Positions 1 to 63,948 of a DNA stretch of 63,948 bases are shown piece after piece. Both the position numbers and the translations under genes were made by a program. This DNA is from Actinokineospora spheciospongiae (lineage in GTDB: Bacteria; Actinomycetota; Actinomycetes; Mycobacteriales; Pseudonocardiaceae), in the NCBI RefSeq assembly GCF_000564855.1, contig NZ_AYXG01000155.1, forward strand, positions 1 through 63,948. Direction: 5' to 3'. The notes beneath the pieces are model-generated. The model worked only from the letters and a program-made list of their open reading frames with translations, was not told the origin of the DNA and searched no databases. The stretch's first letter is position 1; every line of letters begins with the position of its first letter.

Positions 1-42
1 CATGATCGCCACCCCCGGCCAAACACATCCACCCACCCGGGC
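1..42 (+). repeat. dispersed intergenic repeat, copy A
   Basis: Begins CATGATCGC and ends ATCCACCCACCCGGGC. An inverted copy with the same two ends lies at 63878-63924. The middle differs by a few bases and a short indel, but both copies keep C-rich sequence and a CCAA-type core. It lies in non-coding DNA downstream of the first TIR gene. Function unknown; a REP/MITE-like intergenic element is an inference. Confidence 0.5.
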
Positions 43-156
43 AGTCGCGCAGCCGGGGCGGCGGTTCTCGGGGCGGTCGGCCTGCGTTCAGGACCTCTAC
101 CCACCCGGGCGGTTGGCTTGCCGGGCCGGCGGTTTTCGGGGTGGTCGGCCGCTGCG
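30..156. repeat. two imperfect tandem copies of a ~57-base unit
   Basis: Bases 30-86 and 99-156 align over their whole length. Both start with CACCCACCCGGGC or a near variant and end with GGCGGTT(C/T)TCGGGG(C/T)GGTCGGCC plus a TGCG end. A third partial copy of the right half is at 22947-22971. The remaining bases up to 245 are G-rich, with no credible gene. Confidence 0.45.
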
Positions 157-245
157 CAAGCAGGGCTTGAGGTGGCCGGGCCAGCGGGGGTTTTGGGTGG
201 CCGGTGGGGGTTGGGGTCGGGGTGGCTGGTGGGGGTGGCTCTGCC

Positions 246-1433
246 TCACACGCAGACGCGCCACTCGCCTGCTTCGCGGACGAGGGGGAAGGTGCGGCGG
301 TCGGAGACGTCCGTGCTCGCGTCCGTGGCCAGCACGGTGAAGGTCGGTGGTTCGGCGCCGGGGTCCACGCTCTCCAGGGTGAGGTGGAAGCCGCCGCCGA
401 GGAAGGTGGTTCGGACCGTGGGGCGGACCTTCTCGCAGGCCACCTGCACCAGGCCGTCGGTGTCGCCGATGTTGACCGAGTCGACGAACTGGCGGGCGAC
501 CGCGCGGGGGTCGGTGGTGGAGTCGCCGAACCACAGGAAGCCCGCGACCACGACCGCGGCCACCAGCAGGGCCGTGCCGCCCACCCAGACCCAGCGCCTG
601 CGGCCGAGGGGGCGGTGGCCCGCCGGTCCGCGGCCGGGTGGGCGGGGTGGGGTGCTCGGGCGGGGGCGGGCCGGGGCGTCACCCGACCAGGTGGCCTCCG
701 GGGGTGGGACGCGGCGCTCGTTGAACTCGCGGCCCTCGTGCCGGACCAGCGTCGTCCACGCCTGCCCGTCCCAGTAGCGGCGGTCGACGCGGTGCTCCGG
801 GTCGGGTTGCCAGCCGGGGGCCAGGACCTCCTCCAGCTCGGCGGCCTGCGCCGCGGGCACGTCCGGGCGGGCGCGCAGCAGCACCAGCAGCGCCCACACC
901 CCGGCCCGGTCCTGCTCGTCGCGCAGTCGGGAGCGCAGCTCGCGGAAGATCGACCGCAGTTCCGCCTCGCCGAGCCGCGGGTCGGCGAGGCGGTCGCGGA
1001 ACGGTTCCAGGTAGGGGACCGGCGGCTCCGGGGGCGGCGGGTCCGGCAGCGGGGGAGTGGTGGGCAGCGACAGCAGCGCCACCCGCAGCTTCGCCACCCG
1101 CTCCGCGCCGAGCCCGGCCGGGTCGAACACCGGGGCGTCGGTGACCTCCGGGGGCGGGGTGGCCGGGCGGGCGGGCACCAGCAGGACCGGCCGGTGCAGG
1201 GCCAGCGCGTACCGTATCTGCGCCAGGCACCCGGGGTTGCGCACCGAGTCCGGCGACAGCACCAGCACGAACACCTCGCTCTGGCGCAGCCGGTGCAGCA
1301 CTCCCTCCCACCAGCGCACCCCCACCGGCTCGCCGCGGTCGAGCGCCACCTGCCTGCCCAGTTGGGCCAGGTCGGCGCGCAGCCGGGCGGCGGCGTCGCG
1401 GTCCGCGGACGCGTGGCTGACGAACACCTGCAT
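246..1433 (-). CDS. TIR-like domain, DUF2510, one membrane helix, NTF2-like tail
   Basis: The 395-residue protein starts with a TIR_2-like fold (VFVSHAS near residue 3, SPDSVRNPGC near 60-69), about 130 residues long. A DUF2510 motif follows (LAPGWQPDP ... RYWDGQAWTTLV, about 215-240). Next are a Pro/Arg-rich linker, one hydrophobic helix (about 285-305) and an outward-facing NTF2/DUF4878-like domain ending in EWRVCV. The position normally holding the TIR NADase glutamate (C-x-x-E) reads Gln72. It is the second gene of a two-gene minus-strand operon, 17 bases after its paralogue. TIR proteins often act in immunity or signalling, but the altered catalytic site argues for a scaffold or sensor role. 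Function not established. Confidence 0.75.
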   Translation of the reverse strand: MQVFVSHASADRDAAARLRADLAQLGRQVALDRGEPVGVRWWEGVLHRLRQSEVFVLVLSPDSVRNPGCLAQIRYALALHRPVLLVPARPATPPPEVTDAPVFDPAGLGAERVAKLRVALLSLPTTPPLPDPPPPEPPVPYLEPFRDRLADPRLGEAELRSIFRELRSRLRDEQDRAGVWALLVLLRARPDVPAAQAAELEEVLAPGWQPDPEHRVDRRYWDGQAWTTLVRHEGREFNERRVPPPEATWSGDAPARPRPSTPPRPPGRGPAGHRPLGRRRWVWVGGTALLVAAVVVAGFLWFGDSTTDPRAVARQFVDSVNIGDTDGLVQVACEKVRPTVRTTFLGGGFHLTLESVDPGAEPPTFTVLATDASTDVSDRRTFPLVREAGEWRVCV

Positions 1434-1450
1434 GTTTCAACTCCGCGCGG

Positions 1451-2707
1451 TCAGCGGCCCGACAACGCCTTACCGATGTCGCATACCCGCCATTCGCCAT
1501 TCTCCACCTCAAGCGGGATGCTCAAGCGCACCGACGCCGTTCCCGCCGTGCGTGCCGCCAGAATGGTGAACCTCGGGTCGGACCCGGCCGCGTCGACGCT
1601 CTCCAGCGTGACGTCGGCGGTGTCGAAGAACGCGCCGTAGAGGTGGGCGTTGGCGGTGCGGTCCCGGCTGCACACGTACTGGGTGACCGTCCCCCGGTCG
1701 TGGGTGTTGACCGCGTCGACGAAGTTGCGGGCGGTGCGGTTGGCCATGCTCTCGTCCGGCCCGAAACCCCGGTTGAGCAGCACGCCCCCGGTCACCCCGG
1801 CCGCCAGCACCAGCACCCCGGCGAGCACGAGCGCCGACACCCGCCTGCCGCGCCGGGGTGCCTCCGGCTCGGCCGGGGCGGGCGCGCGGCGGGGGCGCAG
1901 CACGGCGGGCACCACCGGGGTCGGGGTCGGCGGCTCCGGGCGCCGGGGCGGGTCGGGCACCTCCGGCGGCCTGGCCCGGTCGGTGAACTCGCGCCCGCCC
2001 TGCCACACCAGCGTGGTCCAGGACTGCCCGTCCCAGTAGCGGGCCTCGTGGTGCTCGCGCGGGTCGGGCTGCCAGCCGGGGGCCAGCACCTGCTCCACGC
2101 CCTCGGCCACCCCGGGCTCCAGTTCGGTGTGGCGCAGCCGCACCAGCAGCCGCCACGCGTCGGACCGCTCGCCGGAGTCGGCCAGCCGCGCCCGCAGCAC
2201 CGCCAGCACCTCGGCCTGCGCGCGCCGGTCCAGCGCCCCGCGGTCGAGCAGCGCCTCGCAGTCGGTGATCGTCGCGGCGGGGAGCGCGGGCTCCTCGGGC
2301 AGGCGGCCGGCCGGCCGGTGCGCCGAGGGCAGCGCGTCGACGGCCGCGCGCAACGCCGCCGCGGTCCGCGGCGACGGCCGGGAGCAGTCGACGGTGACGG
2401 CACCGGCCAGCTCGTCCGGCACCTCGCCCGCGGGCACCGGGTGGACCACCACCGCCAGCACGGGCCGCCGCAACGCCAGCGCGTAGCGCAGTCCGGCCAG
2501 GCACGCGGGGGAGCGCACCGACTCCGGGGACACGGCGAAGACGAACGCCGCGCAGTCGCGCACGTGCCGCAGCACCTCGTCCCAGCCGCGCCGCGACCCC
2601 AGGACGTCACCGTCGGACCACACCCGGTGACCGGTGCTCTCCAGGTCCGCGCGCAGCCGGGTGATCGCCGGGAGATCACGCCGGGCGTGGGTGACGAATA
2701 CGTGCAT
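1451..2707 (-). CDS. TIR-like domain, DUF2510, one membrane helix, NTF2-like tail (paralogue)
   Basis: This 418-residue paralogue has the same order of parts: TIR-like start (HVFVTHARRD), DUF2510 motif (LAPGWQPDP ... RYWDGQSWTTLV, about 225-250), Pro-rich linker, one helix (about 290-312, SALVLAGVLVLAAGVTGG) and an NTF2-like extracellular domain ending EWRVCDIG. The TIR glutamate position is Gly72 after Cys69, so NAD cleavage seems unlikely. It is first in the operon. The 139 bases upstream, shared with the divergent VOC gene, hold a small perfect hairpin (CGGCTC-AGAA-GAGCCG, 2756-2771). The pair probably arose by local duplication and could form a membrane complex. Confidence 0.75.
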   Translation of the reverse strand: MHVFVTHARRDLPAITRLRADLESTGHRVWSDGDVLGSRRGWDEVLRHVRDCAAFVFAVSPESVRSPACLAGLRYALALRRPVLAVVVHPVPAGEVPDELAGAVTVDCSRPSPRTAAALRAAVDALPSAHRPAGRLPEEPALPAATITDCEALLDRGALDRRAQAEVLAVLRARLADSGERSDAWRLLVRLRHTELEPGVAEGVEQVLAPGWQPDPREHHEARYWDGQSWTTLVWQGGREFTDRARPPEVPDPPRRPEPPTPTPVVPAVLRPRRAPAPAEPEAPRRGRRVSALVLAGVLVLAAGVTGGVLLNRGFGPDESMANRTARNFVDAVNTHDRGTVTQYVCSRDRTANAHLYGAFFDTADVTLESVDAAGSDPRFTILAARTAGTASVRLSIPLEVENGEWRVCDIGKALSGR

Positions 2708-2846
2708 CCCTGGATCTCACGTCCACTCGCGTACCGGGTCTCGCAGGGTATGCCCGGCTCAGAAGAGCCGACAGGGACCTACGACCCTGGTTCGCCCGCC
2801 CGCTGTCGGTCCCTGCCCGTAGGATCGCGGGCCGGAGGTGGTGCTC

Positions 2847-3272
2847 GTGGCACTCGGTTTCCAGGTGACGTTCGACGCGCTCGACCCGGGGCGGCAGGCG
2901 GGGTTCTGGGCGCTCGCGCTCGGCTACGAGTTGGAGCCCCCGCCCCCGGGCTTCACCACCTGGGAGGAGTTCGGCGAGCGGATCGGGATGCCGCCGGAGC
3001 GCTGGGGCGACCTGGCCGCCGTGGTCGCCCCCGACCGCGACCGGCCCCGCCTCCTGTTCCAGCGGGTCCCCGAGGACAAGGCGGCCAAGAACCGCGTGCA
3101 CCTCGACGTGCACGTGGACGGCCCGCGCGACGAGGGGCGGTGGGAGCGCGTCACCGCGCACGTGCGGCTGCTGGTCGAGGCGGGTGCCACCCTGGTCGCC
3201 GAGCGCCACGAGAACATCGGCGACTGGGTCGTGCTGCTCGACCCGGAGGGCAACGAGTTCTGCGTGCAGTGA
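2847..3272 (+). CDS. VOC (glyoxalase-like) family protein
   Basis: A single-domain VOC protein of 141 residues. The start FQVTFDALDPGRQAGFW, the segment KNRVHLDVHV and the end VLLDPEGNEFCVQ are the usual beta-alpha-beta landmarks of the actinobacterial glyoxalase/bleomycin-resistance-like family. I chose the GTG at 2847 because GGAGG lies 8 bases upstream (2834-2838); GTG codons at 2838 and 2841 overlap that site. A -10-like TAGGAT is at 2820-2825. Substrate cannot be read from the sequence. Confidence 0.8.
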   Translation: MALGFQVTFDALDPGRQAGFWALALGYELEPPPPGFTTWEEFGERIGMPPERWGDLAAVVAPDRDRPRLLFQRVPEDKAAKNRVHLDVHVDGPRDEGRWERVTAHVRLLVEAGATLVAERHENIGDWVVLLDPEGNEFCVQ

Positions 3273-3319
3273 CCCCGGCGGGTGCGGGGCGGGTCGGTCC
3301 GGGGACGCGGGAGGTCGGT

Positions 3320-3535
3320 GTGGACGAGTCGGTGGCGCTGCTGCGAGCGCGGTTCGGGGGGCGCCTGCCGGAGTCGGTGGAGGCCCTCGACGAGGCCGCG
3401 GTCCGCGACCTGGCCGACGCGCTGCACTCGGCCCGCCGCAGGCAGCGCGTTGAGCTGGAGGAGTCCACCGAGGCCTCGCTGGCGCAGTTGCCCGGGGTGC
3501 TGCGCGCGCTCATCCGCCGGGTGCTGGGCCTGTGA
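3320..3535 (+). CDS. small hypothetical protein (71 aa)
   Basis: Starts at GTG with a GGAGGT-like site just upstream (3310-3315). The product is charged and helical, with repeated Leu/Arg/Glu patterns (LLRARFGGRLPESVEAL ... LRALIRRVLGL). There is a faint resemblance to the RFG-LP-E-V stretch of DUF4351 proteins, too weak to assign. Its stop overlaps the next gene by four bases (GTGA), so the two are probably translated together. Confidence 0.6.
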   Translation: MDESVALLRARFGGRLPESVEALDEAAVRDLADALHSARRRQRVELEESTEASLAQLPGVLRALIRRVLGL

Positions 3536-4320
3536 CCGCCCGCATCGAGATCGCCAAGCTGGCCCGCCTGCTGGGGGAGGACCCGGCTCGCTTCGGCTAC
3601 CTGGCGCGGGTGCCGCCCGCCGATGTCCGGGCCGTGCGCGAGCGCGCCACCGAGGTGCTCTTCGACGCCAACCGGGCCGCCTACGAGCGGATCGCGGCGG
3701 CCAGCAGGCTGGTCCCCAACGCGATCACCGCGAGCGTGGCGCAGCGGGCGTTCGGCCCGGTGATGTGCGCCAGGGTGGCCTCGGTGCTGGAACCGGAGCG
3801 GGCCCTGGACCTGGCGGGCAGGCTCGGCACCACCTTCCTGGCCGACGTGGCCACCCACCTGGACCCGCGCCGGGCGGGCCCGATCGTGGGCACCCTGCCT
3901 CCGGCCCGGGTGGTCGAGGTGGCCCACGAGCTGGTCCGCCGCCGCGACTTCCTCACCATGGGCCGCTTCGTCGGCGACGTCCCCGAGCACACCCTGCGCG
4001 CGGTGGTCACGGCCCTGGACGAGGACTCCCTGGTCCGCGTCGCCCTGCACAGCGACAGCCACGACCACTTCCCCGCGCTGTTCGCCATGATCACCACCGT
4101 GCGCCTGCCCGCCTTCCTGCACCCGATCGCCGCCGACGACGACCTGGCCACCGACGTCCTGCCCCTGCTCGCCACCCTGGACGAGGCGGGCCTGCGCAGG
4201 TTGGCGGCCACCGCGGAAGAACTGTCCACCGTGGATCGCAAGAAGCTCCGCGCCGCCGCGGAGCGCACCGCGACCACCACCGGCCTGGGACCCCTGGCCG
4301 CCGCCCTGGGAATCCACTGA
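3532..4320 (+). CDS. hypothetical helical-repeat protein
   Basis: A 262-residue soluble protein of short amphipathic helices. The middle (about 75-175) repeats phrases such as LEPERALDLAGRL, LDPRRAGPIVGTL and LPPARVVEVAHEL. These recall the superhelical N-domain of MgtE magnesium channels, but no membrane part or CBS domain is present. Coupled to the 71-residue gene upstream by a GTGA overlap. It ends 43 bases before the convergent J-domain gene. No function recognised. Confidence 0.65.
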   Translation: MTARIEIAKLARLLGEDPARFGYLARVPPADVRAVRERATEVLFDANRAAYERIAAASRLVPNAITASVAQRAFGPVMCARVASVLEPERALDLAGRLGTTFLADVATHLDPRRAGPIVGTLPPARVVEVAHELVRRRDFLTMGRFVGDVPEHTLRAVVTALDEDSLVRVALHSDSHDHFPALFAMITTVRLPAFLHPIAADDDLATDVLPLLATLDEAGLRRLAATAEELSTVDRKKLRAAAERTATTTGLGPLAAALGIH

Positions 4321-4363
4321 GGACCGATCGTCGCACCCGGGTCGCGCACGCCGATCCGGCGGA

Positions 4364-5467
4364 TCACACCGCGGCGGCCTCGGCGGGAACCCGGTCGCGC
4401 AGCACCCGCAGCACGTGGTGGTCCACAGTGGCGCAGTCCCCGGCCAGCCAGCCCCCGACCACGCGCACGAAGTCGTCCGGCACCGACAGCGACACCCCGG
4501 CCACCGCCGTGCCGTCCACGCTCACCGCGCCCTGCCTGCTCGGGTACAGCAGCAGCGCCCCGCGCACCTCCACCCCCGGCAGCAGCTCGGCGAACGCCGC
4601 CACGGTCTCGGCGAGCGTGCTGTGCCCACCTCGGAACGGGTGGTCGTTGCGCCACACCGACCCGTCGGCGTCGAGCTCGTAGTGCCCGGGCAGCCACAGC
4701 TTCGACTCCACCAGCACCAGCCGGTGTCCACACAGGACCCCGTGCTCGACGTCGGCGAACACCGAGCCGGGGCGGGACAGGCCGTGGAACAGCCGGGCGC
4801 CGGGCAGCCTGCCCGGGTAGCGGGCCAGCAGCTCGGCGGTCAGCCGCTCGGCCACCGGCTCGCGGTCGGGCACACCGAACTCGGTGCGGTCGCCGAACTC
4901 GGCCGCCGCGGCCTCCCGCACCCGCTCCACCCGCGCGTACGCCCGCCCCAGCCGCACCGCGGCGACCACCGCCGCCACCAGCACGCCCAGCCAGCACACC
5001 AGCACCACCGCCGACATCGACCCGACCGCCAGCAGCGGGCTCGCCAGCAGCAGCACCCCGGCGACCGCCGCCACCGCGGGCGCGTGGCCCGGCCCGGCGG
5101 AGATCCTGGGCTGGTGGCGGGTCAGGTGCCACCACGGCAGCGCCGTCGGCGGCACCGAGCAGCCGTCGGGCACGAACGCGGGGTCGTCGCGGAACCGGGG
5201 TGGGGCGGTGCGGGAGCGGCGCCGGGCCGCGGGCCGGGGCGCGGGCACCTCCGGGGCCGGACCCCGGTCGTACTCGCGGCGCCGGGCCGGGTCCGACAGC
5301 GTCTCGTAGGCCGACTTCAGCAGCCGGAACGTGCCCGCCGTGCCGCCCGCGTCCGGGTGCATCACCTTGGCCAGGGCCCGGAACGCCGACTTGACCTCCG
5401 CCGCCGACGCGTCCCTGCGCACCCCGAGCAGCTCGTAGTAGTCGACGTCGTCCACGGCGGTGATCAT
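4364..5467 (-). CDS. J-domain protein with membrane helices and a NERD nuclease-like domain
   Basis: The N-terminus is a J-domain (DVDYYELLGVRRD ... HPD at about 39-41 ... AYETLSDPARRREYD), the part that stimulates Hsp70 ATPase. Two hydrophobic helices follow near 140-190. The C-terminal half is NERD-like: a family glycine/aspartate region (VFADVEHGVL) then VESKL, which fits the D...(E)xK core of PD-(D/E)xK nucleases. I chose the ATG at 5467 because the J-domain begins directly after it; the upstream extension is low quality. About 367 residues. The nuclease role is inferred from the motif only. Monocistronic. Confidence 0.75.
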   Translation of the reverse strand: MITAVDDVDYYELLGVRRDASAAEVKSAFRALAKVMHPDAGGTAGTFRLLKSAYETLSDPARRREYDRGPAPEVPAPRPAARRRSRTAPPRFRDDPAFVPDGCSVPPTALPWWHLTRHQPRISAGPGHAPAVAAVAGVLLLASPLLAVGSMSAVVLVCWLGVLVAAVVAAVRLGRAYARVERVREAAAAEFGDRTEFGVPDREPVAERLTAELLARYPGRLPGARLFHGLSRPGSVFADVEHGVLCGHRLVLVESKLWLPGHYELDADGSVWRNDHPFRGGHSTLAETVAAFAELLPGVEVRGALLLYPSRQGAVSVDGTAVAGVSLSVPDDFVRVVGGWLAGDCATVDHHVLRVLRDRVPAEAAAV

Positions 5468-5569
5468 CCCAGACCACTCGCGGGTGCCCCGAATCGGGAA
5501 TGCGTTCCACGCCCCGTGATCCGGTGGTCGGCGGCCCGACCGGCGCACCAGCCGGTCGGGCCGCCCCGG

Positions 5570-6571
5570 TCAGCTCGTGACGTCCTTGATCCGGAACCGG
5601 CGCGCGGCCAGCAGCCCGAAGACCGCCGCGTACACCACGGCGGAGAACGCGCCGTCGGCCATGTTCGTCCAGTCGATGTCGGTGGAGATCAGGTCCGACC
5701 AGGCGAAGGAGAAGTGCGTCGGCAGGTAGTCGCGCAGCCCGCCCAGGGCGGTGATCTGGTCGAGGATCTGCGACAGGATCGACACCAGCACCGCCCCGCC
5801 GACCGCGCCCAGCGGCGCGTCGGTGGCCACCGACAGGAACAGCGCCAGCGCCGCCACCCACAGCAGGTTGATCGCGATGTAGCCGACCGACCCGCCCAGG
5901 GCGAGCATCGAGTCCCCGAACGAGATGGCGTCCCCGGTGGGGCTCACCGCCTGACCCGTCCCGTAGAACACGACCCCGACCAGCAGCGCCACCGCGGGCA
6001 GCAGCACCAGCGACAGCAGCGACAGCAGCGCCGAGGCGGTCGCCTTCTGCCGCAGCAGCCGGTGCCGGGGGACCGGCATCGCCAGCAGGTACTTCAGGCT
6101 CGACCAGGACGCCTCCGAGGCGATCGTGTCGCCGAAGAACAGCGCCACGATCATCGGCAGCAGGAAGCTGCCCGCCGCGAACAGCACGAAGATCACGAAG
6201 TTCGGCGCGCTCGCGGTGGCCAGGTCCACGAACCCGCCGGAGCGCCGGTTGCCGGAGTCCTGGCCGAACTCGAACGCCGCCCACAGGATGAACGGCAGCA
6301 GGACCAGGAACCCGAGCAGCAACTGGGTGCGCCGCCGCTTGAGCTGGCGCAGCAGCTCCACCCGCAGCGGCAGCGTCCGCGTCGAGGAGAAGCCCTCGAC
6401 CGAGCCGTTCGGGTCGAACCCGGTCGACTCGCCCTCGGCCGCCCTGGCCAGGCCGTCGATGGCGTCCGGGTCGGTGTAGACGGTGGTGACCGACTCACCC
6501 GGCCTGCTCCCGGGCACCTTCCAGCCGCCGGGCGCCCCCGGCCGGTGGCCGTTCGCGCTCTCGCCGCTCAT
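5570..6571 (-). CDS. ABC-2 type transporter permease
   Basis: About 333 residues: a hydrophilic N-terminal tail of about 75, then roughly six membrane helices (LLLGFLVLLPFILWAAFEFG, FVIFVLFAAGSFLLPMIVALFF, ALLSLLSLVLLPAVALLVGVVF and others). The segment SEASWSSLKYLLAMPVPRHRLLRQK is typical of ABC-2 permeases working with drug- or lipid-type exporters. Its ATG overlaps the stop of the upstream hydrolase-ABC fusion by four bases, so the fusion protein's ATPase is its obvious partner. Substrate unknown. Confidence 0.85.
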   Translation of the reverse strand: MSGESANGHRPGAPGGWKVPGSRPGESVTTVYTDPDAIDGLARAAEGESTGFDPNGSVEGFSSTRTLPLRVELLRQLKRRRTQLLLGFLVLLPFILWAAFEFGQDSGNRRSGGFVDLATASAPNFVIFVLFAAGSFLLPMIVALFFGDTIASEASWSSLKYLLAMPVPRHRLLRQKATASALLSLLSLVLLPAVALLVGVVFYGTGQAVSPTGDAISFGDSMLALGGSVGYIAINLLWVAALALFLSVATDAPLGAVGGAVLVSILSQILDQITALGGLRDYLPTHFSFAWSDLISTDIDWTNMADGAFSAVVYAAVFGLLAARRFRIKDVTS

Positions 6572-9465
6572 CCGCTCGACTCCTCTCCGACCAACTGCAG
6601 GAACGCGTCTTCCAGGCGGCGCCTCGGCCCGGCCTGCTCGACCGCGACCCCGGCGCGCACCAGCGCCCCGAGCGCGGTGGAGCGGGGCACCCCGTCGGCG
6701 AGGTCGGCGTGCACCAGGTGCTCGCCCTCGACGGTCACCGCGTTGACCCCGGTGACCCCGCGCAGCGCCTCGGCGGCGGTGGCGGTGTCGTCGACCCGGA
6801 ACGTGGCCTCGCCGCCGCCCGCCACGATGTCCTCGACCTTCCCGGAGGCCACCAACCGGCCCCGGTGCATGACCACCACGTGGTCGCAGGTCTGCTCCAC
6901 CTCGGCGAGCAGGTGCGAGGACACCACGACCGTGCGGCCGGTGGCCGCGTAGCGCCGCAGCACCTCGCGCATCTGGTGGATCTGCGGCGGGTCGAGCCCG
7001 TTGGTCGGCTCGTCGAGCACCATCAGGTCCGGGAAGCCGAGCATCGCCTGCGCGATCGCCAGCCGCTGCCGCATCCCCTGGCTGTAGGTCTTCACCTTGC
7101 GCTCGACCGCGGCGCCGAGCCCGGCCACGTCCAGCGCCTCGTCGAAGTGCGCCTTCTGCACCGGGCGACCGGTCGCCGCCCAGTACAGCTCCAGGTTGGC
7201 CCGGCCGGACAGGTGCGGCAGGAAGCCCGCGCCCTCGACGAACGAGCCGATCCGCGACAGCACCGGGGCCCCGGAGCGGATCTTGTGCCCGAACACCCGG
7301 ATCTCCCCGGCGGTGGGCTGGATCAGCCCCATCAGCATCCGCAGCGTGGTCGTCTTGCCCGCGCCGTTGGGCCCCAGCAGACCCAGCACCTGCCCGCGCT
7401 GGACGGTGAACGACAGGTCGTCGACCGCCTTGAGCCCGCCCGGGTAGGACTTCGACAGGTTCTCGATCACCAGCGGCACCCCGGCCAGCTCCGGGTCGAG
7501 CTGGTCGGCCCGCTTGCGCCGCACCGCGCCCGCGACCACGGCCGCCGCGCAGACCAACAGCACCACCCCGATGCCCACGAGCGGGAACACCGGCACGGTG
7601 GTCGAGGAGCGGGTGCCCGCCACGACCGGCACGGCCAGCGCCGCGTCCCCGGCCAGCGAGACGCGGTAGCTCGCGGGCGCGGCCGGGGTGGCGTACGCCT
7701 GGTCGGTGGTGGTCACGGCCAGCTCCACCCGGTGGTCGGCCTCGACCGGCCGCACGATGCCCGGCAGCGACACGGTCACCTCCGCGGGCGACCCGTCGGC
7801 GGGCAGCGACGGCACCCGGAACGCCGAGACCGCCGAGCCGGGCAGCGTGCGGGTGCCGTCCGGGGCGACGTCGTAGAGCTTGGCGAACAGCACCGCCCCC
7901 TCCGGGGACGGCGGGGCGCCCGCGGGCGCGGCGACGCGCAGCCGCACCGTGCTCGCGCCCGAGATGAGCAACTGCTGGGTCTGCGGTTCGCTGGTGAACC
8001 GGGCCACCTGCCCGGGCAGGTCAACCGCGAGCCTGCCCGCCAGCCGGGAGGAACCGGAGATGAGCGAGCCGAACCCGGGCAGGCTGCTGATCGACGCCGG
8101 GTTGCCGCCCGGCGGGTTGACCACCACCTGCTCCGGGCCCGAGATCGGCAGCCGGGTGCGCGTGGTCGGCTGCCCACCGGTCAGACCGGGGTAGGCGTCG
8201 GTGGACACGGTGCGCACCGACGGGCTGCCCTGGGCGCGCAGCGCGCCCTCGACCGCGTACTCGAAACCCGTGCCGGGGTCGGTGCCCCGCCCGCGCAGGT
8301 GGAAGTCGAACCAGTCGGCGATCTGCCCGCGCAACTGCGCGCCCGGCCTGCCGCCGTCGTGCCCGCCGGTATACCAGACGACCTTGACCGGGGCGCCGTT
8401 CGCGCTGATCTGCCGGGCGTTCGCGTCGGCCTGGTCGAGGCCGAAGAGGGTGTCCTGCTCGCCCTGCACCAGCATCGTCGGCTGGGTGATGTCGCCGGTC
8501 ACCGCCGCCGGGGACACCGAGCGCAGCAGCTCGACCGTCCGCTGGTCGGCCCGGCCGGTGGTGGCGACCTGGGCGTAGGCGGCGCACACCGCGGCGGTGA
8601 ACCGCCCGCACGCGTCGCCGTCCGAGGCCGCACCGGAGCCGCCCCGCGCGGCGCCGGGGTCGGGCTGCGCCGCCCCCGCCGCGGCGGCCGGGTCGGCGGT
8701 GCCCACCGCGCCGCCGGAGGAGCCGTCGTCCTCGGAACCGGGTTCGGTGGCCTCGGCACCGGGACTGCCCAGCCCGCCGCCGCCGAGCCCGGCGGAGAAG
8801 AAGATGCCCGCCCAGGAGCGCTTGAACACGCCGTCTGCCTGGTACGGGTTGGCCGCCGGGGACTGCGCCGCGGTCCCGGTCGTCGCCGAGTTGGGCAGCA
8901 GCGCCTGGCCGAGGTCGTTGTAGGTGATCACCGGTGCCAGCGAGTCGACCCGCTTGTCGGTGCCCGCGAGCAGCAGCGACAGCGCCCCGCCGTAGGAACC
9001 GCCGGTCACCCCGACCACCGGGTCGTCCGCACTGGTCTTGCTCACCTCCGGTTGCCCGGCCAGCCAACTGACCAGCCCGCTCGCGTCGGCGACCTCGAAG
9101 TCGCGCGCGTTGAGGCCGATCTCGCCCTCGCTGCGGCCGAAGCCGCGGGCGGACCAGGCGAGCGCGACGAAGCCGCGGCGGGCGAACTCGCGGGCGTCGG
9201 CGTCGACGCTGTCCTTGCTCCCGCCGAAGCCGTGGGCCACCATCACCACCGGGGCGGGCGTGGTCTCCGGCAGGTAGAGGGTGGTGTCGATCTTCACCGG
9301 CTGATCCCGGTCCGGACCGCTGAGCAGCTCGACGAACGCGTCCCGGGTGGACACCGGTGCCTCGGAGTCGCCGCGGTTGAGCCAGACGATGCCGGCTGCG
9401 GCGAGAACGAGGACGACGGCGGCGACGACCACCTGACGCGTGCGGAGGCGGGGAATCCTGAGCAC
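6568..9465 (-). CDS. fused secreted-type alpha/beta hydrolase (S15-like) and ABC ATPase
   Basis: From the GTG at 9465 the product has about 965 residues. A signal-anchor helix (RQVVVAAVVLVLAAAGIVWL) leads an S15/CocE-type alpha/beta hydrolase. This has the nucleophile in GGSYGG (Ser about 157), a GGHDGG histidine and a jelly-roll-like C-part. A second membrane helix (about 625-648) is followed by a complete ABC ATPase: Walker A GPNGAGKT near 698, YSQGMRQRLAIAQAM signature, VLDEPTNGLD. The hydrolase would be outside and the ATPase inside. The next gene is its permease. A longer start (ATG at 9580) stays in frame; neither start has a strong ribosome site. Likely an export system coupled to cell-surface hydrolysis, which is inference. 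Confidence 0.85.
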   Translation of the reverse strand: MLRIPRLRTRQVVVAAVVLVLAAAGIVWLNRGDSEAPVSTRDAFVELLSGPDRDQPVKIDTTLYLPETTPAPVVMVAHGFGGSKDSVDADAREFARRGFVALAWSARGFGRSEGEIGLNARDFEVADASGLVSWLAGQPEVSKTSADDPVVGVTGGSYGGALSLLLAGTDKRVDSLAPVITYNDLGQALLPNSATTGTAAQSPAANPYQADGVFKRSWAGIFFSAGLGGGGLGSPGAEATEPGSEDDGSSGGAVGTADPAAAAGAAQPDPGAARGGSGAASDGDACGRFTAAVCAAYAQVATTGRADQRTVELLRSVSPAAVTGDITQPTMLVQGEQDTLFGLDQADANARQISANGAPVKVVWYTGGHDGGRPGAQLRGQIADWFDFHLRGRGTDPGTGFEYAVEGALRAQGSPSVRTVSTDAYPGLTGGQPTTRTRLPISGPEQVVVNPPGGNPASISSLPGFGSLISGSSRLAGRLAVDLPGQVARFTSEPQTQQLLISGASTVRLRVAAPAGAPPSPEGAVLFAKLYDVAPDGTRTLPGSAVSAFRVPSLPADGSPAEVTVSLPGIVRPVEADHRVELAVTTTDQAYATPAAPASYRVSLAGDAALAVPVVAGTRSSTTVPVFPLVGIGVVLLVCAAAVVAGAVRRKRADQLDPELAGVPLVIENLSKSYPGGLKAVDDLSFTVQRGQVLGLLGPNGAGKTTTLRMLMGLIQPTAGEIRVFGHKIRSGAPVLSRIGSFVEGAGFLPHLSGRANLELYWAATGRPVQKAHFDEALDVAGLGAAVERKVKTYSQGMRQRLAIAQAMLGFPDLMVLDEPTNGLDPPQIHQMREVLRRYAATGRTVVVSSHLLAEVEQTCDHVVVMHRGRLVASGKVEDIVAGGGEATFRVDDTATAAEALRGVTGVNAVTVEGEHLVHADLADGVPRSTALGALVRAGVAVEQAGPRRRLEDAFLQLVGEESSG

Positions 9466-9661
9466 GTCACGGACGGTATCCGCCGGTTCCTGAGAGACCT
9501 CCCAGCGGGTGTGCGCCCGCCACGGATGGCCGCCGCCGCGGTGTCGGAGCGCACCGCCCACCCGGGGTGGTTGCTCCATTCCCCGGGATGTGACGAACGG
9601 CGCCCCGCCCCGAGTGGTGCTCATCGGTGCCTGCGTGGAGAATCGCCCAGGCAAGATGTGT

Positions 9662-9775
9662 CGGAGGGGAGTATTCCTTCGCACCGGCTCCGTCAGCACG
9701 GCCTCCCGCGGGGGGCCCGGGGTCGGTGGTCGACGTGTCCCCCGCGTGGTGGCGCATCGACGGAAGAGACCTCCG
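9662..9775 (+). ncRNA. yybP-ykoY manganese riboswitch
   Basis: The RNA 5' of terC carries the conserved pieces of this class in order: GGGGAGTA (9666-9673), CGTCAGCACG (9691-9700), GCATCGACGG (9753-9762) and GAAGAGACCTCC (9763-9774). The outer stem pairs CGGAGG (9662-9667) with CCTCCG (9770-9775), six of six. The class binds Mn2+ and commonly controls TerC/Alx and MntP exporters, which fits the gene 36 bases downstream. The riboswitch end is close to the ribosome site GGAGGA, so control at translation start is plausible. Confidence 0.85.
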
Positions 9776-9811
9776 GTGTCGGCGTGTGCCCGAAACCGGA
9801 GGAATTGACCC

Positions 9812-10861
9812 ATGTTCGTACCCCTGTGGGTATGGCTCGCCACCATCGGCGGCCTGCTCGTCCTGCTCGCGATCGACCTCGTGATCGTCGACCGCAAGCC
9901 CCACGAGGTCACCGTGGGTGAGGCGGGCCGGTGGGTGGCGTTCTACGTCGCCTGCGCGGTGGCCTTCGGCGCGGGCGTGTGGATCTTCTCGGGCGGCACC
10001 TACGCCGGTGAGTTCTTCAGCGGCTACATCACCGAGTACTCGCTCTCGGTGGACAACCTGTTCATCTTCCTGATCATCATGTCCGCCTTCGCCGTCCCGA
10101 AGATCCACCAGCACAAGGTGCTGCTGGTCGGGATCGTGCTGGCGCTGGTGATGCGCGGCGTGTTCATCGCCGTCGGCGCCGTGGCCATCGCCCGGTTCAG
10201 CTGGGTGTTCTACATCTTCGGCATCTTCCTCATCTACACCGCCGTCAAGCTCTCCCGCGAGGGCCTCGGCGAGGACGAGGAGTACGAGGAGAACGCGATG
10301 ACCCGCTTCGCGCGCCGCATCCTGCCGGTCACCGACAAGTACCACGGCGGCGCGACCACGGTGAAGCTCGACGGCAAGCGGTTCTTCACCCCGATGTTCA
10401 TCGTCATGGTCGCCATCGGCACCGCCGACCTGCTCTTCGCCGTCGACTCCATCCCGGCGATCTTCGGCCTGACCCAGGAGCCGTTCCTGGTCTTCGCCGC
10501 CAACGCCTTCGCCCTGATGGGCCTGCGGCAGCTCTACTTCCTGCTCGGCGGGCTGCTGCGCAAGCTGGTCTACCTGCCCATCGGCCTCGCGGTGATCCTG
10601 GCGTTCATCGGCGTGAAGCTGGTGCTGGAGGCGCTGCACACCAACTCGCTGTCGTTCCTCAACGGCGGCGAGCCGGTGCCGGTGCCGGTGATCGGCACCG
10701 TGTTCTCACTGGTCGTCATTGTCGGCGTGCTGACCGTCACCACCGTCGCCAGCATCATCAAGAGCAGGCGCGACGAGGCCAGGGGCGTCGAACCCTCGCC
10801 GCTGCCCGCCGGGGACAGCACCGGGGACGAGGTCGAGGAGAGCGCCCGGCACCAGGGCTGA
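9812..10861 (+). CDS. TerC-family membrane protein, probable manganese exporter
   Basis: A 349-residue polytopic protein with the TerC/Alx pattern: EYSLSVDNLFIFLIIMSAF near 75-95, and GTADLLFAVDSIPAIFGLTQEPFLVFAANAFALMGLRQLYF near 200-240. The paired Asp/Asn-containing helices (SVDN, AVDS) are the presumed metal path. Starts at ATG 9812 with GGAGGA 8 bases upstream. The yybP-ykoY element in its leader supports Mn2+-induced expression and a role in Mn2+ efflux or metallation of exported proteins. The last 35 residues are hydrophilic. Confidence 0.9.
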   Translation: MFVPLWVWLATIGGLLVLLAIDLVIVDRKPHEVTVGEAGRWVAFYVACAVAFGAGVWIFSGGTYAGEFFSGYITEYSLSVDNLFIFLIIMSAFAVPKIHQHKVLLVGIVLALVMRGVFIAVGAVAIARFSWVFYIFGIFLIYTAVKLSREGLGEDEEYEENAMTRFARRILPVTDKYHGGATTVKLDGKRFFTPMFIVMVAIGTADLLFAVDSIPAIFGLTQEPFLVFAANAFALMGLRQLYFLLGGLLRKLVYLPIGLAVILAFIGVKLVLEALHTNSLSFLNGGEPVPVPVIGTVFSLVVIVGVLTVTTVASIIKSRRDEARGVEPSPLPAGDSTGDEVEESARHQG

Positions 10862-10936
10862 CCGGCGCACTTCTGTGGACGACTGGGAATAACCGACGGT
10901 CCTGGTCCACGACAGGTGTCGGGTAACGTCGTCGCG

Positions 10937-12865
10937 GTGCGTGCTGAGGACATCGAACTGCTGGCCACGCCCGGTACACCCGCGCTGAGCGGGGACTTCC
11001 TGCTCGTCTCGGTGACCGCGCCGGACCTGGCGGACAACACCTACCGCGGCGGTCTGCACCGGGTCGCGCTCGACGGCGGCCCGGTGCGCCCGTTCACCAG
11101 GGGCTTCCGCGACACCGCCCCGGTGGTGTCGCCGGACGGCGCGGCGGTGGCGTTCCTGCGCGCGGAGTCGGCGGACGCGCCTGCCCAACTGCACGTCATC
11201 GCGGTCGACGGCGGTGAGGCGCGCAGGCTGACCGGGCTGCCGATGGGCGCGGGCGCCCCGGTGTGGTCGCCGGACTCGCGGCGGATCGCGTTCACCGCCA
11301 GGGTTCCCGAGGCGGGCCGCTACGGCACCGCCACCCCGGACGGCGCCGAGCACCCCGCCCCCGCCGACGAGGCGCCGCGGCGGATCACCCGCCTGGACTA
11401 CCGGCTCGACGACGTGGGCTTCCTGCTGGACCGGGCGCCGCAGTTGTTCGTCGTCGACGTCGACGGCGGCGAGCCGGTCCGGCTGACCGAGGGCCTGGCC
11501 GACCCGTCCGGGCCCGCCTGGGCGCCCTCGGGCGAGCACCTGGTGGTGTCGGCCAAGCGGGACTGGGGCGCGGCCGACACGCTGCGCCGCGACATCTACG
11601 CCGTCCCGGTGGAGGGTGGGGCGCCGGTGCTGGTGGCCAGGGCGGCGGGCACGGTGGAGTACCCGCTGGCCGTGGCCGAGGACATGGTGGTCTACCTCGG
11701 CGACGACTTCCCCGGAACCGAGGCGGTGGCCCGCAACACCGGGGTGTGGGCGGTGCCGCTGCGGCTGGACGGCGTCCCCGGCGAGCCGCGCAGGCTGACC
11801 GACCCGGAGACCGTGGACTGCGAGGGGCCCGCCCCGCTGGTCACCGGGGACGGCGTGCTGGTGTGCGTGCGCAACCGGGGCGCGGTCGAGCTGCGCCGGG
11901 TCCCGGTGGCCGCCGACGGCGCGACGCTGTCGGAGCTGGCGCTGCTGGCGGGTGAGCAGGCGGTGGTGCGGGGCTTCGCCGCCGACGGCGACCGGGTCGT
12001 CTGCACGGTGTCCACCTGGGACACCGCGGGCGAACTGGTGCTGGTGACCGGCGACGAGACCTGCACGCTGACCGACTTCGGCGCCCCGCTGCGAGCGACG
12101 GGGCTGCGGCCGGTGGTGGAGATCAAGGCCTCGGCGCCCGACGGCTACGCCACCCACGGCTGGCTGGTGCTGCCAGAGGGGGAGGGCCCGCACCCGGTGC
12201 TGCTGGCCGTGCACGGCGGCCCGTTCATGTACTACGGCTGGGGCCTCTACGACGAGGCGCAGGTCTACGCCGACGCGGGCTACGCGGTCGTGCTGCCGAA
12301 CCCGCGCGGGTCGGCGGGCTACGGCGAGCGGCACGGCCGGGCCATCGTCGGCGCCATGGGCACGGTCGACGCGGTGGACGTGCTGGCCGTGCTGGACGCC
12401 GTCCTGGACCGCCCGGACCTCGACGCCGACCGGGTCGGGGTGATGGGCGGGTCCTACGGCGGGTGGATGACCGGCTGGCTGGCCGCCCACCACGGCGAGC
12501 GGTTCACCGCGGCGTGGAGCGAGCGGGCGGTCAACTCCTGGGAGTCGTTCGTCGGCTCGTCCGACATCGGCTGGTGGTTCGCCGAGGCCTACTGCGGGCA
12601 GGGGGCGGCGGCGCTGGCGGCGCAGAGCCCGCTGACCCACGCCGACGCCATCACCATCCCGTTCGCCGTCGTCCACTCCGAACAGGACTGGCGCTGCCCG
12701 GTGGAGCAGGCCCAGCGGATGTTCGTCGCGCTGCGCCGCAACGGCGTGGACGCCGAGTTGATCCTCTTCCCCGGTGAGGGCCACGAGCTGACCCGCTCGG
12801 GTTCGCCCCGCCACCGCGCCCAGCGCTTCGCCACCGTCCTGGACTGGTGGGCGCGGCACCTGTGA
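10937..12865 (+). CDS. S9 (prolyl oligopeptidase) family peptidase
   Basis: About 642 residues: an N-terminal seven-blade-type beta-propeller (about 1-395, with WSPDSRRIAF and VSPDGAAVAF blade motifs) and a C-terminal alpha/beta hydrolase. The triad is visible: Ser506 in GGSYGG, Asp584 in SEQDWRCP, His616 in GEGHE. It fits the acylaminoacyl-peptidase/dipeptidyl-peptidase-like branch, a cytoplasmic enzyme acting on small peptides. A TAACGT -10 box ends eight bases before the GTG, so the message is probably leaderless; this decided the start over the GTG at 10916. Confidence 0.88.
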   Translation: MRAEDIELLATPGTPALSGDFLLVSVTAPDLADNTYRGGLHRVALDGGPVRPFTRGFRDTAPVVSPDGAAVAFLRAESADAPAQLHVIAVDGGEARRLTGLPMGAGAPVWSPDSRRIAFTARVPEAGRYGTATPDGAEHPAPADEAPRRITRLDYRLDDVGFLLDRAPQLFVVDVDGGEPVRLTEGLADPSGPAWAPSGEHLVVSAKRDWGAADTLRRDIYAVPVEGGAPVLVARAAGTVEYPLAVAEDMVVYLGDDFPGTEAVARNTGVWAVPLRLDGVPGEPRRLTDPETVDCEGPAPLVTGDGVLVCVRNRGAVELRRVPVAADGATLSELALLAGEQAVVRGFAADGDRVVCTVSTWDTAGELVLVTGDETCTLTDFGAPLRATGLRPVVEIKASAPDGYATHGWLVLPEGEGPHPVLLAVHGGPFMYYGWGLYDEAQVYADAGYAVVLPNPRGSAGYGERHGRAIVGAMGTVDAVDVLAVLDAVLDRPDLDADRVGVMGGSYGGWMTGWLAAHHGERFTAAWSERAVNSWESFVGSSDIGWWFAEAYCGQGAAALAAQSPLTHADAITIPFAVVHSEQDWRCPVEQAQRMFVALRRNGVDAELILFPGEGHELTRSGSPRHRAQRFATVLDWWARHL

Positions 12866-12874
12866 GCCCGGTCG

Positions 12875-12903
12875 CCCGGCCCCGGGAAAGCACCGGGGCC
12901 GGG
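12875..12903 (+). terminator. hairpin terminator after the S9 peptidase gene
   Basis: A perfect 11-bp stem (CCCGGCCCCGG / CCGGGGCCGGG) with a 7-base loop, ten bases after the stop codon. No T-run follows, as is common in high-GC actinomycetes. The rest of the space to 13088 holds no gene. Confidence 0.65.
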
Positions 12904-13088
12904 CGGCGGCAAAGGCAATGGGTTCCGGATGTGCGGATGATCGACGAAGAGACCACGATCGGGTTTCCGGAAGTGGGAACGGGCCGCACAGTGGCGATGA
13001 TCACTGCCGGAAATGTCGCACCGCTGTAACCTCGATTTCGCACAGTCCCCCGGTCGGGGTCACTCGATAAGGTGAATACGGGTGAGCG

Positions 13089-13523
13089 TTAAATCGCCGT
13101 GAAAGCACCGTCCACTTCGGATTGGGGTACCATCGGGTCCGGCGTCAGCGCGAACACCGGGCCGGTGCTGCCGACGAGCGCGCAGGCGTTGGGGAATGCG
13201 CGGTCGAAGGTGATCGGCCGCCCCCGCCAGTGACCGGCGGCCGAAGCCTGGACCGGGGCGTACTCCAGCGTGCACGCCTGCGCGGTGTTCACCTGCAGGG
13301 CTGAGAGGTCTCCTTCCACCTGGGTCAAGGCCGCGCAGGCCGCGTTCGCCGCGGGGTGGTTGCCCCCGGTCGGACCGCAGCGCAGCTCGGCGGTGGTGGT
13401 GCGCCCCCCGGCGTCGGTGACGGAGAGCGCGATCCGCGTCTGCGGCGCCTCGGGGGCCGGTCCTGGGGTCGGGGCCGCGGCCGCGAGGGCCGCGACGAGG
13501 GCGGTCAGCGTGATTGAGAACAT
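13089..13523 (-). CDS. secreted subtilisin-inhibitor-like (SSI) protease inhibitor
   Basis: 144 residues with an N-terminal signal peptide (FSITLTALVAALAAAAPTPG), then the SSI landmarks LRCGPTGGNHPAANAACAAL, CTLEYAPV, GRPITFDRAFPNAC and GPVFAL. All four expected cysteines are present. SSI proteins block extracellular subtilisin- and trypsin-type serine proteases. An AGGAG site precedes the ATG at 13523. The reactive-site loop lies around CTLEYAPVQ, just before the ASAAGHWRG segment. Stands alone, with an upstream IS remnant on the other side. Confidence 0.9.
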   Translation of the reverse strand: MFSITLTALVAALAAAAPTPGPAPEAPQTRIALSVTDAGGRTTTAELRCGPTGGNHPAANAACAALTQVEGDLSALQVNTAQACTLEYAPVQASAAGHWRGRPITFDRAFPNACALVGSTGPVFALTPDPMVPQSEVDGAFTAI

Positions 13524-13723
13524 GTCGACACTCCTGCTCGAAGATCGGTTTCCGGGCCGAATGGGGTAACCGGGGAAACCGCGCCCGGTCGCGCAGGTGG
13601 CGCCGGGGTGAAACGAGCGTAGGACGCGGCGAATCTTTTTGCGTCCCGGGGGCTCTGGCGCTGGGGCCGTGCCCGATGCTATTCATGTCGCCGCACTGGT
13701 CGACAAGATCGACAGGTTCATTA

Positions 13724-14797
13724 CTTCCTTAGTGCGCTGGTGCAACATCGGGTTGAGAGGTCCATTGGTGGGCGGAATGACACGTGCGGCCAAAGCCGCG
13801 CGCGACCGGTTGTCCGACCGGGTGGCGATCGGGATGCTGATCGAGGCGTTCCCGCCCGCCGAGGTCGACGCCGCGATCGACGCGGCCGGGGTCCGCGAAC
13901 AACGGTCCCGGTCGCTGCCCGCCCGCACGATGGTCTACTTCACCCTGGCGCTGTGGCTCTTCGGCGGCGCGGGCTACGACGCGGTGCTGGCCCGGCTCAC
14001 CGCCGGGATGCGCTGGGCGGGGGTGCCGCTGGGCAAGCGCTCGGCGCCGAGCACCGGTTCGATCACCAAGGCGCGCAAGCGGCTCGGCCCCGAGGTGATG
14101 CGCAGGCTGCTGCAGGGCCGCGCGCTCGCCGACCGCGCGGCCGACGAGCGCTCCGGCCGGGCCGCCGACGAGCGCTGGCGCGGGCTGCGGGTGTGCACCC
14201 TCGACGGCGGCGCCGTCTCCGTCGCCGACACCCCGGCCAACCTCGCCGCCTTCGGCGGGCCGGACGTGTGGCTGTCGGTGCTCGCCTCACCCGGGCGGGG
14301 GGTGCTGGTCGACGTGGGCGTCGGCACCGCCCCCGACGACCCCGGCCGGTCCGTGCTCGACGCGCTCACCCCCGGCACCCTGGTCGTCTCGCACCGACCC
14401 GGGCGCGCCCAGGACCTCTGGCACACCGCCGCGGAGGTCGGCGCCGACCTGCTCTGGTGCCCGCGCCCGTCCGTCGCGCTGCCCCGGCTGCAACCCCTCC
14501 CGGACGGGACGTTCCTGTCCCGGCTGGTCCCCGACCACGACCCGCTGGCCTCGTCGGTGGCGGTGCGGGTGCTGGAGGTGCCGGACGCGGTGCTGGTGAC
14601 CACGCTGCTCGACCCGGAGCAGGCCCCGGTGGCGGAGCTGGCCGCGCTGCACCGCGGCCGGTGGCGGTTCGAGGCGCTGTTCGACACCCTGGAGACCGGT
14701 CCGGTGACCCTGCGGTCGCAGGACCCCGACGGGGTGACCCAGGAGCTGTGGGCGATGCTCTGCGTGTACCAGGCGGCCCGCCCCTGGCGTAAGGAAG
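13724..14797 (+). mobile_element. degenerate IS4-family insertion sequence
   Basis: A transposase reading frame is bracketed by the short inverted repeat CTTCCTTA (13724-13731) / TAAGGAAG (14790-14797). No target duplication is evident. The left flank is less GC-rich than the surroundings. The reading frame runs past the right repeat, so the real right end may be deleted; boundaries are tentative. Confidence 0.5.
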
Positions 14798-14886
14798 CGG
14801 CAAGCCAGGTTTCCGCGTCGGAGGACTCGCCCAGTACCGCGCAGAATCCCACGCCCCGCCGGAGCACCATGGTGGACTTGGCTTAG
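13768..14886 (+). pseudogene. IS4-type transposase, C-terminally truncated and probably inactive
   Basis: The N-terminal IS4 domain is clear (DRVAIGMLIEAFPPAEVDAAI ... RSLPARTMVYFTLALWLF), as are the first catalytic aspartate (LDGGAVSVADTPAN) and the glutamate helix (HRGRWRFEALFDTLE ... TQELWAMLCVYQAAR). Two faults stand out. The usual LLLADRGF segment with the second Asp reads VVSHRPGRAQDLW, so the Asp is a His. After VYQAAR the normal C-terminal helices are replaced by about 30 unrelated residues. Start taken as GTG 13768 after GAGAGG; ATG 13777 is also possible. Likely a fossil. Confidence 0.7.
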
Positions 14887-14932
14887 CGGCGCGGCGGGCG
14901 GCGCGGTGCCGGTGCGGCGGGAGGATGGACCC

Positions 14933-15985
14933 ATGGCGGACGAGACCAGGGTGGCGGTCATCGGTTACGGCTTGGCGGGCAGCGCCTTCCACGCCCCCTT
15001 CGTCGACGCGGTCGACGGCCTGCGGGTCACCGCTGTCGTCACCGGCGACCCGGAACGCGCCGCGACCGCCCGCGACCGCCACCCGGACGTCGTGGTGCAC
15101 CCGTCGGTCGACGAGCTGTGGCGGCACGCGGACGACGTCGACCTGGTCGTCGTCGCCTCGCCCAACCGGTTCCACGTCGAGCAGGCCACCGCCGCGCTGG
15201 AGGTGGGCCTGCACGTCGTGGTGGACAAGCCGGTGGCCGCGACCGCCCGCGGGGTGCGCGCGCTGGGGGAGCTGGCGAAGCAGACCGGGAAGGTGCTGAC
15301 GGCCTTCCAGAACCGCCGCTGGGACGGCGACTTCCTGACCGTGCGCAAGCTCGTCGAGGACGGCACCCTCGGCCAGGTGGGCCGGTTCGAGTCCCGCTTC
15401 GAGCGCGGCGCCAAGGCGGTCCGCTCCGCCTGGCGCGCCAGCCCGGACCCCGCCGACATGGCCAACATCCTCTACGACCTGGGCACCCACCTGGCCGACC
15501 AGGCGATCGTGCTGTTCGGCCGCCCGGTGACGGTGTACGCCGAGACCCGGGCGCCGCGGCCGGAGGTGCGGGTCGCCGAGGACGCCACCATCCTGCTCAC
15601 CCACGAGGGCGGTGTCCGGTCGTACCTGCGGGCCAGCAACGTGACCATGCCGGTGACCCCGCGCTTCGCCGTGGCCGGTGGGACCGCGGGGTACCGGTGC
15701 TGGGGCTTGGACCCGCAGGAAGCCGCCTCCCGCGCGGGAACCCCGCCGACGGCCGAGGGCTTCGGCGTCTACGGCGAGGACCGCTGGGGCACTTTGACGA
15801 CTCCCGACGGCGAGACTGTCGTCCCCACTGTGGATGGTGACTACCTCGCGTTCTACCGCGGGGTTCGCGACTGCGTGCGCGGCGACGGGCCGCCGCCGGT
15901 CGCGGTGGCCGAGTCGATCGCGCTGACCGAGACCATCGAGGCGGCGATCCGCTCGGCGGCGAGCGGGAAGCCGGTCGCCCTGTAG
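14933..15985 (+). CDS. Gfo/Idh/MocA-family oxidoreductase
   Basis: 350 residues. The N-terminal Rossmann fold has VAVIGYGLAGSAFHAPF and the family motif VVDKPVA near 96-102 (catalytic Lys of the EKP-type motif). The C-terminal alpha/beta substrate domain includes FQNRRWDGDFLTVRKLV and DLGTHLADQA. Such enzymes oxidise or reduce sugars, inositols or dihydrodiols with NAD(P). GGGAGGA precedes ATG 14933. The gene directly follows the IS remnant and stands alone; substrate unknown. Confidence 0.88.
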   Translation: MADETRVAVIGYGLAGSAFHAPFVDAVDGLRVTAVVTGDPERAATARDRHPDVVVHPSVDELWRHADDVDLVVVASPNRFHVEQATAALEVGLHVVVDKPVAATARGVRALGELAKQTGKVLTAFQNRRWDGDFLTVRKLVEDGTLGQVGRFESRFERGAKAVRSAWRASPDPADMANILYDLGTHLADQAIVLFGRPVTVYAETRAPRPEVRVAEDATILLTHEGGVRSYLRASNVTMPVTPRFAVAGGTAGYRCWGLDPQEAASRAGTPPTAEGFGVYGEDRWGTLTTPDGETVVPTVDGDYLAFYRGVRDCVRGDGPPPVAVAESIALTETIEAAIRSAASGKPVAL

Positions 15986-16046
15986 CGGCCCCGCTTCCGG
16001 GTGGCCCGGCTCTCCCCGGGGTGTGGGCTTCCGGGGGAGTGGGTAG

Positions 16047-17474
16047 GTGGGGTGGGTGGATGACGACCAGGCGCCCGACCCCCGGCGGTGGCGCGCGCTC
16101 GCGGTGACGCAGGCGGCGGGGTTCATGAGCCTGCTGGACGTGAGCATCGTGAACGTGGCGCTGCCGTCCATCCAGGCCGACCTGGGGGCCTCGCCCTCCG
16201 CCGTGCAGTGGGTCGTCTCCGGGTACGCGCTGACCTTCGGGCTGTCGCTCGTCGCGGGTGGGCGGCTCGGGGACGCGCTGGGGCGCAGGCGGATGTTCCT
16301 CATCGCCCTCACCGGGTTCGTGCTCACCAGCGCGTTGGCCGGGGCGGCGCCGAGCCTGGGGTGGTTGGTCGCGGCCCGGTTGCTCCAGGGGTTCACCGGT
16401 GGGCTGCTGACCCCGCAGAACTCCGGGTTGATCCAGGACCTGTTCCACGGTGCCGAGCGCGGTCGGGCGTTCGGGATCTTCGGTGCCACGGTGGGGATCT
16501 CGACGGCCGTGGGGCCGATCGCGGGTGGGGTGATCCTCGCCTTGTTCGGTGACCCCGGTGGCTGGCGGTGGGTGTTCTACGTGAACCTGCCGATCGGGGT
16601 GGTGGCGCTGGTGCTCGCGGCGCGGTTGCTGCCGAAGGTGCGCGGGCGGCACCGGCCCGACATCGACGTGGTCGGCGCCGGGCTGCTCGGGTTGGCCGTG
16701 CTCGCGCTGCTGTTCCCGTTGGTGGAGGCGGACGAGTTCGCCTCGCTGTGGTGGTTGTTCCCCGTGGCCTTCGTGGTGGGGTACGGGTTCGTGCGGTGGG
16801 AGCACCGGGTGGTGCGGCGGGACCGGGCGCCGCTGATGGACACCCGGCTGTTCACCGAGACCCCCGGCTACGTCTCGGGGTTGGGGCTGGGGTTGGCGTA
16901 CTTCTGCGGGTTCACCGGCATCTGGCTGGTGTTCGCGCTCTACTTCCAGACCGGGCTCGGCTTCACGCCGTTGCAGTCCGGTCTCGCCGTGACGCCGTTC
17001 GCGCTCGGGTCGGCGGTGTCCTCAGCCGTGGCCGGGCGGTTGGTGGAGAGGTTCGGGCGACTGCTGAGCGTCGTCGGGTTGTGCCTGGTGGCGGCGGGGT
17101 TGGGGGCGGTCGCGCTGATCACGTTGGTGGTGGGCGGGTCTGCCGTGGTGTGGTGGATGATCGTGCCGATGCTCGTCGCCGGGGTCGGGGGTGGGGCGGT
17201 GATCTCGCCGAACACCACGCTCACCCTGGCCGAGGTGCCCAACCGGATGGCGGGGGTGGCGGGCGGGCTGTTGCAGACCGGCCAGCGGATCGGCACCGCC
17301 GTCGGAACTGCTGTGCTCAGCACCGTCTTCCACGTCGTGCTCGGCGCCACCGGCAGCTTCGCGCACGCCGCCGCCACCGCGCTGGGCTGCGCGGTGGCCT
17401 TCATCGCCCTCGCGCTCGTCGTCGCCGTGCTCGACCGGCGGCGGGCGGACCGGCGGACGGCGGTTGGGGTTTAG
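16047..17474 (+). CDS. MFS drug exporter, DHA2 (14-helix) type
   Basis: 475 residues with the EmrB/QacA pattern: LDVSIVNVALPSIQADLGAS in helix 1 (motif D1), GRLGDALGRRRMF (motif A) and GPIAGGVILALFG (motif C of antiporters). About 14 hydrophobic stretches can be counted. Acts as a proton-driven exporter of small hydrophobic compounds. GTG 16047 is preceded by GGGGGAG at seven bases; GTG 16056 is an alternative. No regulator lies next to it. Confidence 0.88.
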   Translation: MGWVDDDQAPDPRRWRALAVTQAAGFMSLLDVSIVNVALPSIQADLGASPSAVQWVVSGYALTFGLSLVAGGRLGDALGRRRMFLIALTGFVLTSALAGAAPSLGWLVAARLLQGFTGGLLTPQNSGLIQDLFHGAERGRAFGIFGATVGISTAVGPIAGGVILALFGDPGGWRWVFYVNLPIGVVALVLAARLLPKVRGRHRPDIDVVGAGLLGLAVLALLFPLVEADEFASLWWLFPVAFVVGYGFVRWEHRVVRRDRAPLMDTRLFTETPGYVSGLGLGLAYFCGFTGIWLVFALYFQTGLGFTPLQSGLAVTPFALGSAVSSAVAGRLVERFGRLLSVVGLCLVAAGLGAVALITLVVGGSAVVWWMIVPMLVAGVGGGAVISPNTTLTLAEVPNRMAGVAGGLLQTGQRIGTAVGTAVLSTVFHVVLGATGSFAHAAATALGCAVAFIALALVVAVLDRRRADRRTAVGV

Positions 17475-17535
17475 CTTCCGGAACATAGGGGTGCCCGGTT
17501 GGAAAATAGCCGGCCGAACCCCTGGGCGGGTCCGC

Positions 17536-17554
17536 GGGAGCGCATTACGCTCCC
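17536..17554 (+). promoter_or_regulatory. 7-bp hairpin around a -10-like TACGCT
   Basis: GGGAGCG and CGCTCCC pair around the 5-base loop CATTA. The hairpin sits 62 bases after the MFS stop and could end that transcript. TACGCT within it could equally be a -10 box for the secreted peptidase gene. The rest of 17475-17702 shows only the ribosome site GGAAGGA. Confidence 0.35.
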
Positions 17555-17702
17555 GTCCTGGGAGCGACGCACCGGCTGACCCGGACCCCGCGTGAACCAC
17601 CGGGCCGTCGGCGGCCCGCTCTCCTGTCCTCGTCGCAGGCCCCCACCCCCAGCCCGGCGCCCCCGGGCCGGTGGCGGCTGCCACCGGAAGGAACCCGTCC
17701 CC

Positions 17703-18239
17703 ATGCGCACTGCCCTGCTCCGCCTCGCCACGGTCGCCGCCTCCGCGGTCGCCGCGCTCGCCCTCGGCACCGGCTTCGCCTCGGCCACCGGCGGCGAGCA
17801 CGACCCGGTGTCCACCCCGGCCGACGCCCCGATCTCCATCCAGGTCACCAAGCTCAGCCAGAGCGACGCCGCCGCGCGGTTCCGCTCCTCGGGCATCACC
17901 TGGTCCTCCAGCGGCGGTTGCACCAACCGGCAGAACTCCACCTGCACGTCGTTCGAGCAGATCAACCTCACCACTGTGCAGGGCGGCCAGACGTTCAAGA
18001 GCGCCAGCGGCTGCGCGGTCAACATCACCGGCGGCACCGAGGTCGGCCACGCCAGCGGCACCTACAGCCACTACAACGGCTACAAGATCGACATCAGCCT
18101 CAGCTCCTGCGTCACCGGCTACATCCAGCGCAACTTCACCGCCATCGGCGGCAACCAGTGGCGCTCCGGCAGCGGCAACATCTACTACCTGGAGAGCAAC
18201 CACTGGGACATCACCTACTACAACTGCGGCGGTTGCTGA
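17703..18239 (+). CDS. small secreted M15/VanX-like metallopeptidase
   Basis: 178 residues. A signal peptide (LLRLATVAASAVAALALGTGFASA) leads a short mature domain with six or more cysteines. Metal-site signatures are visible: S-H123-YNG-YKI-D130 follows the LAS/M15 pattern SxHxxGxAxD, and E164-SN-H167 follows ExxH. The predicted Zn ligands are H123, D130 and H167, with E164 catalytic. Known relatives cut D-Ala or other cell-wall peptide bonds outside the cell. The Ala of the motif is Lys here. The ribosome site GGAAGGA precedes the ATG. Family placement is mine from motifs. Confidence 0.6.
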   Translation: MRTALLRLATVAASAVAALALGTGFASATGGEHDPVSTPADAPISIQVTKLSQSDAAARFRSSGITWSSSGGCTNRQNSTCTSFEQINLTTVQGGQTFKSASGCAVNITGGTEVGHASGTYSHYNGYKIDISLSSCVTGYIQRNFTAIGGNQWRSGSGNIYYLESNHWDITYYNCGGC

Positions 18240-18351
18240 CCCGCCCGACCGCCCGCCACCGGCCGTGCACCCCGTCCCGGGTGTGCGGCCGGTCGCATCT
18301 CTGGGTAGCCGATCGTCGCTGTCCGTGGCGGCAGGAGTACGTTCCCCGGGC

Positions 18352-19647
18352 ATGACCGTTGCGGCAGTGCAGTCCGGGCAGGCGGGGTCGGCGGGTTCGT
18401 CGGTCTTCGACGAGGTGGAGTCGCGGGTCCGGCTGTACTGCCGCAAGTTCCCCGCCGTGTTCACCTCGGCGCGCGGCAGCACCCTCGTCGCCGAGGACGG
18501 CCGCGAGTTCCTGGACTTCTTCTGCGGCGCCGGTGCGCTCAACTACGGCCACAACGACCCGAGGATGGTCGCCCGGCTCGTCGAATACCTGCACTCCGGT
18601 GGCCCGCTGCACGGCCTCGACCTGCACACCACCGCCAAGCGGCACTTCCTGCGGCGGCTGCGCGACGTGGTGCTGGCCCCGCGCGGCCTCGACCACCGGG
18701 TCCAGTTCTGCGGCCCCACCGGCACCGACGCCGTCGAGGCCGCGCTCAAGGTCACCCGCAAGGCCACCGGCCGCCGCCAGGTCGTGGCCTTCACCGGCGC
18801 CTTCCACGGCATGTCGCACGGCTCGCTGTCGGTCACCGGCTCCCGCGCCGCCCGCGGCGGGCACCACCTCGGCGGCGACGTGCTGTTCCTGCCCTACGAG
18901 GACGGCCCCACCGGCCGCTTCGACTCCCTGGCCGTGCTCGCGCACCTGATCGACGACCCCAGCGGCGGCGCGGGCCCGCCCGCCGCGGTGCTGGTCGAGT
19001 CGCTGCAGATGGACGGCGGGGTCTACCCGGCGTCGGCGGGCTGGCTGCGCGCGCTGCGGGAGCTGACCGCGGCCAGGGGCGTGCCGCTGGTGTGCGACGA
19101 GATCCAGGCGGGCTGCGGGCGCACCGGCCGGTTCTTCGGCTTCGAGCACGCCGGGATCGTGCCGGACGCGATCACCCTGTCGAAGTCGCTGGGCGGCGCG
19201 GGCCTGCCCATCTCGGTGCTGCTGCTGCGCCCGGAGTTGGACGTATGGGAGCCCGGCGAGCACACCGGCACCTTCCGCGGCAACCAGTTGGCCTTCGTGG
19301 CCGGGGCCGCCGCGCTCGACCTGTGGGAGGACCCGGCCTTCCTGGCCCGCCTGGCCCTGCACGGCGACCGGATGGCCCGCTTCGCCGCCGACGTGCGGGC
19401 CCTCGGCCTGCCCACCCGCGCCCGCGGCATGGTCGTCGGCGTCGACACCCCGACCCTCGAGGCCGCCGAGCGCGTCCAGCGCGACTGCTACGACCGCGGC
19501 CTGATCCTGGAGACCTGCGGCCGCCGCGACAGCGTGCTCAAGGTGACCCCGCCGCTCACCATCACCCGCGCCGACCTCGACCGCGGCCTGGGCGTCCTGC
19601 ACGCGGCGATCCACCGCGAGATCACCCCGGGCCGGGAGCAGGGCTGA
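18352..19647 (+). CDS. class III aminotransferase, diaminobutyrate--2-oxoglutarate type
   Basis: 431 residues. EctB/Dat-type markers are QFCGPTGTDAVEAALKVTRKATGR (PLP phosphate loop), AFHGMSHGSLS, VCDEIQAGCGRTG, TLSKSLGGAGLP (PLP lysine) and HTGTFRGNQLA. The family makes L-2,4-diaminobutyrate from aspartate semialdehyde for ectoine, siderophores or peptide antibiotics. No ectA, ectC, decarboxylase or NRPS gene lies in this window, so the destination of any diaminobutyrate is unknown. AGGAG is 14 bases before the ATG. Confidence 0.85.
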   Translation: MTVAAVQSGQAGSAGSSVFDEVESRVRLYCRKFPAVFTSARGSTLVAEDGREFLDFFCGAGALNYGHNDPRMVARLVEYLHSGGPLHGLDLHTTAKRHFLRRLRDVVLAPRGLDHRVQFCGPTGTDAVEAALKVTRKATGRRQVVAFTGAFHGMSHGSLSVTGSRAARGGHHLGGDVLFLPYEDGPTGRFDSLAVLAHLIDDPSGGAGPPAAVLVESLQMDGGVYPASAGWLRALRELTAARGVPLVCDEIQAGCGRTGRFFGFEHAGIVPDAITLSKSLGGAGLPISVLLLRPELDVWEPGEHTGTFRGNQLAFVAGAAALDLWEDPAFLARLALHGDRMARFAADVRALGLPTRARGMVVGVDTPTLEAAERVQRDCYDRGLILETCGRRDSVLKVTPPLTITRADLDRGLGVLHAAIHREITPGREQG

Positions 19648-19760
19648 CCGCTGCCCGTCCACCGCCGCAGAACAGGTGCCCGCAACGGGATCGCGGTCGA
19701 CGGTGGCGCTGCTGGACTTCTGGCTGGAGCACGTCGCCTCCGGCTGAGTAGCATGGCGCG

Positions 19761-20459
19761 ATGGGCCACCCCACGCTGCTGCTGTTGCACGGTCTCGGCG
19801 CCACCGCGGCCGTGTGGGACGGGGTCGTCGAGCGCTGGCCCGGGGAGGCGGTCGCGGTCGACCTGCCCGGGCACGGCGGCGCGGAACCCCTGCGCCGCTA
19901 CACCTTCGGCGCCCTCGCCGCCGGGGTCGAGGTGGACCCCACCCGCCGCTACGTCGCCGTCGGGCACTCGCTCGGCGGGGTGCTGGCGCTGACCCTGGCC
20001 AGCGGCTGGTTCGGGCTCGACGTCGAAGGCGTCGTGGGCGTCGGCATCAAGATCGAGTGGACCGACGACGACCTGGCCAAGGCCGCCGCGCTCGCCGCCC
20101 GCCCGCCCCGCGCGTTCGAGACCCGCGAGGAGGCGGAGTCCTGGGCGGTGAAGCTGGCCGGGCTGCCCGGCCCGGACGCGAACCCGCGATCGGTGGTCCA
20201 GGAGGGTGGCCGGTGGCGGGCGGCGTTCGACCCGCGGGCGTTCGCGGTCGGCGCCCCGGACGTGGTGGGGCTGCTGCGCGCGGCGCGCTGCCCGGTGGTG
20301 CTGGCGGCGGGGGAGCGCGACCCGATGTCCCCGGTGGACCACCTCGCCGCGCTCGTGGACGACCCGGTCACCCTGCCCGGCCTGGGCCACAACGCGCACG
20401 TCGAGGACCCGGACGCGGTGCTGGCGCTGGTGGACCGCCTCGACCTGGTCCGGTCGTGA
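19761..20459 (+). CDS. alpha/beta hydrolase
   Basis: A short (232 aa) single-domain alpha/beta hydrolase. It has the oxyanion segment LLHGLGATAAVW, the nucleophile in GHSLGG, the acid in AGERDPMSP and the base in LGHNAHVE. The lid is small. TAGCAT (19749-19754) ends six bases before the ATG, suggesting a leaderless transcript. The 113 bases between this gene and the aminotransferase hold nothing else clear. Substrate unknown. Confidence 0.85.
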   Translation: MGHPTLLLLHGLGATAAVWDGVVERWPGEAVAVDLPGHGGAEPLRRYTFGALAAGVEVDPTRRYVAVGHSLGGVLALTLASGWFGLDVEGVVGVGIKIEWTDDDLAKAAALAARPPRAFETREEAESWAVKLAGLPGPDANPRSVVQEGGRWRAAFDPRAFAVGAPDVVGLLRAARCPVVLAAGERDPMSPVDHLAALVDDPVTLPGLGHNAHVEDPDAVLALVDRLDLVRS

Positions 20460-20480
20460 GCCGGTCCACCAGCGCGCGGC

Positions 20481-20855
20481 TCAGCGGACGCCGAGCAGGT
20501 CCACCACGAAGATCAGCGTCTCGCCCGGCTTGATGACCCCGCCCGCGCCCCGGTCGCCGTAGCCCAGGTGCGGCGGGATGGTCAGCTTGCGGCGGCCGCC
20601 GACCTTCATGCCCTGCACGCCCCTGTCCCAGCCCGCGATGACGCGACCGGCGCCGAGCGGGAACCCGAAGGGCTCGCCGCGGTTCCAGGAGGCGTCGAAC
20701 TCCTCGCCGGAGGCGAACGTGACCCCGGCGTAGTGCACGCTGACGACCTGGCCCGCCTTCGCCTCGTCGCCGTCGCCGACCGTGATGTCCTCGATCACCA
20801 GGTCCGCGGGCGGCGGGCCGTCGGGGCGGTCGATCTCGGGCTTCTGCAGCGCCAT
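20481..20855 (-). CDS. FKBP-type peptidyl-prolyl cis-trans isomerase
   Basis: 124 residues, one FKBP domain: VSVHYAGVTFASGEEFDASW, FPLGAGRVIAGWDRGVQGMKVGGRRKLTIPPHLGYGDRGAG and GETLIFVVDLLGV. No signal peptide, so it acts in the cytoplasm as a folding catalyst. The ATG at 20855 is preceded by a GGAG site; reading further upstream gives low-quality sequence. Convergent with the hydrolase gene, 21 bases apart. Confidence 0.93.
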   Translation of the reverse strand: MALQKPEIDRPDGPPPADLVIEDITVGDGDEAKAGQVVSVHYAGVTFASGEEFDASWNRGEPFGFPLGAGRVIAGWDRGVQGMKVGGRRKLTIPPHLGYGDRGAGGVIKPGETLIFVVDLLGVR

Positions 20856-21258
20856 GCTCTGCTCCAATACCTCGTTGTGCTTGCCGCTGCATCCTCCCGC
20901 GCGCGCCACCGCGACGCGCGATGACCCCCGCCCGGGCCGGTGTGCCGACAGGACTCGTCGAACGGGAACGCCGCGGGCGGTAACACCGCCCCGCACCCGA
21001 GCGACGTAGGGGGTGCGGCCTTGCCACCCCCCGACGGCAGGGCCGCGCTTTCGTGTCCGCCCTCCTGCCGAACCCTGTTCGGCCGAGTGGCCCGGTCCGG
21101 GTGGACCTTTCCGACGCAGTTCGCTGATCGACACCGGAACGCCGCACCGAATTCACGCCACAGTGCGTTGTCGCGTGGCAGCCTTCACTCGATCGCGAAC
21201 ACTTAGTCACTTTGCGTCGACCCCGCTGGGTCGGCCGTCGGGGAAGGGACTCAAGCCC
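20856..21258. other. 403-base intergenic region
   Basis: Divergent space between the FKBP gene and the secreted endonuclease gene. It contains a C-rich/G-rich patch with weak self-pairing near 20985-21045. An AT-richer stretch just upstream of the nuclease (GAACACTTAGTCACTTTG, about 21198-21216) could be its promoter. I see no gene or known RNA in it. Confidence 0.4.
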
Positions 21259-22443
21259 GTGCGCCAACGCCGCTGGACCCTCTTATCCACGTTCTCGGCC
21301 CTCGTGGCCGTCCTCACCACAATGGTCGCGCTGCAGGCCCCTGCCGCAGGCGCCGCCACCCCGCTCACCGTCACCCAAGCCATCGCGCAGCAGGGCGGCG
21401 GCACCGCCACCGTCCGCGGCTACGTGGTCGGGCAGCCGACGGCCACCAACACCGTGGTCCGGTCGAACTACCCCTCGGACTACGCGCTGGCCATCGCCGA
21501 CACCGCGGCCGAGACCGGCACCACCCGGATGATCTACGTGCAGATCCCCACCGCCCACCGCTCCGGCTACGGGCTCAAGTCCAACCCCTCCCTGCTGGGC
21601 AAGCAGCTCGACGTCACCGGCACGCTGGGTGCCTACTTCTCGCACCCGGGCCTGACCTCGACCACCGCCTTCGCCACGGTCGGCGGCAGCACCCCGCCGT
21701 CGAGCACCACCACCCCACCGACCAGCGCGCCCGGCGGCGGCAGCGGTGACTACGACAGCACCTACTACGCGAGCGCCCTGGGCAAGACCGGCCCCGCCCT
21801 GGAATCGGCGCTGCACAACATCATCAGCACCGGCGTCACCAAGCTCAGCTACGACGCGGTGTGGGCGGCGCTGAAGAACACCGACCAGGACCCGAACAAC
21901 AGCGGCAACGTCATCCTGGTCTACTCCGGGCGCTCCCAGTCGAAGTCCACCAACGGCGGCGGCGTCAACGACTGGAACCGCGAGCACGTCTGGGCCAAGT
22001 CCCACGGCGACTTCGGCACCGCCACCGGCCCCGGCACCGACATCCACCACCTGCGCCCCGAGGACGTCTCGGTCAACTCCACCCGGGGCAACAAGGACTT
22101 CGACAACGGCGGTTCCCCCGTCGCCGAGGCCCCCGGCAGCTACACCGACGCCGACTCCTTCGAGCCCCGCAACGCGGTCAAGGGCGACGTCGCCCGGATG
22201 ATCCTCTACATGTCCGTCCGCTACGAGGGCGGCGACGGCTGGGCCGACCTGGAGGTCAACGAAAGCACCTCCAACAGCAGCAACCCGAACATCGGCAAGC
22301 TGTCGGTGCTCAAGCAGTGGAACGCCCAAGACCCGCCGGACGCCTTCGAGAAGCGGCGCAACCAGGTCATCTACGACACCTACCAGCACAACCGCAACCC
22401 GTTCATCGACCACCCCGAGTGGGTCACGTCGATCTGGGGCTGA
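21259..22443 (+). CDS. secreted endonuclease I family nuclease with N-terminal OB-like domain
   Basis: 394 residues from GTG 21259. A signal peptide (LLSTFSALVAVLTTMVALQAPAAGA) is followed by a DUF6359/OB-like domain (TVTQAIAQQGGGTATVRGYVVG, about 40-130) and a Ser/Thr/Pro-rich linker. The endonuclease I domain then shows the histidine-metal core NREHVWAKSHGDFG ... DIHHLRPEDVSVNSTRGN and the end NRNPFIDHPEWV. Family members are extracellular non-specific nucleases. GGAAGGGAC precedes the start. Monocistronic. Confidence 0.9.
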   Translation: MRQRRWTLLSTFSALVAVLTTMVALQAPAAGAATPLTVTQAIAQQGGGTATVRGYVVGQPTATNTVVRSNYPSDYALAIADTAAETGTTRMIYVQIPTAHRSGYGLKSNPSLLGKQLDVTGTLGAYFSHPGLTSTTAFATVGGSTPPSSTTTPPTSAPGGGSGDYDSTYYASALGKTGPALESALHNIISTGVTKLSYDAVWAALKNTDQDPNNSGNVILVYSGRSQSKSTNGGGVNDWNREHVWAKSHGDFGTATGPGTDIHHLRPEDVSVNSTRGNKDFDNGGSPVAEAPGSYTDADSFEPRNAVKGDVARMILYMSVRYEGGDGWADLEVNESTSNSSNPNIGKLSVLKQWNAQDPPDAFEKRRNQVIYDTYQHNRNPFIDHPEWVTSIWG

Positions 22444-22468
22444 TCCCCACCCCGGTCGCGGCGGGCGC

Positions 22469-22819
22469 TCAGCCCTCCAGCGCGAGCGCCTGCCGCAGCC
22501 ACCCCGCGAACACCGCGGGATCGATGTCCGATGCGGACCGCAGTCGCACCTGCGCCATCCGGTTCGACATCGCCTCCAACCGCCCCGAAGCGTCCTCGAC
22601 GTCTTGCCCCCGCCACAGGGCGAACGCCACGTGCGAGCCGTGGGCCTTCACGAAGCACACGCGCGCCTTGCCCACGCTCCAGGTCGGCGCACCGTGGAAC
22701 AGCCCCTCGGTGGCCTCCGGCAGCGCACCGGACAACACCGGCCGCATCCCCTCCACGATCTCCCGCAGCGGCTCGGCGAGCGCGGCGGTGTACTCGTCCA
22801 CAGTGGCGAACTTCGGCAT
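22469..22819 (-). CDS. DUF1801 family protein
   Basis: 116 residues with the DUF1801 (YdhG-like) pattern: FATVDEYTAALAEPLREIVEGMRPVL, EATEGLFHGAPTWSVGKARVCFVKAHGSHVAFALWRG. AGGAG stands before ATG 22819. The fold is small and cytoplasmic; the biochemical role of the family is unknown. It faces the nuclease gene across a 25-base gap. Confidence 0.85.
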   Translation of the reverse strand: MPKFATVDEYTAALAEPLREIVEGMRPVLSGALPEATEGLFHGAPTWSVGKARVCFVKAHGSHVAFALWRGQDVEDASGRLEAMSNRMAQVRLRSASDIDPAVFAGWLRQALALEG

Positions 22820-22946
22820 GGCGGGCTCCTCTTCTCGGACTCTCACCCCTGCGTCGAACGGCCCGCCCCGAAATCGACACACCCTGAGAACTTTCTCCGG
22901 CAAGGTCGAACCACCCAGTTCGGCCACGACCTCCGCCACCGGGCCT

Positions 22947-22971
22947 GCGGTTTTCGGGTGGTCGGCGGCTG
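22947..22971 (+). repeat. partial copy of the 129-157 repeat
   Basis: GCGGTTTTCGGGTGGTCGG here matches GCGGTTTTCGGGGTGGTCGG at 129-148 apart from one missing G. The rest of the intergenic space 22820-23074 is G-rich, with tandem GGTTGGTCAGG phrases (about 23013-23035) and no gene. Confidence 0.4.
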
Positions 22972-23074
22972 GGCCGGAGGGGTTCGGGGTGGCAGACAGC
23001 CAGGGCGCGGTTGGTCAGGGCGGGGTTGGTCAGGCCCTGGGCTGGATGTGTTGGGGTTGCTCGTATCGCTGAGA

Positions 23075-24982
23075 TCAGGTGTTCGGGGTGACCGTGGCCC
23101 ACCACAGGTGGTCGCGGGCCCTGGTGGCGGCGACCAGCTTCCGCCGCTCGCCCAGGCGACCCCCCTCGTCGTCGCGGTCCGGGGGTTCGCCGGTGTTGAC
23201 CACCAGGACCGCCTGGAAGTCCAGGCCCTTGGCCCGCAGCACGGTCCCCACCTTCACCGTGCCGTCCGGTTCGCCGGTGTAGCGCTCCAGCGGGGTGACC
23301 GCGACGCCCGCCTTCTCCAGGACCGCGCGGCACCGGGCCACCGCCCCCCGGCCGAAAGCGATCACGGCGATGCGGTCCGGGTCCACCCGCAGCGCCCGCA
23401 CCGCGCCCACGAGCGCCGCGGGCAGTTCCGCGTCCGTGCCGCGCCAGGTGGTGACCGTCCCACCCGGGGAGTGGGCGGCCTCGGCGTCGCGGAGGGCCAC
23501 GCCCGCGCCGCCGTCGAGGTCGTCGATGGTGTCGGTCGCCTCGATGCGGCGGGCGAAGTCGAGGATCTCCGTGCGGTTGCGGTAGTTCACGCGCAGCACC
23601 TCACCGCGACCGAGGATGGGGATGCCCGCCTCCGACAACCGCCAGCCACCGGGGTAGACCTGCTGCTGGCCGTCGCCGACCAGCAGGAGGCGATCGGGGC
23701 CGTCGCCCGCCAGGCGGTGCAGCAGGCGGAGACCGACCAGGGGGAGGTCCTGCACCTCGTCGACCACCACGGCGGCGTAGGGGCGCTCCGGTGGGCTGCG
23801 CCGGACCTCGCGGTCCGCCAGGGTGATCACGTCGGTGAAGTCGCAGGCACCCCGGCGGGCCAGTTCGTCGCGGTAGCGGTCGTGCAGGCGCCAGACCGCC
23901 TCGCGCTGCGACTCGGTCAGGCGGAGGCGGCGCCCGCGCCTGGGCACCGCCAGGTACTCCTCGAAGGTGCCCACCCCGCGCCCGCCGATCACCTGCGTCA
24001 GCTCGTCGCGCCAGTAGCCGGAGGTGGGCTCGACCGGTTCGAGGTGCACCCGCTCCCGCAGCCAAGCCTGGCCGAACGCCGCGTCGACCACCTTGCTCTG
24101 CAGCAGCACGGCGGTGCCCCTGGCGCGCAGGAACTCCACCGCCCAGGCATGCAGGTTGGTGAACTCAACTCGGCCGTCGAGTTCCGGTGCCAGGGTGCGG
24201 AAGGCGCGCGCGTGCACCTCCGGCAGGGTGCGCACGAACGTGGTGAACAGCAACGGCCCGCTGTGCCTGCGGGCGAGGTGGCGCAACCGGTGCAGCGCCA
24301 CCACGGTCTTCCCCGTCCCGGCGGGCCCACTGATCCGCGCCGGACCGCTGTAGCGGCGGGTCACCAACCTGCGCTGCGACGGGTGCAGGAACGTCAACCA
24401 ACTCTCGAACGGCCGGTCCCGCGCGGCATCCACCACGTCCGACACGACCGCGCCGCCGTCGATCAACTCCCCCTGCTCCGGTGCGGGCGGGACAGGCCCG
24501 ACGGACAACCGCCGGTAGGCCCGCAACCGCTTGGCCAACTCACCCGCCACCCGGTTCGCCGCAGCCGCACTGAGGTGCCTGGTCTCCCGGGTGGTGAGCG
24601 CGGCCAACCCGGTCTCGTTCACCGCCTGGTAGAGCCGGTCGTCCCGACTCCAGGTGGGCTCGGCCCCGGGCCGCACCCACACCACCCCGACCGCCGTCGA
24701 CGGGAACTCCCGCCCACCCGGCCCGCGCAGCCCGGCACAGTGCTCCTCGGCGTGGCGCACCAACGCCCGCCCGGTCCCGGCGTCCGGCGCCAGGTCGTCG
24801 ACTACCACGGCGCGCACCCCACCCCGGCTGACCTGGAACGCGTCCGGCTCACCCGCCGCCCGCCCCACCCGGACGAACAACCCACCCCCGGTCGCGGTGT
24901 GCTCCAGCAGCGCCGCCAACACCCGCCGCTGCCCGGCATCCAACCCGGGCACCCCGGCGACCAGCTCCACCGCACCCGGCAC
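23075..24982 (-). CDS. UvrD/Rep-like DNA helicase family ATPase
   Basis: 635 residues. An N-terminal domain of about 200 is followed by the superfamily I core: Walker A GPAGTGKTVVALHRL, motif Ia LLFTTFVRTL, motif II VVVDEVQDLP, motif III LLLVGDGQQQVYPGGW, and a C-terminal part with VNYRN, GTVLRAKGLDFQAVLV and AATRARDHLWW. The order fits UvrD-type helicases of the short actinobacterial branch rather than UvrD or PcrA proper. GTG 24982 is preceded by GGGGGGTG; TAGATT upstream may be its -10. Could act in repair or phage defence. Confidence 0.85.
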   Translation of the reverse strand: MPGAVELVAGVPGLDAGQRRVLAALLEHTATGGGLFVRVGRAAGEPDAFQVSRGGVRAVVVDDLAPDAGTGRALVRHAEEHCAGLRGPGGREFPSTAVGVVWVRPGAEPTWSRDDRLYQAVNETGLAALTTRETRHLSAAAANRVAGELAKRLRAYRRLSVGPVPPAPEQGELIDGGAVVSDVVDAARDRPFESWLTFLHPSQRRLVTRRYSGPARISGPAGTGKTVVALHRLRHLARRHSGPLLFTTFVRTLPEVHARAFRTLAPELDGRVEFTNLHAWAVEFLRARGTAVLLQSKVVDAAFGQAWLRERVHLEPVEPTSGYWRDELTQVIGGRGVGTFEEYLAVPRRGRRLRLTESQREAVWRLHDRYRDELARRGACDFTDVITLADREVRRSPPERPYAAVVVDEVQDLPLVGLRLLHRLAGDGPDRLLLVGDGQQQVYPGGWRLSEAGIPILGRGEVLRVNYRNRTEILDFARRIEATDTIDDLDGGAGVALRDAEAAHSPGGTVTTWRGTDAELPAALVGAVRALRVDPDRIAVIAFGRGAVARCRAVLEKAGVAVTPLERYTGEPDGTVKVGTVLRAKGLDFQAVLVVNTGEPPDRDDEGGRLGERRKLVAATRARDHLWWATVTPNT

Positions 24983-25113
24983 GCCGCACCCCCCGTCTGT
25001 GACCCTGGGTAACCAATCTAGCGCGTAATGGTCATCCGCAGCCCGCCCAATCCACATCAATGGGTGCAAAGCAGTTGGCGTGGCGTCTGGAAATGCGTGG
25101 TTACGCTCTCGAC

Positions 25114-25392
25114 ATGCGTAGAATCAGTCGGAAGGAGTTCTGTGCCAACTCCACTGCCGCTATGGATGCCGTCCAGGAAGGCGAGACGTACCGCATCACC
25201 TGCAACGGTGTTGAGGTCGCTGAATTGGGCCCGCTTCCGCGCAGACGGCGGATGACGGCCGAAGAGTTGGTGCGGCGCCACCGGCGGCTGCCCAGCATTG
25301 GAAGCGCATCACTGCGGCAGGAAGCTGATGAGTTCTTCGGTTCCGAGGAACGCGTCAGCGACAGCGATCCGTGGAAGCGTCCACGTGGCTGA
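25114..25392 (+). CDS. Phd/YefM-family antitoxin without adjacent toxin
   Basis: 92 residues. The start RRISRKEFCANSTAAMDAVQEGETYRITCNGVEVAELGPL is the Phd/YefM DNA-binding fold. The C-tail (TAEELVRRHRRLP ... ADEFF) is the usual toxin-binding tail of VapB-like members. TACGCT ends six bases before the ATG, so the message is likely leaderless and self-regulated. No PIN, Doc or RelE gene follows: a hairpin comes 14 bases after the stop. Lost partner or action on a distant toxin. Confidence 0.75.
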   Translation: MRRISRKEFCANSTAAMDAVQEGETYRITCNGVEVAELGPLPRRRRMTAEELVRRHRRLPSIGSASLRQEADEFFGSEERVSDSDPWKRPRG

Positions 25393-25406
25393 GCGCATCG
25401 GCAGGT

Positions 25407-25444
25407 GCTCCGGCGAGGAGATATACCGGCCCGCTCGCCGGAGC
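25407..25444. terminator. bidirectional hairpin between antitoxin and MBL genes
   Basis: Perfect 10-bp stem GCTCCGGCGA / TCGCCGGAGC with an 18-base loop, between two convergent stops. Confidence 0.6.
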
Positions 25445-25457
25445 GCCCGACATTCAC

Positions 25458-26135
25458 CTACCAACCGCGCTCGCGCCACATGTGGAGCTTCGGGCGCTCG
25501 TTGCCCAGGGTGCCGTCGTCGCCGTGGCCGGGGTAGAACCAGGTGTCGTCCGGGAGGGTGTCGAAGAGGCGGTGCTCCACGTCGTTGATCAGGGACTCGA
25601 AGTCTTCCGGGAGGGTGGTCTTGCCGACGCCGCCCGGGAACAGGGAGTCGCCCGTCCACAGGTGAGGGGTGCCCTCCGGGTCGCGGTACAGCAGGGCGAT
25701 GGAGCCGGGGGTGTGGCCGCGCAGGTGGATGACCTCCAGCTCGACCTCGCCCACCGCGATCTTGTCGCCGTTGATGACCAGGCGGTCCGGGGGGATGGGG
25801 AGGGGGCCCGCGTCGTCGTTGTGGGCGATGGTCTCGGCGCCGAACTTGCCCGCGATGGCGCCGAGGGCCTGCCAGTGGTCGCCGTGCTGGTGGGTGGTGA
25901 CGATGGTGCGCAGGGTGGGGCGGTCGGGGCCGGAGCCGATCAGGTCCGACAGCCGGTCCGGGTCGTTGGCGGCGTCCACCAGCAGCGCCTCGCGGGTGGC
26001 GGGGCAAGTCAGCAGGTAGGCGTTGTTGTCCATCGGCCCCACCGAGACCTTCGTCACCTCCAGGGTGCCGAGGGTGCGCCGGGCGGCCGGTCCACCGGGT
26101 TCGACGTGGCCGGTGTAGTCGTCGAGGAAGTCCAC
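25458..26135 (-). CDS. MBL-fold metallohydrolase (glyoxalase II-like)
   Basis: 225 residues with the beta-lactamase-fold metal motifs THQHGDH (HxHxDH), HLRGHTPGS, TGDSLF and YPGHGDD. The phrases TKVSVGPMDNNAYLL and WTGDSLFPGGVGKTTLPEDF are typical of hydroxyacylglutathione-hydrolase-like proteins. In actinomycetes mycothiol conjugates may be the substrate. The start is GTG 26135: TAGCGT lies eight bases before it, implying a leaderless message; the long upstream reading is not real. Confidence 0.88.
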   Translation of the reverse strand: MDFLDDYTGHVEPGGPAARRTLGTLEVTKVSVGPMDNNAYLLTCPATREALLVDAANDPDRLSDLIGSGPDRPTLRTIVTTHQHGDHWQALGAIAGKFGAETIAHNDDAGPLPIPPDRLVINGDKIAVGEVELEVIHLRGHTPGSIALLYRDPEGTPHLWTGDSLFPGGVGKTTLPEDFESLINDVEHRLFDTLPDDTWFYPGHGDDGTLGNERPKLHMWRERGW

Positions 26136-26261
26136 GCCGACCGACGCTAGCGCACGGCCGGGCCGGGTACCCGTTTCAGATGCTCGTACCCGGGGAACGT
26201 ACCCTGTTACCAACGCGTGATCCGCTAACACGAGCCCCCGTCGCCGAACACCTGTGAGCAC

Positions 26262-27530
26262 GTGGACACCACTGAGACAGCGAACCAGAAGCGGTCCCCG
26301 CGCAAGATCAGCTGGGACGTGATTCGGGTGCTGGCCGTCTACTCGGTCGTCATCCAGCACATCACGCACCAGTCGCCGATCAACCACCCCGAACTGGGTC
26401 CCTACCCGTTCGTGCTCCCGTTGCAGTTCGGCGCGAGCACCCTGCTGGTGATCTCCGCGTACTTCGTCTGCGTGACCGTGCGGCGCGGGAACACCGGCAC
26501 CTGGCTGTGGAACCGGCTGGCCCGGCTGCTGCCCGCCTACCTGGTGGCGGTCGTGCTGACCTACGCCGTGTCCCGGGCGGTGGCGCCGCTGTTCGGCTGG
26601 TACCTGCCCACCCCGACCGACCTGCTGGCGAACCTGTTCCTGGTGCAGGCGTGGTCCCCGCAGTTCCACTGGGTCGACGCCTCCTACTGGACGCTGCCGG
26701 TGCAGGTCATGGCCTTCTTCGTGGCGGCGCTGCTGTGGCCGCGCGGCTGGGGGCGCGGCGCGAAGCTGCCGGTGCTGCTGTGGACCCTGATCCTGGCACC
26801 CCTGGTGATCCGGTTCCTGTGGCGCGGCGACGGCGCCCAGCAGTGGGTCATCTCCCTGTTCGACGGCCTCGCGCTGCACCGGGTGGCGCTCTTCGGCGTC
26901 GGCGCGGCGATCTGGCTGTGGACCAAGGGCCGGTTCTCCGGCAGGCACCTGGCCTTCTACCTGCTCGCCGCGCTGGTCGCCCAGGACGCGCACGCTTACT
27001 TCGCCGACACCCCGTCGACGATCGCCTTCGGCGTCATCCTGCTCGGCATCGTGGCCGCCGCGGGCGGGCCGGACTGGGACCTGCCGGTGCTGCGCTCGCT
27101 CGCCGGGCCGATCCGCTGGCTCGGCGGCATCTCCTTCGGCGTCTACCTGGTGCACCAGGAGCTGGGCTTCGTGCTCGCCCGGTTCCTGCTCGACGCCGGG
27201 GTGGGCGCCTGGGGCAGGCTGGTCCTCTGCACGGCCATGGCCGTGCTGGCCGGGTGGGCGATGACCCGGCTGGTCGAGGCGCCCGCGCACCGCTGGCTGA
27301 CGACGGTCTGGCCGCGGCGCTGGGCCGCCGCCAGGAACACCGTGCTGGCGGCGGCCGAGGCGCTGCGCGAGCTGCCCCAGGTGCCTCAGCCCCAGGCCGC
27401 GAGCTCCGGCGGCTCGCCGCTGATGCCGGACGCGTCGCCCCTGGTCAGCCACGCCAGCACCGCGGTGCCCGAACCGCGCAACTCCTCGGCCCCCGGGGCC
27501 GCGGCGATGGCCAGTTCCCAGCGGCGCTGA
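26262..27530 (+). CDS. acyltransferase 3 (OafA/YrhL-type) membrane protein
   Basis: 422 residues, about ten membrane helices. It opens with KISWDVIRVLAVYSVVIQHITH, which carries the Asp/His pair expected in helix 1 of acyltransferase 3 proteins. The end of the membrane part is GISFGVYLVHQELGF ... GWAMTRLVEAPAHRWL. Family members acetylate surface sugars or lipids. The last 48 codons overlap the convergent DinB-like gene. That tail is Ser/Ala/Pro-rich and reads like a run-on. No ribosome site is evident before GTG 26262. Confidence 0.82.
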   Translation: MDTTETANQKRSPRKISWDVIRVLAVYSVVIQHITHQSPINHPELGPYPFVLPLQFGASTLLVISAYFVCVTVRRGNTGTWLWNRLARLLPAYLVAVVLTYAVSRAVAPLFGWYLPTPTDLLANLFLVQAWSPQFHWVDASYWTLPVQVMAFFVAALLWPRGWGRGAKLPVLLWTLILAPLVIRFLWRGDGAQQWVISLFDGLALHRVALFGVGAAIWLWTKGRFSGRHLAFYLLAALVAQDAHAYFADTPSTIAFGVILLGIVAAAGGPDWDLPVLRSLAGPIRWLGGISFGVYLVHQELGFVLARFLLDAGVGAWGRLVLCTAMAVLAGWAMTRLVEAPAHRWLTTVWPRRWAAARNTVLAAAEALRELPQVPQPQAASSGGSPLMPDASPLVSHASTAVPEPRNSSAPGAAAMASSQRR

Positions 27531-28186
27531 GCCCCACCGGCCAGGTCGGCCACCAGCACCACCGGCTCGCCGTCCACCCGCGCCAGGTGCGGGCGGGCGG
27601 CGTGGTCGAGCAGCCGCTCCAGCGCCGCGTCCGGCACGTCGGCGTACCCCACGCCCACGTCCAGGTCGACCAGGTGGTTCCACGCCTCGAACAGGGCCAT
27701 CTCCACGACCTGCTCCGCCGGGAACGCGCGGCCGGTGTAGTGGGCGACCGTGGCCGACCACTGGTCGTCGGCCAGGCCCTCGACCGCGACGTGGAAGCGG
27801 TCGCACGCGGCGCCCAGGTCCTCGCGGATGACCTGGGCCAGCCGGTCGGCGCCCGCCTCGATGTCGGCGTCGCGGTCGGCGCGGCTGGGGTAGGCGGGGT
27901 GCTCGATGCCGGTCCTGGCCCAGGTGAGCAGGTTCACCAGGGCGTCGGCGCTGCGCGCGAGGTGGCTCACCAGGTGCGCCCTGCTCCACCCCGGCAGCAG
28001 GCTCGGCGCCCGGAACGCGTCCTCGTCGAGCCCGGCGACCCGCTCGCGCAGCACCGACCAGGCCTGCCGGAGCAACCCGTGGGCCGACGCGGCGCGGTCG
28101 GCCGCGGTCGAACGGTCGGGCGTACGCTGGTCCGGCGGACCGCCCCGGTCCACCGCTGAACCGGCCGACGTGCTCGCTGCACTCAT
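27386..28186 (-). CDS. maleylpyruvate isomerase/DinB-like mycothiol-dependent protein
   Basis: 266 residues. The N-terminal four-helix bundle has RERVAGLDEDAFRAPSLLPGWSRAHLVSHLARSADALVNLL, with the metal-binding histidine in the first helix region. Further on is VVEMALFEAWNHLVDLD, with the second histidine of the MDMPI fold. The C-terminal SCP2-like part is short. Members use mycothiol as cofactor or transfer thiols. ATG 28186 chosen over an ATG 36 bases further upstream. Its 3' end overlaps the acyltransferase gene by 145 bases. Confidence 0.82.
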   Translation of the reverse strand: MSAASTSAGSAVDRGGPPDQRTPDRSTAADRAASAHGLLRQAWSVLRERVAGLDEDAFRAPSLLPGWSRAHLVSHLARSADALVNLLTWARTGIEHPAYPSRADRDADIEAGADRLAQVIREDLGAACDRFHVAVEGLADDQWSATVAHYTGRAFPAEQVVEMALFEAWNHLVDLDVGVGYADVPDAALERLLDHAARPHLARVDGEPVVLVADLAGGAQRRWELAIAAAPGAEELRGSGTAVLAWLTRGDASGISGEPPELAAWG

Positions 28187-28440
28187 CCAGACCCCCGGCT
28201 GCCTCGTGCGGGCGCGGCGCACCCGTCACCACCCAGGGTAGGCGTCCGCGCGTCACCGGCGGGTAGACCCGGGGTGGGGTGCGGGCCGGGAAGCGGTCGG
28301 CGAGAATTGTCGGTGCCCCGTCCTAGCATGACCGCCTGCCGCCGAAGTGGGTGCCACCCGCACTCCCGCGCGCCTCCGACCAGGGGCCGCACGCCCGCCG
28401 CCGGCAGCCCGACCAGCAGTTTTCTACCGAAGGGACCTCA

Positions 28441-31290
<2,850 letters not shown>

Positions 31291-31301
31291 TCGACCGGGC
31301 C

Positions 31302-31341
31302 GCGCACCGTGCCCGTTCCCGCCCGAACGGGCACGGTGCGC
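31302..31341 (+). terminator. uvrA terminator
   Basis: Perfect 16-bp stem (31302-31317 with 31326-31341, GCGCACCGTGCCCGTT and its complement) and an 8-base loop, twelve bases after the uvrA stop. Confidence 0.85.
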
Positions 31342-31475
31342 GCCCGTACGCCGTCCCCGGCTCACAGCCGGTGACGGTTGCCCGCGGGATCTGGACACGT
31401 GTATCCCGGTGTCCGATGCTTGCTCCTACCTCGTAGACGCGGTCACCCGACCCCGTCGCCCGCGAGGAGGTCACC

Positions 31476-31679
31476 ATGCCCGACATCCGGGAACTCGAAG
31501 CGCGGGTCCTCCCGCACGCGCGGCTCACCGCCGCCAGGCTGGCGCTGCTCGGCGACGACGACGAGCGGCTGTCCACCTGCGAGGTCCTGCGGGGGATCAC
31601 CGGCTCCGCCGACTTCCGGTTGGTGCCCGACCGGACCCGGGGCCGGGCCGGGAGCAGGGGGACGGTGCGTGCGCGCTGA
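31476..31679 (+). CDS. 67-aa peptide upstream of the YcaO gene, possible RiPP precursor
   Basis: A very good ribosome site (GAGGAGGTCACC) precedes the ATG. The first 50 residues are leader-like and helical (IRELEARVLPHARLTAARLALLGDDDE). The tail has one Cys, several Thr/Ser and Gly/Arg (GITGSADFRLVP ... GSRGTVRAR). Its stop overlaps the YcaO start by 11 bases, so the two are coupled. A peptide this size next to a lone cyclodehydratase is a fair precursor candidate. With so few Cys/Ser/Thr in the tail it may instead be an accessory subunit. Confidence 0.5.
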   Translation: MPDIRELEARVLPHARLTAARLALLGDDDERLSTCEVLRGITGSADFRLVPDRTRGRAGSRGTVRAR

Positions 31680-33501
31680 GGGAGTCCTGGACCAGGACGC
31701 CGCCGTGGACGAGACCGCCCCCGGCACCCGCGCGCTGCTGCTGCGCAGGCTGCGCGCCGAGTTCGGCGACCGGGTCGCGCTGGACCGGGCGGCCCCGGTC
31801 CCGCCCTCGGCCCGGCTGGCGGTGGCCGTCGGCGGCGGCGTCCGGGTCGACGTGGAGTTCCCGCGGTGGGCACGGGCCAACCGGCTGCGCGCGCTGACCG
31901 TGGAACTCGACGGCGGCACCGCGCTGGTGGGTCCGCTGGCCGTCCCCGGCCGCCCCGGTGGCCCCTGCTGCGCCCGGGCCCGCAGGCTCGCCGCCGCCGC
32001 GGCCACCCGGGACCGCTCGGGCTCCGCGCCCCCGGCGCCGCTGGGCTCGGTGCCCGACCGGGTCGTGCGCCTGGTCGCCGCCCTGCTCGACGGCGCCACC
32101 GACCTCGTCGACCACCTGGCCGAACTGGTCGACGGCGCCGACCCGCTGTGGCACCGGGTGATCCCCCTCCCGGCCTGCGGCGTCTGCGGCGGCGCCGACG
32201 GCATCGGCACCGTCGGCCTGCCCCCGGGCGACGACCCGGCGGAACTGCTGGAGGCGCTGGCGGGCTGGGTCGACCCGCTGACCGGCGTCATCCCGTGGCT
32301 GTCCCTGCGCCGCCCCCTCGGCCCCGGCCCGGGCCTGCCGTTCGTGGCGACAGCCGCCCCACCGCACCTGCTCGACGCCGACGGCACCCCCCGGGCCACG
32401 CCCGCGGGCTGGGGCAACGGCACCACCCGCCGCGCCGCCCTGGTCGCGGCCGTCGGCGAGGCCGTCGAGCGCTACTCGGCCTCCCTGCCCGACCCGGACC
32501 GCCTGGTGTGGGCCCGCCCGGCCGACCTGGACGGGGAGGTGCTGGACCCGCGCGAGTTCCCGCTGTACGAACCGGAGCAGTACGCGACCCCCGGCTTCGG
32601 CCACGTCCCGTTCGACCGCCGCGTCGACCACCCGTGGGTCCGCGGCACCTGGCTCACCACCGGCACCCCGGTGTGGGTGCCCGCCGTCTTCGCCTACCTG
32701 GCGCTGACCGTCCTCCCGGAACACCTCATCTGCCAGGGCACCTCCAACGGCCTGGCCGCGGGCACCGACGCCGACTCCGCCGCCACCCGGGCCACCCTGG
32801 AACTGGTCGAGCGCGACGCGATGATGGCCGCCTGGCTCACCGGCGCCCGGGGCCGCTTCGTCGACCTGGACGACACCCTCGACCCGGACCTGCGCGCCAC
32901 CCTCGACGCGCTGCAGGGCATGGGCCCCTCGGTCGAGGTCCACCTGCTGCCCACCTCCACCTACGGCACCACGGCGGTCGCCCTCGCCATCGGCGACGGC
33001 CGCCGCTGGCCCGGCGTCAGCCTCGGCCTGGGCACCGACCGCAGCCCCCGCACCGCCATCCGCCGCGCCGTCCTCGAACTCGCCCAGACCGCCCCCCACC
33101 TCGCCCGCGTCCTTCGCGAGGGCCACCACCCCGTCCCCGGCCGCCCCAGGGGTGTCCGCGAGGTGCTCGACCACGCCGCCTACTACTTCCCGGTCGAGCG
33201 CATCGCCGCCTTCGACCGCCTCCGCTGCGGCGGCACCACAACCCTGGGAGCCCTCCCCGAACCCACGTTCCCCACCACCCGCGACGACCTCGCCACGACG
33301 CTGGCGAACAAGGACATCCGGGTCGCCGTGGTCGACGTCACCAGCGCCGACGTGGCCACCGGCCCGTTCCGGGTGGTCCGCGCGGTGAGCCCCGACCTGC
33401 AACCCACCAGCCACGGCCACGGCAACGACCGCTCGCTGGTGGCCAGGCTCAGGCACGCCCGCGTCCCACCGCCCCGCAGGCTCATCCACCCGGTCTGGTG
33501 A
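31669..33501 (+). CDS. YcaO-domain cyclodehydratase fused to an E1-like N-terminal region
   Basis: 610 residues from GTG 31669. The first ~200 residues resemble the leader-binding E1/ocin-ThiF-like partner: GPLAVPGRPGGPCC and PACGVCGG form a partly kept Cys pair site. The YcaO ATP site follows: GNGTTRRAALVAAVGEAVERYSA and GTSNGLAAGTDADSAATRATLELVERDAMMAAW. Such fusions make azoline rings from Cys/Ser/Thr in peptides (TOMM/LAP). The usual terminal PxPxP is replaced by RLIHPVW. No dehydrogenase, protease or transporter lies nearby, so the pathway is minimal or incomplete. Confidence 0.8.
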   Translation: MRAEGVLDQDAAVDETAPGTRALLLRRLRAEFGDRVALDRAAPVPPSARLAVAVGGGVRVDVEFPRWARANRLRALTVELDGGTALVGPLAVPGRPGGPCCARARRLAAAAATRDRSGSAPPAPLGSVPDRVVRLVAALLDGATDLVDHLAELVDGADPLWHRVIPLPACGVCGGADGIGTVGLPPGDDPAELLEALAGWVDPLTGVIPWLSLRRPLGPGPGLPFVATAAPPHLLDADGTPRATPAGWGNGTTRRAALVAAVGEAVERYSASLPDPDRLVWARPADLDGEVLDPREFPLYEPEQYATPGFGHVPFDRRVDHPWVRGTWLTTGTPVWVPAVFAYLALTVLPEHLICQGTSNGLAAGTDADSAATRATLELVERDAMMAAWLTGARGRFVDLDDTLDPDLRATLDALQGMGPSVEVHLLPTSTYGTTAVALAIGDGRRWPGVSLGLGTDRSPRTAIRRAVLELAQTAPHLARVLREGHHPVPGRPRGVREVLDHAAYYFPVERIAAFDRLRCGGTTTLGALPEPTFPTTRDDLATTLANKDIRVAVVDVTSADVATGPFRVVRAVSPDLQPTSHGHGNDRSLVARLRHARVPPPRRLIHPVW

Positions 33502-33502
33502 G

Positions 33503-33541
33503 GACCGGCAGCGGCGGGTTCGAGGCGCACCGCTGCCGGTC
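33503..33541. terminator. bidirectional terminator
   Basis: 12-bp perfect stem GACCGGCAGCGG / CCGCTGCCGGTC with a 15-base loop between the convergent YcaO and acyl-AMP ligase genes. Confidence 0.75.
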
Positions 33542-33547
33542 GTCGCC

Positions 33548-35335
33548 TCAGCTCCCCGCGCGCAGCGTCCCCTCGGCGTAGCGGGCCCGGCAGGCGGAGC
33601 GCTGGATCTTGCCGCTGGACGTGCGCGGCACCTCACCGGGCCCCAGGATCACCACGTCGTGGATCGCCAGGGCGTGCGCCCCGGAAACCGCGGATTTGAC
33701 CGCGGCGGCGACTTCGGCGTGGTCGAGGTCGTCTGCGGTGAACTGCTTGGCCCGCTCGGCCACCACGACGGCCAGTTCACCGGTCTCACCGGGGACGGAG
33801 AACGCGCCCACGGTGTGGCGGCGGATGGCCGGGTGCGCCTGCTCGGCGGTGTACTCGATGTCCTGCGGGTAGTGGTTGGTGCCGTCGACGATGATCAGGT
33901 CCTTGATGCGGCCCGCGATGAACAGGTCACCGTCGAGCAGGACCCCGAGGTCGCCGGTGCGCAACCAGCCCGCGCGGCCCCAACCGGGGTCGACCACGGT
34001 GCCGTCGGCGTCGGTCAGGGTGGCCTCGAAGACCTCGTGCGAGTCGTCCTTGCCCCAGTAGCCCTGCCCGACGTTGGGCCCGCTGGACCAGATCTCCCCG
34101 ACGTGCCCCTCGGGCAGCGCGACCCCGGTGGCCGGGTCGGCGATGCGGACGAACTGCCCACCCGCGCCCTGCCCGGCGGAGACCAGGGTGGTGCCCTGCT
34201 CGGCGTGGACCGCCCGCCCCGCGGCGAGGCTGACCCGGTCGAGGGTGACCTCGCGCGGCGCGCGCCCCGCAGGGGACACCGAGACCATCACGACCGCTTC
34301 GGCGAGGCCGTAGGTGTGCCGGTGCACGCGGCGGTCCAGGCCGTTGTCGGCGAAGGTGGCGTAGAAGGTGTCCAGCGTCTTCGACATCACCGGCTCAGAC
34401 CCGTCCCCGAGCGAGACGACGTGGTCGAGGCGCAGCCCGGCGCGCTCCTCGGCGGTCATGCGGGAGGCGACGTAGCCGTAGGCGAAGTTCGGGGCCGCCG
34501 AAACCACCGGCCCCTCCACCCCGGCGATCTCCTCCAACCAGCGCTGCGGGCGGAGCACGAAGGCGATCGGGTCCATCAGCAGCGCGGTGAACCCACCGAG
34601 CACCGGGGTGGCGAGCCCGACGACCAGGCCCATGTCGTGGAACAGCGGCAGCCAGCACACCGAGGTCGTCTCGCCCTGCTCGCACTCGTAGGCCTCGTAG
34701 CCCTGCGCGGCGTTGGCCACCACGTTGCCGTGGGTGATCACGACACCGGCCGGGGTCCGGGTCGACCCGGAGGTGTACTGCAGGTACGCCACGTCCTCGG
34801 CCCGCAGGTCAACCGGCTCGGCACCGGCCCCGGTCCCGCTCGTCGCCACCACGTCCACCGACCCCAGCTCCGGCCCCGCCAGCTCCCGCTCGCGCAGGAA
34901 CGACTCGACGGCGTCGGCGTGCGCACTGGTGGTCAGCACCAGCTCCGGGGCGCAGTCGGCCAGCACCGCCGCGAGCCGGTCGGTGTGACCGGGCAGCGGA
35001 TTCGGCTCGAACAGCGGCACCGCCACCAGCCCCGCCCGCAACACACCCAGGAAGGCCACCACGTAGTCGGTGCCCTGCTCCACCAGCACGGCCGCCCGCG
35101 CACCCCGGGCAGCCCGCTTCTGGCACCACGCCGCCACCGCGTCCACCCGGGCATCGAGTTCACCCCAGGTCAGCTCGGTGACCTCCCCCTCGGGGTCGAC
35201 CCGGTGGTCGACGAACGCCACCGCCCGCTTGTCACCCTGCGTACGAGCCCACCTGGCCACAGCGGCGGGCAGCGACACGTCCCCGCCGTCGACCGAGTCC
35301 GGTGTCCGCCGCAGCCGCCCGTGGGTCGAAGTCAT
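33548..35335 (-). CDS. fatty-acyl-AMP ligase (FAAL)
   Basis: 595 residues of the ANL superfamily. YLQYTSGSTRTPAGVVITHGN is the phosphate loop. WLPLFHDMGLVVGLATPVLGG and HTYGLAEAVVMVS carry the FAAL pattern rather than acyl-CoA ligase. The C-terminal part has GWLRTGDLGVL, IAGRIKDLIIVDGTNHYPQDIE and the Lys of TSSGKIQRSACR. FAALs activate long fatty acids as acyl-AMP for polyketide or lipopeptide synthases. No such synthase is in this window. Coupled to a short upstream ORF through ATGA. Confidence 0.88.
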   Translation of the reverse strand: MTSTHGRLRRTPDSVDGGDVSLPAAVARWARTQGDKRAVAFVDHRVDPEGEVTELTWGELDARVDAVAAWCQKRAARGARAAVLVEQGTDYVVAFLGVLRAGLVAVPLFEPNPLPGHTDRLAAVLADCAPELVLTTSAHADAVESFLRERELAGPELGSVDVVATSGTGAGAEPVDLRAEDVAYLQYTSGSTRTPAGVVITHGNVVANAAQGYEAYECEQGETTSVCWLPLFHDMGLVVGLATPVLGGFTALLMDPIAFVLRPQRWLEEIAGVEGPVVSAAPNFAYGYVASRMTAEERAGLRLDHVVSLGDGSEPVMSKTLDTFYATFADNGLDRRVHRHTYGLAEAVVMVSVSPAGRAPREVTLDRVSLAAGRAVHAEQGTTLVSAGQGAGGQFVRIADPATGVALPEGHVGEIWSSGPNVGQGYWGKDDSHEVFEATLTDADGTVVDPGWGRAGWLRTGDLGVLLDGDLFIAGRIKDLIIVDGTNHYPQDIEYTAEQAHPAIRRHTVGAFSVPGETGELAVVVAERAKQFTADDLDHAEVAAAVKSAVSGAHALAIHDVVILGPGEVPRTSSGKIQRSACRARYAEGTLRAGS

Positions 35336-35523
35336 CGTGGTGCCTCCATCGTCCGGTTCGCGTCGGACATCCGTGCCGCCCGCCGGAACCCGCGCAGCTC
35401 CTGGTGCTGGTGGGTCCGGAAGGGCGTGTCGGGTGAGCAGAAGTCGATCGTGCTCAGGATGTCCGCGCAGTCGACCCTAACCGCGCAGGACGCGGAGTCG
35501 CCATAGGACACCGCCTCGGTCAC
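35332..35523 (-). CDS. small ORF (63 aa) translationally coupled to the FAAL gene
   Basis: Reads from GTG 35523 to a stop overlapping the FAAL ATG by four bases (ATGA). The peptide has a coherent, non-repetitive composition: VDCADILSTIDFCSPDTPF, then FRRAARMSDANRTMEAPR. No match is recognised. An in-frame GTG at 35511 could also be the start. The exact overlap argues that it is translated. Confidence 0.5.
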   Translation of the reverse strand: MTEAVSYGDSASCAVRVDCADILSTIDFCSPDTPFRTHQHQELRGFRRAARMSDANRTMEAPR

Positions 35524-35668
35524 ACCGGGCCACAGCGCGGTCGCCCTCCGGTTGGACTGTCCACCCCGGTGCGGGCGGTGGTTGGCGGAGTAGGACCGGC
35601 GCGCTGCGGCGGGCAACCACGTCGGGCTCGGCGGTGTCGACGCCTGCGGTCCGCTGTGCTCACCCCTG

Positions 35669-36100
35669 GTGATCCTGGCATTGCAGGCATTCCGAGGGGA
35701 CGCTGACGAACTATTGCGCAGCGCGGCCGATCCAGCGTCCGCGTTGTCCGGGGAAGCAGCCGGAACATCGCCGATTACGACGACACCGGGTGCCTCGGCG
35801 TGGCGCACGGCTGCGTCGCTGCGCTCGGGGCAGATCGCCGGACAGGGGAGGAAAGCCGCCGAGGGTGTGAAGATCGCGGATGTGGTGGCGGGAACCGGGC
35901 AGGCGATCGTCTTCGACCTGATCGCGACGTTCATCAGCGACGTGATCACCCGGGCACTGCTCGCCTTGGCTTCGTCGTGGTTCACCTTCGGTGCGTCCGT
36001 GGGCGTTTTCGTTGCCAGTACCGAAACGCTCTCGCAAACGCTGAAGGTGGCGTCCAAGGCCGGTGCTCCGGGCCCCACCCCGAACGAGCGCGCCAGGTCG
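35669..36100 (+). pseudogene. remnant resembling a WXG100/type VII-secretion-linked protein
   Basis: An open stretch with more A/T-ending codons than its neighbours. Its central part, GQAIVFDLIATFISDVITRALLALASSWFTFGASVGVFVAST, resembles the hydrophobic hairpin in WXG100-type proteins of Pseudonocardiaceae. There is no credible start, and the frame runs on into the next gene without a stop of its own. Best read as a decayed 3' fragment; the assignment is weak. The rest of 35524-36120 shows no other gene. Confidence 0.35.
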
Positions 36101-36120
36101 GGGAGCGGCAGACTCCACCC

Positions 36121-36741
36121 ATGGCGAAGTACTTCGACATCCACCCCGACAACCCGCAGCGCCGAGCGATCGGCCAGGTCGTGGACCTGCTCAACCAGGG
36201 TGGACTCATCGCCTACCCCACCGACTCCTGCTACGCCCTCGGCTGCGCGCTGGGCAACCGGGACGCCATCGAGCGGATTCGGCAGATCCGCAAGTTGGAC
36301 GAGAACCACCACTTCACGCTGATGTGCCGGGACTTCGCCCAGCTCGGGCAGTTCGTGCACGTCGGCAACGCCGTCTTCCGCGCCGTGAAGGCCGCCACGC
36401 CGGGGAGTTACACCTTCATCCTGCCCGCGACCAAGGAGGTGCCGCGGCGGTTGATGCACCCGAAGAAGAAGACCGTGGGGGCGCGGATTCCCGACCACGT
36501 GGTGACGCAGGCGATCCTGGCCGAGTTGGGGGAGCCGTTGCTGTCGACCACGCTGCTCATCCCGGGTGAGGCGGAGCCGATGGTGCAGGGGTGGGAGATC
36601 AAGGAGGAACTGGACCACGTCGTCGACGCGGTGATCGACTCGGGGGAGTGCGGGACGGTGCCGACGACTGTGATCGACTTCTCCGACGACGTGGCCGAGG
36701 TCGTCCGGGTGGGGGCTGGGGACGTGAGCCGGTTCGAGTAG
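36121..36741 (+). CDS. Sua5/YciO/TsaC-family threonylcarbamoyl-AMP synthase-like protein
   Basis: 206 residues, YciO-like branch. Hallmarks are GGLIAYPTDSCYALGCALGN, IRQIRKLDENHHFTLMCRDFAQLGQFVHV, PGSYTFILPATKEVPRRLMHPKKKTVGARIPDH and a closing SGECGTVPTTVIDFS. The family binds ATP, threonine and bicarbonate for the tRNA t6A modification. YciO members, which this resembles in the HPKKKTVGARIP region, have an unsettled role. Followed by a hairpin. Confidence 0.88.
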   Translation: MAKYFDIHPDNPQRRAIGQVVDLLNQGGLIAYPTDSCYALGCALGNRDAIERIRQIRKLDENHHFTLMCRDFAQLGQFVHVGNAVFRAVKAATPGSYTFILPATKEVPRRLMHPKKKTVGARIPDHVVTQAILAELGEPLLSTTLLIPGEAEPMVQGWEIKEELDHVVDAVIDSGECGTVPTTVIDFSDDVAEVVRVGAGDVSRFE

Positions 36742-36772
36742 GCCGCGGGTGCGGTCGGAGGGCCGGACGACC

Positions 36773-36811
36773 GAACCGCCCGGGTCCGGGGGCATCGGGC
36801 TCGGGCGGTTC
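36773..36811. terminator. bidirectional terminator between the YciO-like gene and dctA
   Basis: 10-bp stem GAACCGCCCG / CGGGCGGTTC, lengthened by a GACC/GGTC pair beyond a 2-base bulge, between convergent stops. Confidence 0.65.
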
Positions 36812-36834
36812 GTTCGGTCCAACGACCGTGGCGG

Positions 36835-38211
36835 TTACTTCGATGCGGTGACCTTCTCGGGGGTCGGGTCCCGGTGGTCGGGGGCGTCGGTGGCGGGGCC
36901 GTGGCCGTCGTCGGTCATGGTGGTCTCGTCGAAGGGGGACTGGCCGGTCAGGACGCGGTTGGCCTGCTCGTGGTCGAACTCCTTGGTCCAGGTGCCCAGC
37001 AGGACCGTGGCGACGGCGTTGCCCGCGAAGTTGGTCAGCGCCCGCGCCTCAGACATGAAGCGGTCGATGCCGACGATCAGGCCCACGCCGTCGACCAGGT
37101 CGGGGCGGTGGGACTGCAGGCCGCCCGCGAGGGTGGCCAGGCCCGCGCCGGTGACGCCCGCGGCGCCCTTGGAGGCGATGATCATGAAGACCATCAGCGA
37201 GATCTGCTCGCCGACCGACAGCGGGGCGCCGGTCGCGTTGGCCACGAACAGGGTGGCCATCGTCAGGTAGATGGCGGTGCCGTCGAGGTTGAACGAGTAG
37301 CCCGTGGGCACGGTGATGCCCACGACCGGCTTGCTGACGCCCAGGTGCTCCATCTTGGCGATCAGCCGCGGCAGGGCCACCTCCGACGACGACGTGGACA
37401 GGATCAGCAGGAACTCGCGGCCCAGGTAGGCCAGCAGCTTGAACAGGTTGATCCGGGTCACCAGCCACAGCAGGCCACCGAGGACGACCGTCACGAACAG
37501 CAGGCAGGTCAGGTAGAAGCCGAGCATGATGACCGCGAGGCTCTTGAGCGCCGTCAACCCGGTCTCGCCGACCACCGCCGCCATCGCGCCGAACGCGCCG
37601 ACCGGGGCCACCCACATGATCATCGACAGGATCTTGAAGACCAGCTTCTGGATGTGCCCGATGCCGCGCAGCACCGGCTCCCCGGTGCGGCCCATGACCT
37701 GCAGCGCGAAGCCCACCAGCAGCGCCACCAGCAGGGTTTGCAGCACCTCGCCCTCGGTGAACGCCGAGACCAGCGTGGTCGGGATGATGCCCAGCAGGAA
37801 CTGGGTGGTGCTCGCCGCCTCGCCGACCTGGGCCTCGCCCTTGGCCGCGACCGCCTCGGTGAGCTGCAGGCCGTCACCCGGGTGCAGGAGGTTGCCGACG
37901 ACCAGGCCGATGGCCAGCGCCACCGTCGACATCGCCAGGAAGTAGACCAGCGCCAGCCCGCCCACCTTGCCGACGGCCTTGGCCTTGGCCACCGAGCCGA
38001 CGCCGAGCACGATCGTGCAGAAGATGATCGGGCTGATCATCATCTTGATCAGGTTGACGAACCCGGTGCCCACCGGCTTGAGCGCCTTGCCCAGGTCCGG
38101 GAAGATCAGGCCGACGGCGACGCCGAGCACGACGGCGACGATCACGGCGATGTACAGGTAGTGCGTCTTGTCCCGGCGCTGCGGCGGTGACGCGCTGGTG
38201 GTGGTCGACAC
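36835..38211 (-). CDS. dctA: C4-dicarboxylate:cation symporter, DctA type
   Basis: 458 residues of the DAACS family. Signatures are LIKMMISPIIFCTIVLGVGS, the serine-rich re-entrant loop STSSSEVALPRLIAKMEHLG, PTGYSFNLDGTAIYLTMATLFVA, and FMIIASKGAAGVTGAGL with the second loop. ATG 38211. Takes up succinate, fumarate and malate with protons or sodium. The divergent DcuS/DcuR-like kinase and regulator probably control it in response to external dicarboxylate. A hydrophilic tail of about 40 residues follows the last helix. Confidence 0.93.
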   Translation of the reverse strand: MSTTTSASPPQRRDKTHYLYIAVIVAVVLGVAVGLIFPDLGKALKPVGTGFVNLIKMMISPIIFCTIVLGVGSVAKAKAVGKVGGLALVYFLAMSTVALAIGLVVGNLLHPGDGLQLTEAVAAKGEAQVGEAASTTQFLLGIIPTTLVSAFTEGEVLQTLLVALLVGFALQVMGRTGEPVLRGIGHIQKLVFKILSMIMWVAPVGAFGAMAAVVGETGLTALKSLAVIMLGFYLTCLLFVTVVLGGLLWLVTRINLFKLLAYLGREFLLILSTSSSEVALPRLIAKMEHLGVSKPVVGITVPTGYSFNLDGTAIYLTMATLFVANATGAPLSVGEQISLMVFMIIASKGAAGVTGAGLATLAGGLQSHRPDLVDGVGLIVGIDRFMSEARALTNFAGNAVATVLLGTWTKEFDHEQANRVLTGQSPFDETTMTDDGHGPATDAPDHRDPTPEKVTASK

Positions 38212-38365
38212 GGGTGCCTCCTGGGGAGTCGGGCCGCGGCGGGGCGGCCCGGGGGATCGGGCTGAGAGTCCCCTGCTTTGTGTTCCAGGTCACCATTGTG
38301 TTCATTGCGTTCACGGGTCGCCGACGTTTCGCCCCGCCCGGGGGCGGTGGTGGATGCTGTCGGGC
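38212..38365. promoter_or_regulatory. divergent control region dctA / two-component system
   Basis: The only AT-richer patch here (about 38277-38322) carries three related heptamers, GTGTTCC, GTGTTCA and GCGTTCA, on one strand. Such spaced direct repeats are candidate sites for the neighbouring response regulator. No further feature seen. Confidence 0.35.
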
Positions 38366-40030
38366 ATGAGCGGGCGCAAGCAGTGGAGCCTGGCCCGGCA
38401 ACTGCTGGTGCTCCAGGTGGTGATCGTCGGGGTGCTGGTGGCCGGGGGCGCGGCGCTGGCCTGGGCGGACGTGGCCGACCGGGCCCGCGAGTCCAGCGCG
38501 GCCACGGTGGTTGCCCTGGCCAGGGCGGTCGCCGACGCGCCGTCGGTGGCGCAGGCCGTGCGCTCACCCGACCCGGCCGCGGTGTTGCAGCCCTACGCGC
38601 AGGCGGTGCTGGCCGACACCGACGTGGACTTCGTGACGATCATGGGCACCGACGGCGTCCGCTTCACCCACCCCAATCCCGCCGAGATCGGCAAGCGGTT
38701 CCTCGGCAACACCGGCGAGGCGCTGGCGGGCCGTGCCTTCACCGAGACCTACACCGGCACCCTCGGCCCGTCGGTCCGCGCGGTGGTGCCGGTGTTCGAC
38801 GCCGACCGCCGGGTGATCGCCCTGGTCAGCGCCGGGATCACGCTGGAGGCGATCAGCGCCCAGGTGGCGGGGCGGGTGCTGCCACTGCTCGGCGTCGCCG
38901 CGGTCGGGTTGCTCGCGGGCGCCGTCGGCACCTACCTGGTGAGCAGGCGGCTGCGCAGGCAGACCGGGGGACTGGCCCCCGCCCGGCTCGGCCAGGTGAT
39001 CGAGTACCACGAGGCGATCCTGCACTCGGTCCGCGAGGGCCTGGTCCTCGTCGGCCCGGACCACCGGGTGACCCTGTGCAACGACGGCGTGCGCGCCCTG
39101 CTCGACCTGCCCGCCGACGCCGAGGGCAGGCGGGTCGACGAGCTTGGCCTGCCGGACGCGCTGACCGCCCGGCTGCTCGCGGCCACCGAGATGCGCGACG
39201 AGCTGCACCTCACCGACACCCGGGTCCTGGTGGTCAACTCCTCCGCCGTGCGCTTCTCCGGCCGCGACCTGGGCAGCGTGGTGACCATCCGCGACCGCAC
39301 CGACCTCCAGGCCCTGACCGGGGAGCTGGACTCCGTGCGCGGCTTCGCCGAGTCGCTGCGCTCGCAGGCGCACGAGGCGGCGAACCGGCTGCACACGGTG
39401 GTGTCGCTGGTCGAACTCGGCCGCGGCGCCGAGGCCGTCGAGTTCGCCACCGGCGAGCTGGCCATCGCCCAGCGGCTGACCGACCGGGTGGTGGCCGCGG
39501 TCGCCGAGCCGGTGCTGGCCGCGCTGCTGCTGGGCAAGGCCGCCGAGGCCAGCGAGCGCGGCGTCGAGCTGGTCGTCTCCCCGGACACCGAGATCGCCGA
39601 CAGCGCCCTCGGCGCCGGGACCGACGAGCCGCCCACCCCCCGCGACCTGGTGACCATCCTGGGCAACCTGATCGACAACGCCGTCGACGCCGCCGTGGAG
39701 GGCGCCGCCGCGGCCAGGCCCACCGTGCACGTCTCCGCCCGCACCACCCCGGACGAGCTGGTGCTCCGCGTCGCCGACTCCGGGCCGGGCCTGCCGGACG
39801 TGCCCAGCGCGTTCCGCCGCGGCTTCTCCACCAAGGCGGGCGCGGACGGCCGCGGCCTCGGCTTGGCGCTGGTCGGGCAGGCGGTCCGGCGGGCGGGCGG
39901 GACGATCGAGGTGGGCCGGGCGGGTGGGTCGGGTGATGTGGACGAGTCGAGTGGAATCGATGAGATGGGTGAGGCGGATCGCGGCGGAGCGGTGTTCACC
40001 GTGCGGCTGCCGCTGCGGGGGCGCTCGTGA
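38366..40030 (+). CDS. DcuS/CitA-type sensor histidine kinase
   Basis: 554 residues. Helix 1 (LVLQVVIVGVLVAGGAALAW) and helix 2 (about 170-190) enclose a periplasmic PAS-like ligand domain with VDFVTIMGTDGVRFTHPNPAEIGKRFLGNTGEAL, the pattern of the DcuS/CitA citrate- and dicarboxylate-binding fold. A cytoplasmic PAS and an H-box (SQAHEAANRLHTVVSLVELG) follow. The HATPase ends the protein (NLIDNAVDA, SGPGLP, GRGLGLALV). ATG 38366 chosen; ATG 38354 is possible. Overlaps the regulator gene by four bases. Confidence 0.9.
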   Translation: MSGRKQWSLARQLLVLQVVIVGVLVAGGAALAWADVADRARESSAATVVALARAVADAPSVAQAVRSPDPAAVLQPYAQAVLADTDVDFVTIMGTDGVRFTHPNPAEIGKRFLGNTGEALAGRAFTETYTGTLGPSVRAVVPVFDADRRVIALVSAGITLEAISAQVAGRVLPLLGVAAVGLLAGAVGTYLVSRRLRRQTGGLAPARLGQVIEYHEAILHSVREGLVLVGPDHRVTLCNDGVRALLDLPADAEGRRVDELGLPDALTARLLAATEMRDELHLTDTRVLVVNSSAVRFSGRDLGSVVTIRDRTDLQALTGELDSVRGFAESLRSQAHEAANRLHTVVSLVELGRGAEAVEFATGELAIAQRLTDRVVAAVAEPVLAALLLGKAAEASERGVELVVSPDTEIADSALGAGTDEPPTPRDLVTILGNLIDNAVDAAVEGAAAARPTVHVSARTTPDELVLRVADSGPGLPDVPSAFRRGFSTKAGADGRGLGLALVGQAVRRAGGTIEVGRAGGSGDVDESSGIDEMGEADRGGAVFTVRLPLRGRS

Positions 40031-40701
40031 TCGACGTGCTGGTGGTGGAGGACAACCCGGTCGCGGCCGACGCGCACCGCCTCTACGTCGACCGGGTGCC
40101 CGGCTTCCGCGTGGTCGGGGTGACCCACTCCGGCCGGGACGCGCTGCGCGCGCTGGAGTCCACCGCGGTCGACCTGGTGCTGCTGGACCTGTACCTGCCC
40201 GACGCGCACGGCCTCGACGTGGTGCGGGCCATGCGCGGCGTGGGGCACCCGGCGGACGTGATCACCGTGACCTCCGCCCGCGACCTGACCGTGGTGCGGA
40301 CCGCGGTGTCGCTGGGCGTGGTGCAGTACCTGCTCAAGCCGTTCACCTTCGCCACCCTGCGCGACAAGCTGACCGCCTACGCCCGCTTCCGGGCCCAGGA
40401 CGGCGAGGCCGCGGGCCAGGCCGAGGTGGACGGGGTGTTCGGGTCGCTGCGCGGCTCGGAGAACCTGACCCTGCCCAAGGGGATGAGCGGCGAGACGCTG
40501 GACGCGGTCCTCGCCGCCCTGCGCGCCGCCCCCGACGGCCTCTCCGCCGCGGCGGCGGGGGAGAGGGTCGGGGCGTCGCGGGTGACCGCCCGCCGCTACC
40601 TGGAGTACCTGGCGGACAACGCGCTGGCGGTGCGCAAGCCGCAGTACGGGGCGGTCGGGCGGCCGGAGGTCTGGTACCGGCTCAGTACACCGGCCCGGTG
40701 A
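40027..40701 (+). CDS. CitB/DcuR-type response regulator
   Basis: 224 residues. The receiver domain has VVEDN at the start, the phosphorylation Asp in LVLLDLYLPD, TSAR and the Lys in LLKPFTF. The C-terminal winged-helix (GLSAAAAGERVGASRVTARRYLEYL) is the usual CitB/DcuR effector. Co-transcribed with the kinase (GTGA overlap). Target is probably dctA across the divergent region. Its 3' end overlaps the convergent DUF1844 gene by 20 bases. Confidence 0.9.
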   Translation: MIDVLVVEDNPVAADAHRLYVDRVPGFRVVGVTHSGRDALRALESTAVDLVLLDLYLPDAHGLDVVRAMRGVGHPADVITVTSARDLTVVRTAVSLGVVQYLLKPFTFATLRDKLTAYARFRAQDGEAAGQAEVDGVFGSLRGSENLTLPKGMSGETLDAVLAALRAAPDGLSAAAAGERVGASRVTARRYLEYLADNALAVRKPQYGAVGRPEVWYRLSTPAR

Positions 40702-41041
40702 ACTTCTCGCCCGGCCCCTGACCGGGGGCGTCGGGGAACGCCGAGCCCTCGCGGAAGGCCTTCTGGAGCCCCTGCAGGCCGTCGCGGATCGGGGCGGCGT
40801 GCGGGCCGAGGTACTCGGCGGAGGCGGTGACCAGCCCGGCCAGGGCGGTGATCAGCCGCCGGGCCTCGTCGAGGTCGCGGTGCGGGCTGGTGTCCGGGTC
40901 GGCGTCGGCCAGCCCGAGCCGCTCCGCGGCGGCCGACATCAGCATCAGCGCCGATCGGCTGATGACCTCGACGCTGGGAATGTCGGCCAGCTCGCGGGTG
41001 TTGGACTGGGTGTCACCGGGGGTGGCAGATGCTTCGCTCAC
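40682..41041 (-). CDS. DUF1844 family protein
   Basis: 119 residues. The core SVEVISRSALMLMSAAAERLGL and the segment LDEARRLITALAGLVTASAEYLGPHAAPIRDGLQGLQ define DUF1844, a small cytoplasmic protein conserved next to infC in many actinomycetes. Role unknown. It is divergent from the infC leader, sharing a short promoter region. Confidence 0.88.
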   Translation of the reverse strand: MSEASATPGDTQSNTRELADIPSVEVISRSALMLMSAAAERLGLADADPDTSPHRDLDEARRLITALAGLVTASAEYLGPHAAPIRDGLQGLQKAFREGSAFPDAPGQGPGEKFTGPVY

Positions 41042-41335
41042 GGTCTGCTACCCTTGCACGTGCGACCAGCCCCCGTTTGCGCGGGGGCGGCAAAGTGGAG
41101 CCCCCGCTCCCACCCGAGTCACCGAACCAGGAGGCCGGGTCCGGTTGCCACGATCCTTCGCGGGGTCATGGTGTACCCGACTGCTCTTGACGTCGGGGAT
41201 CGGTAGGAAGCGGGCCCCACGCCGGACACGGCGGCGGGGCCCATCGCTGTTGTAGGGGACCTCACGCGCCGCGCACGGGCCGACCCACCAGGGTCGGCAC
41301 GCAGTACGACCAGGCATTTTGACCGAGGAGGCCCC
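41042..41335 (+). promoter_or_regulatory. structured leader of the infC-rpmI-rplT operon
   Basis: A TACCCT -10-like box (41049-41054) is followed by about 270 bases with three clean stems: 41069-41075/41082-41088, 41212-41218/41236-41242, and GCCGACCC/GGGTCGGC at 41279-41286/41291-41298. Operons of this kind are commonly controlled by L20 or IF3 binding their leader. The stems are seen in the sequence; the control is inferred, and no Rfam class was recognised. Confidence 0.5.
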
Positions 41336-41941
41336 ATCAGCACGGAGACACGCATCAACGACCGCATCCGGGTGCCGGAGGTCCGACTCGTCGGGCCGAA
41401 CGGCGAGCAGGTCGGCATCGTCCGCATCGAGGACGCGCTGCGCCTGGCCCTGGAAGCGGATCTTGATCTCGTCGAGGTCGCACCCCAGGCCCGCCCGCCC
41501 GTCTGCAAGCTCATGGACTTCGGGAAGTTCAAGTACGAGAGCGCGCAGAAGGCCCGCGAGTCCCGGCGCAACCAGGTGCTCACCGTCATCAAGGAGCAGA
41601 AGCTCCGGCCGAAGATCGACTCCCACGACTACGAGACCAAGAAGCGCAACGTCGTGCGCTTCCTCGAGCACGGGAACAAGGTCAAGGTCACCATCATGTT
41701 CCGCGGTCGCGAGCAGTCCCGCCCCGAGCTGGGGTTCCGGCTGCTGCAGCGCCTCGCCGAGGACGTGGAGGAGCTGGGCTTCGTGGAGTCGTCCGCCAAG
41801 CAGGACGGCCGCAACATGATCATGGTGTTGGCACCGCACAAGAACCTGAAGCCCAAGCCGAAGGTGACCTCGGACTCCGATGAGCCCAGCGGGGACTCCC
41901 CGGATTCCCCGGACACCCCGGAGAACACCACCGCGGAGTGA
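41336..41941 (+). CDS. infC: translation initiation factor IF-3
   Basis: 201 residues. The family N-terminus [26 protein letters not shown] is in frame only if translation begins at the AUC codon 41336, five bases after GAGGAGG (41325-41331). The next canonical start (GTG 41372) would lose 12 conserved residues. A rare start codon is the known means by which IF-3 restrains its own synthesis, as in E. coli (AUU). IF-3 keeps 30S subunits free and checks the start codon. The C-terminus is an acidic, Ser/Pro-rich tail. Confidence 0.93.
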
Positions 41942-42037
41942 CCGGGCCGGGGTTCCCCCGGTCGAACCACACCACGCCTGCCGCCCCGGCGAAGCACCAC
42001 CCGTCCGGGGCGGCTCGATGACGAGGATCTGAACACC

Positions 42038-42232
42038 ATGCCGAAGATGAAGACCCACTCCGGGACCTCCAAGCGCATCCGGGTCACCGGGAAGGGCAAG
42101 CTTCGCCGCCAGCAGGCGGGCCTCCGCCACAAGCTGGAGAAGAAGCCGACGACGCTGACCCGCAGGCTCTCCGGCACCGCCGAGGTCGCCAAGCCGGACG
42201 TCGCCCGCCTGAAGCGCCTGCTCGGCCGCTGA
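42038..42232 (+). CDS. rpmI: 50S ribosomal protein L35
   Basis: 64 residues, full length ([21 protein letters not shown] ... KRLLGR). Lies between infC and rplT, as in most bacteria. Confidence 0.96.
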
Positions 42233-42294
42233 GGCACCCTCCCCCCTGACCACCAGGGCCGCACCACGGCCCACTAGATCGACAGGACGGACCC

Positions 42295-42672
42295 GTGGCA
42301 CGCGTCAAGCGGGCAGTGAACGCCCAAAAGAAGCGCCGCACGACCCTCGAGCTCGCCAGCGGCTACCGCGGCCAGCGCTCGCGGCTCTACCGCAAGGCCA
42401 AGGAGCAGGTGCTCCACTCGCTCAACTACGCCTACCGGGACCGCCGCGCCCGCAAGGGTGACTTCCGCAAGCTGTGGATTCAGCGGATCAACGCCGCTGC
42501 CCGCCAGAACGGCATGAGCTACAACCGCTTCATCGAGGGCCTGCGGGTCGGCGGTGTCGAGGTCGACCGCAAGATCCTCGCCGAGCTCGCGGTGAGCGAC
42601 CCGACCGCGTTCACCGCGCTGGTCGAACTGGCCCGCGCCAACGCGGGCACCCAGGGCAAGGCCGCTTCCTGA
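42295..42672 (+). CDS. rplT: 50S ribosomal protein L20
   Basis: 125 residues starting at GTG ([37 protein letters not shown]). Binds 23S rRNA early in assembly and may repress this operon through the leader. The stop overlaps the probable start of the rRNA methyltransferase gene. Confidence 0.96.
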
Positions 42673-43496
42673 GCACGCGCTTCCCGCGACCCGGGGCTGA
42701 TCCGTTCACCGAGCGGACGCCCCGGGTCGCTGCCGCTCGCGCCCTGACCAAGCGGGCGGGCCGGGAGAAGGCGGGCCGCTTCCTGGCCGAGGGCGCCCAG
42801 GCCGTGCGCGAGGCGCTGGCCTACGGGACGGTCCACGAGGTCTTCGCCACCGAGGCCGGGGCCGCCCGCAACACCGAGATCCTGCAGCGCGCCGACGAAC
42901 TGCGCCTGCCGATCTCCCTGGTGACCGACAAGGCCGCGTCCGGCCTGTCGGAGACGATCACCCCGCAGGGCATCCTCGCCGTCTGCGACCTGCTCGACAC
43001 CCCCGTGGCCGACGCCCTCTCCGGTGACCCCGCGCTGGTCGCCGTGCTGGTGGGCGTCGCCGACCCGGGCAACGCCGGGACGGTGACCAGGGTGGCCGAC
43101 GCCGCCGGGGCCAACGCCGTGCTGTTCGCCGGGGACACCGTCGACCCGCACAACGGCAAGTGCGTCCGGGCGTCCACCGGCAGCGTGTTCCACCTCCCGC
43201 TGGCGCGCTCGCGCGACACCGCCGACGTGTTCGCCCGGTGCCGGGCCGCGGGCCTGCGCCTGGTCGCCGCCGACGGCCACGCCGAGGTGGACCTCGACGA
43301 CTCGATCGACACCGGCGCCCTGCGCGCCCCCACGGCGTGGGTGTTCGGCAGCGAGGCCCACGGCCTGCCGGAGGAGATTCTGTCCGCTGTGGACGACGTG
43401 GTGAAGGTGCCGCTGTACGGCGCGGCGGAGAGCCTCAACCTCGGCACCGCCGCCGCGGTGTGCCTCTACGCCTCCGCCCGCGCCCAGCGCCACTGA
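42669..43496 (+). CDS. SpoU/TrmH-family RNA 2'-O-methyltransferase
   Basis: About 275 residues. The N-terminal substrate domain ([22 protein letters not shown]) is followed by the SPOUT knot: [56 protein letters not shown] and [16 protein letters not shown]. Methylates a ribose in rRNA or tRNA; thiostrepton-resistance-type enzymes belong here. No ATG or GTG fits the conserved N-terminus. A CTG at 42669, overlapping the rplT stop as CTGA, is the best start I see, but it is uncertain. Confidence 0.88.
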
Positions 43497-43530
43497 CCTC
43501 CCGGCGCCGTCGGACCCCTGGCGCCGCTGA

Positions 43531-43565
43531 ACCCGCAGACCGCCGCCGCGGCCGTGTCTGCGGGT
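43531..43565 (+). terminator. terminator of the infC operon
   Basis: 10-bp stem ACCCGCAGAC / GTCTGCGGGT, 34 bases after the methyltransferase stop. It separates the translation operon from the metallophore-like operon. The rest of 43566-43742 is promoter and operator DNA. Confidence 0.75.
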
Positions 43566-43693
43566 GATCACCCCGTCGCCTCCGGTCGACCCGTGACTGT
43601 TTCCGGCACCCGGGTCCGGGCCCGAGGCGTTCGCCTGGACGGCCCAATCTGGATCACTCATTCGAGTGGACGCACTTGTGCCCTTTGATCGAC

Positions 43694-43706
43694 AATGATT
43701 ATCATT
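43694..43706. promoter_or_regulatory. Fur/Zur-type operator palindrome on the -10 box
   Basis: A perfect 13-base palindrome, AATGATTATCATT, the most AT-rich spot in the area. It matches the core of actinobacterial Zur sites (AATGATTTTCA-type) at 10 of 11 positions in one direction and is Fur-box-like. TATCAT inside it (43700-43705) can act as the -10, with TTGTGC at 43676-43681 as -35 (18-base spacing). Bound repressor would block transcription of the operon beginning at 43743. Confidence 0.65.
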
Positions 43707-43742
43707 CCGCCCCGATCGGACATCGCCGAGCAAGGGAGCGAC

Positions 43743-44975
43743 GTGGGGCACCTGTTGATGGTCGAGAGCTGGGTGGGGGCGATGAGCTCCCTGCTCCCGC
43801 GGGCGATCCGGGAGGCCGGGGGGCGGTTCACGTTCCTCACCCGGGACCTGCACCACTACCTGCGCTCCGCCCCCGCCACCCCCCACCCGCTGCTCGCCGC
43901 CGACAACGTCCTGACCGCGGACACCAACGACCTCGGCACCCTCCTGCCCTACCTCGAACGGGTCCACGACGTCCTGGCCTTCGACGGGGTCATCACCTCC
44001 TGCGACTACTACCTGGAGACCGCCGCCCGCATCGCGCACCACCTGCGCCTGCCCGGTCCGGACCCCGACGCCGTCGACCGCGCCTACCGCAAGGACCTGA
44101 CCCGGCAGGCGCTGCCCGACCTCGGGCCCGCGTTCGCGCTGACCGAGACCGTCGAGGCCGCCCACGCCGAGGCCGAGCGGATCGGGTACCCGGTGGTGGT
44201 CAAGCCGGTCGACCTGTGCGCGGGCATGTTCGTGCGGGTGGCCGCCAACCCGGCTGAGCTGGCGGAGGCCGTCGAGGCGATCGAGGGCTTCCCGGTCAAC
44301 GCGCGCGGGCAGCGGCGCAACCCGTTGGTGCTGCTGGAGGAATTCCTTGACGGACCCGAGTTCAGCGTGGAGACGGTGACCTCCGGCGGGAACACCCACG
44401 TGGTCGGGGTGACCGACAAGTCCGTCACCGGCTCCCCCTGGTTCGTCGAGAGTGGACACATGTTCCCGGCCGACCTGCCGGAGGAGACCACCGCGCTGAT
44501 CGCGGCGACCGCGGTGGAAGCGGTGCGGCGGCTGGGGTTGGACCGGACCGTCGCGCACACCGAGATCAAGCTGACCGCCGCGGGTCCCCGGCTGGTCGAG
44601 GTGAACCCGCGCCCGGCGGGCAACCAGATCACCGAACTGGTGCGCCGCACCACCGGGATCGACCTGCCCATGGTCTACGCGCGCCTGGCGATGGGGGAGG
44701 ACCCGGACCTGCGCCACGTCGACACCGGGGCGCGCAGCGCGGCGATCGGCTTCCTGCTGCCCGAGCGGCCCGGGACGGTCGCGGCGATCGACGGGGTGGA
44801 CGCGCTGGGGCACGGCGACGTCGTCGACTGGGCCGTCAAGCCGGTGGGGCACGAGGCCGGGCCCGCCACCAGCAACAACCACTACCTGGGCCACGTCATG
44901 GTCGTCGACCGCGGGGCGGGCGCCCGGCGGCGGGCCGAGGAACTGGTCGGCGCCCTGTCGGTGACCTACTCGTGA
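43743..44975 (+). CDS. ATP-grasp carboxylate-amine ligase (L-amino-acid ligase-like)
   Basis: 410 residues from GTG 43743 after AAGGGA; an ATG at 43695 lies inside the operator and is less likely. ATP-grasp landmarks are YPVVVKPVDLCAGMFV, LLEEFLDGPEFSVETVTSGG and the metal site TEIKLTAAGPRLVEVNPRPAGNQI. The C-terminal part fits amino-acid ligases such as BacD-like enzymes, which join two amino acids or an acid and an amine through an acyl phosphate. First gene of the operon and probably the condensing step. Substrates unknown. Confidence 0.82.
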   Translation: MGHLLMVESWVGAMSSLLPRAIREAGGRFTFLTRDLHHYLRSAPATPHPLLAADNVLTADTNDLGTLLPYLERVHDVLAFDGVITSCDYYLETAARIAHHLRLPGPDPDAVDRAYRKDLTRQALPDLGPAFALTETVEAAHAEAERIGYPVVVKPVDLCAGMFVRVAANPAELAEAVEAIEGFPVNARGQRRNPLVLLEEFLDGPEFSVETVTSGGNTHVVGVTDKSVTGSPWFVESGHMFPADLPEETTALIAATAVEAVRRLGLDRTVAHTEIKLTAAGPRLVEVNPRPAGNQITELVRRTTGIDLPMVYARLAMGEDPDLRHVDTGARSAAIGFLLPERPGTVAAIDGVDALGHGDVVDWAVKPVGHEAGPATSNNHYLGHVMVVDRGAGARRRAEELVGALSVTYS

Positions 44976-45769
44976 ACCTCGACTCGCTGCTGCGGCGGGC
45001 GCTCGCCGGGGAGCTGGGCCCGGACCCGGCCGATCAGCGGGTGAGCGTCGGTTTCACCACCCGGCAGGGGGTCCGACACCCCGGCCGCGACGGGGGGTAC
45101 CGCAACGAGGTGGTCAGCCTGCGGGTCGGCGCGGCCGTGGGGTCGTGCGCGGTGGAACCGGGGCGCGTCACCGACGACGCGGTGTTCGAGTGCGTGGGCC
45201 GGTCCGTCGCGGAGCTGCTGGGGCACGCGGACCGCGCGGTGCGGGTGGCGGCGCTGGACGCGTACCTGATGGGCGTGCGCCCGCACGCGGAGGTGGCCGA
45301 GACCACCACGATCCCGGCGGGCGATTCGCTGGCGAAGTCGTTGCACCGGGCGGGAACGGTGGTGGACCTGCTCGCTCCGGCAGCGGGGCAGCGGGTCCTG
45401 GTCGTCGGTGTCGTCAACTCGCTGCTGCACCACCTGCGGCTGCGGCGGGTCGACTACACCCCCTGCGACCGCAAGGGCGGCACCACCGAGTGGGGCGAGC
45501 CGATCCTCACCGACGCGGCCAAGGGCCTCACCGACTGCGACGCGATCCTGGCCTCCGGCATGACCCTCGGCGACGACGGCGTGGACCTCCTGCTCGACCA
45601 CGCCCGCACCACCGGAATCCCGCTGGTGTTCTTCGCCCAGACCGGCAGCGCCGTGCTGCCCTGGTTCATCGGCGACGGCGCCACGGCCGTGTCCGCCGAG
45701 CCGTACCCGTTCTTCTGGCTCGACGGCGGCCCCACCCCGATCCACCGGTACCGGGCGGTGCCCGCGTGA
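44972..45769 (+). CDS. DUF364/DUF4213 putative heavy-metal-chelation domain protein
   Basis: 265 residues. The N-terminal half (VSVGFTTRQGVRHPGRDGGYRNE) is DUF4213-like. The C-terminal half is the Rossmann-like PF04016 fold: QRVLVVGVVNSLLHHLR, TDCDAILASGMTLGDDGVDLLLDHA. Families of this name are found beside metal uptake and molybdenum genes, and a metal- or chelate-binding role has been proposed from structure. A GTG overlaps the ligase stop by four bases. In this operon it could be an enzyme or a chaperone for the chelate; not established. Confidence 0.75.
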   Translation: MNLDSLLRRALAGELGPDPADQRVSVGFTTRQGVRHPGRDGGYRNEVVSLRVGAAVGSCAVEPGRVTDDAVFECVGRSVAELLGHADRAVRVAALDAYLMGVRPHAEVAETTTIPAGDSLAKSLHRAGTVVDLLAPAAGQRVLVVGVVNSLLHHLRLRRVDYTPCDRKGGTTEWGEPILTDAAKGLTDCDAILASGMTLGDDGVDLLLDHARTTGIPLVFFAQTGSAVLPWFIGDGATAVSAEPYPFFWLDGGPTPIHRYRAVPA

Positions 45770-46824
45770 ACGCGAACCCGGCACTGCTCGACCTGGTCGG
45801 CCGCACCCCGCTGGCCCGGATCACCACCCCGCTGCCGCACGAGCACCCCGGCTTCTGGGCGAAGCTGGAGTGCCTTGGCGCGGGCGGGATGAAGGCGCGC
45901 GCCGCCGTGTCCATGCTGCGCGCCGCCCGGACCAGGGGCGCGCTGCGCCCCGGCGCCACCGTCGTGGAGTCGACCAGCGGAACCCTCGGGCTCGGGCTGG
46001 CTTTTGCCGGTCAGGCGCTGGGGCACCCGGTGGTGCTGGTCGTCGACGACGAACTCGAACCCGCCATGCGGGCGATGCTGCGCGCGCACGGGGCGAAGCT
46101 GGAGGTCGTGCGCCGACCGCACCCCGAGGGCGGCTGGCAGCAGGCCCGGCTGGAGCGGGTGCACGCGGTGCTGGCCGAGCTGCCCGGGGCGTTCTGGCCC
46201 GACCAGTACAACAACCCGGACAACCCGGCCGGGTACGCCTCCCTGGCCACCGAACTGCTCGACCGCCTCGACCGCATCGACGTCCTGGTGTGCAGCGTCG
46301 GCACCGGCGGGCACAGCGCGGGCGTGGTGGCCGAGCTGCGCAGGCGGCGGCCGGGGGTGCGGCTGATCGGCGTCGACACCGTCGGCTCGACCATCTTCGG
46401 GCAGCCCGCGCTGCCCAGGGTCATGCGCGGGCTGGGCAGCAGCATCCACCCGCGCAACGTGGACTACCCGCAGTTCGACGAGGTGCACTGGCTGGGCCCG
46501 GTGGAGGTCGTCGACTCCTGCCGCAGGCTGGCCAGGGGCTCCTTCGTCACCGGCGGGTGGAGCACCGGGGCGGTGGCGCTGGTCGCGGCGTGGGCGGCGC
46601 GGGTGGAACCGTGGGCCGAGGTCGTCACGATCTTCCCCGACGGCGCGCACCGCTACCTGGACACGATCTTCGACGACGGGTTCTGCCGCGCCCGCGGGCT
46701 GTTCGGCAACCCCAGCGCGCACCCGGTGGAGGTGGCCGACCCGGCCGCGGTGACGGTGTCGGAGTGGGCCCGGTGCCGCGCGGTGGCCGACCCGCTCGCC
46801 GTGCGCGAGGCGGTGCCCGCGTGA
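45766..46824 (+). CDS. SbnA-like PLP-dependent synthase (cysteine-synthase fold)
   Basis: 352 residues. It closely follows the staphyloferrin enzyme SbnA: DLVGRTPLARI, the PLP-lysine region GGMKARAAVSML, ESTSGTLGLGLA, a GTGGHSAGV phosphate loop, DTVGSTIFGQPALPRVMRGLG, and TIFPDGAHRYLDTIFDDGF. SbnA makes an N-substituted 2,3-diaminopropionate from phosphoserine and glutamate. The usual Asn of the TSGN loop is Thr here, so substrate or chemistry may differ. No SbnB-like dehydrogenase follows. GTG overlaps the previous stop. Confidence 0.82.
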   Translation: MNANPALLDLVGRTPLARITTPLPHEHPGFWAKLECLGAGGMKARAAVSMLRAARTRGALRPGATVVESTSGTLGLGLAFAGQALGHPVVLVVDDELEPAMRAMLRAHGAKLEVVRRPHPEGGWQQARLERVHAVLAELPGAFWPDQYNNPDNPAGYASLATELLDRLDRIDVLVCSVGTGGHSAGVVAELRRRRPGVRLIGVDTVGSTIFGQPALPRVMRGLGSSIHPRNVDYPQFDEVHWLGPVEVVDSCRRLARGSFVTGGWSTGAVALVAAWAARVEPWAEVVTIFPDGAHRYLDTIFDDGFCRARGLFGNPSAHPVEVADPAAVTVSEWARCRAVADPLAVREAVPA

Positions 46825-47828
46825 AGCTGGTCTGGAGCACCCGGGAGCTGGTGCTGCGCGAGCCGTTCCGCATCTCCCGCTCGGTCATGGCCGGGCGGCA
46901 GGCGGTGGAGCTGACCCTGGAGCACGAGGGGCGGCTGGGCCACGGCGAGGTGGTGACCAGCGAGTACTTCCGCCTGGACGTCAACGGCATCGCCGCGGCG
47001 CTCACCGGCTGGCAGGGCGCCGTGGAGGCCGCGGCGACACCGGAGCAACTGCTCGACGCGCTGCCGCACGGGCCGCCCGGGGTGCGCGCCGCCGCCGACG
47101 CCGCGGTGCACGACCTGCTGGGCAAGCGGGCGGGGCTGCCCACGCACGCGCTGTTGGGCAGTCCGGAGTGGACGGCGGTGCCCACGGCCTACACGATCGG
47201 TTTGTCGTCGCCGCAGGACGCGGCGACCAAGGCGGAGGCCCTGGTGGCCAAGGGGTTCTCCGTCCTCAAGATCAAAGCGGGCGACGAGCACGACCTCGCC
47301 CGGCTGACCGCCGTCCGGGCCGCCGCCCCGGAGGCCCGGCTGCTGCTCGACCCCAACGGCGCCTGGACCCCCGAGCACACCGTGCGCTTCCTGGAGCGCA
47401 CCGCCGACCTGCTGCTCGACGCCGTGGAGCAGCCGATCGCCCCGGGCACCCCGGACCGCCTCGCCTGGGTCGGCGCCCGCTCCCCGGTGCCGCTGATCGC
47501 CGACGAGGACGCCAGCACCCTCGACGACGTGCGCGGGCTGGTCGGCGCCGTCGACGGCATCAACGTCAAGCTGGCCAAGTGCGGCGGCCTGCGGGCAGCC
47601 CGGGAGATCGTGACCGTCGCCCGCGGCGCCGGGATGGACGTCATGCTCGGCTGCCTGGTCGCCAGCTCGCTGGGCATCGCCCCGGCCGTGCAGCTCACCC
47701 CGCACGCCCGCTGGGTCGACCTCGACGGGCACCTGCTGCTGGCCCGCGACCCGTGGACCGGGCTCGGCGGCGAGGACGGCACGCTGCGGCTCAGCGGCCG
47801 GGCCGGCCTGGGGGTCGTCCGCCGATGA
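46821..47828 (+). CDS. enolase-superfamily epimerase (dipeptide-epimerase-like)
   Basis: 335 residues of the MLE/dipeptide-epimerase branch. Catalytic lysines are in K150-I-K152-AG. Metal-ligand segments are LLLDPNGAW, DAVEQPIAPG and PLIADEDAS, and the second catalytic lysine region is INVKLAKCGGL. The barrel ends with CLVASSLGIAPAVQL. Relatives invert alpha-carbons of L-Ala-L-Glu-type dipeptides or amino acids. Here it probably sets stereochemistry in the product of the neighbouring ligase and PLP enzyme. GTG overlaps the upstream stop. Confidence 0.83.
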   Translation: MKLVWSTRELVLREPFRISRSVMAGRQAVELTLEHEGRLGHGEVVTSEYFRLDVNGIAAALTGWQGAVEAAATPEQLLDALPHGPPGVRAAADAAVHDLLGKRAGLPTHALLGSPEWTAVPTAYTIGLSSPQDAATKAEALVAKGFSVLKIKAGDEHDLARLTAVRAAAPEARLLLDPNGAWTPEHTVRFLERTADLLLDAVEQPIAPGTPDRLAWVGARSPVPLIADEDASTLDDVRGLVGAVDGINVKLAKCGGLRAAREIVTVARGAGMDVMLGCLVASSLGIAPAVQLTPHARWVDLDGHLLLARDPWTGLGGEDGTLRLSGRAGLGVVRR

Positions 47829-49033
47829 GGCGCTTCCCCCCGGCCGTGCGGTTGCTGCTGGTCAACCAGTTCGGCGTCAACGCGGGCTTCTACCTGCTGA
47901 TCCCGTACCTGGCCACCTACCTCACCGAGGACATCGGGCTGACCATCGCCACCGTCGGCCTGGTGCTCGGGGCGCGCAACCTCAGCCAGCAGGGCCTGTT
48001 CCTGCTCGGCGGCACCGCCTCCGACCGGCTCGGCGCCCGCGGGGTGATCATCGCGGGCTGCGGCCTGCGGGCGGTGGGGTTCGGGCTGTTCGCCGTGGGG
48101 GAGTCGCTGCCGGTGCTGCTGGCCGCCGCCGTGCTCAGCGGGCTGGCCGGGGCGCTGTTCAACCCGGCGGTGCGCGCCTACATCTCCCTGGAGGTCGGGG
48201 AGGGGCAGCGGGCGGACGCGTTCGCGCTGTTCAACGTGTTCGCCCAGACCGGGGCCCTGGTCGGCCCGGTGCTCGGCGCGGCGCTGCTGCTCGTCGACTT
48301 CCGGGTCTCGGCCGTCGTGGCGGCCGGGATCTTCGCGGCGCTGACCGTCGCGCAGGCGCTGGTCCTGCCCGCCAGGGCCGTGCCGCCCGCGCAGGGGACG
48401 GTGTGGTCGGACGTGCGCGAGTGCCTGGGCAACAAGCGGTTCGTGGCGTTCACGCTGGCGCTGAGCGGGATGTTCGCGTTGCAGAACCAGCTCTACCTCG
48501 TCCTGCCGGTCGAGGCGCGCAGGCTGACCGGGACGCCCGCCTCGGTCGCGGCGCTGTTCATCGCCTCGACCGTGGTGACGCTGCTCGCGCAGGTGCGGAT
48601 CACCCGGGCGCTGGCCGACCGGCCGCGCGGGTGGTCGATCGCGCTCGGGCTGGTGCTGATGGGACTGGCGTTCGCCGCCCCGGCGCTGGCGTACCTGTGG
48701 CCGTCGCCGGGGGCGCTGTGGCCGGGGCTGGCGCCGGTGCTCGTCGCGGCGGTGCTGCTGGCGGTGGGGCTGGCGGTGGCCCAGCCGTTCGTCTACGAGC
48801 TGATCCCCGCCTTCGGCGCCGAGCGGGTCACCGGGACCTACTTCGGCGTGTTCTACCTCGGGTCCGGGGCGGTCGCGGCGGTCAGCACCGTGGTCGTCGG
48901 CTGGGCGGGGGAGGGCCGCCACGGCTGGGCGGCGTCGGTGCTGTGCCTGCTGCTCGGGATCGGCGGCGCGGTCGGCGTGCTGCTGCTGGACCGCCGAGGC
49001 GCGCTGGCGCCGCAACCGGAGAGGGTGGCATGA
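47825..49033 (+). CDS. MFS exporter, probable metallophore efflux
   Basis: 402 residues, 12 hydrophobic helices (MRRFPPAVRLLLVNQFGVNAGFYLLIPYLATYL; motif A as GGTASDRLGARGVI). Similar in size and place to CntE, the staphylopine exporter, but only the general MFS fold can be claimed. ATG overlaps the epimerase stop (ATGA). Its position between the biosynthesis genes and the importer suggests it secretes the product. Confidence 0.83.
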   Translation: MRRFPPAVRLLLVNQFGVNAGFYLLIPYLATYLTEDIGLTIATVGLVLGARNLSQQGLFLLGGTASDRLGARGVIIAGCGLRAVGFGLFAVGESLPVLLAAAVLSGLAGALFNPAVRAYISLEVGEGQRADAFALFNVFAQTGALVGPVLGAALLLVDFRVSAVVAAGIFAALTVAQALVLPARAVPPAQGTVWSDVRECLGNKRFVAFTLALSGMFALQNQLYLVLPVEARRLTGTPASVAALFIASTVVTLLAQVRITRALADRPRGWSIALGLVLMGLAFAAPALAYLWPSPGALWPGLAPVLVAAVLLAVGLAVAQPFVYELIPAFGAERVTGTYFGVFYLGSGAVAAVSTVVVGWAGEGRHGWAASVLCLLLGIGGAVGVLLLDRRGALAPQPERVA

Positions 49034-49830
49034 GCAACTTCCTGACCGACAACCCGGCCATCTACGAGCGGCAGTTCCCCGACCCCGAGCACCGCGCCGC
49101 CCGCTTCGCCCACGACGTGCTCGCCCGCTTCGGCGGCGCGCGGCCCCTGCGCATCCTGGACCTGGGCTGCGGCACCGGCCGCGACGCCGGGCACCTGGCC
49201 GCCCTCGGCCACGAGGTCGTCGGCCTGGACTCCTCGCGGGCCATGCTGGACCACGCCACCGAGCACCAGCCCGCCGCGACCTTCGTCGAGGGCGACCTGC
49301 GCGAGTTCGACCTCGGCCGCGAGTTCGACGCCATCACCTGCCTCGACAGCGCCCTGCTCTACTGCCACACCAACGACGACCTCAACGCCTGCCTCGACCG
49401 CTGCCACCGGCACCTGGCGCCCGGCGGGCTGCTCGTCGCCGAGATGCGCAACGGGGCGTTCTTCCTGGCCGGGACCCCCGGCAACACCGACCTCCTCGAC
49501 GGCACCCGCACCCGGACCGTGACCGTCGACGGCGTGCCGCACACCTCGCACACGAGGCTGTACCTCGACCACGCCGAGCAACTGCTGCGCAGGCACCGGG
49601 TCTGGGAGTGGCCAGGGCAGACCGAGCCGCTGGCCCAGGACTCCGCCTGGCGGCTGCTGTTCCCGCAGGAGCTGCGCGCCTTCTGCGACCGCGCGGGCTT
49701 CGACGTGCCCGCCCTGTTCGACAGCCCCGGACCCCGCACCGACGAGCCCTGGCGCGCCGACGCGCCGCTCTCCTCCGGCCTGACCGGCGACCGCCTGCAC
49801 CTGGTCGCCCGCAGGCGTCCCCACCGGTAA
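49030..49830 (+). CDS. class I SAM-dependent methyltransferase
   Basis: 266 residues. SAM site LRILDLGCGTGRDAGHLAALGHEVVGLDSS, acidic loop FVEGDLREFDL, then FDAITCLDSALLYCHTNDDL and LAPGGLLVAEM. The beta-rich C-terminal part (about 160-240) is common in small-molecule N- or O-methyltransferases. ATGA overlap with the exporter gene. May methylate a nitrogen or carboxylate of the operon's product; target not shown. Confidence 0.8.
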   Translation: MSNFLTDNPAIYERQFPDPEHRAARFAHDVLARFGGARPLRILDLGCGTGRDAGHLAALGHEVVGLDSSRAMLDHATEHQPAATFVEGDLREFDLGREFDAITCLDSALLYCHTNDDLNACLDRCHRHLAPGGLLVAEMRNGAFFLAGTPGNTDLLDGTRTRTVTVDGVPHTSHTRLYLDHAEQLLRRHRVWEWPGQTEPLAQDSAWRLLFPQELRAFCDRAGFDVPALFDSPGPRTDEPWRADAPLSSGLTGDRLHLVARRRPHR

Positions 49831-49840
49831 GGAAACCCCC

Positions 49841-51373
49841 ATGATCGACCGTCGTCTCTTCCTCGGCCTCACCGCCGGGGCGTCCCTGGCCGCCCTCACC
49901 GGGTGCGGCTCCTCCGACGCGGGCCCCGGGGGAGCCGCGGGTGAACCGCGCCGGGGCGGCAGGCTGCGCGCCGCCTTCGCGGGCGGCGGCGCCAAGGAGG
50001 TGCTGGACCCGCACCTGGCCAACCTGTTCGTCGAGGCGGCCCGGTCCAAGGCCCTCTACGACAAGCTCGCCGACCTCGGCGACGACGCCGCGCCGGTGCC
50101 CAGGCTGGCGGAGCGGTGGGAGCCCAGCGCGGACCTGACCCGCTGGCGGATCACCCTGCGCAAGGCGGTGTTCCACGACGGCAAGCCGGTGCGCCCGCAG
50201 GACGTGCTCGCCAGCTACGCCCGGATCATGGACCCCAAGCGCGCCTTCCGGGCCAAGGCGAGCCTGTCGCTGATCGACCTGGCCAACAGCCGCGCCGTCG
50301 ACGACCGGACCGTGGAGTTCGCGCTGACCAGGCCGTTCGCCGAGTTCCCCAACGCACTGGCGTCGTTCTCCGCGTACATCATCCCGGAATCCACTGAGGA
50401 CTTCACCAAGCCGGTCGGGTCCGGCCCCTTCCGCTTCGGCACGTTCACCCCGGGCCGTTCCACGCTGCTGACCCGCAACGCCGAGTATTGGGAGAACCCG
50501 CCGCACCTCGACGAACTGGAGTTCGTGCTCGCCAACGAGGAGTCGGCCCGGATCAACGCGCTGCTGGGCGGGCAGGTCGAGTACGCCCATGACCTGTCCC
50601 CGGTCACCGCCCGCAGCCACGAGGGCCGCGGCCTGTCGATCGTGCGCGCCCCCAACTCCGGCATGCAGGCGTTCGCCATGAAGGTCGACCGACCGCCGTT
50701 CGACAACCGCGACCTGCGCGAGGCGATGTTCCTGCTGACCGACCGCCAGCAGCTCGTCGACAGCACCCTGTCCGGCGCGGGCCAGGTCGGCAACGACCTG
50801 TTCGGCAAGGGCTTCAAGCACTACGCCGAGGACATCCCGCAGCGCACCCGCGACCTCGACCGGGCCAAGTGGCTGGTCGACCGCGCGGGCGCGCGGGGCC
50901 TGGCGGTGCGGCTGGACACCAGCACGGCCGCCACCGGCTTCGTCGAGGCCGCGACGGTGTTCGCCGAGCAGGCCCGCGCCGCGGGCCTGGACGTGCAGGT
51001 CGCGGTGGGCGACAAGGACACCTACTGGGCGAACTCGCTCAAGAACGGCTCGCTGACCAGCTTCCGCTCCGGCGCCATGCCGATCGAGACGCACATCTCC
51101 GGCCGCCTGCTGTCCTCGTCGACCACCAACACCACCAAGTGGACCCGCCCGGAGTTCGACGCCCTCTACGACAAGGCCGTGTCCACAACGGACGAATCCG
51201 CCCGCGCCGCGGCCTACGGCGAGATGCAGCGCGTCCTGCACGCCGAGGGCGGCTACCTCATCTGGGGCCAGGCCGACTGGATCGTCGGCACCTCGGCGAA
51301 GGTCGGCGGGGTCCGCACGGCACCGGCCAACACCCTGGACTGGGCCCGCTTCGACACGGTGTGGCTGGGGTGA
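49841..51373 (+). CDS. substrate-binding lipoprotein, SBP family 5 (nickel/peptide type)
   Basis: 510 residues. The twin-arginine-like/lipobox start RRLFLGLTAGASLAALTGC marks an exported lipoprotein with the lipidated Cys at about 26. The body has the SBP_bac_5 features LAERWEPSADLTRWRITLRKAVFHDGKPVRPQDVLASYARI, GSGPFRF and FDNRDLREAMFLLTDRQQLVD. The family includes NikA and CntA, which take up metal-chelate complexes. It would capture the loaded chelator outside and pass it to the next two genes. AAGGAAA lies before the ATG. Confidence 0.88.
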   Translation: MIDRRLFLGLTAGASLAALTGCGSSDAGPGGAAGEPRRGGRLRAAFAGGGAKEVLDPHLANLFVEAARSKALYDKLADLGDDAAPVPRLAERWEPSADLTRWRITLRKAVFHDGKPVRPQDVLASYARIMDPKRAFRAKASLSLIDLANSRAVDDRTVEFALTRPFAEFPNALASFSAYIIPESTEDFTKPVGSGPFRFGTFTPGRSTLLTRNAEYWENPPHLDELEFVLANEESARINALLGGQVEYAHDLSPVTARSHEGRGLSIVRAPNSGMQAFAMKVDRPPFDNRDLREAMFLLTDRQQLVDSTLSGAGQVGNDLFGKGFKHYAEDIPQRTRDLDRAKWLVDRAGARGLAVRLDTSTAATGFVEAATVFAEQARAAGLDVQVAVGDKDTYWANSLKNGSLTSFRSGAMPIETHISGRLLSSSTTNTTKWTRPEFDALYDKAVSTTDESARAAAYGEMQRVLHAEGGYLIWGQADWIVGTSAKVGGVRTAPANTLDWARFDTVWLG

Positions 51374-52308
51374 GGAACTACCTGGGCCGCCGCGCCCTCC
51401 TCGGCCTGGCACAGGTCCTCACCCTCGCCGTGGCGGTCTTCCTCCTGGTCGAAGCCCTCCCCGGGGACGCCGCCGTCGCCCTCGCGGGCGACGACCCGGA
51501 CCCGGGCCGGATCGAGCGCATCCGCGCGTCCCTCGGCCTCGACCGCCCGATCCTCGAGCGCCTCCTGGACTGGCTCACCGCCCTGGCCCACGGCGACCTG
51601 GGCACCTCGGTCGTGTCGGGCCGGGCGGTGACCGACATCATCGGCGCGGGCCTCGGCGTCACCGCCACCCTCGCCGGGGCGACGCTGGTCCTGCTGGTGC
51701 CGCTGGCGGTCGGCCTGGGCGTGCTCGCCGCCCGCCGCCCCGGCAGCAGGCTCGACCGCGGGCTGACGGCGGTGTTCATCGGCCTGCACGCCGTACCGGA
51801 GTTCGCCCTGGCGATCCTGCTGGTGGCGGTGTTCGGCATCGGCCTCGGGTGGCTGCCGCCCACCGCCGTGGGCGTGGACCCGCTGCTGGACCCGGTGGTG
51901 CTCCTGCTGCCGCTGGTCGTGCTCCTGGCCCGCCCGGTGTGCTCCATCAGCCGCCTGGTCCGCGCCTCGATGATCACGGCCAACGGCGCCGAGTACGTGC
52001 GCCACGCCCACCGCCTCGGCCTGTCCGGGCGGCGGGTCCGGCTCGCGCACGCCCTCCCCAACGCCCTGGCCCCCGCCGCGACCCAACTGGCCCGCACCAC
52101 CGACTGGCTGCTGGGCGGGGTGGTCGTGGTGGAAGCGGTGTTCGTCCTGCCCGGCGTCGGCACGGTCCTGGTGGACGCGGTGGCGGCGCGGGACCTCCCG
52201 GTGGTGCAGGGATTGGCGCTGCTGTTCGCCACCACGACGGTGACGGTGAACCTGATGGCTGACGCGCTGTCGTTTCGACTGGCGCCACGGGCGGGGGTGG
52301 GGGTGTGA
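51370..52308 (+). CDS. ABC importer permease, DppB/NikB type
   Basis: 312 residues, six helices. Start GTG 51370 overlaps the binding-protein stop. The N-terminus (VRNYLGRRALLGLAQVLTLAVAVFLLVEALPGDAA) and the coupling segment RLVRASMITANGAEYVRHAHRLGLSGRRVRLAHALPNALAPAATQLA are the DppB pattern. Pairs with the DppC domain of the next gene. TGATG overlap downstream. Confidence 0.88.
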   Translation: MRNYLGRRALLGLAQVLTLAVAVFLLVEALPGDAAVALAGDDPDPGRIERIRASLGLDRPILERLLDWLTALAHGDLGTSVVSGRAVTDIIGAGLGVTATLAGATLVLLVPLAVGLGVLAARRPGSRLDRGLTAVFIGLHAVPEFALAILLVAVFGIGLGWLPPTAVGVDPLLDPVVLLLPLVVLLARPVCSISRLVRASMITANGAEYVRHAHRLGLSGRRVRLAHALPNALAPAATQLARTTDWLLGGVVVVEAVFVLPGVGTVLVDAVAARDLPVVQGLALLFATTTVTVNLMADALSFRLAPRAGVGV

Positions 52309-55058
52309 TGTCCGGAGTGGAGGGTGCCGGTCCCGGTGGTCGGGACCGGTCGGGTGCTCGTCCGGCGGATGGTGAGGGGAGCGTGGTCGACGTGGCTGCC
52401 GGGCCTGCCGTCGAGGTGCGCGCGGCGGGCACCGGTGTCGCCGGTGCGGGCGGGGAGGGTGCGGCCGGCGGACTCCCTGTTGCCGCCGATGCCGTTGGAG
52501 TTGAGGCGGGATCTGGTGGCGCGGGTGATGTCGGCGGCGCTGGCGGGGGTGTTGTCGGCGGCGCAGGTGCGGCTGATGGGCTTGCTGCTGCCGCGCGGTC
52601 GGTGGGTGTCGGTGGTGCGGGCGTGGTTGGCGCCGGGTCTGCCGTTCCGGGTGCTGTCGGCGCGGGTGGTGCATGCGCTGCCGGTGGGAGTGCTGTTGGT
52701 CGCACCGGTGGGGGTGAGGGTGCGGCTGGTGGGACTGTGGGTGGCGTGGGCTCCGGCGATGCCACCGGCACAGGTGCGGGCTTTGTGGGCGCCGCTGGGG
52801 TGAGTGCTGTCGGTTCTGGTGGTGCCCGGGCGGGTGGGGGCGGTCGGGTGAAGCGCGTTGTCCCCCTGGTGCTGGTGGGGGTGCCGTTGCTGGTGGCCGT
52901 GTTCGGGCCGCTGTTCGTCGGGGAGGCTTCGCGGTCGGTGGCGTTTTCCACCGGGGGGCTGCTGGGGACCGACTTCGTCGGGCGGGACGTGCTCCAGCAG
53001 GTGTTGCTGGGCGGGCGGACCGTGGTGCTGGTGGCGCTGGTGGCCACCGGGCTGGCCTACGCGCTGGGGATTCCGTTGGCGCTGGTGGCCGCGACCTCGC
53101 GCAGGCGGTGGGTGGACGAGGTGCTCATGCGCCCGCTGGACCTGGTGCTGGCCGTGCCCTCCCTGCTCGTCCTGGTGCTGGTGGCCGGGCTCAGCTCGCC
53201 GGGCTCCGTGACGCTGGTGGGGGTCGTGGTGGTGGTGCTGGTGCCGGAGGTGGCCAGGGTGGTGCGGGCGGCCGCGCTGCCCGCCGCGTCCGGGCCGGTG
53301 GTGGAGGCCATGCGGATGCAGGGGGAGGGGTGGTGGCGGACCTCCGGCGGGTACGTGGGGCGGTCCGTGCTGCCCACCGTGGTCGCCGACCTCGGCGTGC
53401 GGTTCACCTCCTCGGTGTACCTGGTGGCCTCGGCCGCGTTCCTGGGCGTCGGCGTGGCCCCGGACGCCTCGGACTGGGCGGTGATGGTGGACCGCAACCA
53501 GGGTGGGAGCTACCTGGTGCCCTGGGCGGTCGTCGTCCCCGCCCTGCTGATCGTGTCCCTGTCCGTCGGCGTCAACCTCCTCTTCGACGCCCACTCCACC
53601 GCCGTCCCGCGCACCCTGCCCGACGACCCCGCCGTCACCCCGCCCGCGGGCACGCCGATCCCCGCCACCCCGCCTGTGGACAACCCGGCGTCGAGCGGCG
53701 GATCGCGTCAGACCCCCGCGGTTGGATCGATTCGGGGGCCCCAGCGCACGGATGATCTTGCGGGCAGCGGGCTCGCGGCCCGGGTGCGCGACCTCCGCGT
53801 GGTCGTCGACGGCCGCCCGGTCGTGGACGGGGTGAGCTTCGAGCTGCCCGCCGGGAAAGTCCTCGCCCTGGTCGGGGAGTCCGGCAGCGGCAAGACCACC
53901 ACCGCGCTCGCCCTCCTCGGCGAGGCGCCCGGTGACGTCCACGGCGAGGTCGCCACCGCCGGGTTCGTGGGGTTCGTGCCGCAGCACCCCTCGACGGTGC
54001 TCAACCCCGTGCGCCGGATCGGCGGTGTGCTGCGGGAGGTCGTCCGCGCCCGCAAGCCGGGGACCGACCCCGGTCCCGTGGTCCGCGACGTCCTCACCCG
54101 GGTCGGTCTGGACCCCACGTGGGGGTTCCGCCGCAGGCTGCCGCACCAGCTCTCCGGTGGGCAGCAGCAGCGGCTGGTGCTGGCCCAGACCCTCATCGGC
54201 GACCCGGCCGTGGTGATCGCCGACGAGCCGACCACCGGGCAGGACGCGCTGAGCCGGGGCGAGGTGGCCGCGCAGCTCAAGGGGCTCGCCGACCGCGGTG
54301 TCGGCGTCCTGCTCCTGTCGCACGATCTCGACCTGGTCGACGAACTCGCCGACGACGTCCTCACCCTGCACGCGGGCGTCCCCACCGAGGCCCGCCCGCC
54401 CGAGCCCGCCCCGACCCCCGCCCCCAAGCCGCCGCTCACCGGGCCGACCGTGCTCACCGTCGACGGCCTCAGCGTCGGCTACCGGGGCAACCGCGTGCTC
54501 GACGGTGTCAGCCTCCGGTTGGCCGGGGACGAGTGCGTGGCCATCACCGGGCGCTCCGGGCAGGGCAAGACCACCCTCGCCCGCGCCATCGCCGGGTTGC
54601 ACCGCCCCAGCGCGGGCACCATCACCGTCGACGGCGGCGTGCAGTACGTCTTCCAGGACGCCCGCCTGTCCTTCGACGACCGCAGGCCCGTGCTCGACCA
54701 GGTCGCCCGCACCGCCGTGCGCCTGCGCGGGCTGTCCACACCGGACGCGCGGGACGAGGCCGCCGCCCTGCTGCGCACCCTCGGCCTCGACCCGGCCACC
54801 GCGGCCCGGCGGCCCGGCGCGCTCTCCGGGGGCGAGCTGCGGCGGGCCGCGCTGGCCAGGGCGCTGCTGGCGCGACCGCGCGTCCTGGTGTGCGACGAGA
54901 TCACCGCGGGCCTCGACGCCCGCACCCGGCGGGTGGTGCTCGACCACCTCGCCGACCTGGACCTGGCCCTGGTCGTGGTGACCCACGACGAGGCCGCGGT
55001 CGCCCGACTGGCCGACCGCACCCTGGCCGTCCAGGAGGGCGGCCTGCACAACCGGTAG
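52308..55058 (+). CDS. fused DppC permease and two ABC ATPases with Gly/Ala-rich N-terminus
   Basis: 916 residues from ATG 52308 (TGATG overlap). Residues 2-180 are almost only Gly, Ala and Val with many T-ending codons. From V181 (52848) comes a DppC-type permease: GTDFVGRDVLQQVLLGGRTV, EAMRMQGEGWWRTSGGYVGRSVLPTV. Two ATPases follow: Walker A GESGSGKT near 523 with LSGGQQQRL and IADEPTTG, and GRSGQGKT near 748 with LSGGELRRAALA and VCDEITAGLD. Normally three separate proteins (DppC, DppD, DppF). If the GTG at 52848 is used instead, the low-complexity part is untranslated. Confidence 0.82.
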   Translation: MSGVEGAGPGGRDRSGARPADGEGSVVDVAAGPAVEVRAAGTGVAGAGGEGAAGGLPVAADAVGVEAGSGGAGDVGGAGGGVVGGAGAADGLAAAARSVGVGGAGVVGAGSAVPGAVGAGGACAAGGSAVGRTGGGEGAAGGTVGGVGSGDATGTGAGFVGAAGVSAVGSGGARAGGGGRVKRVVPLVLVGVPLLVAVFGPLFVGEASRSVAFSTGGLLGTDFVGRDVLQQVLLGGRTVVLVALVATGLAYALGIPLALVAATSRRRWVDEVLMRPLDLVLAVPSLLVLVLVAGLSSPGSVTLVGVVVVVLVPEVARVVRAAALPAASGPVVEAMRMQGEGWWRTSGGYVGRSVLPTVVADLGVRFTSSVYLVASAAFLGVGVAPDASDWAVMVDRNQGGSYLVPWAVVVPALLIVSLSVGVNLLFDAHSTAVPRTLPDDPAVTPPAGTPIPATPPVDNPASSGGSRQTPAVGSIRGPQRTDDLAGSGLAARVRDLRVVVDGRPVVDGVSFELPAGKVLALVGESGSGKTTTALALLGEAPGDVHGEVATAGFVGFVPQHPSTVLNPVRRIGGVLREVVRARKPGTDPGPVVRDVLTRVGLDPTWGFRRRLPHQLSGGQQQRLVLAQTLIGDPAVVIADEPTTGQDALSRGEVAAQLKGLADRGVGVLLLSHDLDLVDELADDVLTLHAGVPTEARPPEPAPTPAPKPPLTGPTVLTVDGLSVGYRGNRVLDGVSLRLAGDECVAITGRSGQGKTTLARAIAGLHRPSAGTITVDGGVQYVFQDARLSFDDRRPVLDQVARTAVRLRGLSTPDARDEAAALLRTLGLDPATAARRPGALSGGELRRAALARALLARPRVLVCDEITAGLDARTRRVVLDHLADLDLALVVVTHDEAAVARLADRTLAVQEGGLHNR

Positions 55059-55070
55059 AAGGATCAACCC

Positions 55071-55610
55071 ATGCGCTACGACCTGCGCCAAGCCCGCCCG
55101 GACGACCTCGACGGCGCCCGCTCGGTCATCCTCGACACGCTCTACCGCGACCTGGGCTACGGGTACACCCCCGCCTGGCACGGCGACGTCATCGACCTCG
55201 AGGGCGCCTACCTGCGCACCCCCCGGCACGCGCTGTTCGTCGCCGCGCTGACCCACGACGACGGCCGCGAGGAGGTGGTGGCGACCACCGCCGTCCGGGC
55301 GGTCGCCCCGACCAGCCCGCCGCACCCGGCCTGGCTGGCCGAGCGCTACCCGGCGGGGCGCACCGCGCAGCTCTTCCGCGTCTACGTGCGCCCCGAGCAC
55401 CGCAGGCACGGGCTGGCCAGGGGCCTGGTCGACCTGGCCACCCGGTTCGTCGCCGAGACCCCCGGCTACGACGTGCTCTGCCTGCACACCGACACCCGGG
55501 TCGAGGGCGCCGAGGGGTTCTGGCGGTCGGTGGCCAAGGAGATCCACGACGCCCGCGACGGCGACCCCGCCCGGTTCCAGACCGTCCACTTCGAGATCCC
55601 CTTCGGCTGA
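55071..55610 (+). CDS. GNAT-family N-acetyltransferase
   Basis: 179 residues. Acetyl-CoA loop is VYVRPEHRRHGLARGLVDLATR; earlier parts are RQARPDDLDGARSVILDTLY and RYPAGRTAQLFR. Thirteen bases after the transporter gene with AAGGA before the ATG, so the last gene of the operon. It may acetylate the product or protect against it; not shown. Confidence 0.82.
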   Translation: MRYDLRQARPDDLDGARSVILDTLYRDLGYGYTPAWHGDVIDLEGAYLRTPRHALFVAALTHDDGREEVVATTAVRAVAPTSPPHPAWLAERYPAGRTAQLFRVYVRPEHRRHGLARGLVDLATRFVAETPGYDVLCLHTDTRVEGAEGFWRSVAKEIHDARDGDPARFQTVHFEIPFG

Positions 55611-55668
55611 GCCCGCCAGGGGAAACGCCGCAGGTGGAACTCGGTTCAGGTGTCCGCGGCCGATCACC

Positions 55669-59321
<3,653 letters not shown>

Positions 59322-59335
59322 CCCCGGAGGTCCAC

Positions 59336-59370
59336 GACGGTGGGGGTGCCCGGCGGGCACCCCCACCGTC
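59336..59370 (+). terminator. pheST terminator
   Basis: Perfect 16-bp stem (59336-59351 with 59355-59370) with a 3-base loop, followed by TGTTTC; 14 bases after the pheT stop. Confidence 0.9.
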
Positions 59371-59504
59371 TGTTTCGGACGCCCGTTTTCCCCGTCCGGG
59401 TGCGCGATTCCCCCGAACGGCTACGCCCCGCGGCCGTGTCGGGCGGCGGCATCGGGCGGTCGGTCGCGGAGAGTGGACCGGACAGTGCGAGAAAGGGGCA
59501 GCAG

Positions 59505-61118
59505 TTGAGAAGAATCGTGGCGATCGCCGCCGCGGCCGGTGTCGTGGTCGGGGGTGCGGCCTCGGCGCCCGCGGTCTCGGCCGCGCCCGCCGACACCCCG
59601 CCCGCCCAGGTGGCCTACGACCCGGCACCGATCGGGTGGGGCGCCTGCGCGAACCGGGGACTGGCCCGGCTCGGCGCGGAGTGCGGGTTCCTGGAGGTCC
59701 CGCTGGACTACGCCGAGCCCACCGGCACGAAGATCAGGATCGCGGTGTCCCGGATCAAGGCGAAGGTGGCCCCGGAGCAGTACCAGGGCGTCGTGATCAC
59801 CAACCCGGGCGGCCCGGGGGGTTCGGGCCTGGTGCTGTCGGTGCTCGGTGGGATCGTGCCGAACGGCGCGGGCCTGTCCTACGACTGGATCGGCTTCGAC
59901 CCGCGCGGCGTCGGCTCCAGCGAGCCCGCCCTGACCTGCGACGGGAACTACTTCTCCTACAACCGGCCGTTCTACGTCCCGGTCACCCCGGAACTGGAGC
60001 AGACCTGGCTCGACCGGTCCAGGGGCTACGCCGCCGCCTGCGGCGCGGCGGGCGGTGACCTGCTCGACCACGTCAAGACCACCGACACGGTCCACGACGT
60101 GGACGCGCTGCGCAAGGCCCTCGGCCAAGAGCAGATCAACTACTACGGGTTCTCCTACGGCACCTACCTGGGCCAGGTCTACGCGACCCTCTACCCCGAG
60201 CGCGTGCGCCGGATGGTGCTCGACGGCAACGTCGACGCGCGCAAGGTCTGGTACCGGGCGAACCTCGTCCAGGACGTGGCGTTCGACAGGAACATGTCCG
60301 TCTACTTCGACTGGATCGCGAAGAACGACGCGGTCTACCACCTGGGCACCACCGGCGAGGACGTGCGGAAGCTGTTCTACGCCCAGCAGGCCGCGCTGCT
60401 CGAAGCACCGGCGGGCGGCGTCATCGGCCCCGACGAGTGGATCGACGCCTTCCTCCCCGCGGGCTACTACGTCTTCGGCTGGGAGGACATCGCCGAGGCG
60501 TTCTCCGCGTGGGTCAACCAGGGCGACCACGGCCCGCTCAAGAAGCTCTACGACGCCGCCCACGGCCAGGGACCGGGCAGCGACAACGTCTTCGCCATGT
60601 ACCTCGCCGTCCAGTGCACCGACGTGCAGTGGCCGACCAGTTGGAACCGGTGGCGGGCCGACAACTGGATGACCTTCCTCCGCGCCCCGTTCGAGACCTG
60701 GGGCAACGCCTGGTTCAACGCCCCGTGCCTCACCTGGCCCGCGAAGGCGGGCAAACCGGTCGAGGTCGACGGCCGGAAGGCGCCCGGCATCCTGCTGATC
60801 AGCGAAACCCTCGATGCGGCGACCCCGTTCGAGGGCAGCCTGGAAACCCGCGCGCGGTTCCCGAAGTCCGCCCTGATCGAGGGCGTCGGCGGCACCACGC
60901 ACGCCGGTTCGCTCAACGGCGCGTCCTGTGTGGACAAGCAGGTGGCCGCCTACCTGGCCACCGGCGAACTGCCCGCGCGCAAGCCGGGCCGCGTCTCCGA
61001 CGCCACGTGCGACCCGCTGCCGCAGCCGGACCCGCAGGCACCCGCGCACCGGCGGTCGGCGGACGCCGACACCACCCGCGACATCCTCCGGGAACTGATC
61101 CGGGGCGTCCGTCCCTGA
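59505..61118 (+). CDS. secreted tripeptidyl aminopeptidase-like alpha/beta hydrolase
   Basis: 537 residues starting at TTG 59505, six bases after GAAAGGGG; no better start keeps the signal peptide (RRIVAIAAAAGVVVGGAASAPAVSAAPAD). Hydrolase markers are VITNPGGPGGSGL (oxyanion), GFSYGTYLGQVYATLYPERVRRMVLDG with the Ser nucleophile, a C-terminal Asp in ETLDAATPFEG and His in GGTTHAGSL. The fold and length match TAP/SlpD-type enzymes that trim tripeptides from exported proteins. Its stop directly abuts the convergent hydrolase gene. Confidence 0.9.
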   Translation: MRRIVAIAAAAGVVVGGAASAPAVSAAPADTPPAQVAYDPAPIGWGACANRGLARLGAECGFLEVPLDYAEPTGTKIRIAVSRIKAKVAPEQYQGVVITNPGGPGGSGLVLSVLGGIVPNGAGLSYDWIGFDPRGVGSSEPALTCDGNYFSYNRPFYVPVTPELEQTWLDRSRGYAAACGAAGGDLLDHVKTTDTVHDVDALRKALGQEQINYYGFSYGTYLGQVYATLYPERVRRMVLDGNVDARKVWYRANLVQDVAFDRNMSVYFDWIAKNDAVYHLGTTGEDVRKLFYAQQAALLEAPAGGVIGPDEWIDAFLPAGYYVFGWEDIAEAFSAWVNQGDHGPLKKLYDAAHGQGPGSDNVFAMYLAVQCTDVQWPTSWNRWRADNWMTFLRAPFETWGNAWFNAPCLTWPAKAGKPVEVDGRKAPGILLISETLDAATPFEGSLETRARFPKSALIEGVGGTTHAGSLNGASCVDKQVAAYLATGELPARKPGRVSDATCDPLPQPDPQAPAHRRSADADTTRDILRELIRGVRP

Positions 61119-61958
61119 TCACCCCTCGGGTCCGGCGTGCGCGCCGGACCCGAGGTCTTCCAGGAAGCCGCCGACGGCCTCGGTGAACTCCTCCGGCCGC
61201 TCCAACCAGGGGACGTGCCCGGTGTCCAAGGTGACCCGGGTGGCGTTCGGCAACGCCTCGACCAGGGAATCGACCGCCCAGCGCGGACGCAGGTCGTGCC
61301 TGCCGTCGACGACGAGCACGGGGACGGCGAGGTCCGCGCACGCGGCGAGCAGGTCCGCCTCGTCACCGTCGCGGCCGACCACGGCGTTGACCTCGTGGTT
61401 GATCGGGAACCACGGGGTGGCCATGGCCTCGGCGAGCGCGCGGGCGCGGCCCCGGTCGGCGAAGTCGGCGGTCCACTGCAGGACGGCCAGCTCGCGCTCC
61501 TCGTCCTCGGTGCGCTCCCGCTCCCGCAGCCGGGTCCACGCGGCGAGGTCGTCACCGAGCCGGGCGCGGAAGGCGGCGGTGAACTCGGCGTGCCAGCCCG
61601 GGGACAGGCCCACCCCCGCCAGGTAGACCAGGCCGGTCACCCGGTGCGGGTGGGCCAGCGCGTACCGCAGGGCCAGGTCGGCGCCCCACGAGTGGCCGAG
61701 CAGCGCGGTCGCGGCGAACCCGGAGTGCGCCCGCACGTCGTCGAGGTCGGCGACGAACCGGGCGGTGGTGAACGGCCCGCGCCGCTGCGACCGCCCGCCG
61801 CCGCGCTGGTCCCAGCGCACCACCCGGCCCGGCAGCGCCACCGCGTCGAACATGTCCCACAGACCCGGACCGCCGTGGCAGCAGATCACCGGGTCGCCCA
61901 CCCCGGTCGCCGTCGCCCACAACCCGCACCCATCGTCGGCCCGCACCGCGTTACCCAT
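61119..61958 (-). CDS. alpha/beta hydrolase, proline iminopeptidase-like
   Basis: 279 residues. ICCHGGPGLWDMFD (HGGPG), WDQRGGGRS and GHSWGADLALRYALAHPHRVTGLVYLAG are the S33 iminopeptidase signatures; the acid is in VDGRHDLRP and His in DTGHVPWLERP. ATG 61958. No signal peptide, so it acts in the cytoplasm on N-terminal prolines or related esters/amides. The stop codon touches the neighbouring stop with no gap. Confidence 0.88.
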   Translation of the reverse strand: MGNAVRADDGCGLWATATGVGDPVICCHGGPGLWDMFDAVALPGRVVRWDQRGGGRSQRRGPFTTARFVADLDDVRAHSGFAATALLGHSWGADLALRYALAHPHRVTGLVYLAGVGLSPGWHAEFTAAFRARLGDDLAAWTRLRERERTEDEERELAVLQWTADFADRGRARALAEAMATPWFPINHEVNAVVGRDGDEADLLAACADLAVPVLVVDGRHDLRPRWAVDSLVEALPNATRVTLDTGHVPWLERPEEFTEAVGGFLEDLGSGAHAGPEG

Positions 61959-61994
61959 GTCGCGATCATCCCCCGGCCGGGTAGGTTCGGTCCC

Positions 61995-62639
61995 ATGGAC
62001 CAGGCACGGGTGCGGACGGTGAACGTCGGCAAGTCCCTCCCCATCGAGGCGAAGATCGGGCGCAGCGGCATCGACAAGCGGCCGGTGACCGGCCCGGTGG
62101 CCGTCACCGCCCCCGGCCCCGGCGGCAGCGGCCTCGCGGGCGACGACATCTGCGACGTCGCCAACCACGGCGGACCCGACCAGGCCGTCTACGCCTACGC
62201 CAGGGAGGACCTGGACCGCTGGGCGGAGGAACTGGGCAGGCCGCTGACCGACGGGCAGTTCGGCGAGAACCTGACCACCACCGGCATCGACGTCAACGCC
62301 GCCGAGGTCGGCGAGGTCTGGCGGATCGGCGACGAACTGGTGCTCCAGGTCACCACCCCGCGCATCCCCTGCCGCACCTTCGCGGTGTGGCTCGACGAGC
62401 GCGGCTGGATGAAGACCTTCACCCAGCGCGCCCTGCCCGGCGCCTACCTGCGGGTCCTGCGCCCGGGCGCGGTCCGCGCGGGCGACCCGATCGTCGTCGA
62501 GCAGCGCCCCGGCCACGGCATCACCATCGCCCTCACCTTCCGCGCCACCACCCTCGAACCGGAACTGCTGCCCCGCCTGGACATCGACGGCATGCCCGAC
62601 GAGATCCGGCGCAAGGTCCGCCGCCGGATCGGCGCATGA
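61995..62639 (+). CDS. MOSC domain protein
   Basis: 214 residues. MOSC features are VNVGKSLP, DICDVANHGGPDQAVYAYAREDL, GQFGENLTT and the cysteine in TPRIPCRTFAVWL. YiiM-like members bind the molybdenum cofactor and can reduce N-hydroxylated compounds. TAGGTT (61984-61989) lies just upstream of ATG 61995, suggesting a leaderless message. ATGA overlap with the NUDIX gene. Confidence 0.88.
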   Translation: MDQARVRTVNVGKSLPIEAKIGRSGIDKRPVTGPVAVTAPGPGGSGLAGDDICDVANHGGPDQAVYAYAREDLDRWAEELGRPLTDGQFGENLTTTGIDVNAAEVGEVWRIGDELVLQVTTPRIPCRTFAVWLDERGWMKTFTQRALPGAYLRVLRPGAVRAGDPIVVEQRPGHGITIALTFRATTLEPELLPRLDIDGMPDEIRRKVRRRIGA

Positions 62640-63094
62640 GCCGCCGGTCGCTGCGCGTCGCCGCCTACGCCGTCTGCCTGGAGAACGAGGAGGTGCTCCT
62701 GGCCCGCTGGGTCGGCCCCAGCGGCAAGCGCTGGACCCTCCCCGGCGGCGGCATCGACCACGGCGAGGACCCCCTCGACGCCGCCGTCCGCGAGGTGTAC
62801 GAGGAAACCGGCTACCAGGTCACCGTCGACTCCCTGCTGGGCGTCGACTCCATCCGCCGCAACCTCCCCGGCGCCCTCGCCGACACCGACTGGCACGGCC
62901 TCCGCGTCATCTACGCCGCCACCATCGCGGGCGGCGAACTCCGCTTCGAGGAGGGCGGCTCCACCGACATGGCGGCCTGGGTCCCCCTGGCCGAGGTCGC
63001 CGCCCTCGACCGCACCGAACTGGTCGACACGGCCCTGGAACTGGCCCGAACCCGCCCCCCGACCGGCCGCCTCGACGGCATCCTCCCGGCCTGA
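62636..63094 (+). CDS. NUDIX hydrolase
   Basis: 152 residues. The complete Nudix box reads [24 protein letters not shown] (G-x5-E-x7-REVYEETGY). The N-terminus [18 protein letters not shown] is usual. Cleaves nucleoside diphosphates linked to another moiety; exact substrate unknown. Co-transcribed with the MOSC gene. Confidence 0.9.
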
Positions 63095-63152
63095 CCCCGG
63101 GGGCGGACACCGGCGGGAGCGCGGCCGGGGGCACGCCCTATCCTCAACGCCC

Positions 63153-63836
63153 GTGTCCCGTGCTCCGATGATCGCGCCCAGCATCCTGTCCGCCGACTTC
63201 GCCCGGCTGGCCGACGAACTCGCCGCCATCCAGGGTGCCGACTGGGTGCACGTGGACGTCATGGACGCCCACTTCGTGCCCAACCTCACGCTCGGACTGC
63301 CCATTGTGGAGTCGCTGCTCAAGGTGACCGACATCCCGATGGACTGCCACCTGATGATCGAGGACCCGGACCGGTGGGCCGTGGGGTACGCCGAGGCGGG
63401 GGCGCACAACGTCACCGTGCACGCGGAGGCGGCCGGGGACCCGGTGAAGATCGCCAGGGACATCCGGGCGGCGGGGGCGAAGGCGGGGCTGTCGATCAAG
63501 CCGGGGACGCCGCTGGAGCCGTACGTGGAGGTGTTGAAGGAGTTCGACACGCTGCTGGTCATGTCGGTGGAGCCCGGGTTCGGCGGGCAGAGCTTCATCG
63601 CCGATGTGCTGTCGAAGGCTCGGGCGGTGCGTGACCTCGTCGACACCGGGCACCTGGACCTGCTGGTGGAGATCGACGGTGGGATCAACGCGGACACCAT
63701 TGAGCAGGCTGCTGAGGCTGGGGTGGACTGCTTCGTGGCCGGGTCGGCTGTTTACGGGGCTGATGACCCGGGGCGGGCGGTGCGGGCGTTGCGGGAGCAG
63801 GCTGCTTCCGCGCATCACCGGTTCGGTCGGGCTTAA
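63153..63836 (+). CDS. rpe: ribulose-phosphate 3-epimerase
   Basis: 227 residues. [72 protein letters not shown] and [13 protein letters not shown] hold the metal ligands (His, Asp, His, Asp) and catalytic aspartates. Interconverts ribulose- and xylulose-5-phosphate. TATCCT (63139-63144) ends eight bases before the GTG, so the message is probably leaderless. Confidence 0.95.
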
Positions 63837-63877
63837 CCAGGTGGTCTTGTTCTAAAGCCCGGGATTTTGTCGTCGGC

Positions 63878-63924
63878 GCCCGGGTGGGTGGATTTGCTTG
63901 GGCGGGGCCCCTACAGCGATCATG
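63878..63924 (-). repeat. dispersed intergenic repeat, copy B (inverted relative to copy A)
   Basis: Read on the minus strand it starts CATGATCGC and ends ATCCACCCACCCGGGC, the same ends as copy A at 1-42. It stands 41 bases after rpe. Nothing else is recognised in 63837-63948. Confidence 0.5.
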
Positions 63925-63948
63925 CGCCCAGTGTGACCGAGTGGGGCT

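Follow-up and report, generated by a model that had tools for sequence, protein, structure and literature searches.

Organization of the operon

The window analysed here, a stretch of 63,948 nt from Actinokineospora spheciospongiae, contains an operon of ten genes at positions 43690–55610 (Table 1). The ten genes named in an earlier note on this sequence are all present, as open reading frames with family profile matches. Their description as one run of overlapping genes applies to most junctions, where the overlap is 4 bp, but two junctions are gapped, namely methyltransferase/SBP (10 bp) and ATPase/GNAT (12 bp). The start of permease 1 was picked by hand; from the GTG at 51370 the gene overlaps the SBP stop codon by 4 bp. 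The operon is flanked on one side by a TrmH-type gene and on the other by pheS; both flanks were named by eye, and A. pegani (L046) has homologues of both in a similar arrangement. Actinokineospora sp. PR83 has a protein with 94% identity to the DUF364 protein of the window.

Two gene starts required attention. The ATG at 43695, proposed in the earlier note as the start of the ATP-grasp gene, falls inside the upstream palindrome, and the relatives point to the GTG at 43743 instead: projected on 80 relatives, this start corresponds to GTG in 73 cases, ATG in 5, TTG in 1 and unread bases in 1. With the gene starting at 43743, the predicted operator sits 34–53 bp upstream. Third-position GC is 0.96–0.99 in all operon genes, except for the 5′ part of the open reading frame 52305–55058. 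Because this 540-bp low-complexity part (52305–52844) has a third-position GC of 0.59, as compared with 0.96 for the remainder, and is missing from the relatives L046 and L055, permease 2 probably starts near the GTG at 52848, in a reading frame that opens at 52305. The stretch between the two permease genes is thus probably non-coding in that frame. It contains a 24-bp imperfect tandem repeat at 52517–52578.

Table 1. Predicted operator and genes of the operon (positions in the window)
Feature	Position	Strand	Basis
Zur operator (predicted)	43690..43709	+	Conserved box, published consensus
ATP-grasp ligase, L-amino acid ligase type (LAL_C2)	43743..44975	+	Profile matches; nearest solved structure 3vot (BL00235)
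DUF364 protein, enolase-N-like + Rossmann-like fold; putative second core enzyme	44972..45769	+	Profile, model
SbnA-like PLP enzyme, subfamily distinct from SbnB-partnered SbnA	45766..46824	+	Profiles, structure alignment, tree
Enolase-superfamily racemase/epimerase, nearest DgcA and L-Ala-D/L-Glu epimerases	46821..47828	+	Catalytic residues aligned
MFS exporter (by family)	47825..49033	+	Profile matches
SAM-dependent methyltransferase	49030..49830	+	Profile matches; 71/80 class-1 loci
SBP_bac_5 lipoprotein-like binding protein	49841..51373	+	Profile matches
ABC permease 1	51370..52308	+	Profile matches, start by hand
ABC permease 2 fused to two ATPase domains	52848..55058	+	Profile matches; ORF opens 52305
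GNAT acetyltransferase	55071..55610	+	Profile; 45/80 class-1, 3/13 class-2 loci

Family assignments of the encoded proteins

The ligase matches the ATP-grasp and LAL_C2 profiles above the Pfam cut-offs (76.9 and 51.7 bits). Its best solved relatives are L-amino acid ligases, with BL00235 (3vot) nearest and BacD also near; it scores with dapdiamide A synthase too and stays under the NCBIfam equivalog cut-offs. The DUF364 protein scores 20.4 with PF04016, below the gathering score of 23; among the matches listed, most of its 120 relatives carry this domain. Its model (pLDDT 95.2) matches both solved DUF364 proteins, 3l5o and 3npg, including the two-domain fold, although the identity is only about 15–19%. 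We know of no reaction established for this family. The authors of the 3l5o structure, in a passage of their article, proposed an enzymatic role in chelator making (PMC2954201).

Among solved structures, the SbnA-like synthase is nearest to SbnA of S. aureus from staphyloferrin B synthesis (5d84–5d87), with the PLP lysine aligned. It scores 252.6 with the SbnA equivalog model TIGR03945, for which the cut-off is 349.95, and the active-site strings of SbnB-partnered SbnA differ from its own. Family profiles detected no SbnB partner among the ten operon proteins, and the best match to the SbnB family in the strain's own genome has an E-value of 8.6e-13. SbnA proteins encoded next to SbnB (17 of the 20 loci examined with such a neighbour) are 33–38% identical to the window synthase. 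The epimerase is nearest to 3iji and 4gfi; a KxK motif, D/E/D and a second K, picked by eye, are aligned, and we take them to be the catalytic and metal-ligand residues. DgcA and the L-Ala-D/L-Glu epimerases are its best solved relatives, but the enzyme remains under the NCBIfam equivalog cut-offs (245.3 versus 400 for DgcA). The MFS protein obtains its best score, under the cut-off, with a multidrug model, and the importer family SBP5 includes binders of ordinary peptides.

Distribution and gene content of class-1 operons

A scan of a genome collection returned 285 relatives; the best 80 of 285 were kept as the class-1 set, and modules were called by score thresholds. In this set, the hosts are Streptomyces, Kitasatospora, Micromonospora, Actinoplanes, Nonomuraea, Frankia, Saccharothrix, Lentzea, Saccharopolyspora and others. 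The gene-neighbourhood search that the earlier note had suggested revealed almost complete co-occurrence of the four enzymes in the best 80 of 285: the ATP-grasp ligase and the DUF364 protein in all 80 loci, the SbnA-like synthase in 79 and the epimerase in 78. The remaining modules are also well conserved (MFS 76, methyltransferase 71, SBP 72, permeases 71 and 73, ATPases 73 and 70, each of 80), with the GNAT protein being present in 45. Altogether, 66 of the 80 loci carry all eleven modules, GNAT not counted, whereas each of the 14 incomplete loci is devoid of some transporter or methyltransferase module. Five of the latter are short loci ending at a contig edge (L060, L077, L099, L110, L116), L051 contains unread bases and L121 runs to the end of the stretch; L050, L056, L072, L082, L083, L114 and L117 look like true reductions. 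L114 and L117 have kept the ligase, DUF364 and SbnA-like genes while the exporter and importer modules are gone, and L050 and L072 show internal losses. Within the family to which the window belongs, DUF364 matches (E ≤0.001) occur in 63 of 150 genomes.

A conserved Zur-type box

The Fur-family palindrome described in the earlier note is real, and it can be narrowed to Zur, since positions 43690–43704 match the published actinobacterial Zur box TGANAANNNTTNTCA, as given in a passage of PMC5472717, with one mismatch. Upstream regions were compared for 78 of the 80 relative loci and the window, with L051 (unread bases) and L073 (no sequence) left out. With up to two mismatches, the published box was found in 74 of these 79 class-1 regions, versus 17 of 1,580 shuffled regions and 6 of 779 random stretches. 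A conserved box lies ahead of the ligase gene in 78 of the 79 regions, with matrix scores of 18.1–45.9 (median 34.0), as compared with 8.3 for the best of 395 shuffled controls; in the class-1 locus L098 the Zur-type matrix detected no site. The site of the window scores 20.9 and is the second weakest of the 78. The window site served as the seed of the matrix, which was then scored on its own training sequences; the independent test is the one with the published consensus.

In the strain's own genome, the Zur pattern (up to two mismatches) has six matches at five places, whereas the backward-read control has none. Besides the present operon, these places are a ZnuA gene, another gene encoding a ZnuA domain, an HTH gene, and a gene that follows ABC transporter genes (named by eye) and has no match in Pfam. 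The matrix marks two further regions. One is the L28/L31 intergenic region (17.3), with S14 and S18 following L28; the other (16.3) lies ahead of an ArsR-type gene with a Fur-family gene behind it. The control maxima were −10.9 for the other L28 locus and −12.3 and 4.6 for two other Fur-gene loci. From our own reading of the sequences, we take the ribosomal paralogues behind the Zur-type site to be zinc-free forms. The earlier note had proposed a Zur/Fur-type operator and a chelator probably for zinc, and control by zinc is now well supported, because the box precedes nearly all class-1 operons and sites of the same type occur in the own genome at znuA, at the ribosomal-protein paralogues and at the Fur-family gene.

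At two of the own-genome places (L149 and L150, on G000:C205), the Zur-type sites precede a ZnuA-domain gene and a gene for a large protein that looks secreted and has no Pfam match. ABC transporter genes are close by, and the arrangement resembles an anchored-repeat metal transport cluster. At another one (L146, G000:C21:9584–9602), the Zur-like site lies at the 5′ end of the gene call for an HTH/DUF5753 protein and may be due to chance.

A sister class under a cobalamin riboswitch

The 150 genomes of the window's family also contain thirteen loci of a sister class, termed class 2 here, which is new. The DUF364 proteins of these loci are 52–57% identical to that of the window. DUF364, SbnA-like synthase and MFS genes are present in all 13 loci, but the ligase, epimerase and methyltransferase were found in none of them. 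Each of the 13 has a cobalamin riboswitch (Rfam, 85–103 bits; cut-off 31.5) that lies 180–271 bp ahead of the DUF364 gene on the same strand. The Rfam analysis further covered 10 class-1 loci plus the window, and 19 of the 21 class-3 loci described below. Over 20-kb stretches, the Zur matrix revealed no promoter Zur box in the 13 loci; the top score was 13.8, in two near-identical loci and about 2 kb off, and the others reached at most 6.3. A query with class-2 DUF364 across 396 genomes of the phylum (E ≤1e-30) retrieved the own genome and five genomes of one other family, and none of these five new matches belongs to class 2. In the genomes covered, class 2 thus occurs in the window's family only.

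An SBP5 importer adjoins seven of the 13 operons. For three of the six operons lacking it (G079, G137, G129), the rest of the genome was searched, and in all three an importer is encoded elsewhere behind a cobalamin riboswitch of its own. These three SBP5 proteins are 60–80% identical to the seven class-2 SBPs, versus 43–49% to 13 class-1 SBPs, and fall into the class-2 clade with 100/100 support. Two permease genes come next in each case; ATPase homologues were detected beside them for one importer but not for the other two. A survey of riboswitches in five genomes (26 loci read) compared ten downstream proteins with NCBIfam, yielding the three SBP5 proteins, two MetE, a ribonucleotide reductase, CobN, a cobaltochelatase-type ATPase, a NiCoT-type transporter (above the Pfam cut-off) and a Peripla_BP_2 protein. 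Class-2 operons stand behind four other riboswitches.

Cobalt supply is a known target of B12 riboswitches, according to a passage of PMC7689651, and the location of such a riboswitch before biosynthesis, export and import genes together fits cobalt supply. These observations suggest that class 2 fetches cobalt with the same chemistry. Cobalt is what we infer, because the riboswitch responds to B12 rather than to cobalt and is also found ahead of substitute enzymes, such as MetE.

Class 3, phylogeny and active sites

Class 3 (L027–L045, L191 and L192) combines a DUF364 protein of about 36–44% identity with an SbnA-like partner of about 30% identity, which passed the threshold used in 20 of the 21 loci. 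Again in 20 of the 21 loci, the 20-kb stretch holds a Zur-type site scoring at least 16.8, at a distance from DUF364 of no more than about 6 kb. A GHMP kinase and a FecCD-type permease were identified in one locus, L027. Relatives of one class-3 member are mostly from Streptomyces among the 120 matches listed. Class 3 is possibly a second zincophore class or of the EDDS kind. In L042, a DUF364/SbnA-like pair of the class-3 type adjoins an SBP5 importer, with a Zur-type site scoring 21.5.

Class 2 forms one clade in both the DUF364 tree (98/96) and the SbnA tree (99/100). Class 3 likewise forms one clade, and the SbnB-partnered SbnA proteins form another that is set apart. Class 1 is a single clade in the DUF364 tree (99/89); in the SbnA tree, it requires two changes, with class 2 branching inside a poorly resolved part of class 1. 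Active-site positions were compared in 15 class-1 proteins (including the window), 13 of class 2, 11 of class 3 and 9 SbnB-partnered ones. Classes 1 and 2 share the strings MKxRxA, SSGTL or TSGTL, QYxNPxN, VCSVGTGGHSAG and GGWSxG, unlike class 3 and the SbnB-partnered SbnA. The shared strings point to the same first reaction, and classes 1 and 2 probably both begin with it rather than with the Dap route.

Proposed function and alternative explanations

Very probably, the operon serves to produce, release and take up again a small metal-carrying molecule under zinc shortage, as predicted from its genes and promoter, and we estimate the probability that it is a Zur-repressed zinc metallophore (zincophore) system at roughly 80%. 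The earlier note had proposed a metallophore operon that includes an exporter and an importer of its own, and the conserved set of biosynthesis, export and import genes, together with a sister class that has the same core, strengthens this proposal. One clade has the core behind a site for a zinc repressor, another has the same core behind a B12 switch, and each comes with an exporter and an importer clade of its own, a pattern that would make little sense if the product did not carry metal.

In the proposed mechanism, Zur would leave the operator when zinc is short, and the genes would be read. The SbnA-like PLP enzyme would join an activated serine and a nucleophile to a C-N bonded amino acid adduct, on which the DUF364 protein would perform the next step. 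The family is united by this core pair. For the zinc class, three further enzymes would enlarge the product: the ATP-grasp ligase would add an amide bond, the enolase-type enzyme would invert a stereocentre and the methyltransferase would methylate the product, with the order and substrates of these three steps being conjectural. The MFS protein would export the compound, and the SBP and the permease/ATPase proteins would return the metal complex to the cell. Perhaps the GNAT protein modifies the compound for metal release or protection. Judging by the enzyme families, the product might be a dipeptide or an aminocarboxylate.

A product of a known class, namely an aminopolycarboxylic acid of the EDDS/EDHA kind, appears unlikely to us. 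The SbnA-like enzyme would fit such a product, as would the Zur control of EDDS in Amycolatopsis japonicum (passages of PMC6103462 and PMC13379591), the S. scabiei EDHA locus of about 11 kb (scab_5231–scab_5311, according to part of PMC8914351; nine genes if the tags step by ten, versus 9–10 genes in 12 kb in the window) and the EDHA operon of four genes, AesA–AesD (PMC10702961, in part), given the four adjoining enzymes of the window. However, the same passages of PMC10702961 call EDHA iron-responsive and name Corynebacterium, Nocardia and Burkholderia as genera for which it has been reported or predicted, whereas the class-1 operons carry the Zur-type box and the class-2 DUF364 query found so few genomes across the phylum. 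The SbnB-partnered SbnA proteins, moreover, are distant from the window synthase and form a separate clade. Presumably, SbnB is a marker of the aes type. Neither EDDS nor EDHA is known to contain an amide, so that the amino acid ligase would be left unexplained.

Substitute proteins, too, are placed under Zur and B12 switches. The operon might thus swap a zinc-dependent step (in class 2, a B12-dependent one) for zinc-free or B12-free enzymes and import a nutrient, an explanation in line with the Zur-type sites before the ribosomal-protein paralogues and the B12 riboswitches before MetE and ribonucleotide reductase in class-2 genomes. It accounts neither for the retention of the MFS gene in 76 of the 80 class-1 loci (best 80 of 285) and in all 13 class-2 loci, nor for an importer under the same switch and one core under zinc and B12 signals, and we consider it quite improbable. 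The slimmest chance is given to an operon that makes an antibiotic or signal of a dipeptide-like kind, is expressed in step with zinc and takes up peptides in general through its importer. The similarity of the ligase to L-amino acid ligases, BacD and dapdiamide A synthase, the multidrug model matched by the MFS protein under its cut-off, and the frequent binding of peptides by SBP5 proteins are all compatible with it, but the importer clade agrees with the biosynthesis class and the switch, and a core without the ligase is kept under the B12 switch.

Taken together, the DUF364/SbnA-like pair looks like a metallophore core with interchangeable metal control, zinc in the present operon and probably cobalt in class 2. 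In its broadest form, we see about an even chance that this pair is the core of a new actinobacterial class of small metallophores in which the switch and the added enzymes set the metal: Zur, with ligase, epimerase and methyltransferase, would yield a zincophore, as in the present operon, and a cobalamin riboswitch over the bare core, exporter and importer would yield a dedicated cobalt metallophore. Few biosynthetic routes to zinc metallophores are known. To our knowledge, no dedicated cobalt metallophore has been described, and class 2, if the proposal is true, would be the first. In the main text of a 2021 review on cobalt for B12, the words 'metallophore' and 'siderophore' do not occur (PMC7689651). 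A two-enzyme core under two independent metal signals gives DUF364 a testable biochemical task, adjacent SbnA-like and DUF364 genes provide a handle for genome mining, and the presence of the operon in many Streptomyces and relatives brings culture tests within reach.

Comparison with known systems

In the open-access literature searched, we found no description of a locus with this enzyme set, in agreement with the earlier note, and the families that it had listed as missing (CntL, CntM, SbnB, NRPS and NIS synthetase) were indeed not found among the profile matches of the ten proteins. An NIS or NRPS system was rejected, as the operon has no IucA/IucC or NRPS domains; a gene for an IucA/IucC-type siderophore synthetase lies elsewhere in the own genome (G000:C102:2350–3081, L227). 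An opine-type system was likewise rejected, as neither a CntM-like opine dehydrogenase nor the CntL-like nicotianamine synthase family was found among the ten proteins. Elsewhere in the own genome (C138:126647–127915; L226, L228), an opine dehydrogenase of the staphylopine type (651.7 bits) is encoded about 6 kb from the Zur-marked L28 gene; therefore, the strain may make two zinc metallophores.

EDDS has Zur control in common with the operon, a likeness by description rather than by comparison of gene sets. EDHA, also set against the operon by description, is similar in size and gene number but is called iron-responsive. CntE is an MFS exporter, and the staphylopine locus is Zur-controlled. 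The staphylopine-type cntKLM loci resemble the operon in having racemase-type and backbone enzymes, an MFS-type exporter, an SBP5-type ABC importer and zinc control, but differ from it in their nicotianamine-synthase-like and opine dehydrogenase genes. The roles of CntK, CntL and CntM and the transporter types are described in passages of PMC7438024, according to which opine zincophore loci use oligopeptide-type or FecCD-type importers. The operon shares with these loci the combination of an exporter and an oligopeptide-type importer, which is a likeness of function, not of membership.
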